NCBI GenBank assembly: GCA_025937835.1
Contig: JAICQO010000052.1
Location: 1 to 45,682 of the forward strand
Origin: Polyangiaceae bacterium
GTDB taxonomy: Bacteria; Myxococcota_A; Polyangia; Polyangiales; Polyangiaceae
Direction of reading: 5' to 3'
DNA: 45,682 bases
In this document: positions 1-45,682 of the stretch, piece after piece
Position numbering within the stretch: the first letter of the stretch is position 1
Layout of the letters: every line of letters begins with the position of its first letter
Translations under genes and position numbers: made by a program
Notes under the pieces: generated by a model
What the model saw: the letters and a program-made list of their open reading frames with translations, nothing else
What the model was told of the DNA's origin: nothing
Database searches by the model: none

Positions 1-142
1 ATCCACCACTCGAGGGGAGATTACCTACGTGTTACTCACCCGTGCGCCGCTTTACTGGGGCCGAAGCCCTTTCTCGCACGACTTGCATGTATTAGGCGCG
101 CCGCTAACGTTCGTTCTGAGCCAGGATCAAACTCTCCAGTTT
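1..142 (-). rRNA. 16S ribosomal RNA, 5' end (partial)
   Basis: The reverse complement of 116-135 is the universal 5' 16S primer site AGAGTTTGATCCTGGCTCAG. It is followed on the minus strand by the conserved helices that include the ATACATGCAAGTCG block near 85 and the GGGTGAGTAACACGT block near 30. The gene runs off the left edge, so only about 140 nt of roughly 1,500 are present. The mature 5' end is placed at about 142 by counting back from the primer site as in E. coli. The remainder of the rRNA operon would lie to the left. The variant bases fit a myxobacterial or deltaproteobacterial 16S, but a genus cannot be assigned from this fragment. Confidence 0.96.
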
Positions 143-315
143 GAATCCTTCGGCAGACGCTCGAGGCTAAGTCGAACGCCGCCTTTGATGCTCGCTATCT
201 GCACTGCGTCTGGTCCGGGGGACGGACCGAGACGGTGCACTTACCCACGCGATTTCTCGCGTGCAATCAGACTCAGTTTTCAAGGACCGAGGGGAGGGTT
301 TTCCTCCCGAGCGGG
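143..315 (-). other. 16S rRNA leader with three hairpins
   Basis: This stretch lies between the inferred transcription start (about 315) and the mature 16S 5' end. Three perfect short inverted repeats are visible: GGGAGG/CCTCCC at 292-297 and 303-308, ACGCGA/TCGCGT at 247-252 and 257-262, and GGTCCG/CGGACC at 212-217 and 223-228. Leaders of this length usually carry antitermination and RNase III processing signals. A clear boxA match (TGCTCTTTAACA-like) was not found. The RNase III stem cannot be tested because the 3' flank of the 16S gene is outside the window. Confidence 0.55.
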
Positions 316-321
316 CCGCGG

Positions 322-350
322 AACCTAGTCTCGGTTGAGGCGTCTGTCAA
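322..350 (-). promoter_or_regulatory. rRNA operon promoter, sigma-70 type
   Basis: On the minus strand the sequence reads TTGACA (350-345), a 17-nt spacer (344-328), then TAGGTT (327-322). The -35 box is a perfect consensus, the spacing is optimal and the -10 box matches at four of six positions. The predicted start near 315 leaves a leader of about 170 nt before the 16S gene, which is a normal arrangement for a bacterial rRNA operon. No protein-coding gene competes for this promoter on that strand. Confidence 0.75.
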
Positions 351-841
351 CGACTCGTTCGAGATTTTTTTTGGTTTCGTCGGCCTTTGGACCAGGGCTT
401 TGCTTGTGGCGCGGCTCGGGTCGCTCGCCCCGCCGCGGCTTGTTGCCGTCAGCGAGGGGCGGATAAATGGATCGAGGCGGCGATGTGGGCAAGGAATTAT
501 TTCGCTCGAACGTCGCTTTCTTTGGGCTCCGGCGGGTCGGCCAAAGGCGGCCACCGGGCTGGACCGACGCGACGATCCAGCATCAACTTGGCTTCAAACA
601 CCGTTTGGAGCCGAGTTGTCCCCAGGTTGCGCAGATGTTTCTCGCTGCCGGGTCGGACCTTTGGCCGGCGATTTTCGGGTGTTTTGGAGGCCGTCCCGGA
701 CCCGAAATTGGGTGGTTCAGCGCTCCGGCCGGGCGCCTCGAGCACCAGAAATCTCTCCGGAGGGTTGGCGCGCCGGGCGGGACGCTTTCCTGAAGCCGTG
801 CGGCGGGCGAGGGGCTGGCCGGCCGCCCTCGACGCGCCCTG
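351..841. other. Gene-poor stretch upstream of the rRNA promoter
   Basis: About 490 nt separate the rRNA promoter from the stop codon of the DUF4139 gene. Open frames exist on both strands (for example a plus frame at 467-793), but their products have no recognisable domain and Arg/Pro/Gly-heavy composition typical of unused frames in GC-rich DNA. No tRNA, terminator with a T-tract or strong second promoter was recognised. It probably holds the upstream control region of the rRNA operon and the 3' untranslated end of the DUF4139 transcript. Confidence 0.4.
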
Positions 842-2866
842 TCAGTCTTTGACGGGGAGGGGCGCGTCGAGCTCGAGGCCCAGGACTGCGTCTCTGAAGC
901 GCACCTGTTGCTCGTCGATGCTCATCTGGAGCTCGATGCCGCGCTTGGTGATGGCGTCGATGCGCGTCGAGGCGTCGCTCAGGCGCTTGGTGAGCTTCTG
1001 TCGCAGGTCGGCCGCCTGCGGGTTCTTCTCGATCGCGCGCAAGCTGCGGCGGGTCTCGTTCGTGAGGCGCTCGAGCTCTTCGCGCTCCTTGGAGAGCGCG
1101 TTGAACTCGTCGGTGTGCTTGCGGAGCGCCTCGCGAACGACCCAGGCGTCCTTGAGCTTCTGGACGATTGCGGGGTCCGCGCGTGGATCGGCGAGGTAGC
1201 CGCGCACCGCGTCGTCGGCGAGCGGCTCCAGCCAATTGACCATTTCTTGGTTGGCGCGGCGCTCATCGACCGTGAGCTCGGCCTTACCGCGCGTGCGGAG
1301 CTCGGTCGGGATCAACGCCGTGAGCGTGCCGACGTTGTCCTCGGTGCCGGCGGGTGGCTTGAAAAGGCGCGCGCCGGGCTGGCGCGGGTGCTTGACGAGC
1401 AGCTTCATCGGCCGGTCGCTGCCGTTGTCGATCAGGTAGCGTGTGCGCTGAACGGAGTCGCGCTCGATGTACAGCGCCCCGGCTTCGATCCGGAACAAGC
1501 GCGAGCCCTGCTGATCGACGCGGACCTCGGACGTGACCGCGACGCTGCGTTCGAGCGCGAAGGGCACGGTAGCGGTGGCGCGCGGGGGGAGCGGCTCGAG
1601 CATGCCCTGGCCGAGGAACGAGGCTTTTTCGAAGACGGCGATCGGACCGCGCTCGAGCAGGCCCGGCGTCGTGTTCGTGAAGCGCGCGACCCGGAACGGG
1701 TGCGAGCTCGACGCCGCTACGCCGGGCTCGGGAGCAAACAGCAACACCGCGGCGCCCGGCACGCGCTGGCTCGTGAGCAGCACCATCGTCGCGCTGTCGT
1801 TCGGGACGGTGACGGGGTACGGGATGTCGTAGCGCGTGGTGCCGGCCTCGAGCGCGACTGCGGCCAGGTCGGACAGGCGTCGCGGCGCGCTCAGCGTCGG
1901 GGCCGGGCGCGGCGCCATGGGAGGCGGAGGCGGAGCTACGACCCCACCAGGGCTGGCCTGTGCGGCAGGCTTTGCCGCGGCCTTCGAAGAGCGGCGCTGC
2001 GAGCCGGACATCAGCGTCGCACCACCTGCGACCTCCGCCTCGGGCGCTTCCCGCCTGGCTTCGTCTCGGTCGTACGCCGCGCTCTCTTCGGGCGCGGGGG
2101 CGGGCTCGGGAGCGGGAGCGGACCCGCCGGCGTAGCGATCGGCGATGCCCGTGACGAAGCTGCCCTCCGTCAGATCGAGCGAGGTGACCCCGGTGGGGAC
2201 AACCGCGACGACTTCACCCTGATCGGTGACGACCGGGCGCTCCGGGATCACGGGGGTGCCCAGCGTGGATTGGAACGCGAGCGGCGCGCCGGCCACGAGC
2301 GACAGCGTGACGCCGTTCCAGTCCTCTCCCGACAGGTTCTGGACGATGCCCCAGGCCTGGAGATCGGCCTTGCCGTCGGGAGTGACGACGACGCGATACG
2401 AGGGGCGCCACACGGGCGTCTCGGCGAGGTAGCCGATCGCGAGGTCGTGTTCCTTGCCGTCGAGGTGGAGCAGCACCTCGCGCATCGCCTGTGGATCGGG
2501 CTTTTTCGGAGGCTCCGGCGGCTTCGGCTCGCTCGGCTTGGGCCCTTCGCCGTCCAGCGGACGCGGTTGGGGCTCCGGCTCTTCGGGCTCCGGCTCGAAC
2601 GTTTCCTCGACCTCCAGCGGGAACGAGGCCGAGCGCACGGAGCTGCCGCCGCGTTCGATCACCGCGAGCGACGCGAGGAAATCGCCGACCATGCGCTGCC
2701 GCATGCGGAACGCGACGCGCTCTTCGTCGACGTGCCCTTCGCGCTCGAAGTAGCCGACTCCGTTGCGATAAACGACCACGCGCTTCAGCGGCAGATCGCC
2801 CGAGACGTTGGGACCGCGCGCGCAACCCAAAAGGCAAAGACACGCCAACCAGCCCACGTGCTTCAT
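842..2866 (-). CDS. DUF4139-domain lipoprotein
   Basis: The 674-aa product starts with a lipoprotein signal peptide (MKHVGWLACLCLLGC, lipobox LLGC, Cys15), so it should be exported and lipid-anchored. Residues about 27-75 (RVVVYRNGVGYFERE and following) resemble the N-terminal domain of DUF4139 proteins. A Pro/Glu-rich linker follows at about 88-128. Then comes the DUF4139 beta domain, with WRPSYRVVV, LQAWGIVQNLSGEDW and the AGAPLAFQSTLGTP segment. A second Pro/Ala/Glu-rich linker leads to another beta-rich stretch. The last 110 residues form a charged coiled coil, at an unusual position because many relatives have the coil between the two halves. The biochemical role of the family is not established. 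It is the last gene of the minus-strand train, 65 nt after the preceding lipoprotein gene. Confidence 0.85.
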   Translation of the reverse strand: MKHVGWLACLCLLGCARGPNVSGDLPLKRVVVYRNGVGYFEREGHVDEERVAFRMRQRMVGDFLASLAVIERGGSSVRSASFPLEVEETFEPEPEEPEPQPRPLDGEGPKPSEPKPPEPPKKPDPQAMREVLLHLDGKEHDLAIGYLAETPVWRPSYRVVVTPDGKADLQAWGIVQNLSGEDWNGVTLSLVAGAPLAFQSTLGTPVIPERPVVTDQGEVVAVVPTGVTSLDLTEGSFVTGIADRYAGGSAPAPEPAPAPEESAAYDRDEARREAPEAEVAGGATLMSGSQRRSSKAAAKPAAQASPGGVVAPPPPPMAPRPAPTLSAPRRLSDLAAVALEAGTTRYDIPYPVTVPNDSATMVLLTSQRVPGAAVLLFAPEPGVAASSSHPFRVARFTNTTPGLLERGPIAVFEKASFLGQGMLEPLPPRATATVPFALERSVAVTSEVRVDQQGSRLFRIEAGALYIERDSVQRTRYLIDNGSDRPMKLLVKHPRQPGARLFKPPAGTEDNVGTLTALIPTELRTRGKAELTVDERRANQEMVNWLEPLADDAVRGYLADPRADPAIVQKLKDAWVVREALRKHTDEFNALSKEREELERLTNETRRSLRAIEKNPQAADLRQKLTKRLSDASTRIDAITKRGIELQMSIDEQQVRFRDAVLGLELDAPLPVKD

Positions 2867-2931
2867 CGACCCTCACTCCGTGTTCGCCAAACCAAGCGAG
2901 CGTCACGATAGACGAAATCGCTGCCTCGCCG

Positions 2932-4113
2932 CTAGCGACCCGTGCGACCCACCCCCCACAGGCACTCACCAATGGGTCCGAAAACGGCGCGGCTCAAGCA
3001 CTCGAACGACTGGGCGAAAGGGCGTCCTGGCGCGCTCGTGCGATGAAACCGGACCCCCTCGACGGCGGCCAGGGGCACGTCGCATTTCGGAAACTCGGCG
3101 AGGCACTCGTCGTACATTCGCAGCCAGAATTGCCTGCCATCGTCGAGCTCGTAGCGCGCGCTCTCGCTCGCGTGCGGGTCGAAGCGAGCCGACTCGACGG
3201 CGCGGTAGGCGCAGAGCTTGGCTCGCTGCTCGGGGCTGAGCGCCGAAAGGTGGATCTCACCCGGGATACCGAGCGCGCTGCTCGCTCGCGGGGGTGCGCC
3301 GCTTCCGAGCCACTCTCGATACGACCGCCAGAGCTCGCGTTCGACCTTCAGATCGACGGGCGGACAACCGCCTAGCTCGAGGTCGCGACAGAGGGCCGCG
3401 AGCCGAGCAAAGGCGCCTTCTGGAAACGGGCGCGGCTCTTGGTCATCGAGCATCCACTCGCCGCACGCGAAGCAAACCTGAACCTCCGCGACGGGCCGCC
3501 CCTCGCCGTCACGGAACACGAATGCATGGTGCGGATCGAAGCCGCAACGGAAGCGGAAGCGCGGATCCGGGAGCGCCGCGAGCGCGAGGAGCTCGGCCGA
3601 CTGCGCCGCGGAGAGCGGCTTTGCGGGCAGCGTGGCGGACGGGCAAAGGCGTCCGTCGTCGGCGAGCGCGTGCTCGTCGCAGCCGGGAAATGTCGCCAAA
3701 ATGCTGGGCGGCAGCGGGTCCCAATAGCGGTAGGCGTGGGCGTCGATCGACTGAAACCGGACCTTGGGGAACACCGTCGGCGCGCGCGGAGACGGGACGC
3801 GACGCGCGCCGTAGCTCGGCTGTTCCACACCGATTGCCAGCCGGCCAACGTTCGAGAGCGACGCGAGCTCGCTGAACTCGGCGGCAAACGCGCCCGTTGG
3901 CAGCGGGCGCTCCGGGAGCGCGCAATCCCGGACCACGGGCTCTGCGGGCGCGGCGGACCGCAGCGGGGCCGGCTCGGAAACCGCGACGGGGGGAGCACTC
4001 GGCCCGGCACAGGCAACCACGCCGAACGCCAGAGCCAGCAGGCGCCGCTCAGTGCGGGCGCCCGGCGAACCAGCGGCCGAGCGGCTCACGAACCAGGAGA
4101 AGATCGTCGCCAT
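2932..4113 (-). CDS. Cys-containing lipoprotein of unknown function
   Basis: The product is about 393 aa with a hydrophobic segment ending in VVAC, a plausible lipobox, so it is probably an exported lipoprotein. The start is uncertain. ATG at 4113 gives a 24-residue n-region with an RTERR stretch, GTG at 4089 gives a shorter one, and both lie inside the end of the upstream gene, which stops at 4049. The mature part contains paired cysteines, including a VCFACGEW motif next to HHAFVFRDGEGRPVAEV. That segment resembles small exported myxobacterial and planctomycete proteins of unknown role, which is from memory and not searched. No enzyme motif is recognised. It overlaps the roadblock-like gene and precedes the DUF4139 gene, so translational coupling is likely. 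Confidence 0.7.
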   Translation of the reverse strand: MATIFSWFVSRSAAGSPGARTERRLLALAFGVVACAGPSAPPVAVSEPAPLRSAAPAEPVVRDCALPERPLPTGAFAAEFSELASLSNVGRLAIGVEQPSYGARRVPSPRAPTVFPKVRFQSIDAHAYRYWDPLPPSILATFPGCDEHALADDGRLCPSATLPAKPLSAAQSAELLALAALPDPRFRFRCGFDPHHAFVFRDGEGRPVAEVQVCFACGEWMLDDQEPRPFPEGAFARLAALCRDLELGGCPPVDLKVERELWRSYREWLGSGAPPRASSALGIPGEIHLSALSPEQRAKLCAYRAVESARFDPHASESARYELDDGRQFWLRMYDECLAEFPKCDVPLAAVEGVRFHRTSAPGRPFAQSFECLSRAVFGPIGECLWGVGRTGR

Positions 4114-4687
4114 TCCACAGGCGTGCGAAGTATCCGACCTCACCGCGCCTCAGATCCTTGGGGTGTAGTTTGCCGACGACCGTGACGGCCCGCCAGCCTC
4201 CCTCGTGCCACACGGCCTCGGGGCGGTGTTGATTGTCGGCGCTGGGGCGGACCTCGACACCCACCCATTGCGAAGGGTCGGGGCGAAAGCGCGGAGACAG
4301 CCCGGTTTCACCTTCGAGCTCGCGCGCGGCTTCGTCGAGCGCGCGATACGAGAGCGAAAAGCAGTGACGCGGCAGCGCGAACACCAGCACGTAGCCGTCG
4401 CTCAGACCGACGGCCGCAAAGCTCCGCCCCCGAGCGCGGATCCGCATCTCGTGAGTCGAGCGCAGCGACTCGAGCCGCGACTCGTCGAGGATCGTCAGCA
4501 CCAGGCGCCACTCGGCTGCCGCGACGCGCGTATCGAACGGCGGGAGCCCGCCGGCATAGTCGACCGTTTCGCCTTCGCCGTCGACCAGCGCCACCGCCAG
4601 CGCGCCGCTCGACTCGCAGAGCCGCATCAGGATCGCGCTGATCCTCGAGGCCGCTTGATCGCGAGCCGGCGCGCTGTCGATGCTCAT
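4049..4687 (-). CDS. Roadblock/LC7-like protein
   Basis: The 212-aa product has no signal peptide and is presumably cytoplasmic. The N-terminal half (about residues 15-115) alternates helix, strand (SGALAVALVDGEGETVDYAG) and further strands, as in roadblock/LC7 folds such as MglB, the regulator of the MglA GTPase of gliding myxobacteria. The match is by pattern only and is moderate. The C-terminal 80 residues are rich in Trp and Arg and have no recognised domain. The ATG at 4687 overlaps the stop of the parvulin gene in ATGA, so the two are translationally coupled. It also overlaps the next gene downstream. A cytoplasmic roadblock protein inside a train of envelope proteins is the odd point. 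Confidence 0.6.
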   Translation of the reverse strand: MSIDSAPARDQAASRISAILMRLCESSGALAVALVDGEGETVDYAGGLPPFDTRVAAAEWRLVLTILDESRLESLRSTHEMRIRARGRSFAAVGLSDGYVLVFALPRHCFSLSYRALDEAARELEGETGLSPRFRPDPSQWVGVEVRPSADNQHRPEAVWHEGGWRAVTVVGKLHPKDLRRGEVGYFARLWNGDDLLLVREPLGRWFAGRPH

Positions 4688-5598
4688 GGCGGCGGCTCGA
4701 GCCCCGCGGTGAGCGCCTCGAAGTTGCGGCTGACCTGAATCGGCGCCGCGGCCTCGAGCCGTTCGACGAGCTCGCGTTTCTGGCGATCGGCGCGGCGCGC
4801 GACCGCGTCGTCGAGCAGCTGCTTGCGCGCCTCCTCGCGCGGGACGCGACGCTCCGGCAAGCGCTCTTGGAGCAAGATCACGTGGAAGCCGAAGCCGGTG
4901 TGCACGAGCGGGCTCTGGTCACCCGGAGCCTTCAGCGCGTGCGCGGCGCGGGTGAACTCGGCGTCGAAGTTGCCGGCGGATTGCGCGCCGGCCGCGCCGA
5001 GCTGAAAGCCGCGGGTATCGGCACAGATCGCGGGCACGCGCTCCGCGCGGATCTTGACCTCTGCTTGCGGGATTTCTCGGGCCACGCGCAGAAACTCCTC
5101 GGGGTTGGTGATGCCCGCGAGCTTCTCCTTCAGCACTTTTCCGAGCTTCTGCGCCGCTTCCGTGTTCCCGTCGGCTGGCGTCAGCGCGACGGCGTGCACG
5201 ACGACCACGGCTTCGGGGCGGTCGAACTCGAGCCAGCGCTCTTTGAGCAGCACGTCGAGCTCTGCGTCCGTGGGTAGGCCCAGCGCGCGGGCCTCGTGCG
5301 CCAGGCTCTCGAGTAATGCGCGTGCTTGCACGGCGCGTGTCCCGGCTCGAACGAGCTCGGGGGCGAGACGGGCGCGGCCGGCTTCCGCGAACAGGGCGTC
5401 GAACACGGCGCGCTCGCGCGCGACACGCGGCCCGACTCCCTCGGCGACCGCGATGCGCGACACGGTCTCGGTGCGGATCTGCTCCGACCCGACGCGGGCC
5501 GCGATGCCTTCGGGCAGGTTGCGGTCGGCGGGTGCGACCGGCTCCGTTCGCTGACACGCGAGGAGCCAGAGCGCCGCCGCCGCGCCCCTTCGTCTCAC
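4684..5598 (-). CDS. Parvulin-type peptidyl-prolyl isomerase lipoprotein
   Basis: From a GTG start at 5598 the product is 304 aa, beginning with an Arg-rich n-region and a short hydrophobic core that ends in LLAC. It is therefore a probable lipoprotein facing the periplasm. Residues about 130-260 carry the parvulin/rotamase pattern (VVHAVALTP, FLRVAREIPQ, an ADTRGFQLGAAG segment and the closing HTGFGFHVILLQERLPE). This indicates proline isomerisation of exported or outer-membrane proteins, as for PpiC/SurA/PrsA relatives. A SurA_N-like helical region comes first. The frame stays open to 5928, but the GTG is preferred because it overlaps the stop of a 58-aa upstream gene (GTGA) and gives a proper signal peptide. 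It overlaps the roadblock-like gene by 4 nt. Confidence 0.85.
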   Translation of the reverse strand: MRRRGAAAALWLLACQRTEPVAPADRNLPEGIAARVGSEQIRTETVSRIAVAEGVGPRVARERAVFDALFAEAGRARLAPELVRAGTRAVQARALLESLAHEARALGLPTDAELDVLLKERWLEFDRPEAVVVVHAVALTPADGNTEAAQKLGKVLKEKLAGITNPEEFLRVAREIPQAEVKIRAERVPAICADTRGFQLGAAGAQSAGNFDAEFTRAAHALKAPGDQSPLVHTGFGFHVILLQERLPERRVPREEARKQLLDDAVARRADRQKRELVERLEAAAPIQVSRNFEALTAGLEPPP

Positions 5599-5771
5599 CG
5601 GCTGCTCCGTGGCCTGAGGACGTTGGTGCCGGCGCGGAGCGCGAGCCCGCCGATGATCAGCCAGTAGACGGCGTTCAGGTCCTGGCGATCGCCGAGCGCG
5701 ACGAGGCCCATGGCGAACGCGCCCAGCGACGACGAAAACAGGGCGATACTGGCGAAATCCGCGACCCGCAT
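5595..5771 (-). CDS. 58-aa two-helix membrane protein
   Basis: A short reading frame from ATG at 5771 to TGA at 5597-5595 encodes 58 residues. There is one hydrophobic segment at about 8-26 (IALFSSSLGAFAMGLVAL) and another at about 34-48 (AVYWLIIGGLALRAG), followed by an Arg-rich tail. It begins 3 nt after the stop of the polytopic membrane protein and ends in a GTGA overlap with the parvulin gene, so it fits exactly between its neighbours. That tight coupling is the main evidence that it is translated. No family is recognised. It could be a small regulator or subunit of the upstream membrane protein. Confidence 0.65.
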   Translation of the reverse strand: MRVADFASIALFSSSLGAFAMGLVALGDRQDLNAVYWLIIGGLALRAGTNVLRPRSSR

Positions 5772-5774
5772 CGG

Positions 5775-6488
5775 TTACTTCCCGAACACCATCCAGAGTA
5801 ACCCCACCCCGAGCAACACGAGCAGCAGAGACAGCGTTCCCGACGCGCGCGAGAGGCGCTCGCCCGCCGAGCCTCTCGGGCTCTGGGCCTCGGTCAGAGC
5901 GATTTCGGTGGCCGCCGAGAGTATCCACAAGCTGGCTGCGAGCGCCACGGCGTGACCGAGGACGGTCTGGGGAACCCGCTGCACGCGCCAGGCCAGGATC
6001 ACGAGCAGCAGCGCCCCCACGACGCCGACTCCTATCACCGCGCTGGCGCGCCGTGGGAGCAGCGCGCGCGGGGCGAGCGCGGGGCCGCCGAGCACGTGCG
6101 GGTCGTCCTCGGGCACGCGCAGAGGTCGCGCGAGCTCACCCCAGCCGAAGGCGTAGACCATCCAACCGAGGCCGCCCAGCGCGGCGCGCAGCGGCTCGGG
6201 CGCGAGCGACACCCCCGCCCGCACCGCGAGCGTCCAGGTCACGAGCGAGAAGCCGACGAACGCGTGAATGCCGAAGAGCCGCGCCAGGGCAGGGCGAGCC
6301 GGGGAAAGCCAGGGGCCGAGCACGAGAGCGACCAGCGCCGCCACCGACGAGGCTCGCGCCTCCCAGCCGACCTCGGGGTAAGTCGCGGGCAGCGCCACCG
6401 TAGCCGTCCAGGCGTAGAGCCCCGGCAGGAGCTTGTTCGCGCGCGCGGCGAAGGCGCGGAGGGTCGGCTCCGAAAGGCCCGCAAGCAT
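5775..6488 (-). CDS. Polytopic membrane protein of unknown function
   Basis: The 237-aa product is dominated by hydrophobic helices. At least six can be drawn, near residues 24-36, 47-62, 71-90, 101-118, 148-167 and 176-194, with a final helix at about 214-234 (LSLLLVLLGVGLLWMVF). Charged loops separate the helices. No catalytic or transport motif was recognised. The gene lies 9 nt downstream of pepA and 3 nt upstream of the 58-aa gene, so it is part of the same transcript. It may form a complex with that small protein. Confidence 0.7.
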   Translation of the reverse strand: MLAGLSEPTLRAFAARANKLLPGLYAWTATVALPATYPEVGWEARASSVAALVALVLGPWLSPARPALARLFGIHAFVGFSLVTWTLAVRAGVSLAPEPLRAALGGLGWMVYAFGWGELARPLRVPEDDPHVLGGPALAPRALLPRRASAVIGVGVVGALLLVILAWRVQRVPQTVLGHAVALAASLWILSAATEIALTEAQSPRGSAGERLSRASGTLSLLLVLLGVGLLWMVFGK

Positions 6489-6497
6489 GGGTCGGGC

Positions 6498-7994
6498 CTA
6501 GCCCGCGAAGCTCTCCGCGAAGCGCAGAAAGGTGAGCACGGCGTGGCCGGTGCCGCCCTTGGGCACCACGCCGCGGGCCCGCTCGCTGAGCACGGGGCCC
6601 GCGATGTCGCAGTGGATCCACGGCACCTTGCCCACGAACTCGCGCAAGAACAGCGCGGCCGTGATCGAGCCGCCGTAGCGATCGCCGGTGTGCTTGAGAT
6701 CGGCGACGTCACTCTTCAGCTGGTCGGTCAGCTCCTCGATCAGCGGCATCTGCCAGAAGCCTTCGCCGGCGTGTGCCGCGGCTTCTGCGAGCTGCTTGGC
6801 GAGGCCGGAGTCCGCGGTGTAGTAGGCGGACCACGACTTGCCGAGCGCGACCAGCGCCGCACCCGTCAGGGTTGCCGCATCGATGATCAGGTCGGGCTTG
6901 AGGCGCGCGGCGTAGGTGAGCGCGTCGGCCAGCACCAGCCTGCCCTCGGCGTCGGTGTTGATGATCTCGACCGTCTTGCCTTCGAGCGAGGTGAAGATGT
7001 CGGCGGGGCGATAGGCCGACCCGTCGGGCATGTTCTCGGCCGCACCGACGATGCCGTGGACTTCGATCGGGAGCTTGAGCGCGGCCACGGCGGCCATCAG
7101 CCCGAGCACTGCGGCTGCCCCACCCATGTCCGACTTCATGTCGCCCATGCCCGGCGCGGGCTTGATGCACAGACCGCCCGAGTCGAACGTGAGACCCTTT
7201 CCGACGAAGACGATGCTCTTGGGCTTCTTCCTGCCCGAAGCCTTGGGCGTGTAAGTGAGGTGGATGAAGCGCGGCTCGTTGCTGCTGCCCTGGCCGACGG
7301 CGTAGTGCAGGTTCATGCCGGCTTTGAGGATCCCGGCCTTGTCGAGCACCTTGACCTTGAGCCCGTGCGTCTTGGCGATGTCGCGCGCGATCTTCGCCAG
7401 CGTCTCCGGAAAGACCACGTTCGGCGGCTCGTTGATGGCATCGCGCGCGATCGCCACGGCTTTCGCGACCTCCACCCCGAGCGCCAGTGATTTCTTGGCT
7501 GCGGCGTCGAACGCGGAGCTCGGCAAGCTAATCGAGATCTTGCTGAGCTCCTTCTTCGGTTTGCGATCGCCGGTGAAGTACTTGGTGAAGCGGTAGGCTC
7601 CGAGCGCTGCGCCCTCGCCGACCTCGCGCAGTGAGACGTCGTCGGACGGCGTCACGAGCACGATGCGCTGCGCGTTCTGCGCGCTGCCCACGCGCACGGC
7701 TTGTGCCATCACCGAGCGCAGGCGCGCGGGAGTGAGCTCGGCTTCCGGCCCCGCTCCGATCAAGACCAGGCGCCTCGCGTCGAGGTGCGCGAGCGTCGGA
7801 ACATCGAGCGTCTGCTCGGGCTTGCCCTCGAACTCGGCGTTCTTCGCGTGCTCGAGCAGCGCGCCTCCGAGCGCTTCGTCGGCGGCGCGAACAGCGGGGT
7901 GCTTGGCGAACGCCTGAGCGAAAACAACCACGACGAGCGCATCGGCGGACTCGGCCAGCGGGTCGCGCGGTCCAGGAACTATCGAAAGAGCCAT
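6498..7994 (-). CDS. pepA: Leucyl aminopeptidase, M17 family
   Basis: The 498-aa product from ATG 7994 matches the length of the M17 cytosolic leucyl aminopeptidases, which use two metal ions to remove N-terminal residues. The C-terminal catalytic domain carries the signature NTDAEGRL at 346-353. It also has the metal and active-site segments VGKGLTFDSGGLCIKP (261-279) and MKSDMGG (286-292). The N-terminal macrodomain-like region spans about 1-170. The frame is open to 8084, but the extra 30 residues have no counterpart in the family. It is the first gene of the minus-strand train and is divergent from the gene at 8131, so its promoter should lie in 7995-8130. The protein lacks a signal peptide and should act in peptide turnover in the cytoplasm. 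Confidence 0.95.
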   Translation of the reverse strand: MALSIVPGPRDPLAESADALVVVVFAQAFAKHPAVRAADEALGGALLEHAKNAEFEGKPEQTLDVPTLAHLDARRLVLIGAGPEAELTPARLRSVMAQAVRVGSAQNAQRIVLVTPSDDVSLREVGEGAALGAYRFTKYFTGDRKPKKELSKISISLPSSAFDAAAKKSLALGVEVAKAVAIARDAINEPPNVVFPETLAKIARDIAKTHGLKVKVLDKAGILKAGMNLHYAVGQGSSNEPRFIHLTYTPKASGRKKPKSIVFVGKGLTFDSGGLCIKPAPGMGDMKSDMGGAAAVLGLMAAVAALKLPIEVHGIVGAAENMPDGSAYRPADIFTSLEGKTVEIINTDAEGRLVLADALTYAARLKPDLIIDAATLTGAALVALGKSWSAYYTADSGLAKQLAEAAAHAGEGFWQMPLIEELTDQLKSDVADLKHTGDRYGGSITAALFLREFVGKVPWIHCDIAGPVLSERARGVVPKGGTGHAVLTFLRFAESFAG

Positions 7995-8130
7995 CTCGTT
8001 CTGCCTACCACCCCTCGAAAAAACTTGGTACGCGGCGCGCACTTCGAGTGAGGTCGCACGATGTGGGAGGGACGCGCGCGGCATGGTCGCGGGTTAGCCC
8101 CGCTCGCCCGGCTCAAGGTAGAGTGCCGCC

Positions 8131-9051
8131 ATGGCTTGCCCTTGGAACGGCTGGGCGGCTCCGGCCGCGCTTTTTTTCTTCGCGCCGCTCGCGCTCGCGC
8201 AACCTTTGCCTCCACCGGGGGAGTACCCGCCGCCCGCAGCGCCCCCACCCGCGGCCGAACCTCCCGCCGAGGCCCCGCCCGCTGAACCGTCGCCGGCCGC
8301 AGCGCCGCCCGCACCGCCACCGGCCGCAGCGCCCCCAGCCGCGGGACCGGCAGAGCCCCCGCCGCCCGGGTACGCGCCGCCACCCCCCGGCTACGGCTAC
8401 ACGCCGGCGTACGTCCCCCCGCCTCCCCTGACCAACCCGGACCGCGGCTTCCAGATGCCGACGTTTTCCGTGCGCTTCGACCCGCTACGCTGGTTGATTT
8501 ACGGAGAGGTTGCGCTCGAAGCCGAGGTCCAGCTCTGGGAGTTCCTGAGCCTCGAGCTCGTGCCGGTGTTCCTGGTGAACGATCAGCCGCCGGCGATGAA
8601 CGACTTCGACGGCGTCCTTTCTCAGCATTCCAACGGGATCGGCGCCCTCCTCGGCACCTCGGTCGGGCTCGGCTTCTGGCTCGATGGAGAGCCGATGGAG
8701 GGCTACGTGATCCGCGCGATCTTCGCGAATTACGGGTACACGTACCGCACCGAGGACGACGGCGGCCTGATCGACGAGGTGTCCCACACCGACCGCCACC
8801 TCTACGGCTTCTTCGGTTCCTACCGGCGCTGGGGGTTCTTCACGATTGGCGGCGGGATCGGCATCGGCGTCGAATTGAACGAGCAACGCCGCTGTTTTAC
8901 CGACGCGGACGTGGCCTCGGCCACGAGCGACTGCGACGACGAGCAGCTGCAGATTGCCCTGGATCGCGAGGTCGAGAAGACCGCCGCTCGGGGCAGCCCC
9001 GTCGAGCCAATCCAGATCATGGGGCGGATTTCACTCGGCCTCGTGTTCTGA
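8131..9051 (+). CDS. Pro-rich exported protein with barrel-like C-terminal domain
   Basis: The 306-aa product starts with a probable signal peptide (LFFFAPLALAQ, cleavage after ALA). It continues with about 90 residues made almost entirely of Pro, Ala and Glu, ending in PPPG and Tyr-rich motifs. The remaining 190 residues alternate short amphipathic strands with Gly turns (GALLGTSVGLGFWL, YRRWGFFTIGGGIGIGVEL) and end in ISLGLVF with a terminal Phe. This suggests a small outer-membrane beta barrel with a periplasmic Pro-rich stalk. Two Cys residues sit in a variable loop (RRCFTDADVASATSDCDD). No named family is recognised. It is followed after 12 nt by an SDR gene. Confidence 0.75.
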   Translation: MACPWNGWAAPAALFFFAPLALAQPLPPPGEYPPPAAPPPAAEPPAEAPPAEPSPAAAPPAPPPAAAPPAAGPAEPPPPGYAPPPPGYGYTPAYVPPPPLTNPDRGFQMPTFSVRFDPLRWLIYGEVALEAEVQLWEFLSLELVPVFLVNDQPPAMNDFDGVLSQHSNGIGALLGTSVGLGFWLDGEPMEGYVIRAIFANYGYTYRTEDDGGLIDEVSHTDRHLYGFFGSYRRWGFFTIGGGIGIGVELNEQRRCFTDADVASATSDCDDEQLQIALDREVEKTAARGSPVEPIQIMGRISLGLVF

Positions 9052-9063
9052 CAAGATGGCTGC

Positions 9064-9786
9064 GTGCCGACCAATTCCCGGGTGATCCTGGTGACCGGCG
9101 CGTCCGGCGCGCTCGGTTCGTCTCTCGTCAGTTACCTCGCAGCGCGCGGCGCGCGCGTCGTGGCGGTGGATCGGCCTCAGGCCGGTCAGCGCCTGAGCGA
9201 CGTCGCGCGTGAGTCCGTCGGGGTCTTGCCGATCGAAATCGGTACCAGCTCGATCGAAACCTGGTCGGCGGTGATCGAGCGCATCACGGCCGACCTCGGG
9301 CCGCCTTCGGGTGCAGTGCTCGTCGCCGGCGGCTACCGCGGGGGCAAGCAGCTCGTGGACGGTGACGGCGACGGCGAGTCGAACTTGCGCGCGATGTTCG
9401 AGACCAACGTCGAGAGCGCCGGCGTCGCGCTGTCGGCCGTGCTCGCGCCGATGGTCAAGAACCAGCGCGGCAGCGTGGTGCTGATTGGCTCGCGCTCGGC
9501 GGTGCGGCCGTGGGAAGCGGTGGGCTCCGCCGCGTACGCCGCGAGCAAGGCGGCCGTGATCGCGCTCGCGCAGGCCGCCGCGCAAGAGGTATTGAAGGAC
9601 GGCGTGCGCGTGAACGTGGTGCTGCCGAGCACGCTCGATACCGGTGCAAATCGAGCGAATATGCCCAACGCGGACCGCTCGCGCTGGGTCAGCCTCGAGT
9701 CGATGTGCGACGTGATCTCGTTCCTGCTCTCGGACGCCTCGCGCGACGTGAGCGGGGCGGCGCTGCCGGTCTACGGCAGAGCCTGA
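9064..9786 (+). CDS. SDR-family oxidoreductase
   Basis: The product is 240 aa from a GTG start, the usual length of a classical short-chain dehydrogenase/reductase. The Rossmann motif TGASGALG is at residues 11-18. The catalytic tyrosine and lysine are in YAASK (Tyr158, Lys162), with the catalytic Ser in the preceding IGSRSA stretch. The usual NNAG motif is replaced by VAGGY, so the cofactor or substrate pocket may be atypical. Substrate cannot be inferred. It lies 12 nt after the barrel-like gene and probably shares its transcript. It ends 10 nt before the stop of the convergent ferredoxin reductase gene. Confidence 0.92.
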   Translation: MPTNSRVILVTGASGALGSSLVSYLAARGARVVAVDRPQAGQRLSDVARESVGVLPIEIGTSSIETWSAVIERITADLGPPSGAVLVAGGYRGGKQLVDGDGDGESNLRAMFETNVESAGVALSAVLAPMVKNQRGSVVLIGSRSAVRPWEAVGSAAYAASKAAVIALAQAAAQEVLKDGVRVNVVLPSTLDTGANRANMPNADRSRWVSLESMCDVISFLLSDASRDVSGAALPVYGRA

Positions 9787-9796
9787 GCCGCGGCGC

Positions 9797-10537
9797 TCAT
9801 TCCCAATACTTTTCCGTGGTGATGTGACCGGGCTTGCGCGTCCTGTGACGCCGGAAGCCGCGCGGTTCGAGGGCGTGGATCGTGTCGTCGATCATCGCCG
9901 GGTTTCCGCACACCATCAGGTGAGAGCGCTCGGGCGAGAGGCTGCGCGCGGCAGCCGCTTCGATCCTTCCGTCGACCAGCGCGGCCGGGATGCGGCCGTG
10001 CACCACGCCCAGCGCGCTCGGATCGCGGCTCAACACCGGGACCAGCGTCAGCTTGCCGCCGCTCGCGAGCTCTCGGATCTCGGAGCGGTAGGTCAGGTGT
10101 GACGGTTCGCGCACGCCGTGCACGAGCACCACGTGCTCGAAGCGCTGGAACACCTCGCCCTGGCGCAACATCGACAGAAACGGCGCGAGGCCCGTGCCGG
10201 TCGCGAGCATCCACAGCTCGGCTGCCTCGGGAACCCAGCTCAAGGTGAAAAAACCCTGCGGCTTGGGGTCTACCAGCAGCTCGTCGCCGACGTCGAGGCT
10301 CAACAATGCGGGCGAAAGCTCGCCGGTCTCGAGCGCGGTCAGATAAAATTCCGGCTGGGCCAGAGGGGCCGAGGCCAGCGAATACGACCGGCGGACCAAG
10401 CGACCGCCGAGTTCGAGCCCGAGATTGACGAACTGGCCGGGAGCAAATGGCTCGAGCGGCGCATCGACCGTGAGAGAGACGAGCCCCGGCGCCCACACGC
10501 GCCGCGCGGCGATTTTCCCTGCGACGTACCCGCTCAT
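9797..10537 (-). CDS. fpr: Ferredoxin--NADP(+) reductase
   Basis: The 246-aa product from ATG 10537 has an FAD-binding RRSYSLAS motif at about 49-56 and the NADP-binding GTGLAPFLSML motif at 114-124. It also has the CGNPAMIDD segment and the C-terminal GHITTEKYWE typical of bacterial Fpr enzymes. Such enzymes pass electrons between NADPH and ferredoxin or flavodoxin in the cytoplasm. Five extra codons are open upstream, but the ATG at 10537 fits family N-termini. The gene is divergent from the zinc-ribbon/GYF gene across 63 nt. A small hairpin (TGCGG-TGCT-CCGCA, 10538-10551) covers the ribosome-binding region. Confidence 0.93.
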   Translation of the reverse strand: MSGYVAGKIAARRVWAPGLVSLTVDAPLEPFAPGQFVNLGLELGGRLVRRSYSLASAPLAQPEFYLTALETGELSPALLSLDVGDELLVDPKPQGFFTLSWVPEAAELWMLATGTGLAPFLSMLRQGEVFQRFEHVVLVHGVREPSHLTYRSEIRELASGGKLTLVPVLSRDPSALGVVHGRIPAALVDGRIEAAAARSLSPERSHLMVCGNPAMIDDTIHALEPRGFRRHRTRKPGHITTEKYWE

Positions 10538-10600
10538 TGCGGTGCTCCGCACTCAAATAACTGCGTCATTTCGCGACAGGATGTGTACTCTACGCCTCGG

Positions 10601-12145
10601 ATGCCGTTCCCCGTCAGTTGCCCGGCGTGCGGGAAGAGCTTTTCGATCGCCGACGACGCTTACGAGCAGAAGATCAAGGGTCGCGTCGTTTCGGTCAAGT
10701 GCAAGCAGTGCCAGGCGTTGATTCGCGTCGACGGGACGCGTCCGCTCGACGTCGCGCGCCGCGGTGCGAGCTCACCGGCCGAGCCGGCTCCGGCGTTCCT
10801 CGTCGATACTCCGGGCTCGGAGGACCGCGAGCTCGACGCGAATCAGATCGCGGTCGAGATCCGAGAAGGGCGGATGAACGAAGCCACCCTGGTGTGGCGC
10901 GAGGGGATGGCCGAATGGACCGAGGCCGGCAAGGTGCCGGAGCTCCAGCCGTTCTTGAAGCCGGTGTCGCTCTCGGTGCCCGCGCCCGCGGCACCCGCAG
11001 CGGAACCCGCCAAGCCCACCAAGCTCCGCCCGATGCAGCCGACGCTGCCGATGGGCATGATGGCACCGCCGTCGCTCGCTGCGCGCGGCATCACGTTGCC
11101 GCTCAACCCGCCGGCCGCGAGTCGACCGAGCGCGGAGGCGGCCGCTCCTCCGCCACCGGCACCCGCGGTCGAGCCGAGCGCGCCGGCTGCGCCGGACGAC
11201 GGTTTCGACTCGCTGTTCGGGCCCTCCGCAGCGCAAGACGAAGTGGTCACGTCCGTCGCGCCCTCGCCTCCCGAGCCGGCCGTTCGGGGTTCGGCTCCGA
11301 GGGCGGGCTCGTCGCCGCGCGCTGCTTCATCGCCGCTGGCCGCTCCCGCACCCGGGTCGGCGGCGCGCCCGCCGTCGTCTCCGCGCGCGGCCGGCCCCGC
11401 GCCGAAGCCGCCCTCCGCGCCGCGCGCTTCAGCGCTCCCGCTGCCGACGCCTCTGCCGCGCCCCGCCGCGCCTGCCGCGCCCGTGCCGGATGTCGATCGA
11501 CCGTCGTTCGAGCCGCAGCCGTACATGGCGCCCTCGGCGTTCCCTGCGCAGGCGACCGCGCCGTTGCCACCGACGCATCCGTTGCAGTCGGCCTATCCCA
11601 CGCCCGCGAACTTCCCGGGCGGACAGCGCGGCGTTGGCTCGACGTTCCCGACGGCGCCCGCGCCGCCGGGCACCATGCCGGAGCAGTCGATCTCGCCGGG
11701 TCAACCGCGCGCGGTCGCGCTGCCCGACTCGTTTCCCGCCACCGCGCCCATCGACGACCTCGAGTTCCGGCCGAAGCGCGGCAAGGGTCTGTACTTGGCG
11801 ATCGGCGTGGTCGTGGTCGCGGTGATCGCCGCGATCGCGGTGGCCTCGAGCGGTGACACGCCGAAGCCCGTGCCGGTTCCGACGATCACGCCCACGGCCG
11901 AGCCCGCCACGCCGACGCCGACGAGCACGCCGGGGACGACGACCACGACCACGACGGCGTCACCCGCGGGGGCGGATCCACTGAGCCCGCCCGCTTCGCC
12001 CGGGTTGCCCGGAGCTCCGCCGCGCACCGGCAGCGAGTTCACGGATCTGTTCGCCGCCGGCGCCAAGAAGCTCGAGGGCAAGCCGACGCCGAGCGCGACC
12101 GCACCGACGCCGCCTCCCTCACCACTCACGCCGCCGTCACCCTAG
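10601..12145 (+). CDS. Zinc-ribbon, GYF and single-TM protein (GltJ-like N-terminus)
   Basis: The 514-aa product begins with an MJ0042-type zinc ribbon (CPAC at 7-10, CKQC at 34-37). A GYF_2-like domain follows at about 66-118 (EIREGRMNEATLVWREGMAEWTEAG in outline). A Pro/Ala-rich region of about 270 residues leads to a transmembrane helix near 397-418 (LYLAIGVVVVAVIAAIAVA). The last 95 residues are a Thr/Pro-rich, presumably periplasmic tail. This order matches the start of myxobacterial GltJ, whose zinc ribbon and GYF domain control assembly of the gliding machinery. The TonB-like C-terminal part of GltJ is absent, so function is not transferred. The start is the ATG at 10601. The longer open frame to 10118 is an antisense shadow of fpr. 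Confidence 0.85.
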   Translation: MPFPVSCPACGKSFSIADDAYEQKIKGRVVSVKCKQCQALIRVDGTRPLDVARRGASSPAEPAPAFLVDTPGSEDRELDANQIAVEIREGRMNEATLVWREGMAEWTEAGKVPELQPFLKPVSLSVPAPAAPAAEPAKPTKLRPMQPTLPMGMMAPPSLAARGITLPLNPPAASRPSAEAAAPPPPAPAVEPSAPAAPDDGFDSLFGPSAAQDEVVTSVAPSPPEPAVRGSAPRAGSSPRAASSPLAAPAPGSAARPPSSPRAAGPAPKPPSAPRASALPLPTPLPRPAAPAAPVPDVDRPSFEPQPYMAPSAFPAQATAPLPPTHPLQSAYPTPANFPGGQRGVGSTFPTAPAPPGTMPEQSISPGQPRAVALPDSFPATAPIDDLEFRPKRGKGLYLAIGVVVVAVIAAIAVASSGDTPKPVPVPTITPTAEPATPTPTSTPGTTTTTTTASPAGADPLSPPASPGLPGAPPRTGSEFTDLFAAGAKKLEGKPTPSATAPTPPPSPLTPPSP

Positions 12146-12345
12146 CCGCTGAAAAGGCGTGCTGCGTCTCGTTGCGAGGGCGCAACAGGAAGACCGGGAA
12201 GACAGGAAGTTTTGTTTTCTGGGTGCGACGGTTACCTCGTCGCGGTGCGCCGTTACTCGGCCGCGCTCAGCGCTCAGTGCAACCCCAAAATCCTTGGCGA
12301 TTCTTGGCGCTCCCCGGCGTCTTGGCGACAAAATCTCACCCGGGT
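12146..12345. repeat. Intergenic repeat mosaic between convergent genes
   Basis: This 200-nt gap holds two repeat-like blocks. Block 1 at 12183-12206 (ACAGGAAGACCGGGAAGACA core) is nearly identical to 32350-32372. Block 2 at 12251-12340 starts CGTTACTCGG, contains a GCGCTCAGCGCTCA stretch and then serial TTGGCG units (CCTTGGCGATTCTTGGCG). It aligns with 21027-21160. No coding sequence or terminator with a T-tract is evident. Both blocks sit between genes that converge, at the 3' ends of the zinc-ribbon/GYF gene and fabH. Confidence 0.6.
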
Positions 12346-13395
12346 TTAGATGCGGACCAGCACGCTGCCCCAGTGGAAGCCGGCGCCGAGCGCGACCAGA
12401 CAGATCAGCTGACCCGGGCGCAGGCGGCCGTCGCGCCACATCTCGTCCATCAGGATCGGGATCGTGGCGCCCGAGGTGTTGCCGTAGCGATCGATGTTGC
12501 AGGGCATGCGCGCCGGATCGAGGCCGAGGCGCTCGCAGACCGAGTCGTTGATGCGGCGGTTGGCCTGGTGCGCGATGAACCAGTCGACCTCGGACGCAGG
12601 CACGCCCGATTTTTCACAGACGAGCTCTACCGAGCGCGGCAGCTTCACGACCGCTTGCTTGAAGACCTCGCGACCCTGCATGCGGATCAGCCACTCTTCT
12701 GCGCCGATCTCTCCGGCCGCGCCGCGCATCTTGAAACCGGCGGGCAAACACAGCTCTTCGACGTGGGTGCCGTCGCTGTGCAGGTCTACTCCGACGATGC
12801 CGGCGCCGGGCTTGTCCGAGCGCTCGACGATCACGGCGCCCGCGCCGTCCCCGAACACGACGGCCCAGCCGCGGTGCTTGGTGGCGCGCTCGAAATCTTG
12901 AGCGCTGGGCTTGCGATCGGAGGTGCCCTCGAGCACGTCCCAGTCGCGCCAGGGCATCATCGCCGAGTGCGCCTCGGCGCCGACGATCAGGATCCGCTTG
13001 GCCGCGCCGGACAGGATCAGCGAGTCGGCGAGCTGGAAGCTGTACAACATGGCCGCGCACTGGGCGCGCAGGTCGAGCGCGGGCACTCCGATGCAACCGA
13101 GGTTCGCACCGAGCACCGTCCCCGAGCCCGGGAACACGTGATCGGGCGTCATCGTGTTGAACAGGATGTAGTCGATGTCGCTCGGCGCGAGGTTCGCCGA
13201 CTCGAGCGCGGCCTTCGCCGCCGGGAGCGCCAGATCGGCCGGCCCCTGCCCGCGGGGACAGTAGTGCCGCTGGGCGATGCCCGTTCGTTGTCGAATCCAC
13301 TCGTCGTTCGTATCGAGTACGCGCGCGAGATCGGAGTTGGTGTACGGGCGGCCGGGCAGGAACCGGCCGGTCCCCACGATACTGAGGCCCGGCAT
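12346..13395 (-). CDS. fabH: 3-oxoacyl-ACP synthase III (FabH-like)
   Basis: The 349-aa product has the thiolase-fold catalytic triad of FabH: Cys113 (LRAQCAAMLY), His276 (FIAHQANRRI) and Asn306 (RYGNTSGATI). The N-terminal NDEWIRQRTGI motif and the C-terminal GAGFHWGSVLVRI are also characteristic. FabH condenses acetyl-CoA or another acyl-CoA with malonyl-ACP to begin fatty acid synthesis. It is slightly longer than E. coli FabH (317 aa) and stands apart from other fab genes, so it could be a second paralogue with different primer preference. It follows aroA on the same strand after 116 nt, so the two may be expressed separately. Confidence 0.92.
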   Translation of the reverse strand: MPGLSIVGTGRFLPGRPYTNSDLARVLDTNDEWIRQRTGIAQRHYCPRGQGPADLALPAAKAALESANLAPSDIDYILFNTMTPDHVFPGSGTVLGANLGCIGVPALDLRAQCAAMLYSFQLADSLILSGAAKRILIVGAEAHSAMMPWRDWDVLEGTSDRKPSAQDFERATKHRGWAVVFGDGAGAVIVERSDKPGAGIVGVDLHSDGTHVEELCLPAGFKMRGAAGEIGAEEWLIRMQGREVFKQAVVKLPRSVELVCEKSGVPASEVDWFIAHQANRRINDSVCERLGLDPARMPCNIDRYGNTSGATIPILMDEMWRDGRLRPGQLICLVALGAGFHWGSVLVRI

Positions 13396-13511
13396 GAAGC
13401 TAGATCGATTCGTCAGACGTGAAAAAAACGGGTGGCGACTACTAGCTCAGGTGGCCCGAGCCGTCACCGACGCCGCGCGGCAGATCCAAGAAATCCCTTC
13501 GATTTAACGAT

Positions 13512-14819
13512 CTACCACGGGGCCGGAGCGCCCGCGGCGGCATAAGCGCGGGCGAGAGCGTCCCAAAAGCCCGGGTAGGTCTTGCCCACGACGCGCGGGT
13601 CTTCGACGCTCACGCCGCCGGCCGCGGCGCCGAGCACGGCGAAGCTCATCGCCATCCGGTGATCGTCGTAGCTTCGCACCACCGCGGGCGACAGCGGGCG
13701 CGGCTCGACCTCGAGCCAGTCCTCGCCGTGGCGCACGACCTGGCCCAGGCGCTCGAGCTCGGCCACGGTCGCGGCCAGCCGATCCGTCTCCTTGATTCGA
13801 ATGTTCGCCACGTTGCGGATCCGCACCGGGCCGGCGCACAGCGGCGCGATCGCGGCCAGCGTCATCACGGTGTCGGAGATGTCGTGCATGTCCACGTCCA
13901 CGCCGCCGAGCCGCGCGCCGCCCTGGACTTCGGTGCGGTCGGCGTGGCGCGTGACCTTCGCGCCGATCGACTCGAGCACGCTCAGGAACGTGTAGTCGCC
14001 CTGGAGCGCGCCCGCGCCGAGCCCGGGCACCTCGACCCGCCCGCCGCTCGCCGCCGCGAGGGCGAACGGGTAGCTCGCCGACGACGCGTCGGGCTCGATC
14101 GTGTAGCGTCGCGCGCCATAGCCCGCGCTCTGCCGCACCAGGAAGCCGTCGTCGGTGACCTCGGTCGCGACGCCGAAGTCTTGCATCATGCGGCGCGTGA
14201 TCTCGACGTAGGGCCGGCTCACGAGCGAGCCCTGGATCTCGATCGAGACGTCGCCCGAGGCGAGCCCCGCGGCCATCATCACCGCCGAAAAGTACTGGCT
14301 CGAGCGATCGCCGCGCATCACGAGCCGGCCTCCGGACAGGCCTCCGCCGCGGATCGTGAGCGGAGGGCAGCCGGTCGCGCAGTCGATCGATACCCCGAGC
14401 TGGCGCAGGCCGTCGACCAAGTCCTGGATCGGGCGCCGCGCCATGGCTGCGTCACCGACCAGCGTGACGTCGCCCGGCACGAGGCACGCGAGCGCCGCCA
14501 GAAAGCGCACCGTGGTCCCGCTGTTGCCGACGAACAACGGCTCGCGCTGTTTCGGCGCGACCAGGCGCTCGACGCCGCCGTCGACGACCAGCACGTCGTC
14601 CGCCTCGCGCTCGATGCCGATGCCGAGCGCGGTCAGCGCCGTCCGCATGTGACGCGTGTCGTCGCTCTCGAGCACTCCCTCGAGCCGGCTCCGGCCGCGC
14701 GAGAGCGCCGCCAGCACGAGCGCGCGGTTGGTGATGCTCTTGGATCCCGGTACCCGCCACGTGAGCTCGGGCGCGCGCGGCAGCTTCGGGATCGGCAGGG
14801 GACCGTTGGGGATCGCCAT
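13512..14819 (-). CDS. aroA: 3-phosphoshikimate 1-carboxyvinyltransferase (EPSP synthase)
   Basis: The 435-aa product from ATG 14819 carries the AroA hallmarks. These are VPGSKSITNRALVLAAL near the N-terminus (shikimate-3-phosphate binding Lys-Ser), FVGNSGTTVRFLAALA (PEP-binding loop), and RGDRSSQYFSAVMMAAG. Near the end it has RIKETDRLAATVAELERLG and a DDHRMAMSFA motif. It transfers the enolpyruvyl group of PEP to shikimate-3-phosphate in aromatic amino acid synthesis. The length agrees with the family (about 430). A GTG at 14840 would add seven residues and is a possible alternative start. It is not clustered with other aro genes here. Confidence 0.97.
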   Translation of the reverse strand: MAIPNGPLPIPKLPRAPELTWRVPGSKSITNRALVLAALSRGRSRLEGVLESDDTRHMRTALTALGIGIEREADDVLVVDGGVERLVAPKQREPLFVGNSGTTVRFLAALACLVPGDVTLVGDAAMARRPIQDLVDGLRQLGVSIDCATGCPPLTIRGGGLSGGRLVMRGDRSSQYFSAVMMAAGLASGDVSIEIQGSLVSRPYVEITRRMMQDFGVATEVTDDGFLVRQSAGYGARRYTIEPDASSASYPFALAAASGGRVEVPGLGAGALQGDYTFLSVLESIGAKVTRHADRTEVQGGARLGGVDVDMHDISDTVMTLAAIAPLCAGPVRIRNVANIRIKETDRLAATVAELERLGQVVRHGEDWLEVEPRPLSPAVVRSYDDHRMAMSFAVLGAAAGGVSVEDPRVVGKTYPGFWDALARAYAAAGAPAPW

Positions 14820-14870
14820 CGACGGGGTCGCGTCTAACACGTCTCGGGCGCCCCCGCCCCCGGGGACCGT

Positions 14871-15863
14871 TCACTCGTAGCTGCAGCGGTACGAGCAGGC
14901 CACGACGCCGGGCGCGTCGTTGCTATCGACGCTCAGAATCAGGGCCTCGAGGCCGCAAGTCCGCGAAGAGACCGGAAACGTCTGACCCTCGTCGGAGGAG
15001 CCGCGGCAATCGAACTCCTCCGACTCGAAGCTGACCTCGCACGAGTACACGTCGTCGGTCCGCAAATTCGTGAGCTCGACCACGTCTCTGCCTCGCCGCT
15101 CGACGAGCACCTCGTCCTCCAGCGTGGGGCACCAGTAGAAACACGACCCTTCCCGGCAGCCGCGCTCGCAAGCGACCGAGCGCTCGATCACCTTGCCCGT
15201 CGGAACCTGGCAGTTATCGATCGGCGGGGCCGGCCTGAGGTCGGCGTCGCTCGAAGCCATCGAAGCCGCGCACGGCCCCGGGGTCGCCTGGACTTCGCAC
15301 ACATACTCGACCAGATCGCCGTCGACGCACTCGTCCTCGAACGTGCCGTTCGTGCCCGTGGTGGTGCCGCGCTGGTCTTGATCGGCGGCGTCGGAGTCGG
15401 TACAGCCCGCCTTGCCGCCGACGACCGTCATACCGCCCTGAGGTGCGCCGCCGTTCCCGACCCCGCCGGGGGAGCCGGCTCCGCCTTGATTTTCACCGCC
15501 CGCCGCTCGACCACCGCTGCCTCCGCCGCCGTTGTTGGCGCGGCCGCCGTTGCCGATCCGACCACCGCTTCCGCTCCGGCCCGCGCTCGGGACTCCGCCG
15601 CTCGGCTCTCCGCCGTCGTCGCTGCCGGCGTTGGTTGCGCCGGCGCTGCTACGACCACCCGTCGGGGTGACGGCTCCGCCGCTGCTCCCGCCGGTCGCGG
15701 TGGCCCTGCCGCCAGTGAGCTCGGGACCCTCGCCCGCCGGCTCGTCTCCGCCGGCGCCCGTGGGGGCCCCGCTCGAGTCGAATAGATCCGAGCTTTCTCC
15801 GCCGCAGGCGGCGACGACCAAGGCCGGGAAGAAAAAGCGATCGAGAAACCGTCGTCGCAGCAT
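14871..15863 (-). CDS. Gly-rich stalk, Cys-rich lipoprotein
   Basis: The 330-aa product from ATG 15863 has an Arg-rich n-region, a hydrophobic core and the lipobox VAAC, so it should be a lipoprotein. About 130 residues of Gly/Ser/Ala/Asn follow (GGRANNGGGGSGGRAAGG is typical), forming a flexible stalk. The C-terminal 160 residues contain many Cys, for example VACERGCREGSCFYWC and VVACSYRCSYE, which suggests a disulphide-stabilised surface domain. No enzyme motif is seen. The layout (lipobox, Gly stalk, functional head) matches the two xylanase genes and the 31419 gene. The frame is open to 15938, but the upstream 25 residues would bury the signal peptide. Confidence 0.78.
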   Translation of the reverse strand: MLRRRFLDRFFFPALVVAACGGESSDLFDSSGAPTGAGGDEPAGEGPELTGGRATATGGSSGGAVTPTGGRSSAGATNAGSDDGGEPSGGVPSAGRSGSGGRIGNGGRANNGGGGSGGRAAGGENQGGAGSPGGVGNGGAPQGGMTVVGGKAGCTDSDAADQDQRGTTTGTNGTFEDECVDGDLVEYVCEVQATPGPCAASMASSDADLRPAPPIDNCQVPTGKVIERSVACERGCREGSCFYWCPTLEDEVLVERRGRDVVELTNLRTDDVYSCEVSFESEEFDCRGSSDEGQTFPVSSRTCGLEALILSVDSNDAPGVVACSYRCSYE

Positions 15864-15895
15864 GACCCCGAGCTCCGAAGTCGTACTTAACACGT

Positions 15896-15913
15896 CGTTG
15901 CACCCGGGCAACG
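15896..15913. promoter_or_regulatory. Operator-like palindrome upstream of lipoprotein gene
   Basis: CGTTGC-ACCCGG-GCAACG is a perfect inverted repeat with 6-bp arms, located 33-50 nt upstream of the ATG of the Gly-rich lipoprotein. On the minus strand a weak TTGCCC ... TAAGTA promoter-like pair overlaps it. A role as a regulator-binding site is inferred only from position and symmetry. Confidence 0.25.
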
Positions 15914-16002
15914 CCGCGGCGCGACACGCCAGACACACCTGAGGGGTAATCCGCGTGTCAGGAAATTCGGCAGACGCAAGCTCTGGCTCGAATCCCCAAC
16001 TG

Positions 16003-16839
16003 TTACGTCAGAAGGCGCAGCGTGAACGGGTAACGGTATGAAATGCCGGAGTTGGCCTTGATGCCCGCGAGGATCTCGAGCACGAGCGCCGCGACGCCGG
16101 TCGCGAGCAAGAACGGGATGCCGATCAGGAAAAAGGACAACCCGCCGAACACCGCGTAGGCGATCGTGACCGTGATCTGGAAGTTCAGCGACTCCTTGCC
16201 CTGCTCGTCGACGAACGGGTGCGTGTCCTTCTTCATCAACCAGAACACGAGCGGCCCGAGCACGTTTCCGAGCGGCAAGATATAGCCGGCGAGCGCTCCG
16301 ATGTGACACAGCATGCCGAAGGTGCGCGCCTCCTGCGGAATTCCGTAAGGGCCGGCCATCGCGGCGCCGGGATACGCGCCGTAGCCCGGATTTCCGGGCG
16401 GCGGCGTCCACTGCGATTGCGGCGGTGCATAGCCGGGGTGAGGCGGCGGCATCGGCGGCGCCTGACCGAGACCCGGGTTCGGCGGCGCTCCGCCGTACTG
16501 CGGCATCACCGCGGTACCTCCACGCGCGCCTGCGCTCGGCACTGCCGCGATCCAGGTCAGGCTCGAGCCGCCGAGGCGATACGGCTGATTGGGGCTCATC
16601 TTCACCGAGCCGTGGACGCGCGCGCCAGTGGCGTCGAACGTGCCGTTGCTCGAGCCGACATCGGTCAAGAACAGCTCGCCGTTCGCGACCCGGAGCTCGA
16701 GGTGCGTGCCCGAGACGTTCGGATCGCCGAGCACGATCTCGCCCGCTTCGCGCCCCACCCGGTGGACGCCGGCGCCCAGTGTGCGTTGCTCGCTGCGCCC
16801 GTCGGCGTACTCGATCTTCACCTGTACCGTGTCCACCAT
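16003..16839 (-). CDS. FHA domain fused to DUF4870 membrane domain
   Basis: The 278-aa product starts at ATG 16839, chosen for its strong ribosome-binding site (GGAAGGAGCGAC just upstream) and because the FHA fold begins at once. Residues about 5-90 form an FHA domain (HRVGREAGEIVLGDPNVSGTH, then LFLTDVGSSNGTF), which binds phosphothreonine peptides. A Pro/Gly/Tyr-rich linker follows at about 100-165. The C-terminal 105 residues are a DUF4870 domain with three hydrophobic segments (HIGALAGYILPLGNVLGPLV, then AYAVFGGLSFFLIGIPFLLA, and one more). The protein is therefore a membrane protein with a cytoplasmic phosphopeptide reader, presumably downstream of Ser/Thr kinases such as the one at 41576. 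The partner is unknown. Confidence 0.88.
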   Translation of the reverse strand: MVDTVQVKIEYADGRSEQRTLGAGVHRVGREAGEIVLGDPNVSGTHLELRVANGELFLTDVGSSNGTFDATGARVHGSVKMSPNQPYRLGGSSLTWIAAVPSAGARGGTAVMPQYGGAPPNPGLGQAPPMPPPHPGYAPPQSQWTPPPGNPGYGAYPGAAMAGPYGIPQEARTFGMLCHIGALAGYILPLGNVLGPLVFWLMKKDTHPFVDEQGKESLNFQITVTIAYAVFGGLSFFLIGIPFLLATGVAALVLEILAGIKANSGISYRYPFTLRLLT

Positions 16840-16911
16840 GTCGCTCCTTCCGGGGCCCATGCTGGCCGAGCGCCGGGCGAGTGTCACGCGAGGCGGCGAT
16901 TCGCCGGATTT

Positions 16912-18072
16912 TCAGGGCTGGCGGCGCCCGCGGCGACTCAGGATCTCGCGGAAGAACGCGTCGTAGCGCTCGGCGATGCGCTGCCAGGTGTAGCGCTCCG
17001 CGATGGCTCGACTCTCCGCCCCCATCTGCTCCAGAGCTCCGCGATTCTCGAGCAGGTGCAAGATCGCGTCGGCCAGTGCGCGCGGGTTCTTGTGCTCGAC
17101 GAGCAAGCCGCTCCGCCCGTGCTCGACGTAAGTGCGGTTCCCCGGGTGATCGCTCACGACCAGCGGCAAGCCGTAGGCCGCGGCTTCGATCATCGCCAGC
17201 GAAGAGCCCTCGCGATCGCCGTAGAAAAGGTAGGCGTCCGCGCCGAGGTAATAGGGCGCAAGCTTCGAGTATTCCACGCGGCCGACGAACTCGACGTTGT
17301 CGGCGATCCGGTGCGCGTCGAGCACCCTTCGGATCTCGTCTTCCGCGCGGCCGTAGCCGACGATCTTGAGCCGGAAGTCGCTGCGCTTTTCGCGGACCAG
17401 GCCGAGCGCCTCGAGGATCTCGCCGAAGCCTTTTCTCAGCACCAGGCGCCCGATGCTGAGCAGCTCGAGCGTCGAACCGTGGCTGCCGGGCTGCGCGGCG
17501 CGCTCGGGCAGCGTGGCGCCGTTCGGGATGATCGTGGTGCGCTCGTGCTGGACGTGCGGCAGCGCCAGATCTTGCAAGCCGTCGAGGACCACCACGCCGT
17601 CGGAGCGGTTCACGACGAAGCCGAACAGCTTGGTCAGGTGTCGCACGTAGCTCTTCATCGCCGACTCGACCCCAGGGCAGTCGGCCGCGTCGACGAACAC
17701 CACGGACGGCACGCCCAGGGCCCTGGCGATGCCGAGCGCCATCAAGCCCGAAGGGATCGCGAACACCGAGAACAACAGGTCGTAGCGCTGGCCCAGCGCA
17801 CGCCGCATCATCTGCGGGGTGCCGAAGCCGAAATAGCCGAGGTGTTCGAGGAGCGTCGAGTCCGAGACGGATTGCCGGGCGGTCGGGAAGCGCAGCACGC
17901 GAAAGCCCGACGTGGTCTCGACCAGCGGCTGATCCTTGCCGATCCGCGCGGTCAGGATCTCGACGTCGTAACCGAGGCGGGTGAGCTCCTCGGCCATCTT
18001 CTCGGTGAAGACGGTCCCGCCCGAGAGCACCGGGTAGTATTCGTGCGTCAGAATCGCGAGGCGGAGCGCCAT
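16912..18072 (-). CDS. Glycosyltransferase family 4 protein
   Basis: The 386-aa product from ATG 18072 has a GT-B layout. The N-terminal acceptor domain opens with LAILTHEYYPVLSGGTVFTE. The C-terminal donor domain contains LLSIGRLVLRKGFGEILEAL and the EX7E motif (EGSSLAMIE) followed by AAAYGLPLVVSDHPGN. Such enzymes transfer sugars from nucleotide donors to lipid-linked or polysaccharide acceptors at the cytoplasmic face of the membrane. It is divergent from the membrane protein at 18181 and close to a GT2 gene, so it probably works on a surface glycan. The donor sugar cannot be inferred. Confidence 0.92.
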   Translation of the reverse strand: MALRLAILTHEYYPVLSGGTVFTEKMAEELTRLGYDVEILTARIGKDQPLVETTSGFRVLRFPTARQSVSDSTLLEHLGYFGFGTPQMMRRALGQRYDLLFSVFAIPSGLMALGIARALGVPSVVFVDAADCPGVESAMKSYVRHLTKLFGFVVNRSDGVVVLDGLQDLALPHVQHERTTIIPNGATLPERAAQPGSHGSTLELLSIGRLVLRKGFGEILEALGLVREKRSDFRLKIVGYGRAEDEIRRVLDAHRIADNVEFVGRVEYSKLAPYYLGADAYLFYGDREGSSLAMIEAAAYGLPLVVSDHPGNRTYVEHGRSGLLVEHKNPRALADAILHLLENRGALEQMGAESRAIAERYTWQRIAERYDAFFREILSRRGRRQP

Positions 18073-18180
18073 CAGCGCCGCTTCGTACACCAATCTTGCC
18101 TGGCCACGCGGCCGGACTCGAGTTCTGCGGCCGCCGAGCGTGCCCGAAGCTCGGATTTGGAACTAGAGTCCGCGCCGCCG

Positions 18181-19980
18181 ATGACCGAGGCCGAGGCAGC
18201 TCCCGAGCCCCAGACGAAGACTCCCGAGGCTTCGCCCCCGTCTCGCGGCGTGTCGCCGCCGTCGCGGGTTCGCGCGCTCGCTCGCCGCGCTCTCGAGCAG
18301 TGGGACCGAGCCCTGGCGGTGCTCGCCGCGTCGGTGCTCGCGCTGAGCTTCGGCTTCGACTACGGCGCCGACAATCAGCTCATCTATTTGCTGAAGTCGC
18401 TGGCTATCGCCAACCCCGGCATCCTCGAGAAGGATTGGTACGCGTCCGAGGTCACGCACTACCACCCGGTGTTCGCCTGGCTCGGAGCCGCCTTGATCGC
18501 GCTGAACCGGGACGGCTGGGCGGTCGCGATCACGCAGGTGCTGCTGATCACGGTGGCCACCACGTTCATTTACGAGGCGTTGCGCGCCCTCGCTCCGAAG
18601 CGGGTCGCGCTCGCGGGGTTCTTGTGCGCGCTACCGCTGATGATCATGACGCGCACCTCGAGCGTCGCGGTCAGCTACGCGTTCGACGCGTACCTGCAAC
18701 CCTCCGGGCTCGGCAGCCTCGGCCTGTTCGGGGCGATCGCGATGTTCGTGCGCGGGAACTTCCTCGCTTCGGGGATCTGGGTCGGCATCGCCGGCCTGTT
18801 TCACGCAAATTACCTGATCCTGTCGATACCGACCTTCGGGTTGATGCACCTGTTCCTCGGCTTGAAAGGCTTGCCGCGCCGGTTGCTGTTGAACCTGGGG
18901 CCGCTGTGCATCGCTGCGATCCCGGTCTTGCCGGTGATCGTGGCCACGGCGAGCTCGCCGGACGCGGCGCGCGCGCAGGAGATCCTGTTCTCGATCCGCT
19001 CCCCGCACCATTACTCGCCGGGCCAGTTCTACAAGGCCCTCGCGCCGTTCGCGGGCTGGCAGATGTTCGGGGTGGGTCTGGGCTCGGTGCTGTTTCGCGG
19101 CAAGCGCTCGCCGGCCGCTCGCTTCGGGATCGTGCTCTCGGCGCTGATGGCGCTGGTCTGGATCGGCTCGGGGTTCTCGACCGTCGCCTACGTTCCGCGC
19201 GTCGTGCAGTTGTTCGTGTGGCGGTTCGCGCCGTACATCGACATGCTGAGCGCCGCGATAGGATGCCTGGTGCTCGTGAAGATCGCGGTCGAGCCCGGGT
19301 TCGCGCGGCGCATCTCGCCCGCGCTGCTGGCGCTCGCGGCGGGCGGCCTGGTCGTGGTCGGCACCTTTCAGACCGAGCGCAAGAACCCGTTCTGGATCGC
19401 GCTCACGGTGGTGGCCGTGGCCCTGCTCGCCTTTTGCGTACACGGCGGGTTCGAGCTCGTGAAGCGCTGGATCCGCTTGCCACGCTTCGAGCAGGGCTGG
19501 CTCAGGCACGGTCCGAGCGTGGTGCTCGTGCTCTCGCTCGGCTTCATGGTCCACTATTCGGTCGGGGAGATCGAGGCCATCCCCTCGAACTCGTCGTTGC
19601 TCCGAGAAGGCGGCGCCAAGAGCGACGATCTGCTCACCTGGATGCGCGACGAAACGCCGATCGATGCGGTGTTCCTCACGCCGCCCGACGTCGATACCTT
19701 CCGCTTCTACGGACAGCGCGCGATCGTCGTGGACTGGAAATCGACCCCGATGGTGCCCGGTGAGCTCGTGGAGTGGCACCGGCGCCTGAGCGACGTCTGC
19801 GGCCGGCGCGTCGAGAGCCGGCGCGACCTGCGCGGCTACAACGAGCTCGACCGCTCCGAGCTCGAGCGGCTGAAGGTGAGGTATCACCTGAACTACGCGG
19901 TCGTGTCGCGCGGCAGCGAGCGAAAGCTCGGCTACGAGACCGTCTTCAAGAACCACCGCTACGCCGTGGTAAAGCTCTGA
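18181..19980 (+). CDS. Large polytopic membrane protein (DUF6798-like)
   Basis: The 599-aa product from ATG 18181 has a Pro/Ala-rich N-terminal tail of about 40 residues and then roughly ten hydrophobic helices to about residue 465. The first periplasmic loop (ADNQLIYLLKSL, EKDWYASEVTHYHPVF) and the soluble C-terminal domain (AVFLTPPDVDTFRFYGQR, then IVVDWKSTPM and ELVEWHRRL) resemble, from memory, the DUF6798 family of large membrane proteins. The topology also recalls GT-C glycosyltransferases, but no DxD-type motif is certain. The upstream open frame to 16219 is a shadow of the GT4 gene. A GT2 gene begins 7 nt after its stop, so the two form a transcription unit. Confidence 0.82.
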   Translation: MTEAEAAPEPQTKTPEASPPSRGVSPPSRVRALARRALEQWDRALAVLAASVLALSFGFDYGADNQLIYLLKSLAIANPGILEKDWYASEVTHYHPVFAWLGAALIALNRDGWAVAITQVLLITVATTFIYEALRALAPKRVALAGFLCALPLMIMTRTSSVAVSYAFDAYLQPSGLGSLGLFGAIAMFVRGNFLASGIWVGIAGLFHANYLILSIPTFGLMHLFLGLKGLPRRLLLNLGPLCIAAIPVLPVIVATASSPDAARAQEILFSIRSPHHYSPGQFYKALAPFAGWQMFGVGLGSVLFRGKRSPAARFGIVLSALMALVWIGSGFSTVAYVPRVVQLFVWRFAPYIDMLSAAIGCLVLVKIAVEPGFARRISPALLALAAGGLVVVGTFQTERKNPFWIALTVVAVALLAFCVHGGFELVKRWIRLPRFEQGWLRHGPSVVLVLSLGFMVHYSVGEIEAIPSNSSLLREGGAKSDDLLTWMRDETPIDAVFLTPPDVDTFRFYGQRAIVVDWKSTPMVPGELVEWHRRLSDVCGRRVESRRDLRGYNELDRSELERLKVRYHLNYAVVSRGSERKLGYETVFKNHRYAVVKL

Positions 19981-19987
19981 GCTATCC

Positions 19988-21001
19988 TTGCCCGCGTCCG
20001 TGACTACCTCTCCGCTGACTCGCCCCGCCTTTTCGTTCGTGATCCCGTTCATGAACGAGGAAGCCACGCTCGAGACGCTCTACGAGCGGATCGCGGAGAG
20101 CGTGCAAACCGTGCTCGCCCCGGGGGAGACCTTCGAGGTCATTTTCATCGACGACGGCAGCACCGACGAGTCGGTGAAGGCCGTCGAGCGCCTGGTCCCG
20201 CTACATCCCGAGCTCACGCTGCTCGAGCTTCAGGGCAACTTCGGCAAGAGCGCCGCGCTCGCGGCCGGCTTCGAGCGCGCGCGCGGCCGCATCGTCTTCA
20301 CCCTGGACGCGGACTTACAAGACGACCCCAAGGAGATCCCGCGCTTCGTGCAGAAGCTCGGCGAAGGCTACGACCTCGTCTCCGGCTACAAGCGCAAGCG
20401 CAACGATCCGATCTCGAAGGTGCTGCCGTCGCGCGTGTTCAACTGGCTCGTGCGCACCACCACCGGCATCCGCCTGCACGACGTGAACTGCGGCTTCAAG
20501 GCCTATCGCGACGTGGTGCTAGAGAACGTGCGCCTGTACGGCGAGATGCACCGCTTCGTCCCCGTGCTCGCTCACTGGAAGCGCTTTCGCATCGGCGAAA
20601 TCGCCGTCGAGCACCACGCGCGCGCTTTCGGAAAGAGCAAGTTCGGCGGCGGCCGCTTCTTCCGCGGCTTGATGGACTTGATGACGGTGGTGTTCCTGCT
20701 CCGCTACGAGCGCCGCCCCGCCCATTTCTTCGGCGGCATCGGCACAGCCACGCTGCTGCTCGGCGTCGCCTTCGGCGTTTACCTGACGTTCCTCAAGATC
20801 CTCGGTCACAGCATCGGTCAGCGCCCGCTGTTGATCCTGTCCGTGCTGCTGATCGTGGTCGGCGTGCAGATCCTCGCCACGGGGCTGATCGCCGAGCTGC
20901 TCGTGCACATGAACCGCAACGACGGCCCTTTCCTCGTGCGCCGCGTCGTGAGCAAAACGGCGAACAGCGGCTCAGCGCGTAGTCAGCTGACGTCGCGCTG
21001 A
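19988..21001 (+). CDS. Family 2 glycosyltransferase with two C-terminal TM helices
   Basis: The 337-aa product has a GT-A domain with FSFVIPFMNEEATLETLYE near the start, FIDDGSTDES, the GNFGKSAALAAGFERA segment and the metal-binding TLDADLQDDP motif. CGFKAYRD follows later in the domain. After about residue 240 come two long hydrophobic helices (FFGGIGTATLLLGVAFGVYL and LLILSVLLIVVGVQILATGL). This is the layout of DPM1/GtrB-type enzymes, which make polyprenyl-phosphate sugars at the inner membrane. The start is TTG 19988, with GTG 20000 as an alternative that keeps the whole domain. It is 7 nt downstream of the polytopic protein, which could use its lipid-linked product. Confidence 0.92.
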   Translation: MPASVTTSPLTRPAFSFVIPFMNEEATLETLYERIAESVQTVLAPGETFEVIFIDDGSTDESVKAVERLVPLHPELTLLELQGNFGKSAALAAGFERARGRIVFTLDADLQDDPKEIPRFVQKLGEGYDLVSGYKRKRNDPISKVLPSRVFNWLVRTTTGIRLHDVNCGFKAYRDVVLENVRLYGEMHRFVPVLAHWKRFRIGEIAVEHHARAFGKSKFGGGRFFRGLMDLMTVVFLLRYERRPAHFFGGIGTATLLLGVAFGVYLTFLKILGHSIGQRPLLILSVLLIVVGVQILATGLIAELLVHMNRNDGPFLVRRVVSKTANSGSARSQLTSR

Positions 21002-21026
21002 CGGCACTGGAGACGTCGCGCCGCGG

Positions 21027-21160
21027 CGTTACTCCGACGCGCTAAGCGCGCAGGGCGCACCCAGAACCTACGACTTTGGACGCGCTGAGCGCGCAAGGCG
21101 AACCCCAAAAACCCTTTGCGAGTCTTTGCCCCCTTGGCGCCTTTGCGGCGAAAACTCACA
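21027..21160. repeat. Dispersed intergenic element, copy B
   Basis: The stretch starts with CGTTACTCCGACGCGCTAAG and carries two closely related units (ACGCGCTAAGCGCGCA and ACGCGCTGAGCGCGCA). It continues AACCCCAAAAACCCTTTGCG, then serial TTTGCG/TTGGCG units, and ends GCGAAAACTCACA. It aligns along its length with 12251-12340, which lacks the duplicated unit. It occupies the gap between the convergent GT2 and DUF4336 genes. No open frame of interest covers it. Confidence 0.65.
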
Positions 21161-21239
21161 AAGCCTCAGCATGGTGTGCCGGCTCAATGAGTGGGGCTGA
21201 GGTCAGGAAATCCGGATGCAAGCCCGTGGCTGTCACCAT

Positions 21240-21953
21240 TCAACGTAAGAGCCCCGCCAAAGCTACCCGCAAGCGGTCCGGATGCTCGAGCTCGATGGGA
21301 TCACCGTGCGCCATGATCACGCGGCGCACGTCCCAGCGGAGCAGGCGCGCAAGGCTCCGGGCGAGCGCTCTGCGATCATCCGCGAGCAATGGCCAGACGC
21401 GGTTCGTGCCGAAATGACCGAACGAGCCGATGGCCCGGTACAGCCAGCGCGTCGGCGCGTGGCGCTCCTCGTGAATGTTGAACAGCAAGTCCGTGCACAC
21501 CAAGCTGCCGCTCTCGGTATGGAAGAAGACGTGCTCGCTCCAGGGGCGGGCGCCCTCGACGAACGTCGCTTCGATGCCGTCGGCGGCGAACGCGTCCTCG
21601 GCGAGGTCGCGATCGAATGCCAGGTTTTTGCGCTTTTCTCGCAGGCCCGGCGCGGCCCACAAGGATGCCCCGGGGTAGCGCCGTTTCGCAGCTCCCGCGA
21701 ACAGGTGATGAAAGCGGTTCGGGGCCACGATGTGCCGCACCTCACCGAGCTCCGCCAGAGCACCCGCGAGCGCTTCGTCGATCGCGATCGGGGAGTGCAA
21801 CCACAGCGCGCCGTCGCGCCGCGCGACCGTCATGCGCACGCGCAGATGGAACCCCGACTGCCGGTGCAGCTCCACCGCCCAGAGCTCGGGCGCCAGCGCC
21901 ACCAACTCCGGCGTGGAGTCGATCGTCATCGGCAATTCGACAGCTTCAGCCAA
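21240..21953 (-). CDS. DUF4336 (metallo-hydrolase-like) protein
   Basis: The 237-aa product resembles DUF4336 proteins, distant relatives of the metallo-beta-lactamase fold. Diagnostic segments are ELWAVELHRQSGFHLRVRMT, the VRHIVAPNRFHHLF block, the LWAAPGL segment, and the closing VIMAHGDPIEL. Several of the usual metal-binding histidines are not obvious, as is common in this family, so catalytic activity is uncertain. No signal peptide is seen. The start could be 21953 or the ATG at 21929. It converges on the GT2 gene and is divergent from the VWA lipoprotein. Confidence 0.75.
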   Translation of the reverse strand: MAEAVELPMTIDSTPELVALAPELWAVELHRQSGFHLRVRMTVARRDGALWLHSPIAIDEALAGALAELGEVRHIVAPNRFHHLFAGAAKRRYPGASLWAAPGLREKRKNLAFDRDLAEDAFAADGIEATFVEGARPWSEHVFFHTESGSLVCTDLLFNIHEERHAPTRWLYRAIGSFGHFGTNRVWPLLADDRRALARSLARLLRWDVRRVIMAHGDPIELEHPDRLRVALAGLLR

Positions 21954-22125
21954 GCTCCCTCCTGTTCCGGCCGCACGCGAACGTCCACCACTGGATTACC
22001 TGAAACCCGATACGCGAAACCGAAAATTCGCTTCCGAGCCGTAAGAAACGCCGCAGCAGCGAGTTCCCTTCCAAGAAGCTTCGAGCGCGGCGTGTCGGAG
22101 CCTCCGTTCAACAGGGAGAAGGTTC

Positions 22126-24108
22126 GTGAAGACGTTTTCGTTGGTGCTTTCATCGATGGTGGCATTCGGGTGCGCAGCTCCTTCCCAATCCACGGCGATC
22201 CAGCCGAATCCACGCCAGGGCGCGCTCGCGTCGGGTCAGCCGAACACGCTGGTTGCACAGGGAAATTCGGCTGCGACGGCGCTCACCCCGCGACCGCACG
22301 CGCCGCATCCGCGGCCGGTCGCGACTTTCGCCGAGCTCAGCCGGTTGCCGGCGATGCGCCGGGGCAGCTGTTACGCCGAGAGCCGCCCGGATCTTCCCCG
22401 CCCTACCTCGAGCCATGTCCCCTCGCCTCTCAAAGGCCGCGTCGCCGCTTCAGCACCGCCGCGGCCGCCCAACACCAGCGGCGGCCAGGGTTACAACTAT
22501 TCCTTCGGCGACACTGCCGCCGAGCTGGCTCCCGCCGGTCCCCCGGCCGCTGCTGCTCCGATGCCCGTGCCGAGCCAGGCGCCTCGGGCGAGGCGCGGCG
22601 AAGCCAAGGCCAAGAAAGAAGCCCCCGCGGACGACCGTGAGCTCGAGGCGGCGTTCGAGCGTCTGCCCAACTCGGAGCCGCGCTCGGAGCGCGCGTATCA
22701 CGATTTCGGCGCGTCGCTCTACCTGTCCAACGACGACACGATGAGCCTGTCGTCGGCGCAACGCGTGCTGTTCGCGATCGACAAGTATCTGCCGATCCCG
22801 AGCGAGCACGTTCGACCGCACGAGCTGCTCAACTACTTCTCCTTCGACACCGCTCCCGAGTCACCGGAGAACGACTTCAGCGTGCTGGCCGGGATCGAGC
22901 CGAAGCCCGGTGAGCCCGGCGTTTACACGCTCGGGCTATCCGTGAGCGGCCGCGAGCTCAGCAAGGAGGACCGCCGCAACACGGCCCTCACCTTCGTCGT
23001 CGATCGCTCGGGCTCGATGAGCGACGAGGGCCGCATGGACTACCTGAAGCGCGGCCTCTTGCGCATGACCCAGGAGCTCAAGCGCGGCGATCTGGTGAAC
23101 CTGGTGCTCTTCGACCACGAAGCCTGCAGCTCGCTCGAAAACTTCGCGGTCGGCCGCGACTCGATGAGCGTGCTCACGGGCGAAATCCAGAAGCTCGCGC
23201 CGCGCGGCTCGACCGACGTCGATTCCGGACTGCGCCTCGGCTACGAGCTCGCGGATCGCGGCTACCAGCCGACGCACTCGAACCGCGTGGTCTTGATCAC
23301 GGACGCGCTCGCCAACACCGGCGTCACCGACGCGGCCACGATCGCGATGATTTCGTCCTACTACGACAAGCGGCGGATCCGCTTGAGCGGCGTGGGCGTC
23401 GGCACCGAGTTCAACGACGAGCTGCTCGACCGCCTGACCGAGCGCGGCAAGGGCGCCTACGTGTTCCTGGGCTCGCCGAGCGAGGTGGACGCCGTGTTCG
23501 GCTCGCGCTTCGTGTCGCTGATCGAGACCACGGCGAACGACGTCCATTTCAAGCTGCAGCTGCCCGAGTCGCTGCGCATGAACGTGTTTTACGGGGAAGA
23601 GAGCAGCACGGTGAAGGAAGACGTGCAGGCGATCCACTACTTCGCCGGCACGAGCCAGCTGTTCTTGAGCGACCTCGTGTCGAAGTCGCCCGAGCTCACC
23701 AAGGACGACTCGCTGATGCTGAGCGTGGAGTACGAAAACCCCGAGACCGGGCAGAAGCAGTTCGAAGATTTCGCCTTCGAGCTCGGCGAGCTCTCCGGCG
23801 GCACGAACCTGGTGAAGAAGGGCAGGCTGGTGATGAGCTTCATCGACGGCCTCGCGGACACGCTGCGAAGCTCTCCCGCGCGCAGCGACTACCGCGCCGG
23901 CGGTTGGCTCGACGCGAACGCCGCGAACCAATGCGAGCGCGGGCGCGCCTCGCTCGCCGAGCAAGCGCGTCCGTTCGCCCGCGACGCCGAGGTCGCCCGG
24001 GTGGTGTCGCTGTGGGACCGGTACTGCTCGCGCTACGAGGCGGTGCGCGCACCGGTTCGCCGCACTCCGCCGCGGGGTAGCGACGTCTGGCCCTCGGCGC
24101 AGCGTTAG
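22126..24108 (+). CDS. VWA-domain lipoprotein (YfbK type)
   Basis: The 660-aa product starts at GTG 22126, preceded by a GGGAGAAGG ribosome-binding site. Its lipoprotein signal peptide ends in AFGC (Cys16). A Pro/Ala-rich stretch of about 150 residues leads to the N-terminal YfbK-type domain (YHDFGASLYLSNDDTMSL, then PHELLNYFSFD). The von Willebrand A domain follows, with the MIDAS motif DRSGSMS at 293-299. A C-terminal DUF3520-like domain comes last. VWA proteins use the MIDAS metal for adhesion or protein-complex assembly, and this one should sit at the cell envelope. It seems to be monocistronic, with an intrinsic-terminator-like hairpin about 70 nt downstream. Confidence 0.9.
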   Translation: MKTFSLVLSSMVAFGCAAPSQSTAIQPNPRQGALASGQPNTLVAQGNSAATALTPRPHAPHPRPVATFAELSRLPAMRRGSCYAESRPDLPRPTSSHVPSPLKGRVAASAPPRPPNTSGGQGYNYSFGDTAAELAPAGPPAAAAPMPVPSQAPRARRGEAKAKKEAPADDRELEAAFERLPNSEPRSERAYHDFGASLYLSNDDTMSLSSAQRVLFAIDKYLPIPSEHVRPHELLNYFSFDTAPESPENDFSVLAGIEPKPGEPGVYTLGLSVSGRELSKEDRRNTALTFVVDRSGSMSDEGRMDYLKRGLLRMTQELKRGDLVNLVLFDHEACSSLENFAVGRDSMSVLTGEIQKLAPRGSTDVDSGLRLGYELADRGYQPTHSNRVVLITDALANTGVTDAATIAMISSYYDKRRIRLSGVGVGTEFNDELLDRLTERGKGAYVFLGSPSEVDAVFGSRFVSLIETTANDVHFKLQLPESLRMNVFYGEESSTVKEDVQAIHYFAGTSQLFLSDLVSKSPELTKDDSLMLSVEYENPETGQKQFEDFAFELGELSGGTNLVKKGRLVMSFIDGLADTLRSSPARSDYRAGGWLDANAANQCERGRASLAEQARPFARDAEVARVVSLWDRYCSRYEAVRAPVRRTPPRGSDVWPSAQR

Positions 24109-24179
24109 TCTCGAAGTGGATCGAACTGAGACGGGCGTCTTCCACGAACGAGACGGGCGCTTCAAATCCGAAACGCGGG

Positions 24180-24213
24180 AACGCGCGGCTCATCGATAAA
24201 GCCGCGCGTTTTC
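24180..24213 (+). terminator. Intrinsic-terminator-like hairpin
   Basis: AACGCGCGGCT (24180-24190) and AGCCGCGCGTT (24200-24210) form a perfect 11-bp stem with a 9-nt loop, followed by TTCGT, so the T run is TTTT counting the end of the stem. It should end the VWA transcript. The T-tract is short, and only 33 nt separate it from the next ATG. It could therefore act as an attenuator for the downstream gene instead. Confidence 0.65.
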
Positions 24214-24246
24214 GTGTGGCACGCCCCGTGAAAGAGGCAGGGCTCG

Positions 24247-24537
24247 ATGCCTCGCAAAACTACCGCTCGAAAGTCCGTCGGTTCGACCCTCGCTCAGATC
24301 GAAAAGTTGGCCAAGGTGATCGGTGGCATCCCCGTGTGGGAGGTCTTCCCGGAGAGCGCTGCGGCGCTGGCCGGCGTCCGCTTCGGTGACATCATCGTCA
24401 GCGTCAACGGCACCGCCACCCCGACCTTCGAAGAGTTCCTCGCGGCCGGCGAGGCCCACATTGCGCATATCGTCTTCGGCGTGTTCCGCAACGGGCAGAT
24501 GATGAGCTTGAGTTGCGACGCGCACGCGGATGCGTGA
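24247..24537 (+). CDS. Stand-alone PDZ-domain mini-protein
   Basis: The 96-aa product has no signal peptide and consists of a single PDZ domain. It shows IPVWEVFPESAAALAGVRFG, DIIVSVNGT and a final strand FGVFRNGQMMSLSCD. In bacteria this domain normally sits behind a protease (HtrA, Ctp) and binds C-terminal peptides. A free cytoplasmic copy is unusual and may be an adaptor. The first 20 residues are basic (MPRKTTARKSVG). Its ATG is 33 nt after a strong hairpin, so expression may depend on read-through. The gap to the next gene is 82 nt. Confidence 0.8.
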   Translation: MPRKTTARKSVGSTLAQIEKLAKVIGGIPVWEVFPESAAALAGVRFGDIIVSVNGTATPTFEEFLAAGEAHIAHIVFGVFRNGQMMSLSCDAHADA

Positions 24538-24619
24538 AGAGCTCGGGACGAGGACCGGACCGCCGGTCTTTCCGCGCGATCCCTGACATGCCTCCCCGGC
24601 AGGACTATCCTGTGCGGGC

Positions 24620-24910
24620 ATGTCCGGGACCAGCCCTACCGGCCTCAAGTTCGAGCTTCGGCTCCTCCCAGAAGTAGCAGGCCACGTTCGCTACGATGTC
24701 GCGCTCGCGCTGTCTGACGCGAGGCATCAGGGCACCGCTACCATCGAGCCCGAAGCGGGGCGCGTCGCCTTCGAATGGCAGGCGGCGCCGCCCGAGTGGT
24801 GCGAGAACGCGATTCGAGCGCAGCTCCGGACGCTGTACCGCGAGCGCACGTCCGGCTATCCGCGGCGGGTCACGCGCTGGAGGCCGGCACCCGAGGGCGC
24901 GGCCGGATGA
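24620..24910 (+). CDS. 96-aa protein of unknown function
   Basis: The 96-aa product is acidic and basic in alternation, has no signal peptide, and has a single conserved-looking segment (FEWQAAPPEWCENAIRAQ). The C-terminal third is basic and Arg-rich (TLYRERTSGYPRRVTRWR). No domain is recognised. Its stop overlaps the ATG of the SAM hydroxide adenosyltransferase gene in ATGA, so its translation is coupled to that enzyme. That position is the best support for it being a real gene. Confidence 0.7.
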   Translation: MSGTSPTGLKFELRLLPEVAGHVRYDVALALSDARHQGTATIEPEAGRVAFEWQAAPPEWCENAIRAQLRTLYRERTSGYPRRVTRWRPAPEGAAG

Positions 24911-25695
24911 GCGAGCCCGGTATCGTCACGCTGCTCACGGACTTCGGGCTCGACGATCCGTACGTGGGGATCATGAAGGGCGTGATGTTGTCGATCGAAC
25001 GCCGGCTCACATTGGTCGACGTCTGCCACGGCGTGCCGCCGCAGAACGTCGCCGTCGGCGCGCTGTGGCTGTCGCACGCGTTCGGCTGGTTTCCCCCTGA
25101 AAGCGTGCACCTCGCCGTGGTCGACCCGGGCGTGGGCAGCGAGCGGCGTGCGCTCGGCGTGCGCGCAAGCGGTCATGCCTTCGTGGCGCCGGACAACGGG
25201 CTCTTGAGCCGTCTCGCGCTCGCGAGCCCGGCCTTCGAAGCGCGGCAAATCGACGCCCGGCGCCTCGGTCTCGAGCTTCCGAGCCGCACCTTTCACGGCC
25301 GCGATCTGTTCGCCAAGGTCGCGGCGCTCTGGGCGTCGAAGCAGCTTCGGTTCGAAGAGCTCGGACCCGTGGTGGACGACCCCGTGATGCTCAGCGCCGA
25401 GAGACCGAGCGACGACGGCGCAAATGCCGAAGGGCGCGTGATCGCCGTGGATCGCTTCGGCAACCTGATCACCGATCTCCCGGGCAAGCTGCTCGAACGC
25501 GCAGGGGCGGTGCTCGAGCTCGAGGGCCGGCGATTGCGCCGGGTCGGCACCTATGCCGAGGCGCGGGAGGGGGAATGCGTGGCGCTCGTGTCGTCATTCG
25601 GTCTCGTGGAGGTGGCGGCCCGCAACCAGAGCGCCGCCGTGCTGCTCGGCGCGGGCCCCGGCGCGCGAGTGGCCCAGCGCTCGGAGCCTGCATGA
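24907..25695 (+). CDS. SAM hydroxide adenosyltransferase (DUF62 family)
   Basis: The 262-aa product opens with IVTLLTDFGLDDPYVGIMKG, the signature of the family that hydrolyses S-adenosylmethionine to adenosine and methionine, and which also contains the fluorinases and chlorinases. The Asp-Arg-His triad of the hydrolases is present as Asp73 and Arg80 (VVDPGVGSER) and His130 (RTFHGRD). The Asp-Arg spacing of seven matches characterised members. The C-terminal domain carries RVIAVDRFGNLITDLPG. It starts in an ATGA overlap with the 96-aa gene and ends in another with the TPR/gluzincin gene, which suggests equal production of the three. Hydrolysis is inferred from the triad, not halogenation. 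Confidence 0.93.
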   Translation: MSEPGIVTLLTDFGLDDPYVGIMKGVMLSIERRLTLVDVCHGVPPQNVAVGALWLSHAFGWFPPESVHLAVVDPGVGSERRALGVRASGHAFVAPDNGLLSRLALASPAFEARQIDARRLGLELPSRTFHGRDLFAKVAALWASKQLRFEELGPVVDDPVMLSAERPSDDGANAEGRVIAVDRFGNLITDLPGKLLERAGAVLELEGRRLRRVGTYAEAREGECVALVSSFGLVEVAARNQSAAVLLGAGPGARVAQRSEPA

Positions 25696-28508
25696 AGCGA
25701 CTTCCCTGGCTGTCGATCGCGCTCGCTCTCGCGGGCTGCTCCGGCACCGCCAAGCAGCTGCCGGCAACGGCCGCTCCGGCCGAGGCACGCCCGCAAACAC
25801 CGCGCGAACGGCTGTCGACCGGCATGTTGCAGCTCGCAGCGAGTGCCTACGACAAAGCGGAAGCAAACCTGAGTGCGGCGCGGGCCGACGCTTCCACGGC
25901 GACCCAGGCGGAGCTCGCGCTCTCGGAGCTGTTCTTGCTGACGGGGCGCCCCGAACGGGCGATCGCGGCGGCGCAGGCTGCGAAGAGCGACTCGCTGCTC
26001 GCGCCGCGTGCGGTCGAGCTCGAGGTCGAGGCCCTGCGCAGCCGCGGCAAGCTCGCGGAAGCCGAGGCGCTGCTTCGCCCGTATGCAGAGCGCACCGAGA
26101 CGCCCGCGCTCCGGCTCGCTCTCGGAGAGCTGTTGATCGACACGGGGCGCCGCGCGCTCGCCGAGCCGATCCTGCTCTCGCTCGTCGAGGACTACAACGA
26201 GGACCGGATCGGCGAAGAAGACGGCCCCGGGCTAGCCCGCGCCGCACGCGCCGCCTGGTTGCTCCGGCACCCGCGCGACGCGAACACGCTGTTCAACGAA
26301 GCCGAGGGCGCGAGCCCTTCCGATCCGAAGATCCTGCTGTGGCGCGCCGAGCTGTTCCTCGAAAAGTACGACGCCGGCCACGCCGAGGAGGCGCTGAAGG
26401 AGCTGCTCGCAAAGGCGCCCAACCATCCCAAGGCGCTGACGCTGCTCGCCAACGTGCGGCTCGACCAAGCGCTCGATTTCGACGAGGCCGAGCGGCTGGC
26501 GCAGAACGCCCTGAAAGCGAACCCGGCCTTTGCGCCCGCCTATTTCGTGCTTGCCGGCGTGCGGCTCCGCGACATGGAGCTCGACGCGGCCGAGCAACGA
26601 CTGAAGCAGGGTCTGTCGCACAACCCGAAGGACCTCGAGCTCTTGTCGCTGCGCGCGACGGCGCGTTTCCTTGCCGACGACCAGGCCGGCTTCGAGCGCG
26701 AAAAGCGGGCAATCCTCGCGCTGAACCCCGAGTATTCGAAGTTTTACGCGATCGTCGCGGAGTTCGCGGACTGGGAGCATCGCTACGACGAGATCGTGGA
26801 GCTCACGCGCGAGGCGCTGCACGTCGACGCCGACGACGCCGGCGCGCTCGCGCAGCTCGGCTTCAACCTGATCCGCGCGGGGCAAGAGGCCGAGGGCGTC
26901 CCCACGCTCGCCCGCGCGTTCCGGCTCGACCCGTACAACGTTCGCGTGTTCAACACGCTGAACCTGTACGAGCAGGTGATCCCGAAGTCGTATCTGAGCG
27001 CGGATTCTCCGCCGTTCGTGATCCGCTATCACAAGGACGACCGCGCCGTGCTCGAGCGCTATGTGCCCGAGCTGCTGAAGCGCGCCTGGAAATCGATGAC
27101 CGAGGCCTACGGCTTCACGCCCAGCGTGCCGGTCGGCATCGAGCTCTACGCCGAGCGAGAAAACTTCGCGATCCGCACCAGCGGCCTGCCCCACACCGCG
27201 ATCCAGGGCGTTTGCTTCGGCAAGACGCTGGCCTCGATGAGCCCGCAGAACGAGGCCTTCAACCTGGGCATGACGCTGTGGCACGAGCTCTCGCACGTGT
27301 TTCACATCCAGATCTCGCGGAGCCGCGTGCCACGCTGGTTCACCGAGGGGCTCGCCGAATACGAGACCACGATCGCCCGGCCCGAGTGGGCGCGCGAGCA
27401 CGATCCGGAGCTCTACTCGATGGTCCGCCGCGGCAAGCTGCCGCGCGTCGAGCGCATGAGCCGCGCCTTCACGCGCGCCGAAGACATCGCGGACGTGGCG
27501 ACCGCGTACTACGCTTCGAGCCAGATCGTCGGCTTGATGGCGCAACGTTCGGGCCGCGGCAAGATGGCCGACCTGTTGCGGGCCTGGGGCAAGGGCCTGC
27601 GCGGCGACGACGTGTTCCGGTCCGTGCTCGGCAAGGGCTCGGCCGAGCTCGACCGCGAGTTCAAGGCCGAGCTCGACCGGCGCTTCGCGCGCTATCGGAA
27701 CCAGTTCGTCCCCGAGCTCCACGCGCGGCCGATCGAAGTCCTGAAGGAGCTACTCGCCGCCTCGCCGCGCGATGCGAACCTCTCGTTCGAGCTCGCCTTC
27801 GCGCTCTTGCGTTCGGGAGAGCCGGAGCGCGCCAGAAAGCAAGCCGAACGAACGCTCGCGCTCGATCCGAAGCACGGGCAGGCGCGCTACTTGCTCGCGC
27901 GCGTCGCGCTCGCAGCGAACGATCCGAAGCGCGCCGAGACGCTGCTACGCGCCATGAAGAAGGACGGCCAGGGCGGCTACGCCGTCGAGCTCCAGCTCGG
28001 CGAGCTCGCGCGGGCCCACGGCGACGTCGCCTCCGCGCGCGCCTCGTTCGAGCTGGCCGCGGCCGCCGATCCGACCCAGGGTGAGCCGCTGTCCGCGCTC
28101 GCCGACCTCGCAGCGGCCGAGAAAGTGCCGGAAGAGGAGGCGCGCCATCTCGGCAAGCTCGCGCTGCTCTCCGAGCACGCCCCGGCGGTGCACCGTCGCT
28201 ACCTCGCCAAGCTGCTCGAGCTCGGCCGCGTCGAAGAGGCCGTCCAGGCCGGGGAAGCTGCGATCTGGGCCGACATCGACGGGCTCACGACGCACCAGCT
28301 GTTCGCCGAGGCGCTCGAAAAGAAGGGCGAGCTCGGCCGCGCTCGTTTCGAGCTCGAAACCGCGACGCTCTGCGCCGGTGACCCGAAGGACCGCGCCGAG
28401 GCGCACGAGCGCTTGGCCGCGCTGCTCACGAAGCTGAAAAAACCGGCGGAAGCGCGGCTCCACGCGCAGAAAGCGCTCAAGCTCCGCGCGCCGACTCCGG
28501 AACGGTAG
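25692..28508 (+). CDS. TPR-repeat lipoprotein with gluzincin peptidase domain
   Basis: The 938-aa product begins with the lipoprotein signal MKRLPWLSIALALAGC (Cys16). TPR-like helical pairs fill about residues 40-430. A peptidase_MA-like domain carries the zinc motif HELSH (His531, Glu532, His535) and a downstream FTEGLAEYE whose Glu552 would be the third ligand. More TPR-like repeats occupy about 680-930. The protein is thus a probable envelope metallopeptidase flanked by protein-binding repeats. Relatives are common in myxobacteria, but substrates are not known. The ATG at 25692 overlaps the stop of the SAM hydrolase. It ends 51 nt before the acyl-CoA dehydrogenase-like gene. Confidence 0.88.
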   Translation: MKRLPWLSIALALAGCSGTAKQLPATAAPAEARPQTPRERLSTGMLQLAASAYDKAEANLSAARADASTATQAELALSELFLLTGRPERAIAAAQAAKSDSLLAPRAVELEVEALRSRGKLAEAEALLRPYAERTETPALRLALGELLIDTGRRALAEPILLSLVEDYNEDRIGEEDGPGLARAARAAWLLRHPRDANTLFNEAEGASPSDPKILLWRAELFLEKYDAGHAEEALKELLAKAPNHPKALTLLANVRLDQALDFDEAERLAQNALKANPAFAPAYFVLAGVRLRDMELDAAEQRLKQGLSHNPKDLELLSLRATARFLADDQAGFEREKRAILALNPEYSKFYAIVAEFADWEHRYDEIVELTREALHVDADDAGALAQLGFNLIRAGQEAEGVPTLARAFRLDPYNVRVFNTLNLYEQVIPKSYLSADSPPFVIRYHKDDRAVLERYVPELLKRAWKSMTEAYGFTPSVPVGIELYAERENFAIRTSGLPHTAIQGVCFGKTLASMSPQNEAFNLGMTLWHELSHVFHIQISRSRVPRWFTEGLAEYETTIARPEWAREHDPELYSMVRRGKLPRVERMSRAFTRAEDIADVATAYYASSQIVGLMAQRSGRGKMADLLRAWGKGLRGDDVFRSVLGKGSAELDREFKAELDRRFARYRNQFVPELHARPIEVLKELLAASPRDANLSFELAFALLRSGEPERARKQAERTLALDPKHGQARYLLARVALAANDPKRAETLLRAMKKDGQGGYAVELQLGELARAHGDVASARASFELAAAADPTQGEPLSALADLAAAEKVPEEEARHLGKLALLSEHAPAVHRRYLAKLLELGRVEEAVQAGEAAIWADIDGLTTHQLFAEALEKKGELGRARFELETATLCAGDPKDRAEAHERLAALLTKLKKPAEARLHAQKALKLRAPTPER

Positions 28509-28559
28509 CCGAGCGCGGTGCGCCTTGACAGGCCGAGTCGGCACAGCTCAACTCGGAAG

Positions 28560-29675
28560 ATGGCGAGTCGAGCTCTCGCGCTCGAGGAAGTGCTGCCGCA
28601 GATCGCAGCGCACGAGCAGAGACACCCCGAGGAGTTTCCCGGACAGAGCATCCAGGCGCTGTTCGAGGCGGGGGTGATCGCGGGGCCCTTCGCGGAGGGC
28701 GCCGGAGGGCGCGGAATGAAGCTCTCCGAGGCAGTGCGTGCGGTGGAGGCGATCGCGGCCGTGTCTCCGTCCGTGGCGTTGATCGCGAGTATGCCGCTCG
28801 GTTTGGCCGGTGTGATCGCGGCCGCCGAGGAAGTGGCGCCGGACCCGCACCGTGCGGCGTTCAGAGAGCAGACCGCGCGAGTGGCGACCGATTATCGGCA
28901 ACGCCGCCTGTACGCGGCGTGCAACAGCGAGAAGGGCGCGGGCGGCTCGCTCGCGGCGACGCAGACCCACGCCGCGCGGCAAGCGGACGGCTCGTTTGCC
29001 GTCACGGGCGAGAAGATCCTGGCCTCGGGCGGGTGCAAGGCCGCGACGTTCTTTTCGACGGCAAAGGTGAGCGCCGACGAGCTGCCCGGGGCGGGCGTCG
29101 TCGAGTTCTTCTTCGTCGACGTGGCCTCGGACGGCGTCGAGGTGCTGGACGATTGGGACGGGTTCGGGATGCGAGCGACGGAGAGCCACACCGTGCGCTA
29201 CTCGGGCGCTCGGGCTCGGGAGATGCTCGGGTTTCCGGGCTTCCTCAGCCTGGTTCAGCCGCTCGAGTACTGGTTTTGTCTGTTCGCGGCGATCCCGCTC
29301 GGGTGCGCGAAAGGCGTGCTGCGCGCGACGGCCTCGCCCGCCCCGCAATCACCGGCGCTGAAGCTCAGGCTGTCGGAGGCCACGATGCGCTACGAGGCCG
29401 CGCGCGCCTACCTGCTGGAGACCGCGGAGCGGTTTCGACCGGCAGCGGGACCAGTCTACGCGGCGCGCGTGCTGCGAACGAAGACCTACGTGAGCCAGGA
29501 GGCGACGCGGTTGTGTGCGGAGCTCTTCGCTCTGAGCGGGGGCAGGAACTTCCGGAGAACCAGCCCGGTGGCGCGCCTTCTGGCGGACTCTTTCGCCGGA
29601 ACCTCGCTGCGCCCGCCGCTCGCGCTGTCGCTCGATCGCCTCGTCGAGAGCTTCTCTCTCGGCGAGGCGGAGTGA
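28560..29675 (+). CDS. Acyl-CoA dehydrogenase-fold protein, probable base missing
   Basis: The 371-aa product matches the acyl-CoA dehydrogenase family along its length: an N-terminal helical domain, a central beta domain (GSLAATQTHAARQADGSFAV, then DDWDGFGMRATES) and a C-terminal helical bundle ending ELFALSGGRNFRRTSPVARL. The ungapped alignment of its PVxxLxxD segment puts Arg351 where many members have the catalytic Glu of the EGT motif. It may therefore be a flavin monooxygenase-like member (DszC/HpaH type) or use a Glu from another helix. FAD binding is likely. Start ATG 28560 is preferred over the upstream frame. A TTGACA at 28524-28529 is present but lacks a convincing -10. Confidence 0.82.
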   Translation: MASRALALEEVLPQIAAHEQRHPEEFPGQSIQALFEAGVIAGPFAEGAGGRGMKLSEAVRAVEAIAAVSPSVALIASMPLGLAGVIAAAEEVAPDPHRAAFREQTARVATDYRQRRLYAACNSEKGAGGSLAATQTHAARQADGSFAVTGEKILASGGCKAATFFSTAKVSADELPGAGVVEFFFVDVASDGVEVLDDWDGFGMRATESHTVRYSGARAREMLGFPGFLSLVQPLEYWFCLFAAIPLGCAKGVLRATASPAPQSPALKLRLSEATMRYEAARAYLLETAERFRPAAGPVYAARVLRTKTYVSQEATRLCAELFALSGGRNFRRTSPVARLLADSFAGTSLRPPLALSLDRLVESFSLGEAE

Positions 29676-29679
29676 GCGC

Positions 29680-31182
29680 TCACCAGTCCATCACCGCGTC
29701 GTAAGCGGGCTTGGTCATGTGCCGGTCGTCGAACAACAGCGGGAAGTCCTTGCGCATCGAGGCGAACTCGGAAAGCCAGGTGTTGTCGTCGGCGATGCCC
29801 CAAAGCGTGACGCCAGTCAGCTCGCGGTGGTGGCGGCGGAACATCTCGAAAAACGCCCGGTAGCGGGCGGCTTGCCTGGCCTTCAACTCCGCCGTGAACG
29901 TGGCGGCCGTGTAGAACGTGTCCTCGGTGTACATCACCCCCGGGATGTACAGGGACAGGTCCAGCTCCGTGATCTGTACCTCGAGGCCGAGCGACGAGTA
30001 GAGCTGGATCGCCTTCTCCAGCTTCTCGACGTGCTGGTGGTAGGCCTGGTTCATCGGATCGGTGGAGGGCTCGATGTTCAGGTGCGCTTGCAGCCCGACG
30101 CCGTGCACGGGCACGCCTGCCTCGAGCAGCTTCTTCATCAACTCGTAGATGGCCTGCTGCTTGTCGGGGATGTAATTGTAAAAGTCGTTGTAGAAGAGCT
30201 TCGCGTCCGGGTCAGCCTCGTGCGCGTAGCGGAAGGCCTCGGCGATGTACTCTTCGCCGATGAGCTCGAGCCAGCGGCTCTTCTGCCCGTCGGGCTCATC
30301 GGGGCCGCGCAGGTGGCCGTCGTTCATGACCGCCTCGTTGACCACGTCCCAGCAGTAGACCTTGCCGCGAAAGTGCTTCGCGACGGCATCGATGTGCGCC
30401 TTCATGCGCGCGAGCAAGGTCTGCTTCGAGACAGTGCCGCCGCCCGGACCCTGCCACAGCCAATCCGGATTTTGGCTGTGCCAGACCAGGGCGTGTCCCC
30501 GGACTTTCATGCCGTTCTGCGACGCGTACTGGACGATGCGATCGGCAGGGCCGTAAGTGAACTGGCCCTCCGTCGGCTGCAGCGACGCGAACTTCATCTC
30601 GTTCTCGGGCGTGACGCTGTCGAAGTGCCTGCTCAACAGCTCGCCGTGCGTCGTCGGTCCGTTCGCGTCGACCGCGGCGCCGATCGGGAAGTAGTTTTGG
30701 AACTTGTCCTTCAGGCTGCCGTTGCCGCCGGCCGGCGGAAGCTCGGCAGTCGGTGTACCGCCCGCGCCCGCGGCGCCCGCAACTGCGGGGTTGCCGCCGT
30801 TTGGGGCTCCGCCGGGTCCGATCGGCGGCACGCCGCCTGCGCCAGCGTCGCTCGGCGGCCGACCTGCAGCTGCCGAGCCAGAGCTGCCGGCGGCGCCGCC
30901 CGTGCTCGTCCCGCCGCTGCTCATGGCGGGCGACCCTCCGGAGTTGGTCGGGCTCGCGGCGCCGACCGTGCTCGAGCTGCCGCTCGCACCGGCCTGCGGC
31001 GCAGACCCGCCGGTCGACGCGCTCGACGGCGCCCCTCCGCTGCTCGGGCTCGCCGGGGACGTTCCGCCGGTCGCCGTGACCGCGGGCGGCGTGCTCGTGG
31101 ACGAGGGGTTTTCGCTATTGCTGCCGCACGCGAAGAGGATCAGCGAAATCAAAGCTGGGACTGTCCGGCGCATGGGGTTCAT
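29680..31182 (-). CDS. GH10 endo-1,4-beta-xylanase lipoprotein
   Basis: The 500-aa product has a lipoprotein signal (LISLILFAC, Cys19), a Gly/Ser/Ala/Thr stalk of about 135 residues, and a C-terminal GH10 catalytic barrel (about 157-500). Catalytic residues are Glu283 in WDVVNEA (acid/base) and Glu406 in ITELDLSL (nucleophile). The flanking motifs VTPENEMKFASLQPTEGQF and VRGHALVWHSQNPDWL are typical. It should cleave internal beta-1,4 bonds of xylan at the cell surface. The stop lies 4 nt from the stop of the convergent acyl-CoA dehydrogenase-like gene. The start is the first of two nearby ATGs (31182, 31173); the longer open frame upstream lacks a signal peptide. With the GH8 gene it forms a xylan-degrading pair. 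Confidence 0.95.
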   Translation of the reverse strand: MNPMRRTVPALISLILFACGSNSENPSSTSTPPAVTATGGTSPASPSSGGAPSSASTGGSAPQAGASGSSSTVGAASPTNSGGSPAMSSGGTSTGGAAGSSGSAAAGRPPSDAGAGGVPPIGPGGAPNGGNPAVAGAAGAGGTPTAELPPAGGNGSLKDKFQNYFPIGAAVDANGPTTHGELLSRHFDSVTPENEMKFASLQPTEGQFTYGPADRIVQYASQNGMKVRGHALVWHSQNPDWLWQGPGGGTVSKQTLLARMKAHIDAVAKHFRGKVYCWDVVNEAVMNDGHLRGPDEPDGQKSRWLELIGEEYIAEAFRYAHEADPDAKLFYNDFYNYIPDKQQAIYELMKKLLEAGVPVHGVGLQAHLNIEPSTDPMNQAYHQHVEKLEKAIQLYSSLGLEVQITELDLSLYIPGVMYTEDTFYTAATFTAELKARQAARYRAFFEMFRRHHRELTGVTLWGIADDNTWLSEFASMRKDFPLLFDDRHMTKPAYDAVMDW

Positions 31183-31418
31183 CGATCGAAGGGGCTGGCC
31201 AGTAATGCCCGTTAACCTTTGCGCCGATCGCCGCCGCGGCCCTTCAACGAGAAAAGGACCTGGAATTCGTCGGTTCCGCGGGAAGCTGTCCCCGGTCAGC
31301 GCGTAAGAGACCCGCCACCCGACGCGGTCTCCTCGTTTCCGCTCGCGGGCGGGCAAGCTGACCCACGCCCGAAAGCCATTGCCGCGGCGCGGGGTTTTAA
31401 AGACACTCAGGCCCCTGT

Positions 31419-32312
31419 ATGCCCAAGGCGCCGCAAAAAAGAACGGTCGCGCGCAGTTCGCTGGTCTGGGCGAGCGGAGCCGTGGCCGTGCACTGGTTCG
31501 TCGCCGCATGCGACCCGGGTACTGAGCGCTCGGAGCCGCCGCCGACCACCGTTCCGACCTCTTCGACCGGCGGGCGCGCTCCCCAGGCAACCGGCGGGGC
31601 CACGGGCGGCACCGGCGTCAGCACCGGCGGCAGCGGCAGTGGGGGTGCGAGCGGCGGAACGGCCGGCAGCGCGACGGGCGGCGCCAATGGCGGTGGCGGC
31701 GCGAACCATGCCGGCGCGCCGTCGGGCGGTGGCGGCCTGAGCGGCGGTGATGCGGCAGGTGCCGGCGGCGCGAGCGGCGGGACGCCTGGCGAAGGCGGCA
31801 GCGGAGGCAGCCCGCCGCTTCCCGCAGAGTGTGACGACGAAGAATGCGATTTCGACTGCAAGGCCGACGGCGCCTGCGCCGAAAGGATCGAGTGCCCGCC
31901 GGATCGCGACTGCAACGTGATCTGCGGTATCGACGCCTGCAAGGGCGGCGTCGAGTGCCACGAAGAGAGCGGGCTCTGCAACGTCACCTGCGACGGCGAT
32001 CGCTCGTGCGCCGGGAAGGTAACGTGCGCCGGCCACGACAACTGCACGGTACGCTGCAACGGCGTGGAATCGTGCGACGCGGGCGTGGGCGGCGGGAGCG
32101 GCGGCATCATCCAGATCGAGTGCAACGAAACGCGCTCCTGCGCGGGTGCCATCACCGGCTCGGCCACGGACGTGCGCGTCTTCTGCAACGGCCAGGACAG
32201 CTGCGGCGACAGCGTCGGGTGCAACAGCGATCGCTGCGAAGTGCGCTGCAACGGCCAAGACACCTGCGGCGACGTCAACTGCAACAGCGGGCAAAAGATC
32301 GGGGACTGCTAG
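31419..32312 (+). CDS. Cys-repeat lipoprotein with Gly-rich stalk
   Basis: The 297-aa product has a lipobox VAAC at Cys31, a Thr/Gly/Ser stalk of about 100 residues, and a C-terminal half of about 160 residues with 26 cysteines. The cysteines follow a degenerate repeat of the form CxVxCxGxxxCxxxVxC, for example CNVTCDGDRSCAGKVTC and CEVRCNGQDTCGDVNC. Such a domain is probably held by disulphides on the cell surface. No catalytic motif is present. It is divergent from the GH10 xylanase gene (236 nt apart) and converges on the NtrC-like gene, so a role with the surface xylanases is possible but only inferred. Confidence 0.78.
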   Translation: MPKAPQKRTVARSSLVWASGAVAVHWFVAACDPGTERSEPPPTTVPTSSTGGRAPQATGGATGGTGVSTGGSGSGGASGGTAGSATGGANGGGGANHAGAPSGGGGLSGGDAAGAGGASGGTPGEGGSGGSPPLPAECDDEECDFDCKADGACAERIECPPDRDCNVICGIDACKGGVECHEESGLCNVTCDGDRSCAGKVTCAGHDNCTVRCNGVESCDAGVGGGSGGIIQIECNETRSCAGAITGSATDVRVFCNGQDSCGDSVGCNSDRCEVRCNGQDTCGDVNCNSGQKIGDC

Positions 32313-32396
32313 CTCTGTAACGTCACGGCGCGCGTGGCGAGATTTCGGGCAACCGGAAGCCGGGAAGACAGGCTCGCCGCGCCGAACAGTGCCTTT

Positions 32397-33785
32397 TCAG
32401 TCCTCGTCGGGGGTGGTGTCGGTGCTGGCGGCGCGGAGGCCGAGGGCCTTGGCTTTCTTGTAGAGGTGGCTGCGCTCGAGGCTCAGGCCGCGGGCGGTCG
32501 CAGCCATCTGGCCGCCGTGGTGGGAGAGCGCCTCTTCGAGGATCGTGCGCTCGGCTTCTTCGGCCAGAACGCGGAACGGCACGCCGCTGCGATACAGGCC
32601 GTTCGCGGGGCGGGTGCTGCCCATGCCGGCGAGGCGCTCGACGTCGGCGCCAGTCACGGCATCGTCGGGGTTCAGGATCACCAGACGCTCGACCAGGTTC
32701 CGCAGCTCGCGCACGTTGCCGGGGAACGGCAGCGCTTCCAGCGCGGCGCGCGCCGAGGGCGTGAGCTCGACGCCGGGGCGGCCGTTCTCGCGCTTGGCCG
32801 TCGTCAAGAAGTGATCGGCGAGCAGCACGATGTCGTCGCGGCGCGCGCGCAGCGGCGGCAGCTCGAGCGGGACCACGTTCAGGCGATCGAACAGGTCCGG
32901 GCGGAACGCGCCGCTGGCCGTGGCCGCGGCCAGATCGCGGTTCGTCGCCGCAACCACGCGCACGTCGACGTTGAGCGTTTCGCTGCCACCCACGCGCTCG
33001 ATCTCGCGCTCTTGCAGGACGCGCAGCAGCTTGGCCTGCATCGCGAGCGGCATGTCGCCGACCTCGTCGAGGAACAACGTGCCGCCGTGAGCGCGCTCGA
33101 ACTTGCCGCGGCGCTGGCGAGTGGCGCCCGTGAACGCGCCCGCCTCGTGACCGAACAGCTCACTCTCGATCAGCTCCGCGGGGACCGCCGCGCAGTTCAA
33201 GCGCTCGAGCGGCGCCTCCGCTCGGCTCGAAGCGCGGTGGACGGCGCGCGCCACGAGCTCCTTGCCCGTGCCGCGCTCGCCCATCACCAGCACGCTGGCG
33301 TTGGAACGCGCGGCACGGAGCACCCGCTCGCGCAGATCTCGCATCGCGCGGCTGTCGCCGAGCAGCTCATCGAGGTAGCCCGCCGCACCGCGCAACTCGC
33401 GGGCCTCGGCCTCGGCACGGACCAGCCTCAGGCAGTTGTCGAGGACCACCAACAATCGATCTGTCGATAGTGGTTTTTCCAGGAAATCCAGGGCGCCGAG
33501 CTTGGTGGCGCGAACGGCCAGGTCGATGGTGGCGTGGCCGCTCATCATGATCACGGGTGGCTCGGCAGCGGTTTTGCGCAGTCGCTGCAGGAGCCCGATT
33601 CCGTCGCCGTCCGGCAGGGCGACGTCCAAAAGCACCATGTCGAAGCTTTTTTTCGCGAGCCGCTCTTCGGCCACGCCGATGCCGCCGGCGACGTCGACGG
33701 CGTAGCCCTCGAGCGACAGCGCTTTCTTCAGGGTGCTCAGGATCGACGGCTCGTCGTCCACCACCAAAACTTGGCCGCGGGCCAT
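32397..33785 (-). CDS. NtrC-family sigma-54 response regulator
   Basis: The 462-aa product has the full NtrC layout. The receiver domain spans 1-120 with phospho-acceptor Asp54 (VLLDVALPDG) and Lys104. The AAA+ domain has Walker A GERGTGKE at 169-176, the sigma-54 contact loop GAFTGA at 216-221 and Walker B GGTLFLDEVG at 234-243. A Fis-type helix-turn-helix closes the protein (residues about 415-455, AATARGLSLERSHLYKKAKA). It should activate sigma-54 promoters when phosphorylated, but no cognate sensor kinase is adjacent. Start ATG 33785 is used; the longer frame to 34094 lies over the divergent gene. An inverted repeat sits just upstream of the start. Confidence 0.96.
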   Translation of the reverse strand: MARGQVLVVDDEPSILSTLKKALSLEGYAVDVAGGIGVAEERLAKKSFDMVLLDVALPDGDGIGLLQRLRKTAAEPPVIMMSGHATIDLAVRATKLGALDFLEKPLSTDRLLVVLDNCLRLVRAEAEARELRGAAGYLDELLGDSRAMRDLRERVLRAARSNASVLVMGERGTGKELVARAVHRASSRAEAPLERLNCAAVPAELIESELFGHEAGAFTGATRQRRGKFERAHGGTLFLDEVGDMPLAMQAKLLRVLQEREIERVGGSETLNVDVRVVAATNRDLAAATASGAFRPDLFDRLNVVPLELPPLRARRDDIVLLADHFLTTAKRENGRPGVELTPSARAALEALPFPGNVRELRNLVERLVILNPDDAVTGADVERLAGMGSTRPANGLYRSGVPFRVLAEEAERTILEEALSHHGGQMAATARGLSLERSHLYKKAKALGLRAASTDTTPDED

Positions 33786-33806
33786 GCTGGGCCAGAGTAA
33801 CCCAGC
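33786..33806. promoter_or_regulatory. Inverted repeat over the NtrC-like gene start
   Basis: GCTGGG (33786-33791) and CCCAGC (33801-33806) flank a 9-nt spacer directly before the ATG at 33785. On the transcript this could fold over the ribosome-binding region, or the site could bind a regulator between the two divergent genes. There is no Shine-Dalgarno sequence at a normal distance. Confidence 0.3.
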
Positions 33807-33857
33807 CCGAGCTCGAAGCGGGAGTGCTAACCTCGCCCTCCCGGCTTTCTCTCGCCC

Positions 33858-35594
33858 ATGCAGAACCCCCTGCCCGCCCTGACCGGAACGCTCGACTCCA
33901 CACCGCTCGTCAATCTGCTGGTGTACGCGCTCGATCATCGGCTGACCGGCACGCTGGTGTTCGAGCAGGAAGACGGACAGAAGCACGCCGTGTACCTCGA
34001 CGATGGCTCGCCGGCCAAGGCGCGCCTCGCCGGCGGCGGCATGTTCCTCGGTGAGATGCTGGTCGAGCTCGGAAAGATCACGCGCGCCGCACATCAGAGC
34101 ACCTTCGAGCAGGCCTCCGCCGACGAACGCCTCTACGGCAGCGTGCTGGTAGAGCGCGGGCTGCTGGACGAGCTGGCGCTGAGGGAAGCGCTACGCGAGC
34201 AACTCGCGCGAAAGCTCGACTTCATCGCCAGCCTGCCGGGCGCCACGGTGTGGGGCTTCTACGACCGCATCAATTACCTGGAGCGCTACGGCTCCCCGGA
34301 AAATCTCCGGGCCAAGCCGCTGGCGTTGATCTGGCAGCTGGTGCAGAAGCACGCCGAGCCGGCCCGGGTGGCCGAGGTGCTGAACCGCGTGGGCTCGCGA
34401 GTGCTCCGGCTGCACGCCGACGCGCCGGTTCTACGCTTTCATTTCGGACGCAACGAGCAGGCCGTGATCGAGGTGCTGCGCGCCAAACCGCAGCCGCTGT
34501 CGGAGCTCGAAGCGCGCGACCTGGTCGAGTCCGCGCGCCTCGCCGAGCTCGTCTACATGTTGGCGGTGACGCGGCAGCTCGAGCTCGGGCAGCCGGAGCT
34601 GATGCCGCTCGGTTCGAGCGAGCCGCCCTCGTCCTCGAAGATCTCGGCGCTGCCGCACCCGCCCGCTCACGGCACGGAGATGTTTCGAAGCATCTCGCCG
34701 GGCGGGACGCGCGTCGCGCCGTCGCATCAGGTCTCGTCCTCGCCCGCCCCGGTGACGACCACGGCGCCCCCCTCGGGCGATCCAGAAATTCGCGCGTTCC
34801 AGGCCGAGGTCGAGGCCAAGCTCGCGCTGCAAGATGCGAGCTACTACGAGCTGCTCGGTGTGCCGGAGGCGGCCACGTCGGCCGAGATTCAGGAGAGCTA
34901 CCTGAAGCTCGCGAAGAAATGGCACCCCGACCGGCTGGGTTCGGAGTTCGACGACGTGCGCGAGGCCGTGACGCGGATCTTCGCGCGCATGAGCGAGGCG
35001 CAGCAAACGCTGTGTGACGTCGCCAAGCGCCGCGACTACGACAACCGCGGTCAACGCGCGGCGAACGATGCCGAAGAGGCGGAGCACGTGCAACGCGTGC
35101 TCCGCGCGGCGACGGCGTTTCAGCGCGCGGAGATCCTCCTCAAACGCAACGCCCTCGCCCAGGCCGAAGAAGAGGCGAGGAGCGCGCTCGCCGACGACCC
35201 GAGCCAGCCCGAGTACCGCGCGCTCCTGGCCTGGCTCGAAGCGCAGAAGCCCGGCGCCGATCTCAACCTCGCGATCGCCGCGCTCGACAAGGTGATAAGC
35301 GCGCTGCCGAACGACGTGCGCACGCGCTGGTATCGGGGGCAGCTCTACAAGCGCCTCGGCCGCGACAACCGCGCGATCCGCGACTTTCGGGCGATCGTCG
35401 AGCAGGACCCGCGCCACGTCGATGCGCAGCGCGAGATCCGCCTCTATGAAATGCGCAACACGGGCGGCTCACGCCCCCCGAGCGACCGCCCGAGCATCCC
35501 GCCGCCGGATCGCAGCTCCAAGCTCCCGCCGGACGACAAGTCGAAGGCCGGAACGGGCGCGAGCGGTCTGTTCAGCCGGCTCTTCAAGCGCTGA
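33858..35594 (+). CDS. DUF4388-DnaJ-TPR fusion protein
   Basis: The 578-aa product starts with a DUF4388 (PATAN-type) domain (LTGTLDSTPLVNLLVYALDH, then GTLVFEQEDGQKHAVYLDDG). It continues with helical segments to about residue 230. After a Pro/Ser-rich linker comes a J domain at about 328-395 with the HPD motif at 356-358 (KKWHPDRLG). A helical stretch of TPR-like repeats covers about 410-535, and the Pro/Ser tail follows. J domains stimulate Hsp70 ATPases, while DUF4388 occurs in myxobacterial signalling proteins. This combination suggests a chaperone-linked regulator, cytoplasmic because no signal peptide is present. It is divergent from the NtrC-like gene and converges on the GH8 gene with a 12-nt gap. 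Confidence 0.9.
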   Translation: MQNPLPALTGTLDSTPLVNLLVYALDHRLTGTLVFEQEDGQKHAVYLDDGSPAKARLAGGGMFLGEMLVELGKITRAAHQSTFEQASADERLYGSVLVERGLLDELALREALREQLARKLDFIASLPGATVWGFYDRINYLERYGSPENLRAKPLALIWQLVQKHAEPARVAEVLNRVGSRVLRLHADAPVLRFHFGRNEQAVIEVLRAKPQPLSELEARDLVESARLAELVYMLAVTRQLELGQPELMPLGSSEPPSSSKISALPHPPAHGTEMFRSISPGGTRVAPSHQVSSSPAPVTTTAPPSGDPEIRAFQAEVEAKLALQDASYYELLGVPEAATSAEIQESYLKLAKKWHPDRLGSEFDDVREAVTRIFARMSEAQQTLCDVAKRRDYDNRGQRAANDAEEAEHVQRVLRAATAFQRAEILLKRNALAQAEEEARSALADDPSQPEYRALLAWLEAQKPGADLNLAIAALDKVISALPNDVRTRWYRGQLYKRLGRDNRAIRDFRAIVEQDPRHVDAQREIRLYEMRNTGGSRPPSDRPSIPPPDRSSKLPPDDKSKAGTGASGLFSRLFKR

Positions 35595-35606
35595 CGTTCG
35601 AAGAGC

Positions 35607-37022
35607 TCAATACACCCGGTACTGACCGGCCATGACGATCAGCGCCAGGAGCTGCAACGTACCGTTGTAGTAGCGCGGGTCGTAGGTCGGGATCGGCAGG
35701 TTCCAGACGGCCTCGATGAAGGCAGCGCTGGCGGGGAGCGTGGAGAGCATCGCGACCGGGCCGTTCGCTGCAACGAGCGAGGGCTCGCGGTCACTCTGGA
35801 CCAGTGTCCCGTCGAGCGTGTACACGCGACCGTAGTTGTTGATGCCGATGGCGTCGAAGAAGGCGATCATCCGGTCGGAGTGCTCGACGTGCCAGGCGTC
35901 GCTGCCGAACCAGATCCGATCCAGCGCGATGTTGTAGCTCGCGCGGTAGCCTTCGGGCTCGAAGGTCTCCCAATCCTCGACGGGCTTTCCGTCGAAGTAC
36001 GCGCGCCAGGGGAGCAGCCCGGTTTCCGGATGTTCCGCGCGCTTCCAGTAGCTGCGCGCGGCCGCGGCTGCTTCGGCGTAAAATGCGTCTCCCGTGGCCT
36101 GAGCCCAGAGCTCGTAGAACGCCGGCATCTCCACCGACGGGCGCGTGTACGAGGCCGTGCTCGTGTTCGGGAAATCGAACACCAGCTTGGTCTCGGCGTC
36201 GAACGTATCCGTGACGCCGTCGACGATGCCGCCGTTCATCAGCTCCTTGTTGCGGATCAGATCGAGCAACTCGAGCGCTTCGAGCTCGTAGTTCACGCTG
36301 CCCGTGTCGCTGCCCCAGCGCCCGTGCGCGAAGATCAGCGCCATCAACATCTGCTGCAGCCCGTACGGGTCGTAGCAGTCTTCGGCCTCGGTGAGCGTCT
36401 GGCAGCGCGAGCGGTAGTAGCCCGCGTTGGGCCCGGTCGTCACCTTGAGCGTGCCTCTGGCGTAGCGCCAGAGCTTGTCGAACTCTTCCCGCTTGTCGAG
36501 CTCGACGGTGATGATCATACCGTGGCCGATGCCCTCGGTCCGCACGTCGTCGTGCAGCGTGTCGCGGATATACGCGGTGTCGTCGTCGAGCTCGTAGTAC
36601 ACGGCTTCGCTGGCTGGGTCGCCGTGGAACAGCTGATCGAAGGTCTTGCTGATCTTCGTCGAGATCTCGCGGTCGGTCTTGCCGAGCACGTCCTTGAACA
36701 CGTTCGGGTAGGTGTCTGGGCCGGTCAAGGGCTTGAGCCCGCCCGTGCCCCCGAGCCCTCCGCTGCCTGCGGCTCCGCCCGTCGCGAGCCCGCCGACACC
36801 ACCCTCAGGAGTTACGGTTCCAGCGCCTGCATCGCCGGCGCCCGCGCTGTCCCCACTGGCGCCCGCTTCGACGCTTGCACCGCCCGCGCCTCCCGCGACC
36901 TCGCTCGCGTTGTAGCCAACCGTATCCACGGTGCTTCCACAGGCGACCGCGAGGAACACGAGCAGGGAGCCCCGCAGCAGTGCTGGGCTGCACCGTGCCT
37001 CGGAGCGCCGTGTCATGCCCAT
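35607..37022 (-). CDS. GH8 lipoprotein, exo-oligoxylanase-like
   Basis: The 471-aa product has a lipoprotein signal (lipobox AVAC, Cys28), a Gly/Ala stalk of about 70 residues and a GH8 domain from about residue 100. The proton donor is Glu163 in RTEGIGHGM. The surrounding ELDDDTAYIRDTLHDDVRTE and VELDKREEFDKLWRYARGTL resemble reducing-end xylose-releasing exo-oligoxylanases more than endoglucanases. It would shorten xylo-oligosaccharides produced by the GH10 enzyme. Start 37022 is listed, but the ATG at 37016 has a GGAG ribosome-binding site at good spacing and gives the same signal peptide. It is 20 nt downstream of the sigma-partner gene and likely co-transcribed with the ECF sigma gene. 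Confidence 0.9.
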   Translation of the reverse strand: MGMTRRSEARCSPALLRGSLLVFLAVACGSTVDTVGYNASEVAGGAGGASVEAGASGDSAGAGDAGAGTVTPEGGVGGLATGGAAGSGGLGGTGGLKPLTGPDTYPNVFKDVLGKTDREISTKISKTFDQLFHGDPASEAVYYELDDDTAYIRDTLHDDVRTEGIGHGMIITVELDKREEFDKLWRYARGTLKVTTGPNAGYYRSRCQTLTEAEDCYDPYGLQQMLMALIFAHGRWGSDTGSVNYELEALELLDLIRNKELMNGGIVDGVTDTFDAETKLVFDFPNTSTASYTRPSVEMPAFYELWAQATGDAFYAEAAAAARSYWKRAEHPETGLLPWRAYFDGKPVEDWETFEPEGYRASYNIALDRIWFGSDAWHVEHSDRMIAFFDAIGINNYGRVYTLDGTLVQSDREPSLVAANGPVAMLSTLPASAAFIEAVWNLPIPTYDPRYYNGTLQLLALIVMAGQYRVY

Positions 37023-37042
37023 CTCCGATAGCGGCCCCGCGC

Positions 37043-37771
37043 TCAGCTACCGAGCAAGCGCCGCACGCGAGCCGACAGCACGCTCTTCGGGTGGTGCCGC
37101 AAGAAGGCCTCGGCGCGGCGGCGCGCTCCGTCCGCGTCGCCGCTGCGCTCGAGCGCATCGATGCGCAGCACTTCCGCTTCCATCGACAGGCGGCCGCGCG
37201 GGTAGAGGCGGGAATAGGCGTCGAGCGTCGCGAGCGAGCCGCGCGAATCTCCACGGGATAGCGCGGCGCGCGCCGTGTCGATCAGATCGATCTCGCGCCC
37301 GAGGCTCGGCGCGCGCTGGGCCACGGGCTTCGGGTTCGGCTGCGGCTGCGGCTGCGGCTGCGGCTGCGGGGCGAGCTGCGGGAGCTTGCTCTCTTCCGTG
37401 ACCTTCGGCTCGACCGGCGCCGGAGCCTCCACCACGGGCGGCGGCGGCGGCGCAACTTCCACCCGCTTGGGCGCCATCTGCGTCATCGGGGCGACGGCGG
37501 GAACCGGGGTCGGATCTTTCAGCAGGTAGTAGCCGACGGGGATGGCGGCAGTTGCACCGAGGACGGACAGCGATGTCAGCCACTTGGACCAGCCGAAGTT
37601 CGAGAGCGTGGAGCCCGCGACCTCCGCCAGCGCTGCGCTGCCGGCCAGCCCGACGGCCGCCATCGTTTTTGCGTGAAGCGCGGCAGAAGCGCGATACGAG
37701 CTGCCCGCTTCGAGCAGCGCTCGTTCGACCGGGCTCGCTGCCTCGTCGCGCAGGCGCGGAGGCTCGCTCAC
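37043..37771 (-). CDS. Membrane-anchored TPR-like partner of ECF sigma
   Basis: The 242-aa product has an N-terminal cytoplasmic region of about 60 residues and one transmembrane helix at about 64-85 (WLTSLSVLGATAAIPVGYYLL). A Pro-rich periplasmic linker with a PQPQPQ run follows. The C-terminal 85-residue helical domain (EIDLIDTARAALSRGD and following) resembles TPR/tetratricopeptide units. Its ATG overlaps the stop of the sigma gene (ATGA). That position is typical of an anti-sigma factor, and the topology fits one, but the cysteine-histidine ZAS motif is absent and there is no Cys in the protein. The run of PQ repeats is encoded by five CTGCGG hexamers (37340-37369, plus strand). The assignment is inferred from context. 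Confidence 0.7.
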   Translation of the reverse strand: MSEPPRLRDEAASPVERALLEAGSSYRASAALHAKTMAAVGLAGSAALAEVAGSTLSNFGWSKWLTSLSVLGATAAIPVGYYLLKDPTPVPAVAPMTQMAPKRVEVAPPPPPVVEAPAPVEPKVTEESKLPQLAPQPQPQPQPQPNPKPVAQRAPSLGREIDLIDTARAALSRGDSRGSLATLDAYSRLYPRGRLSMEAEVLRIDALERSGDADGARRRAEAFLRHHPKSVLSARVRRLLGS

Positions 37772-38397
37772 GACCCCACCTCCGCCTTGAACGACCCTTC
37801 GAGTGACCGCACGCGTTCGTGGAAATCGGCGCGCGCTCGGCGCAACCGCGACGCCACCGTCCCCTGCGGGATCCGAAGGACGCCGGCGATTTCCGCCATG
37901 CTCATCTCTTCGAACTCGTAAAGCAGGAATACGGTACGCAAGTCACTGTCCATCTGACTCAAAACATGATCGAGAAGCTGTCTGGCGCGTTTCTGGTCTG
38001 TCAGTTGCTCGGGCGTGGCCAGAGAATTCACTATTTCTGGGATTTCGTCCGAATGCACCTCGCGGCGGCGAGCCACGGTGCGGCGAGCATGAGCGGCGAC
38101 CCGCAGCGCGCTCTGCAAAAGGAAGCTCTTTTCCGATCCGGGGCGGACATCGTCTAGGCGGCGGGCGACGGTGATGAAGGTGCGTTGAACGTCGTCGTCG
38201 ATCTGAGCGTCAGGAACGCCCGCATTTCGCAAAACTCGCGCGACGAAGTCGAGATATCGATCGATGAGTCCTCGGAGACGCGCTTCCCGATCTCGGCGGT
38301 TCATCGGAGGGAGTGCTGCGGGCGCGTCGGAACCGACGACCTCGAACGTCTCGAGGGCTTCGGGCGTAGGCTGGAGATTATTCTCAGTTCGCTTCAA
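37768..38397 (-). CDS. ECF-type RNA polymerase sigma factor
   Basis: The 209-aa product contains sigma region 2 (about residues 44-110, LIDRYLDFVARVLRNAGVPD, then DDDVQRTFITVARRL). Region 4 is at about 140-200, with the helix-turn-helix EEMSMAEIAGVLRIPQGTVASRLRRAR. It lacks regions 1.1 and 3, as ECF sigma factors do. The listed start is TTG 38397, with a GGGGAG ribosome-binding site. The ATG at 38304 would remove 31 residues of an acidic tail and is possible. The stop overlaps the start of the membrane-anchored partner. Upstream, 45 nt away on the same strand, is a barrel-like protein gene. The target promoter motif is not evident here. Confidence 0.9.
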   Translation of the reverse strand: MKRTENNLQPTPEALETFEVVGSDAPAALPPMNRRDREARLRGLIDRYLDFVARVLRNAGVPDAQIDDDVQRTFITVARRLDDVRPGSEKSFLLQSALRVAAHARRTVARRREVHSDEIPEIVNSLATPEQLTDQKRARQLLDHVLSQMDSDLRTVFLLYEFEEMSMAEIAGVLRIPQGTVASRLRRARADFHERVRSLEGSFKAEVGS

Positions 38398-38442
38398 TTC
38401 CCGCTCCCCGAAGAATTGATCACGAATAGGGCGGCGCCGGAA

Positions 38443-39591
38443 TCAGAACACATGCGCGACCCCGAAAGTGCCAAAAAGAGAGATCTCTGGTGATTCGCCG
38501 ACGATCTCGTCGGGCGGAGTCGTGATGAAGCGCCGGCGGACCAACGGCACGCTGAGTCCTAGCTCAAGGCGCAAGGCCGTGCTCCCGCCGATACCCGCGC
38601 TCAGACGTCCGAGGCCGCCCGCGCTCCACCACGATCGCGACGCCGACACGGGGTTGTCGCTGGTTTTCCCGCGGGCCTCGACCCATCCGCCCATGCCGAC
38701 GGCGCAGGGCTGGATTGCAACTCCAACGCCGAGCTGGAGCCTCAGTGGACAGGCGCTGAGCACGGCCGCCGTCCAGCGAACCGAGAGCTCGCCGCCGCCC
38801 TGCGCAAACTCGGCGGGAATGTGCGCGATCGCGAGGCCCACGGAGGGGCTGAACGGGGGAGCGATCGGTTGCGTGAAGCTGGCGAACAGCGCGCCGCCCA
38901 CGCTCACGCGCGGCGAGATGAGCTCGCCGACGAGCGCCTGCGCGCCCACGTCGATCTCGAACGGATAGCGCTTCGACCGCGACTCGACGAGGTAGACGTA
39001 ATCTTCGTCTTCGTCTGCTGGCTCGTCACGCTCGGGGTCGCGCTCGTCCTCGTCCTTTTGCCGAGCGTCTCGCTCGGCTTCAGGCTTCGGGCTCTGCCGC
39101 GTGCGTGCCGCGGGCGCCGCCGTGGGGCCAGGTCCGGGGGCGGGTCGAGCACGCGGGCTCGTGCCTGTCGCAGACTGAGAGCCGCTGCTCGGATCCGTGC
39201 GGCCCGTAGCGACTGCGGGCTCCGTGACCGGCGGCACGAGCTGATCGACGACCAGCGCTGCGGTGAGGGACAGCGCGCGCACGACCTCTTCGCAGCTCGA
39301 GCCCTCCACGCTGCGCGTGGTCCGGGCGCCGTCCAGATCCACGACTCGGAGCTCGCCGCGATAGCGATTCTGGAGCCGCACCACGACCACCCGCAGCTCG
39401 AGCCCTTCGCGCGCCCGTGTGGTCAGGTGGATGCGGTCGGTGCGCGCGCGCACTGCGTCGTAGAAGCTCCGAACGCTGGCGCAGCCCTCCGGCACCTCGG
39501 TCGCGATCCGCACCGGGGTCGTGTCACCCGCGCGGGCGGAGCTGCTCCACGCGAGCACCGCGCACAGACCGATCAGCCGGCGAAGGGCCAC
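38443..39591 (-). CDS. Exported protein with barrel-like C-terminus, upstream of ECF sigma
   Basis: The 382-aa product has a signal peptide (LIGLCAVLAWSSSARAG, cleavage near ARA). The N-terminal periplasmic domain to about residue 120 shows VRIATEVPEGCASVRSFYDA and SCEEVVRALSLTAALVVD. An acidic and Pro-rich linker (EDERDPERDEPADEDED) follows. About 180 residues of alternating strands end in LFGTFGVAHVF with a terminal Phe, suggesting an outer-membrane barrel. The two Cys of the N-domain may pair. The family is common beside sigma/partner pairs in Polyangia genomes, from memory. It precedes the sigma gene by 45 nt and may be the outer-membrane part of a signalling route. Confidence 0.75.
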   Translation of the reverse strand: MALRRLIGLCAVLAWSSSARAGDTTPVRIATEVPEGCASVRSFYDAVRARTDRIHLTTRAREGLELRVVVVRLQNRYRGELRVVDLDGARTTRSVEGSSCEEVVRALSLTAALVVDQLVPPVTEPAVATGRTDPSSGSQSATGTSPRARPAPGPGPTAAPAARTRQSPKPEAERDARQKDEDERDPERDEPADEDEDYVYLVESRSKRYPFEIDVGAQALVGELISPRVSVGGALFASFTQPIAPPFSPSVGLAIAHIPAEFAQGGGELSVRWTAAVLSACPLRLQLGVGVAIQPCAVGMGGWVEARGKTSDNPVSASRSWWSAGGLGRLSAGIGGSTALRLELGLSVPLVRRRFITTPPDEIVGESPEISLFGTFGVAHVF

Positions 39592-39657
39592 GGGCGGAAC
39601 GTGGCACGGTCGACGCCGCTTGACGAGAGCGATCGCTCGGGCTGGAGAAAATCAGAG

Positions 39658-41526
39658 TCACGGCGCGCGCCGCTCGAGGTCGACGCTCAGAACACGCGTG
39701 CTGCCATGTAGCGCCGCGCCGAGCGCGACATGGACACGACCCGTCGCGACCTCGCATTCCAGCGCGTCGACTCCCGAGCTCAGTCGCGCGTGCGAGCCGG
39801 TGCGAGTCACGCTCACCGGCGACAGACCGGCTGGGAACGGACACTCGCTGCCGCCGAGCTCGCTCGGCCCGAGCCACACGCGCGGCGGCTCGCCGTCGAA
39901 CTCGATCTCGAGCGACAGATCGGCGTAGTCCGTGGCCGCCACGTGGACGCGAGCCGCTGCGCCCTCCGAGAACCACAAGGCCCCGTCGTAACCGGCGAGC
40001 TCATCGAGCGGGCGATCCGGCGCGAGGTGCAGGGGGCGATCCGGCAGCTCCGGATCGGCTTGCGTCACGAGCAGGACGTCGCGAGCGAAGCGGTTGCGCG
40101 TCCCGAGCCGCAGCCCTTCGAGCACGACTCCCTGGTCCGTCTCGGCGAGCCACACCAGCGCTTCGACGTCGATCGCCGCCGCGGGCAAACCGGCTCGCGG
40201 AGGAGCCGCCACGCTGCCGGGCAACACCTCGAACCGGGCTTGCCACGGATCGAAGCGATACAGACGCGCTTCACCCGGCGCGCCCGTGGCGAGGATCGGG
40301 GTCCCGCTCCCGCCGGCGAGCAACAGCGGGCGCGGTGCGGCGAGCTCGAACGCGAGCTCGTGCGGCTCGCCGCCGCGCGTGATCCACCACGCGTCGTAGC
40401 CGGCCCGGGGCGGGCAGCCCTTGCGGCAAGACTCCGCGCATTCTTCGGCTTCGCCCTCGTCACGCGGGGTCCGCGCTTCACAGCCGCCGACGGCGAGCAC
40501 GCCACCACCGGGCATCGCCACGAACGCACGGTCGTAGCGCGCGGGCATTTCGGGCGGGAACACTGCGCCAAGGTGCGCGCGGCCGTCGCCGCTCAACCAC
40601 TCGAGCGCCGAGAGCGGCGTGCCGTCGGCCGCGACGCCGCCGCCCACGAACAGGCGCCCGTCGTCGAGCAGGAACGCGGCCGGCGCGATGCGCGGCGCGA
40701 GCAGGGCTGCCAGCCCGGCGATGCTGGCGCTGTGCTTGGCCGGGCTCACGAGCTCGAGCACGCGCAGCGCGTCGCCTACCGCGCCGCGCCCTCCGACGAG
40801 CAACGTCGAGCCGTTCGAAAGCGTCACCGCGGCATGCTGTGAGCGCGGTTCGACGAGCGGGATGCTCTCGGCGTCGAAGCTCCGGAGCCGCGGATCGTAG
40901 AGCTCGGCCGTCTGCCGCGGCTCGGCCACGTCGCCCTCGCCGTGCAGCGGGTTCTCGCCGCCCGCGACCAGCAACCGGTCGCCGAAGGCCGTGACGCTGG
41001 CGAACGCGCGCGGCTCGCGTAGCGCCGCGGCGTCCTCGTCTTCCTTGCTGACGAGACCCGTTCCGGTGTCGAAGCTCAACGCGCCGACGCTGGCGCTCGG
41101 TTGATCGCGCGCACTGCCGCCGGCGAGCAGCAGCGCACGGGACTCGGGGGCGTAGCCGAGCGCTTGCCCGCCGCCGGTGACGGGATAGCTACGCGCGCCG
41201 GCGATCGCACACACCTTTCGCTCGGGCCAGAGCAACACCCGAGCGGCTCCGTCCGCGCCGCGCTCGGCGTAGCCCAGAAAGCGCCCGAGCCCGCTCTCCA
41301 CCGAGGCCTCGAAGGCGCGTGTCTCGGGCGGCACGACCAAGTCGCTCGACCGGGCGAGCGGCAGGTCCTCGCTCGTGGTCTCGCTGCCGGCGAAGTCGCC
41401 GAGAGCGGTGAGCCGGAGCCGCGCTTCGGCCGGCGGTGCGCAGGCGGCGAGCGCATGCGTCGACAGCCGGAGCGGCGGCGTGTCCGTGGCTTCACCACAT
41501 CCGCTGAGGCCGAGCGCCGCGAGCAC
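39658..41526 (-). CDS. Kelch-like repeat lipoprotein
   Basis: The product is about 620 aa, beginning near LAALGLSGC, a lipobox, so it is a probable lipoprotein. At least six kelch-like blades with paired glycines are visible (RALLLAGGSARD, RLLVAGGENPLHG, TLLVGGRGAVGD, RLFVGGGVAADG, GVLAVGGCEARTP and PLLLAGGSGTPI), consistent with a beta propeller. A C-terminal beta-rich region follows. The start is unsettled. GTG 41526 keeps it off the divergent kinase gene but leaves only nine residues before the Cys. CTG at 41544 gives a better signal peptide, and ATG at 41634 would overlap the kinase start by 59 nt. The gap to the next gene on the strand is 66 nt. Confidence 0.8.
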   Translation of the reverse strand: MLAALGLSGCGEATDTPPLRLSTHALAACAPPAEARLRLTALGDFAGSETTSEDLPLARSSDLVVPPETRAFEASVESGLGRFLGYAERGADGAARVLLWPERKVCAIAGARSYPVTGGGQALGYAPESRALLLAGGSARDQPSASVGALSFDTGTGLVSKEDEDAAALREPRAFASVTAFGDRLLVAGGENPLHGEGDVAEPRQTAELYDPRLRSFDAESIPLVEPRSQHAAVTLSNGSTLLVGGRGAVGDALRVLELVSPAKHSASIAGLAALLAPRIAPAAFLLDDGRLFVGGGVAADGTPLSALEWLSGDGRAHLGAVFPPEMPARYDRAFVAMPGGGVLAVGGCEARTPRDEGEAEECAESCRKGCPPRAGYDAWWITRGGEPHELAFELAAPRPLLLAGGSGTPILATGAPGEARLYRFDPWQARFEVLPGSVAAPPRAGLPAAAIDVEALVWLAETDQGVVLEGLRLGTRNRFARDVLLVTQADPELPDRPLHLAPDRPLDELAGYDGALWFSEGAAARVHVAATDYADLSLEIEFDGEPPRVWLGPSELGGSECPFPAGLSPVSVTRTGSHARLSSGVDALECEVATGRVHVALGAALHGSTRVLSVDLERRAP

Positions 41527-41575
41527 GACGCCCGCGAGGCGCAGGCCGGGCGCAAAAGCCGTAGTATGAGGGCCG

Positions 41576-43294
41576 GTGTTTCCGCAGCTCTTCGGCAAGT
41601 ACGTGCTCGAGCGCGAGATCGCGGCTGGCGGCATGGCCCGCGTGTACCTTGCCACGCTCCGCGGCGCGGTGGGCTTCGAAAAGCGCCTGGTCGTGAAGCA
41701 GATCCGACCCGAGCTCGCGTCCGACGAAGGCTTCGTCTCGCGCTTCGTCAGCGAAGCGAAGACTGCGGTCGGCCTCAGCCACCCGAACATCGTGCCCGTG
41801 TACGAGCTCGGGGTGGAGCAGGGCGTGTACTACATCGCGATGGAGCTGTGTCCGGGGCTCACGCTGTACGAGCTGCTCCAGACCACGGGAAAGCTGACGC
41901 CGGCCGAAGGTGCGTACGTCGGGGTCGAGATCTGCCGCGCTCTCGACTACGCGCACCGCAAGGCGAAGATCGTCCACCGCGACGTCACCCCGCGCAACGT
42001 GCTGATCGACGAAGAGGGCGCGGTGCGGCTGATCGACTTCGGCATCGCCGCCGTCGTGAGCGGTGACGCGCACGAGGTGTTCGGCTCGCCCGGGCACATG
42101 CCACCTGAACAGCTCGCCGGCAGCTCGCTCACGCCGGCGACGGACGTGTTCGCCGTTTCGGCGTTGCTCGTCGAGGCCTGGACCGGGCGCGCGCCGTTCC
42201 GTCGTGAGAGCGCGCGAGAGAGCCGGCGCGCCATGGAGGAGCCGGTGCCGCCGCTGTCGACGACCGACGCGGAGCTCTCGCCCCTGAGCGCGCTGATCGC
42301 GCGCGGCCTGTCGCTCGACTCGAAGGCTCGCCCGGCCGAGGCCGAGCTGCTCGCGCGCCCGCTACGCGACTTTCTGCGCTCGGCAGACGCCGGTGAGGTG
42401 GCGCGAAAGCTCGGCGCTCGCGTGAGAGACGCCGCACGCAAGAACCGGCGCGAGGCGCCGAGCACCGAGCCCGTCACCGGCGCTTCCGAGCGGCCGCCGG
42501 CGCGCGACTCGCAGCCGTCGGCAGAGGGAACCGGCTCGCTGACGCGCACCTTCGCCGCTCGCGAAGAGGTGAGCGAGTGGACTCGGCGCATCTCCGAGCC
42601 CCCGCCCGGCACACCGCCGAGCGGCAGCGGGCCGCACACGCGCAAGCTCCAATCGGTTGCACCGGCGCCGAACAACGCTGCTCCGCGCAGCGCAGCGCCC
42701 GCGGTCAGCACCGCGAACGCCAAGCCCTCGGCGCGGCCCAGCCTCGCCGCCCCGCGCACTTTCCGGGCGCGCGGTCCGCAAGCCGTGGCGCTCGTCGCAG
42801 CGGGAGCCTTGATCGCGACGGGCGTGTTCGGAGGAGTGCGGCTGCTCGACGGCGAAGCGCGCGGCTCCGCAACCACTTCGGCACGTCCGCCCCCGAGCGC
42901 CCCGGCGCTCGGGCCCGCGATCGCGAAGCCGCAGTCCTCGCCGGAGCCGAGCGCGACCGCGCGCACGATCGCGAGCGCGCTCGTCGCCCCGCCGAAGAAG
43001 CCGGAGCTCGCTCCCGACGCCACGCCGGAGACGTCTGCGCGGCGCGCGGCGAACAGCGCGCTGCGGCTGACGTCGGATCCGGCGGCCAAGGTCTTCGTGC
43101 GCGGCGCGGGCCTGACTCGCGCGCTCACCACGCCCGTGCGCGAGCTGAAGCTGCCGCCGGGCGTGTACAGCGTGAGCTTCGAGAGCGCGACCTATGGCGC
43201 GCCCGTCACGACTTCGGTGTCCCTCGCCGACGGCGCGCAGCGCAGCGTGCACGCCGACTTCCGCGAAGCGGAGCCGCGCATCCGAGTGCGTTGA
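41576..43294 (+). CDS. Ser/Thr protein kinase with PEGA-like C-terminus
   Basis: The 572-aa product from GTG 41576 begins with the kinase domain almost at once (FGKYVLEREIAAGGMARVYL). Visible are Lys41 (LVVKQIRP), HRD at 134-136 within HRDVTPRNV, Asn141 and DFG at 154-156. The usual Lys two residues after the catalytic Asp is Thr. The APE motif reads PPE within FGSPGHMPPEQL, variants seen in other myxobacterial kinases. A Ser/Pro/Ala-rich juxtamembrane region leads to one transmembrane helix (VALVAAGALIATGVFGGVRL). A periplasmic PEGA-like domain (LRLTSDPAAKVFVRG ... LKLPPGVYSVSF) closes the protein. It should phosphorylate cytoplasmic targets, possibly FHA proteins such as that at 16003. Confidence 0.92.
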   Translation: MFPQLFGKYVLEREIAAGGMARVYLATLRGAVGFEKRLVVKQIRPELASDEGFVSRFVSEAKTAVGLSHPNIVPVYELGVEQGVYYIAMELCPGLTLYELLQTTGKLTPAEGAYVGVEICRALDYAHRKAKIVHRDVTPRNVLIDEEGAVRLIDFGIAAVVSGDAHEVFGSPGHMPPEQLAGSSLTPATDVFAVSALLVEAWTGRAPFRRESARESRRAMEEPVPPLSTTDAELSPLSALIARGLSLDSKARPAEAELLARPLRDFLRSADAGEVARKLGARVRDAARKNRREAPSTEPVTGASERPPARDSQPSAEGTGSLTRTFAAREEVSEWTRRISEPPPGTPPSGSGPHTRKLQSVAPAPNNAAPRSAAPAVSTANAKPSARPSLAAPRTFRARGPQAVALVAAGALIATGVFGGVRLLDGEARGSATTSARPPPSAPALGPAIAKPQSSPEPSATARTIASALVAPPKKPELAPDATPETSARRAANSALRLTSDPAAKVFVRGAGLTRALTTPVRELKLPPGVYSVSFESATYGAPVTTSVSLADGAQRSVHADFREAEPRIRVR

Positions 43295-43321
43295 CGAGCT
43301 CGCTCTCGTCCCGGATCGAGC

Positions 43322-43864
43322 TCACTCTTCGAAGCGCGCCGCCGCCAGCACGCCGATCTGGCGCAGCGCCTCGTAGAGCGCGATCGACACGGTGTTGGCC
43401 AGGTTCAACGAGCGAACCTGACCGAGCATCGGGATCCCGACCGTCTCTCCGGCGCGTTCTTCGAGCAGCGACTCGGGCAGACCGACGCTCTCACGGCCGA
43501 ACACCAGCACGTCGCCCAGCGCGAACTCGGCGTCGAGGTAGCTCTTCTTCGCCTTGCCGCTGAAGAGGTGGGTGCGGCGTGGTGTGCGATCGACCCGCGC
43601 AGCGCGGATGTTGAGCTCCGCCTCGGCGAACGAGCGGTGCTGGTGCAGCTCGACCAGGGGCCAGTAGTCGAGCCCCGCACGCCGCACGGCCTGCTCGTCG
43701 ATCCGAAAGCCGAGCGGCCCGACGAGATGCAACGGACAGCCGGTCGCAGCGCACAAGCGGCCCACGTTCCCGGTGTTCGGCGGGATCTCCGGCTCGACCA
43801 GCACCAAGTGGAAGGGGCGCGGCGGTGCGACGGCGCGCAGGCGCCCCACGCTGGAGGTTGGCAC
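43322..43864 (-). CDS. trmL: tRNA (cytidine(34)-2'-O)-methyltransferase
   Basis: The 180-aa product from a GTG start is a SPOUT methyltransferase with the TrmL pattern. The N-terminus has VLVEPEIPPNTGNVGRLCAA and GCPLHLVGPLGF. The middle has LVFGRESVGLPESLL, and the C-terminal knot has IPMLGQVRSLNLANTVSIAL. TrmL methylates the ribose of the wobble cytidine or uridine in certain leucine tRNAs, using SAM, and acts as a dimer in the cytoplasm. E. coli TrmL is 157 aa, so there is a short N-terminal extension. It converges on the kinase gene with a 27-nt gap and is divergent from the barrel-like gene. Confidence 0.93.
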   Translation of the reverse strand: MPTSSVGRLRAVAPPRPFHLVLVEPEIPPNTGNVGRLCAATGCPLHLVGPLGFRIDEQAVRRAGLDYWPLVELHQHRSFAEAELNIRAARVDRTPRRTHLFSGKAKKSYLDAEFALGDVLVFGRESVGLPESLLEERAGETVGIPMLGQVRSLNLANTVSIALYEALRQIGVLAAARFEE

Positions 43865-43893
43865 GAGGCACCCGTAGCATCATCGGCCAGCGC

Positions 43894-43923
43894 TTGACGA
43901 CCCAGCTTTGCGGCAAGTAGCCT
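43894..43923 (+). promoter_or_regulatory. Sigma-70-like promoter for the outer-membrane protein
   Basis: TTGACG (43894-43899), an 18-nt spacer, then TAGCCT (43918-43923) lie 34 nt before the ATG at 43957. The -35 box matches five of six consensus bases, but the -10 box is weak. It resembles the rRNA promoter at the left edge (TAGGTT). A start near 43930 would give a short leader. Confidence 0.42.
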
Positions 43924-43956
43924 CGGTGCGGCGGTGTTCAGAGCGCCCACCGGAAC

Positions 43957-45066
43957 ATGAGAGCCCTTGCCGCCGCCCTCGCCGCGACCCTGGCGCTCGG
44001 CGTGTCCCGACCCGGCCTCGCCGAGCCGATGGACCCGGCGCTCGAGCGCCTGGTGTTGGATCCGGCCTGCCGTGACGAGCTCGGGCGCTTCGCGGACAGC
44101 GATCCGGCGGGGCTCGAGGCGGGGCCCGGCAAGCGCGCCTGGTGCGCGGAGGACAACGCGGCGTTCAAGAAGCTCGTCAGCCAGCTCGGGTTCGCGCTCG
44201 CGCCGACGGCGATGCACTCGGCGCGCACCACGGGTTTCGGCGGCATCGACGTCACGCTCGAGGCGGCCTACACCAAGATCAGCAACGACGAGCGCTACTG
44301 GAAGCTCGGCACCCAGGGCGAGCGCGACCCGAGCACCGACCGGCCCGCCTCCAGCAACGATAACCCCTCGGGTATACTATCGCTCTACTCCGTGCGGCTC
44401 CGTAAGGGCTTCGGCTTCGGCTTCGAGGTCGCGGGCTCGGTCGGCTTCCTCACCAAGACCAGCATCTTGAGCGGCGGCGCGGACATGCGGTTCTCACTGC
44501 TCGAGGGCTTTCGCACGGGGCTTCCGGGCTACGTGCCCGATCTCGCGGCCGGCGGCGGCGTGCGCACGATCACCGGCACTCCCGAGCTCCAGCTCACGGT
44601 GGCCTCGTTCGACATCCAGATCTCGAAGCCGATTCCGATCCAGGGTTTTTCGGTGCTAACCCCGTGGATCGGCCTGCAGCAGCTGTGGATCTTCGGCAAC
44701 TCCGGCAACATCGATCTGACGCCGGCGACGGACGCGCAGGCGTACTGCGGCTACGCGGGCCCGAACGTCCCCGGCAACCCCGACCCGAACAAGAATTACT
44801 TCGACGGACAACCCGTCTGCACCAACCCGAGCCCGGGCGCGGCCCGCGACTTCAACAACACGGTCGTGTTCGACGACGTCACCCTCGAGCGCAAGCGCCT
44901 GCTACTCGGCGTGGGCTACCGCTGGGAAATGATCAAAGCGGGCGTCCAGCTCATCACCGATTTGAGCTCCCCCGCCTCCGCCCAGAGCGACAGCGAAGAC
45001 GAACAGGACCTCGAAGGCGAAGCCCGCCAATGGGCGCTGGTCCTCGAGCTGGGCGCCGCGTTCTAA
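43957..45066 (+). CDS. Outer-membrane beta-barrel-like protein
   Basis: The 369-aa product has a signal peptide (MRALAAALAATLALGVSRPG, cleavage near GLA). A short Cys-containing N-terminal region (ACRDELGRFADSD, KRAWCAEDNAAFKKL) follows. The remainder alternates strands and loops (YSVRLRKGFGFGFEVAGSVG, LLGVGYRWEMIKAGVQLITD) and ends in LVLELGAAF with terminal Phe, as in outer-membrane barrels. A loop with two Cys (YCGYAGPNVPGN, QPVCTNPSP) may be closed by a disulphide. No transport or enzyme motif is recognised. It is followed by the repeat array and no further gene in the window. Confidence 0.78.
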   Translation: MRALAAALAATLALGVSRPGLAEPMDPALERLVLDPACRDELGRFADSDPAGLEAGPGKRAWCAEDNAAFKKLVSQLGFALAPTAMHSARTTGFGGIDVTLEAAYTKISNDERYWKLGTQGERDPSTDRPASSNDNPSGILSLYSVRLRKGFGFGFEVAGSVGFLTKTSILSGGADMRFSLLEGFRTGLPGYVPDLAAGGGVRTITGTPELQLTVASFDIQISKPIPIQGFSVLTPWIGLQQLWIFGNSGNIDLTPATDAQAYCGYAGPNVPGNPDPNKNYFDGQPVCTNPSPGAARDFNNTVVFDDVTLERKRLLLGVGYRWEMIKAGVQLITDLSSPASAQSDSEDEQDLEGEARQWALVLELGAAF

Positions 45067-45089
45067 CGACCCCACCCCAGTGAACGGCT

Positions 45090-45150
45090 CCGGAGAAACC
45101 GCCAGGGGCGCCAGGCAGAGCGCCACGGGCGCCAAAGGGGATTTTTGGGG
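45090..45150. repeat. Inverted flank of the 189-bp array
   Basis: The stretch carries CCGCCAGGGGCGCCAGGC and then CGCCACGGGCGCCA (45121-45134). Its exact reverse complement, TGGCGCCCGTGGCG, occurs inside the first array copy at 45292-45305. The flank is therefore built from the same CGCCA-type units as the array but in opposite orientation, and it precedes the first copy immediately. Confidence 0.6.
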
Positions 45151-45682
45151 GTCGCAGTGCTCGGCGGATCCAGTCACTGATCCAACGCTCGACTCCGTCG
45201 GCGGCTCCGGAGAGCGACTCGCAGTGACTTCGCTTCGACTCGTTGTGCTCGCCGCGCTGATCAAAAAAAATCTGGCGCCCGTGGCCCTCCCTGGCGCCCG
45301 TGGCGGTAAATCCCAAGCTCTTCAGTGCAGGACTCCGCCGTCGCAGTGCTCGGCGGATCCAGTCACTGATCCAACGCTCGACTCCGTCGGCGGCTCCGGA
45401 GAGCGACTCGTAGTGACTTCGCTTCGACTCGTTGTGCTCGCCGCGCTGATCAAAAAAATCTGGCGCCCGTGGCCCTCCCTGGCGCCCCGTGGCGGTAAAT
45501 CCCCAGCTCTTCAGTGCAGGACTCCGCCGTCGCAGTGCTCGGCGGATCCAGTCACTGATCCAACGCTCGACTCCGTCAACGGCTCCGGAGAGCGACTCGC
45601 AGTGACTTCGCTTCGACTCGTTGTGCTCGCCGCGCTGATCAAAAAAAATCTGGCGCCCGTGGCCCTCCCTGGCGCCCGTGGC
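45151..45682. repeat. Tandem array of a 189-bp unit, running off the edge
   Basis: Copy 1 spans 45151-45339, copy 2 spans 45340-45528 and copy 3 spans 45529 to the edge (154 nt seen). Copies are nearly identical. Copy 2 has one A fewer in its A run and one C more in CTGGCGCCCCGTGG, so length is kept at 189, and copy 3 has TCAACGG where the others have TCGGCGG. Each unit contains a near-palindrome GGATCCAGTCACTGATCC, an A run after GATC, and two TGGCGCCCGTGG stretches. No long open frame of credible composition covers it. Array size is unknown because it is cut by the window. Confidence 0.9.

Follow-up and report, generated by a model that had tools for sequence, protein, structure and literature searches.

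A 189-bp tandem array at a contig end of a Polyangiaceae genome as a probable amplification of one arm of a dispersed gene-end repeat family

What is the 189-bp tandem repeat array that follows the last gene of a Polyangiaceae contig and runs to the contig edge? The window, by which we mean the whole stretch of DNA analyzed (45,682 nucleotides), is the complete contig C205 (G000:C205:1-45682) of a 6.9-Mb genome assembled into 227 contigs. The initial annotation, made from the sequence alone, had left the nature of the array open, naming a structural RNA, a recombination site, and a decayed element as options; each unit now proves to contain one arm of a dispersed family associated with gene ends. 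The explanation that we favor, at a probability of roughly 0.6, is that one arm of a dispersed REPIN/BIME-like repeat was amplified in tandem at this locus to give the array and that the arms of this repeat act as gene-end signals. The features of the window on which the argument turns are as follows.

43957..45066, plus strand: gene before the array (369 aa), present in the ORF list and called by the gene caller
45100..45136, minus strand: left arm, an inverted single copy of the core, 33 nt past the stop of the gene at 43957..45066
45142..45151, plus strand (sense strand of the preceding gene): T-run and then G-run, after the left arm
45151..45682, plus strand: 189-bp tandem array (2.8 copies), truncated at the contig edge
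45166..45183, no strand assigned: imperfect inverted repeat GGATCCAGTCACTGATCC, described earlier as a palindrome and private to the array
45263..45306, plus strand: right arm of unit 1, with A-run 45263-45270 and four-word core 45272-45306
45452..45495, plus strand: right arm of unit 2, A-run and core 45460-45495
45641..45675, plus strand: right arm of unit 3, core cut by the window end
12294..12310, plus strand: further core of the family, before the end of a minus-strand gene
21103..21148, plus strand: weak further copy, CCCCAAAAA at 21103-21111 and then TTTGCG/TTGGCG-type words (below the core threshold and left out of the counts)

Tandem Repeats Finder assigns 45151-45682 a period of 189 with 2.8 copies, 97% matches, and 1% indels (score of 1020). 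In a common register, unit starts fall at 45154, 45343, and 45532, with lengths of 189, 189, and 151, the third being cut by the contig end, which bears out the head-to-tail arrangement reaching the edge. Units 1 to 3 are a few substitutions apart and have an A-run of 8 or 7; in unit 2, the A-run is one A shorter and one extra C lies about 25 bases later, which are the compensating 1-nt indels and slight divergence originally described. The A-run and TGGCGCC-type units reported for each copy are present as well, and these are the parts that recur genome-wide. The palindrome GGATCCAGTCACTGATCC exists but is imperfect, and by BLAST, it occurs in the genome only in the array and in contig C159. 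The exclusion of a CRISPR array stands, as the whole 189-bp unit is repeated at about 97% with no variable spacers. After the left arm, the T-run and G-run contain TTTTTGGGG at 45142-45150, for which the chance expectation in the window is 0.06. At the other end of the window, positions 1-142 carry the start of a 16S rRNA gene on the minus strand, cut by the left contig end (Rfam RF00177, 96.9 bits), and contig C205 thus breaks at repeats on both sides.

The far side of the array can be followed on a second contig. Beyond the core, the sole other match in the genome lies at the end of C159 (4115-4422, minus strand, 96% identity by BLAST). Read in reverse, C159 starts inside a unit, continues through one more unit with variants of its own, and then exits the array. 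The end of C205 and the start of C159 share a single exact overlap of 82 bases, and the two contigs probably belong together; if, via this overlap, unit 3 is the first partial unit of C159, then the array has four units, and more are possible. Read across the two contigs, the array sits between two convergent gene ends. The gene next but one to it on the far side encodes ribonuclease III (C159 2645-3376, L056, by Pfam).

Comparison with the same genus indicates when the array was acquired. The 369-aa protein encoded before it has no Pfam match, and its orthologs are present in six of the seven other same-genus genomes. At two of these loci, G001 (L316) and G004 (L321), an ortholog of the C159 gene (49% and 61% identity, respectively) comes next, encoded on the opposite strand; the convergent stops are about 25 bp apart in G001 and, as estimated from where the alignments end, under 300 bp apart in G004, and no array lies between the directly adjacent genes. 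At the other four ortholog loci, the C159 ortholog is nearby and is not the direct convergent neighbor. Because the gene pair is directly adjacent without the array in G001 and G004, the sequences show the array to be lineage specific, gained in this lineage. A search of the relatives with the 532-bp array as the query gave, beyond its own genome, one weak match each in 2 of 58 genomes.

Within its own genome, the same query returns 29 BLAST matches, and those outside C205 and C159 span only the A-run and the words that follow it (query positions of about 100-178, or the equivalent in unit 2); the remainder of the 189-bp unit, including the GGATCCAGTCACTGATCC palindrome, is private to the array. 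The portion common to the rest of the genome, about 50 bp per unit, consists of a C/A run followed by four spaced hexamer words. Pattern searches reveal a wider family: CTGGCGCCCNTGGCG occurs at 40 exact places and at 72 with one mismatch (versus 34 for the control), TTGGCG pairs number 97 (versus 20) and TTTGCG pairs 39 (versus 5), and the run preceding the words, CCCCCAAAAA, occurs 68 times, versus 0 for its reverse. Requiring an A-run of at least 3 plus enough words, we retained 90 of 150 word runs as strong cores, which are distributed over 42 fetched stretches of the genome and fall into three word types and 52 clusters outside called genes; 3 of the 90 lie in ORFs called inside an array on contig C45, and those ORFs look spurious. 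Outside the larger fetched stretches are 14 of the 97 TTGGCG-pair places, 6 of the 39 TTTGCG-pair places, and 11 of the 72 CTGGCGCCCNTGGCG places. Nine of these 31 were viewed: one (C19, L073) is a further core that obeys the positional rule described below, and eight have no A-run.

The cores have a regular anatomy. Word spacing is mostly 10/10/8 in the TTGGCG and TTTGCG types and 9/12/9 in the type found in the window, and all four words share the same G/T state in 34 of 44 four-word TTGGCG/TTTGCG cores, against 5.8 expected; none of 2,000 column shuffles reached this within-core likeness. Clusters of two to four cores, at steps of 86 to 251 bp, account for 21 of the 52, and the repeated units of the arrays on C45, C14, C215, C25, and C160 carry locus-specific flank, which argues for local duplication. 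Further word types may exist at C34:36183 (L070), C206 at about 22900 (L066), and C187 at about 1230 (L060), where CTTCCTGT- and CTTCC/TTCGACC-like runs stand beside family cores or after a C/A run. The open-licence literature, searched with the literal word sequences included, yielded no description of the core family.

To relate the cores to genes, we tested the rule that, on the sense strand of a gene that ends there, the words come before the T-run. A first orientation count put 69 of 75 cores (43 of 48 clusters) in line with the rule (0.47 expected), but this was too lenient, as any core in a convergent spacer points toward a stop whichever its direction, and we replaced it with a count per spacer (n = 41). 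In convergent spacers with cores of a single direction, the stop that is faced was the nearer one in all 13 (P of 0.0001), and core direction was correct in 6 of 6 spacers between tandem genes. Where a spacer holds both directions, all minus cores lie left of the plus cores (11/11), an inverted, outward-facing order that would also be expected from a paired inverted element, so that we place the weight on the single-direction spacers. Among spacers at contig ends, six obey, two disobey, and two are not judgeable, and the single divergent spacer disobeys, making 3 exceptions in 41; one of the two at contig ends (C45 55675) rests on an ORF call that looks spurious. The nearest core is 17 to 58 nt from the stop in 34 of 43 clusters, divergent spacers are avoided (they contain one of the 38 clusters flanked by genes on both sides), and the rule is followed within each word type (12/13, 20/23, and 11/12 clusters). 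At the level of sequence, then, the location, polarity, and pairing of the arms are established.

The three word types differ in their capacity to fold. Scoring 86 of the 90 strong cores for a stem of -9 kcal/mol or better beside the T-run, with six shuffles each, we found such a stem in 89% of the 28 cores of the window's type (25/28, a GGCGCC stem) versus 43% of shuffled sequences, in 12% of the 40 TTGGCG cores versus 30%, and in 11% of the 18 TTTGCG cores versus 19%. The stem is thus not common to all word types, as the latter two are not above their shuffles and yet follow the same positional rule. At the locus itself, the left arm (45100-45136) and the first array core are inverted copies of one another, and 45090-45320 folds at -127 kcal/mol (z of -6.98; 0 of 200 shuffles as good). 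Ten of the 11 both-direction spacers were folded (one was too long), nine of them with z from -2.1 to -11.6 and one with -0.7; many cores, however, occur in a single direction. A simple terminator consensus scan identified a single site, located within the upstream gene and not in the array (0.5 expected by chance). As for the structural-RNA option, no Rfam family reached its gathering score in the array region; a subthreshold match to a microRNA precursor (45097-45307, 29.5 bits versus a gathering score of 137, E of 0.0059) spans the inverted pair.

On the favored explanation, the amplified unit would be one arm plus spacer and outer flank. At this convergent junction, the left arm follows the plus-strand gene and the repeated right arms face the gene on C159, and the arms would signal gene ends in both directions. 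Their most likely job, as far as sequence features can tell, would be transcription termination or protection of the 3' end, perhaps assisted in the window's word type by the GGCGCC stem near the U-run, and paired arms could form one large hairpin. Extra copies might arise through slippage or unequal recombination and be tolerated in a spacer flanked by two gene ends. What the arms do to transcription, how they spread, and how they were amplified are all matters that we infer. That the arms work as gene-end elements is suggested by the polarity of single arms, which exceeds the location bias described for REPIN/BIME repeats in the available parts of PMC3116915 and PMC3733652. Weighing against this explanation are the two word types in which a stem near the T-run is no commoner than in shuffles, the empty terminator scan of the array, the three exceptions among 41 spacers, the missing rule in two relatives with TTGGCG repeats, and the failure to find a RAYT-type transposase that would account for spread. 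Tandem arrays are a known habit of bacterial repeats, while the present family looks unusual.

Alternatively, the family could be a selfish REPIN/MITE-like element with no host function, whose inverted arms a trans-acting transposase disperses and which is now and then duplicated in tandem; arms would then survive where they are least harmful, between convergent genes, and one of a pair would be lost over time. We regard this as possible, if rather doubtful. It accommodates the single inverted order of the 11 both-direction spacers, the avoidance of divergent spacers, and the tandem clusters described for REPINs (in the parts of PMC3116915 available to us), but mere tolerance does not predict that genes set the direction of single arms, as in the 6 tandem-gene and 13 convergent spacers. 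Nor did we detect a Y1/RAYT transposase: a search for RAYT-type proteins (PF01797) gave no match in the genome at an E value of 0.001 or better, whereas the control was positive in 5 of 14 genomes; at 96% completeness, this genome probably lacks one, though not with certainty.

Also in line with the selfish reading, TTGGCG arms occur in relatives as inverted pairs without the orientation rule (loci in G030, G087, G026, and G003). In eight chosen genomes, the four richest included, runs of three TTGGCG words are numerous in G087 (75), G030 (93), and G036 (57), each against 0 in the control, and in G026 (58 versus 2), and are few in G003 (4 versus 2), G027 and G016 (5 versus 0 in each), and G006 (0). 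G030 has both single arms and paired inverted arms; the loci viewed in G087 and most of those in G026 are paired inverted arms, typically ending in CTTGGCGGTT. Dispersed TTGGCG-arm elements in G030 (L230-L249) are near identical; many form inverted pairs with some 17 bp between the arms, and they lie either way round relative to genes. No gene-orientation rule was apparent in 20 regions each of G036 (10 versus 8) and G030 (14 versus 15). Similarly, in 20 regions of G034 with the word-free signal TTTTTGGGGG, 15 follow a stop, 12 do not, and 3 lie in genes (0.41 expected), and this signal is a different dispersed repeat. G034, of the same family, also contains CCCCCAAAAA 266 times, versus 0 for its reverse, as part of another dispersed repeat (T-run, G-run, and GGTTGG-like) without gene-end polarity. 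A gene-end rule general to the bacterial family is rejected, as it fails in G036, G030, and G034, and its absence from the sampled relatives limits the rule to the genome under study.

The TTTGCG form is distributed patchily: its triples were found in 9 of 112 genomes of the phylum and are numerous only in this genome (13) and in G143 (15). A 22-base core pattern matched five stretches in a genome-contig collection that possibly left out the genome studied here: three, within long open frames, appear to be chance matches, and two, from one Verrucomicrobiota assembly, have three spaced words, one being intergenic and one inside a 98-aa ORF. These two (L311 and L314, JAADHD01) consist of an A-run, two TTGGCG words, and one TTTGCG word and resemble the family described here.

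A further reading, which we consider improbable, dispenses with the hairpin. Four like hexamers on one helical face would bind a putative oligomeric or repeat protein, which would halt RNA polymerase once it reaches the T/G run, any hairpin being incidental; words would be interchangeable between types and kept alike within each element, and convergent pairs would multiply the signal into arrays. The regular spacings, the excess of like words within cores, and the adherence of two word types to the positional rule with no stem near the T-run are all in keeping with such a code. However, the candidate protein is still hypothetical, slippage or conversion could also yield like words, and the window's own type does have a stem.

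That a single copy was miscounted as an array, the assembly artifact of which the initial annotation had warned, is hardly credible even though the array stops where the contig does and at least 12 contig ends have cores within about 260 bases, because its copies carry distinct substitutions, C159 continues the array with a further variant copy, and same-direction core clusters recur at about 20 other places, several of them inside contigs (C162, C215, C187, and C44). Among other joins, the end of C83 and the start of C25 have like arrays with an exact 128-base overlap and may be adjacent, as may C160 and C182 and likewise C202 and C45, whose facing ends have like cores with no exact overlap found. 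We also rejected a protein-coding repeat (open frames cross the array on both strands, none is scored as a gene by the gene caller, and in the final copy on C159 the A-run deletion lacks its compensating C), a known RNA, given the Rfam result above, and plasmid DNA, for which there was no match.

An orphan tandem repeat thereby becomes a class that can be tested genome-wide; at several points in this assembly, contigs break where such arrays lie. If the arms do end transcripts, this bacterium marks gene ends with dispersed, tandem-amplified repeats, whose hairpin and non-hairpin types obey a single positional rule; otherwise, the family is REPIN-like but has no detectable RAYT, and what moves it is yet to be found.

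Compared with known systems, the repeat has a REPIN/BIME-like architecture but, judged on sequence, is not a proven member of that class, as no RAYT was found and two of the three arm types are mostly not stem-forming palindromes (the window's type has a GGCGCC stem, the TTGGCG and TTTGCG types mostly none). Like REPINs, as presented in the accessible parts of PMC3116915, it has inverted arms with a spacer, a predicted hairpin, dispersal in extragenic space, and tandem clusters of near-identical units, flanks included; unlike the REPINs of those parts, its arms are four hexamer words, not one short palindrome, and are often single and tied to gene ends. REP/BIME repeats with GTAG and CGTC tags are, according to the portion of PMC3733652 available, found mostly after coding regions, in spacers of convergent or unidirectional gene pairs, and their large clusters consist of a unit repeated in tandem together with its flanks. 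The present family resembles them in its placement after coding regions and in tandem units with flank, and it differs from that account in having a T-run and G-run after the words and in its arms, those aligned by eye showing no form with a GTAG/CGTC tag and a 20- to 40-bp palindrome. From Rho-independent terminators, as covered in the available part of PMC12306157, the family is set apart by its dispersal, its tandem amplification, and its two word types without a stem near the T-run, and it is like them in its position after the stop and, in the window's own type, in a stem followed by a T-run on the sense strand.
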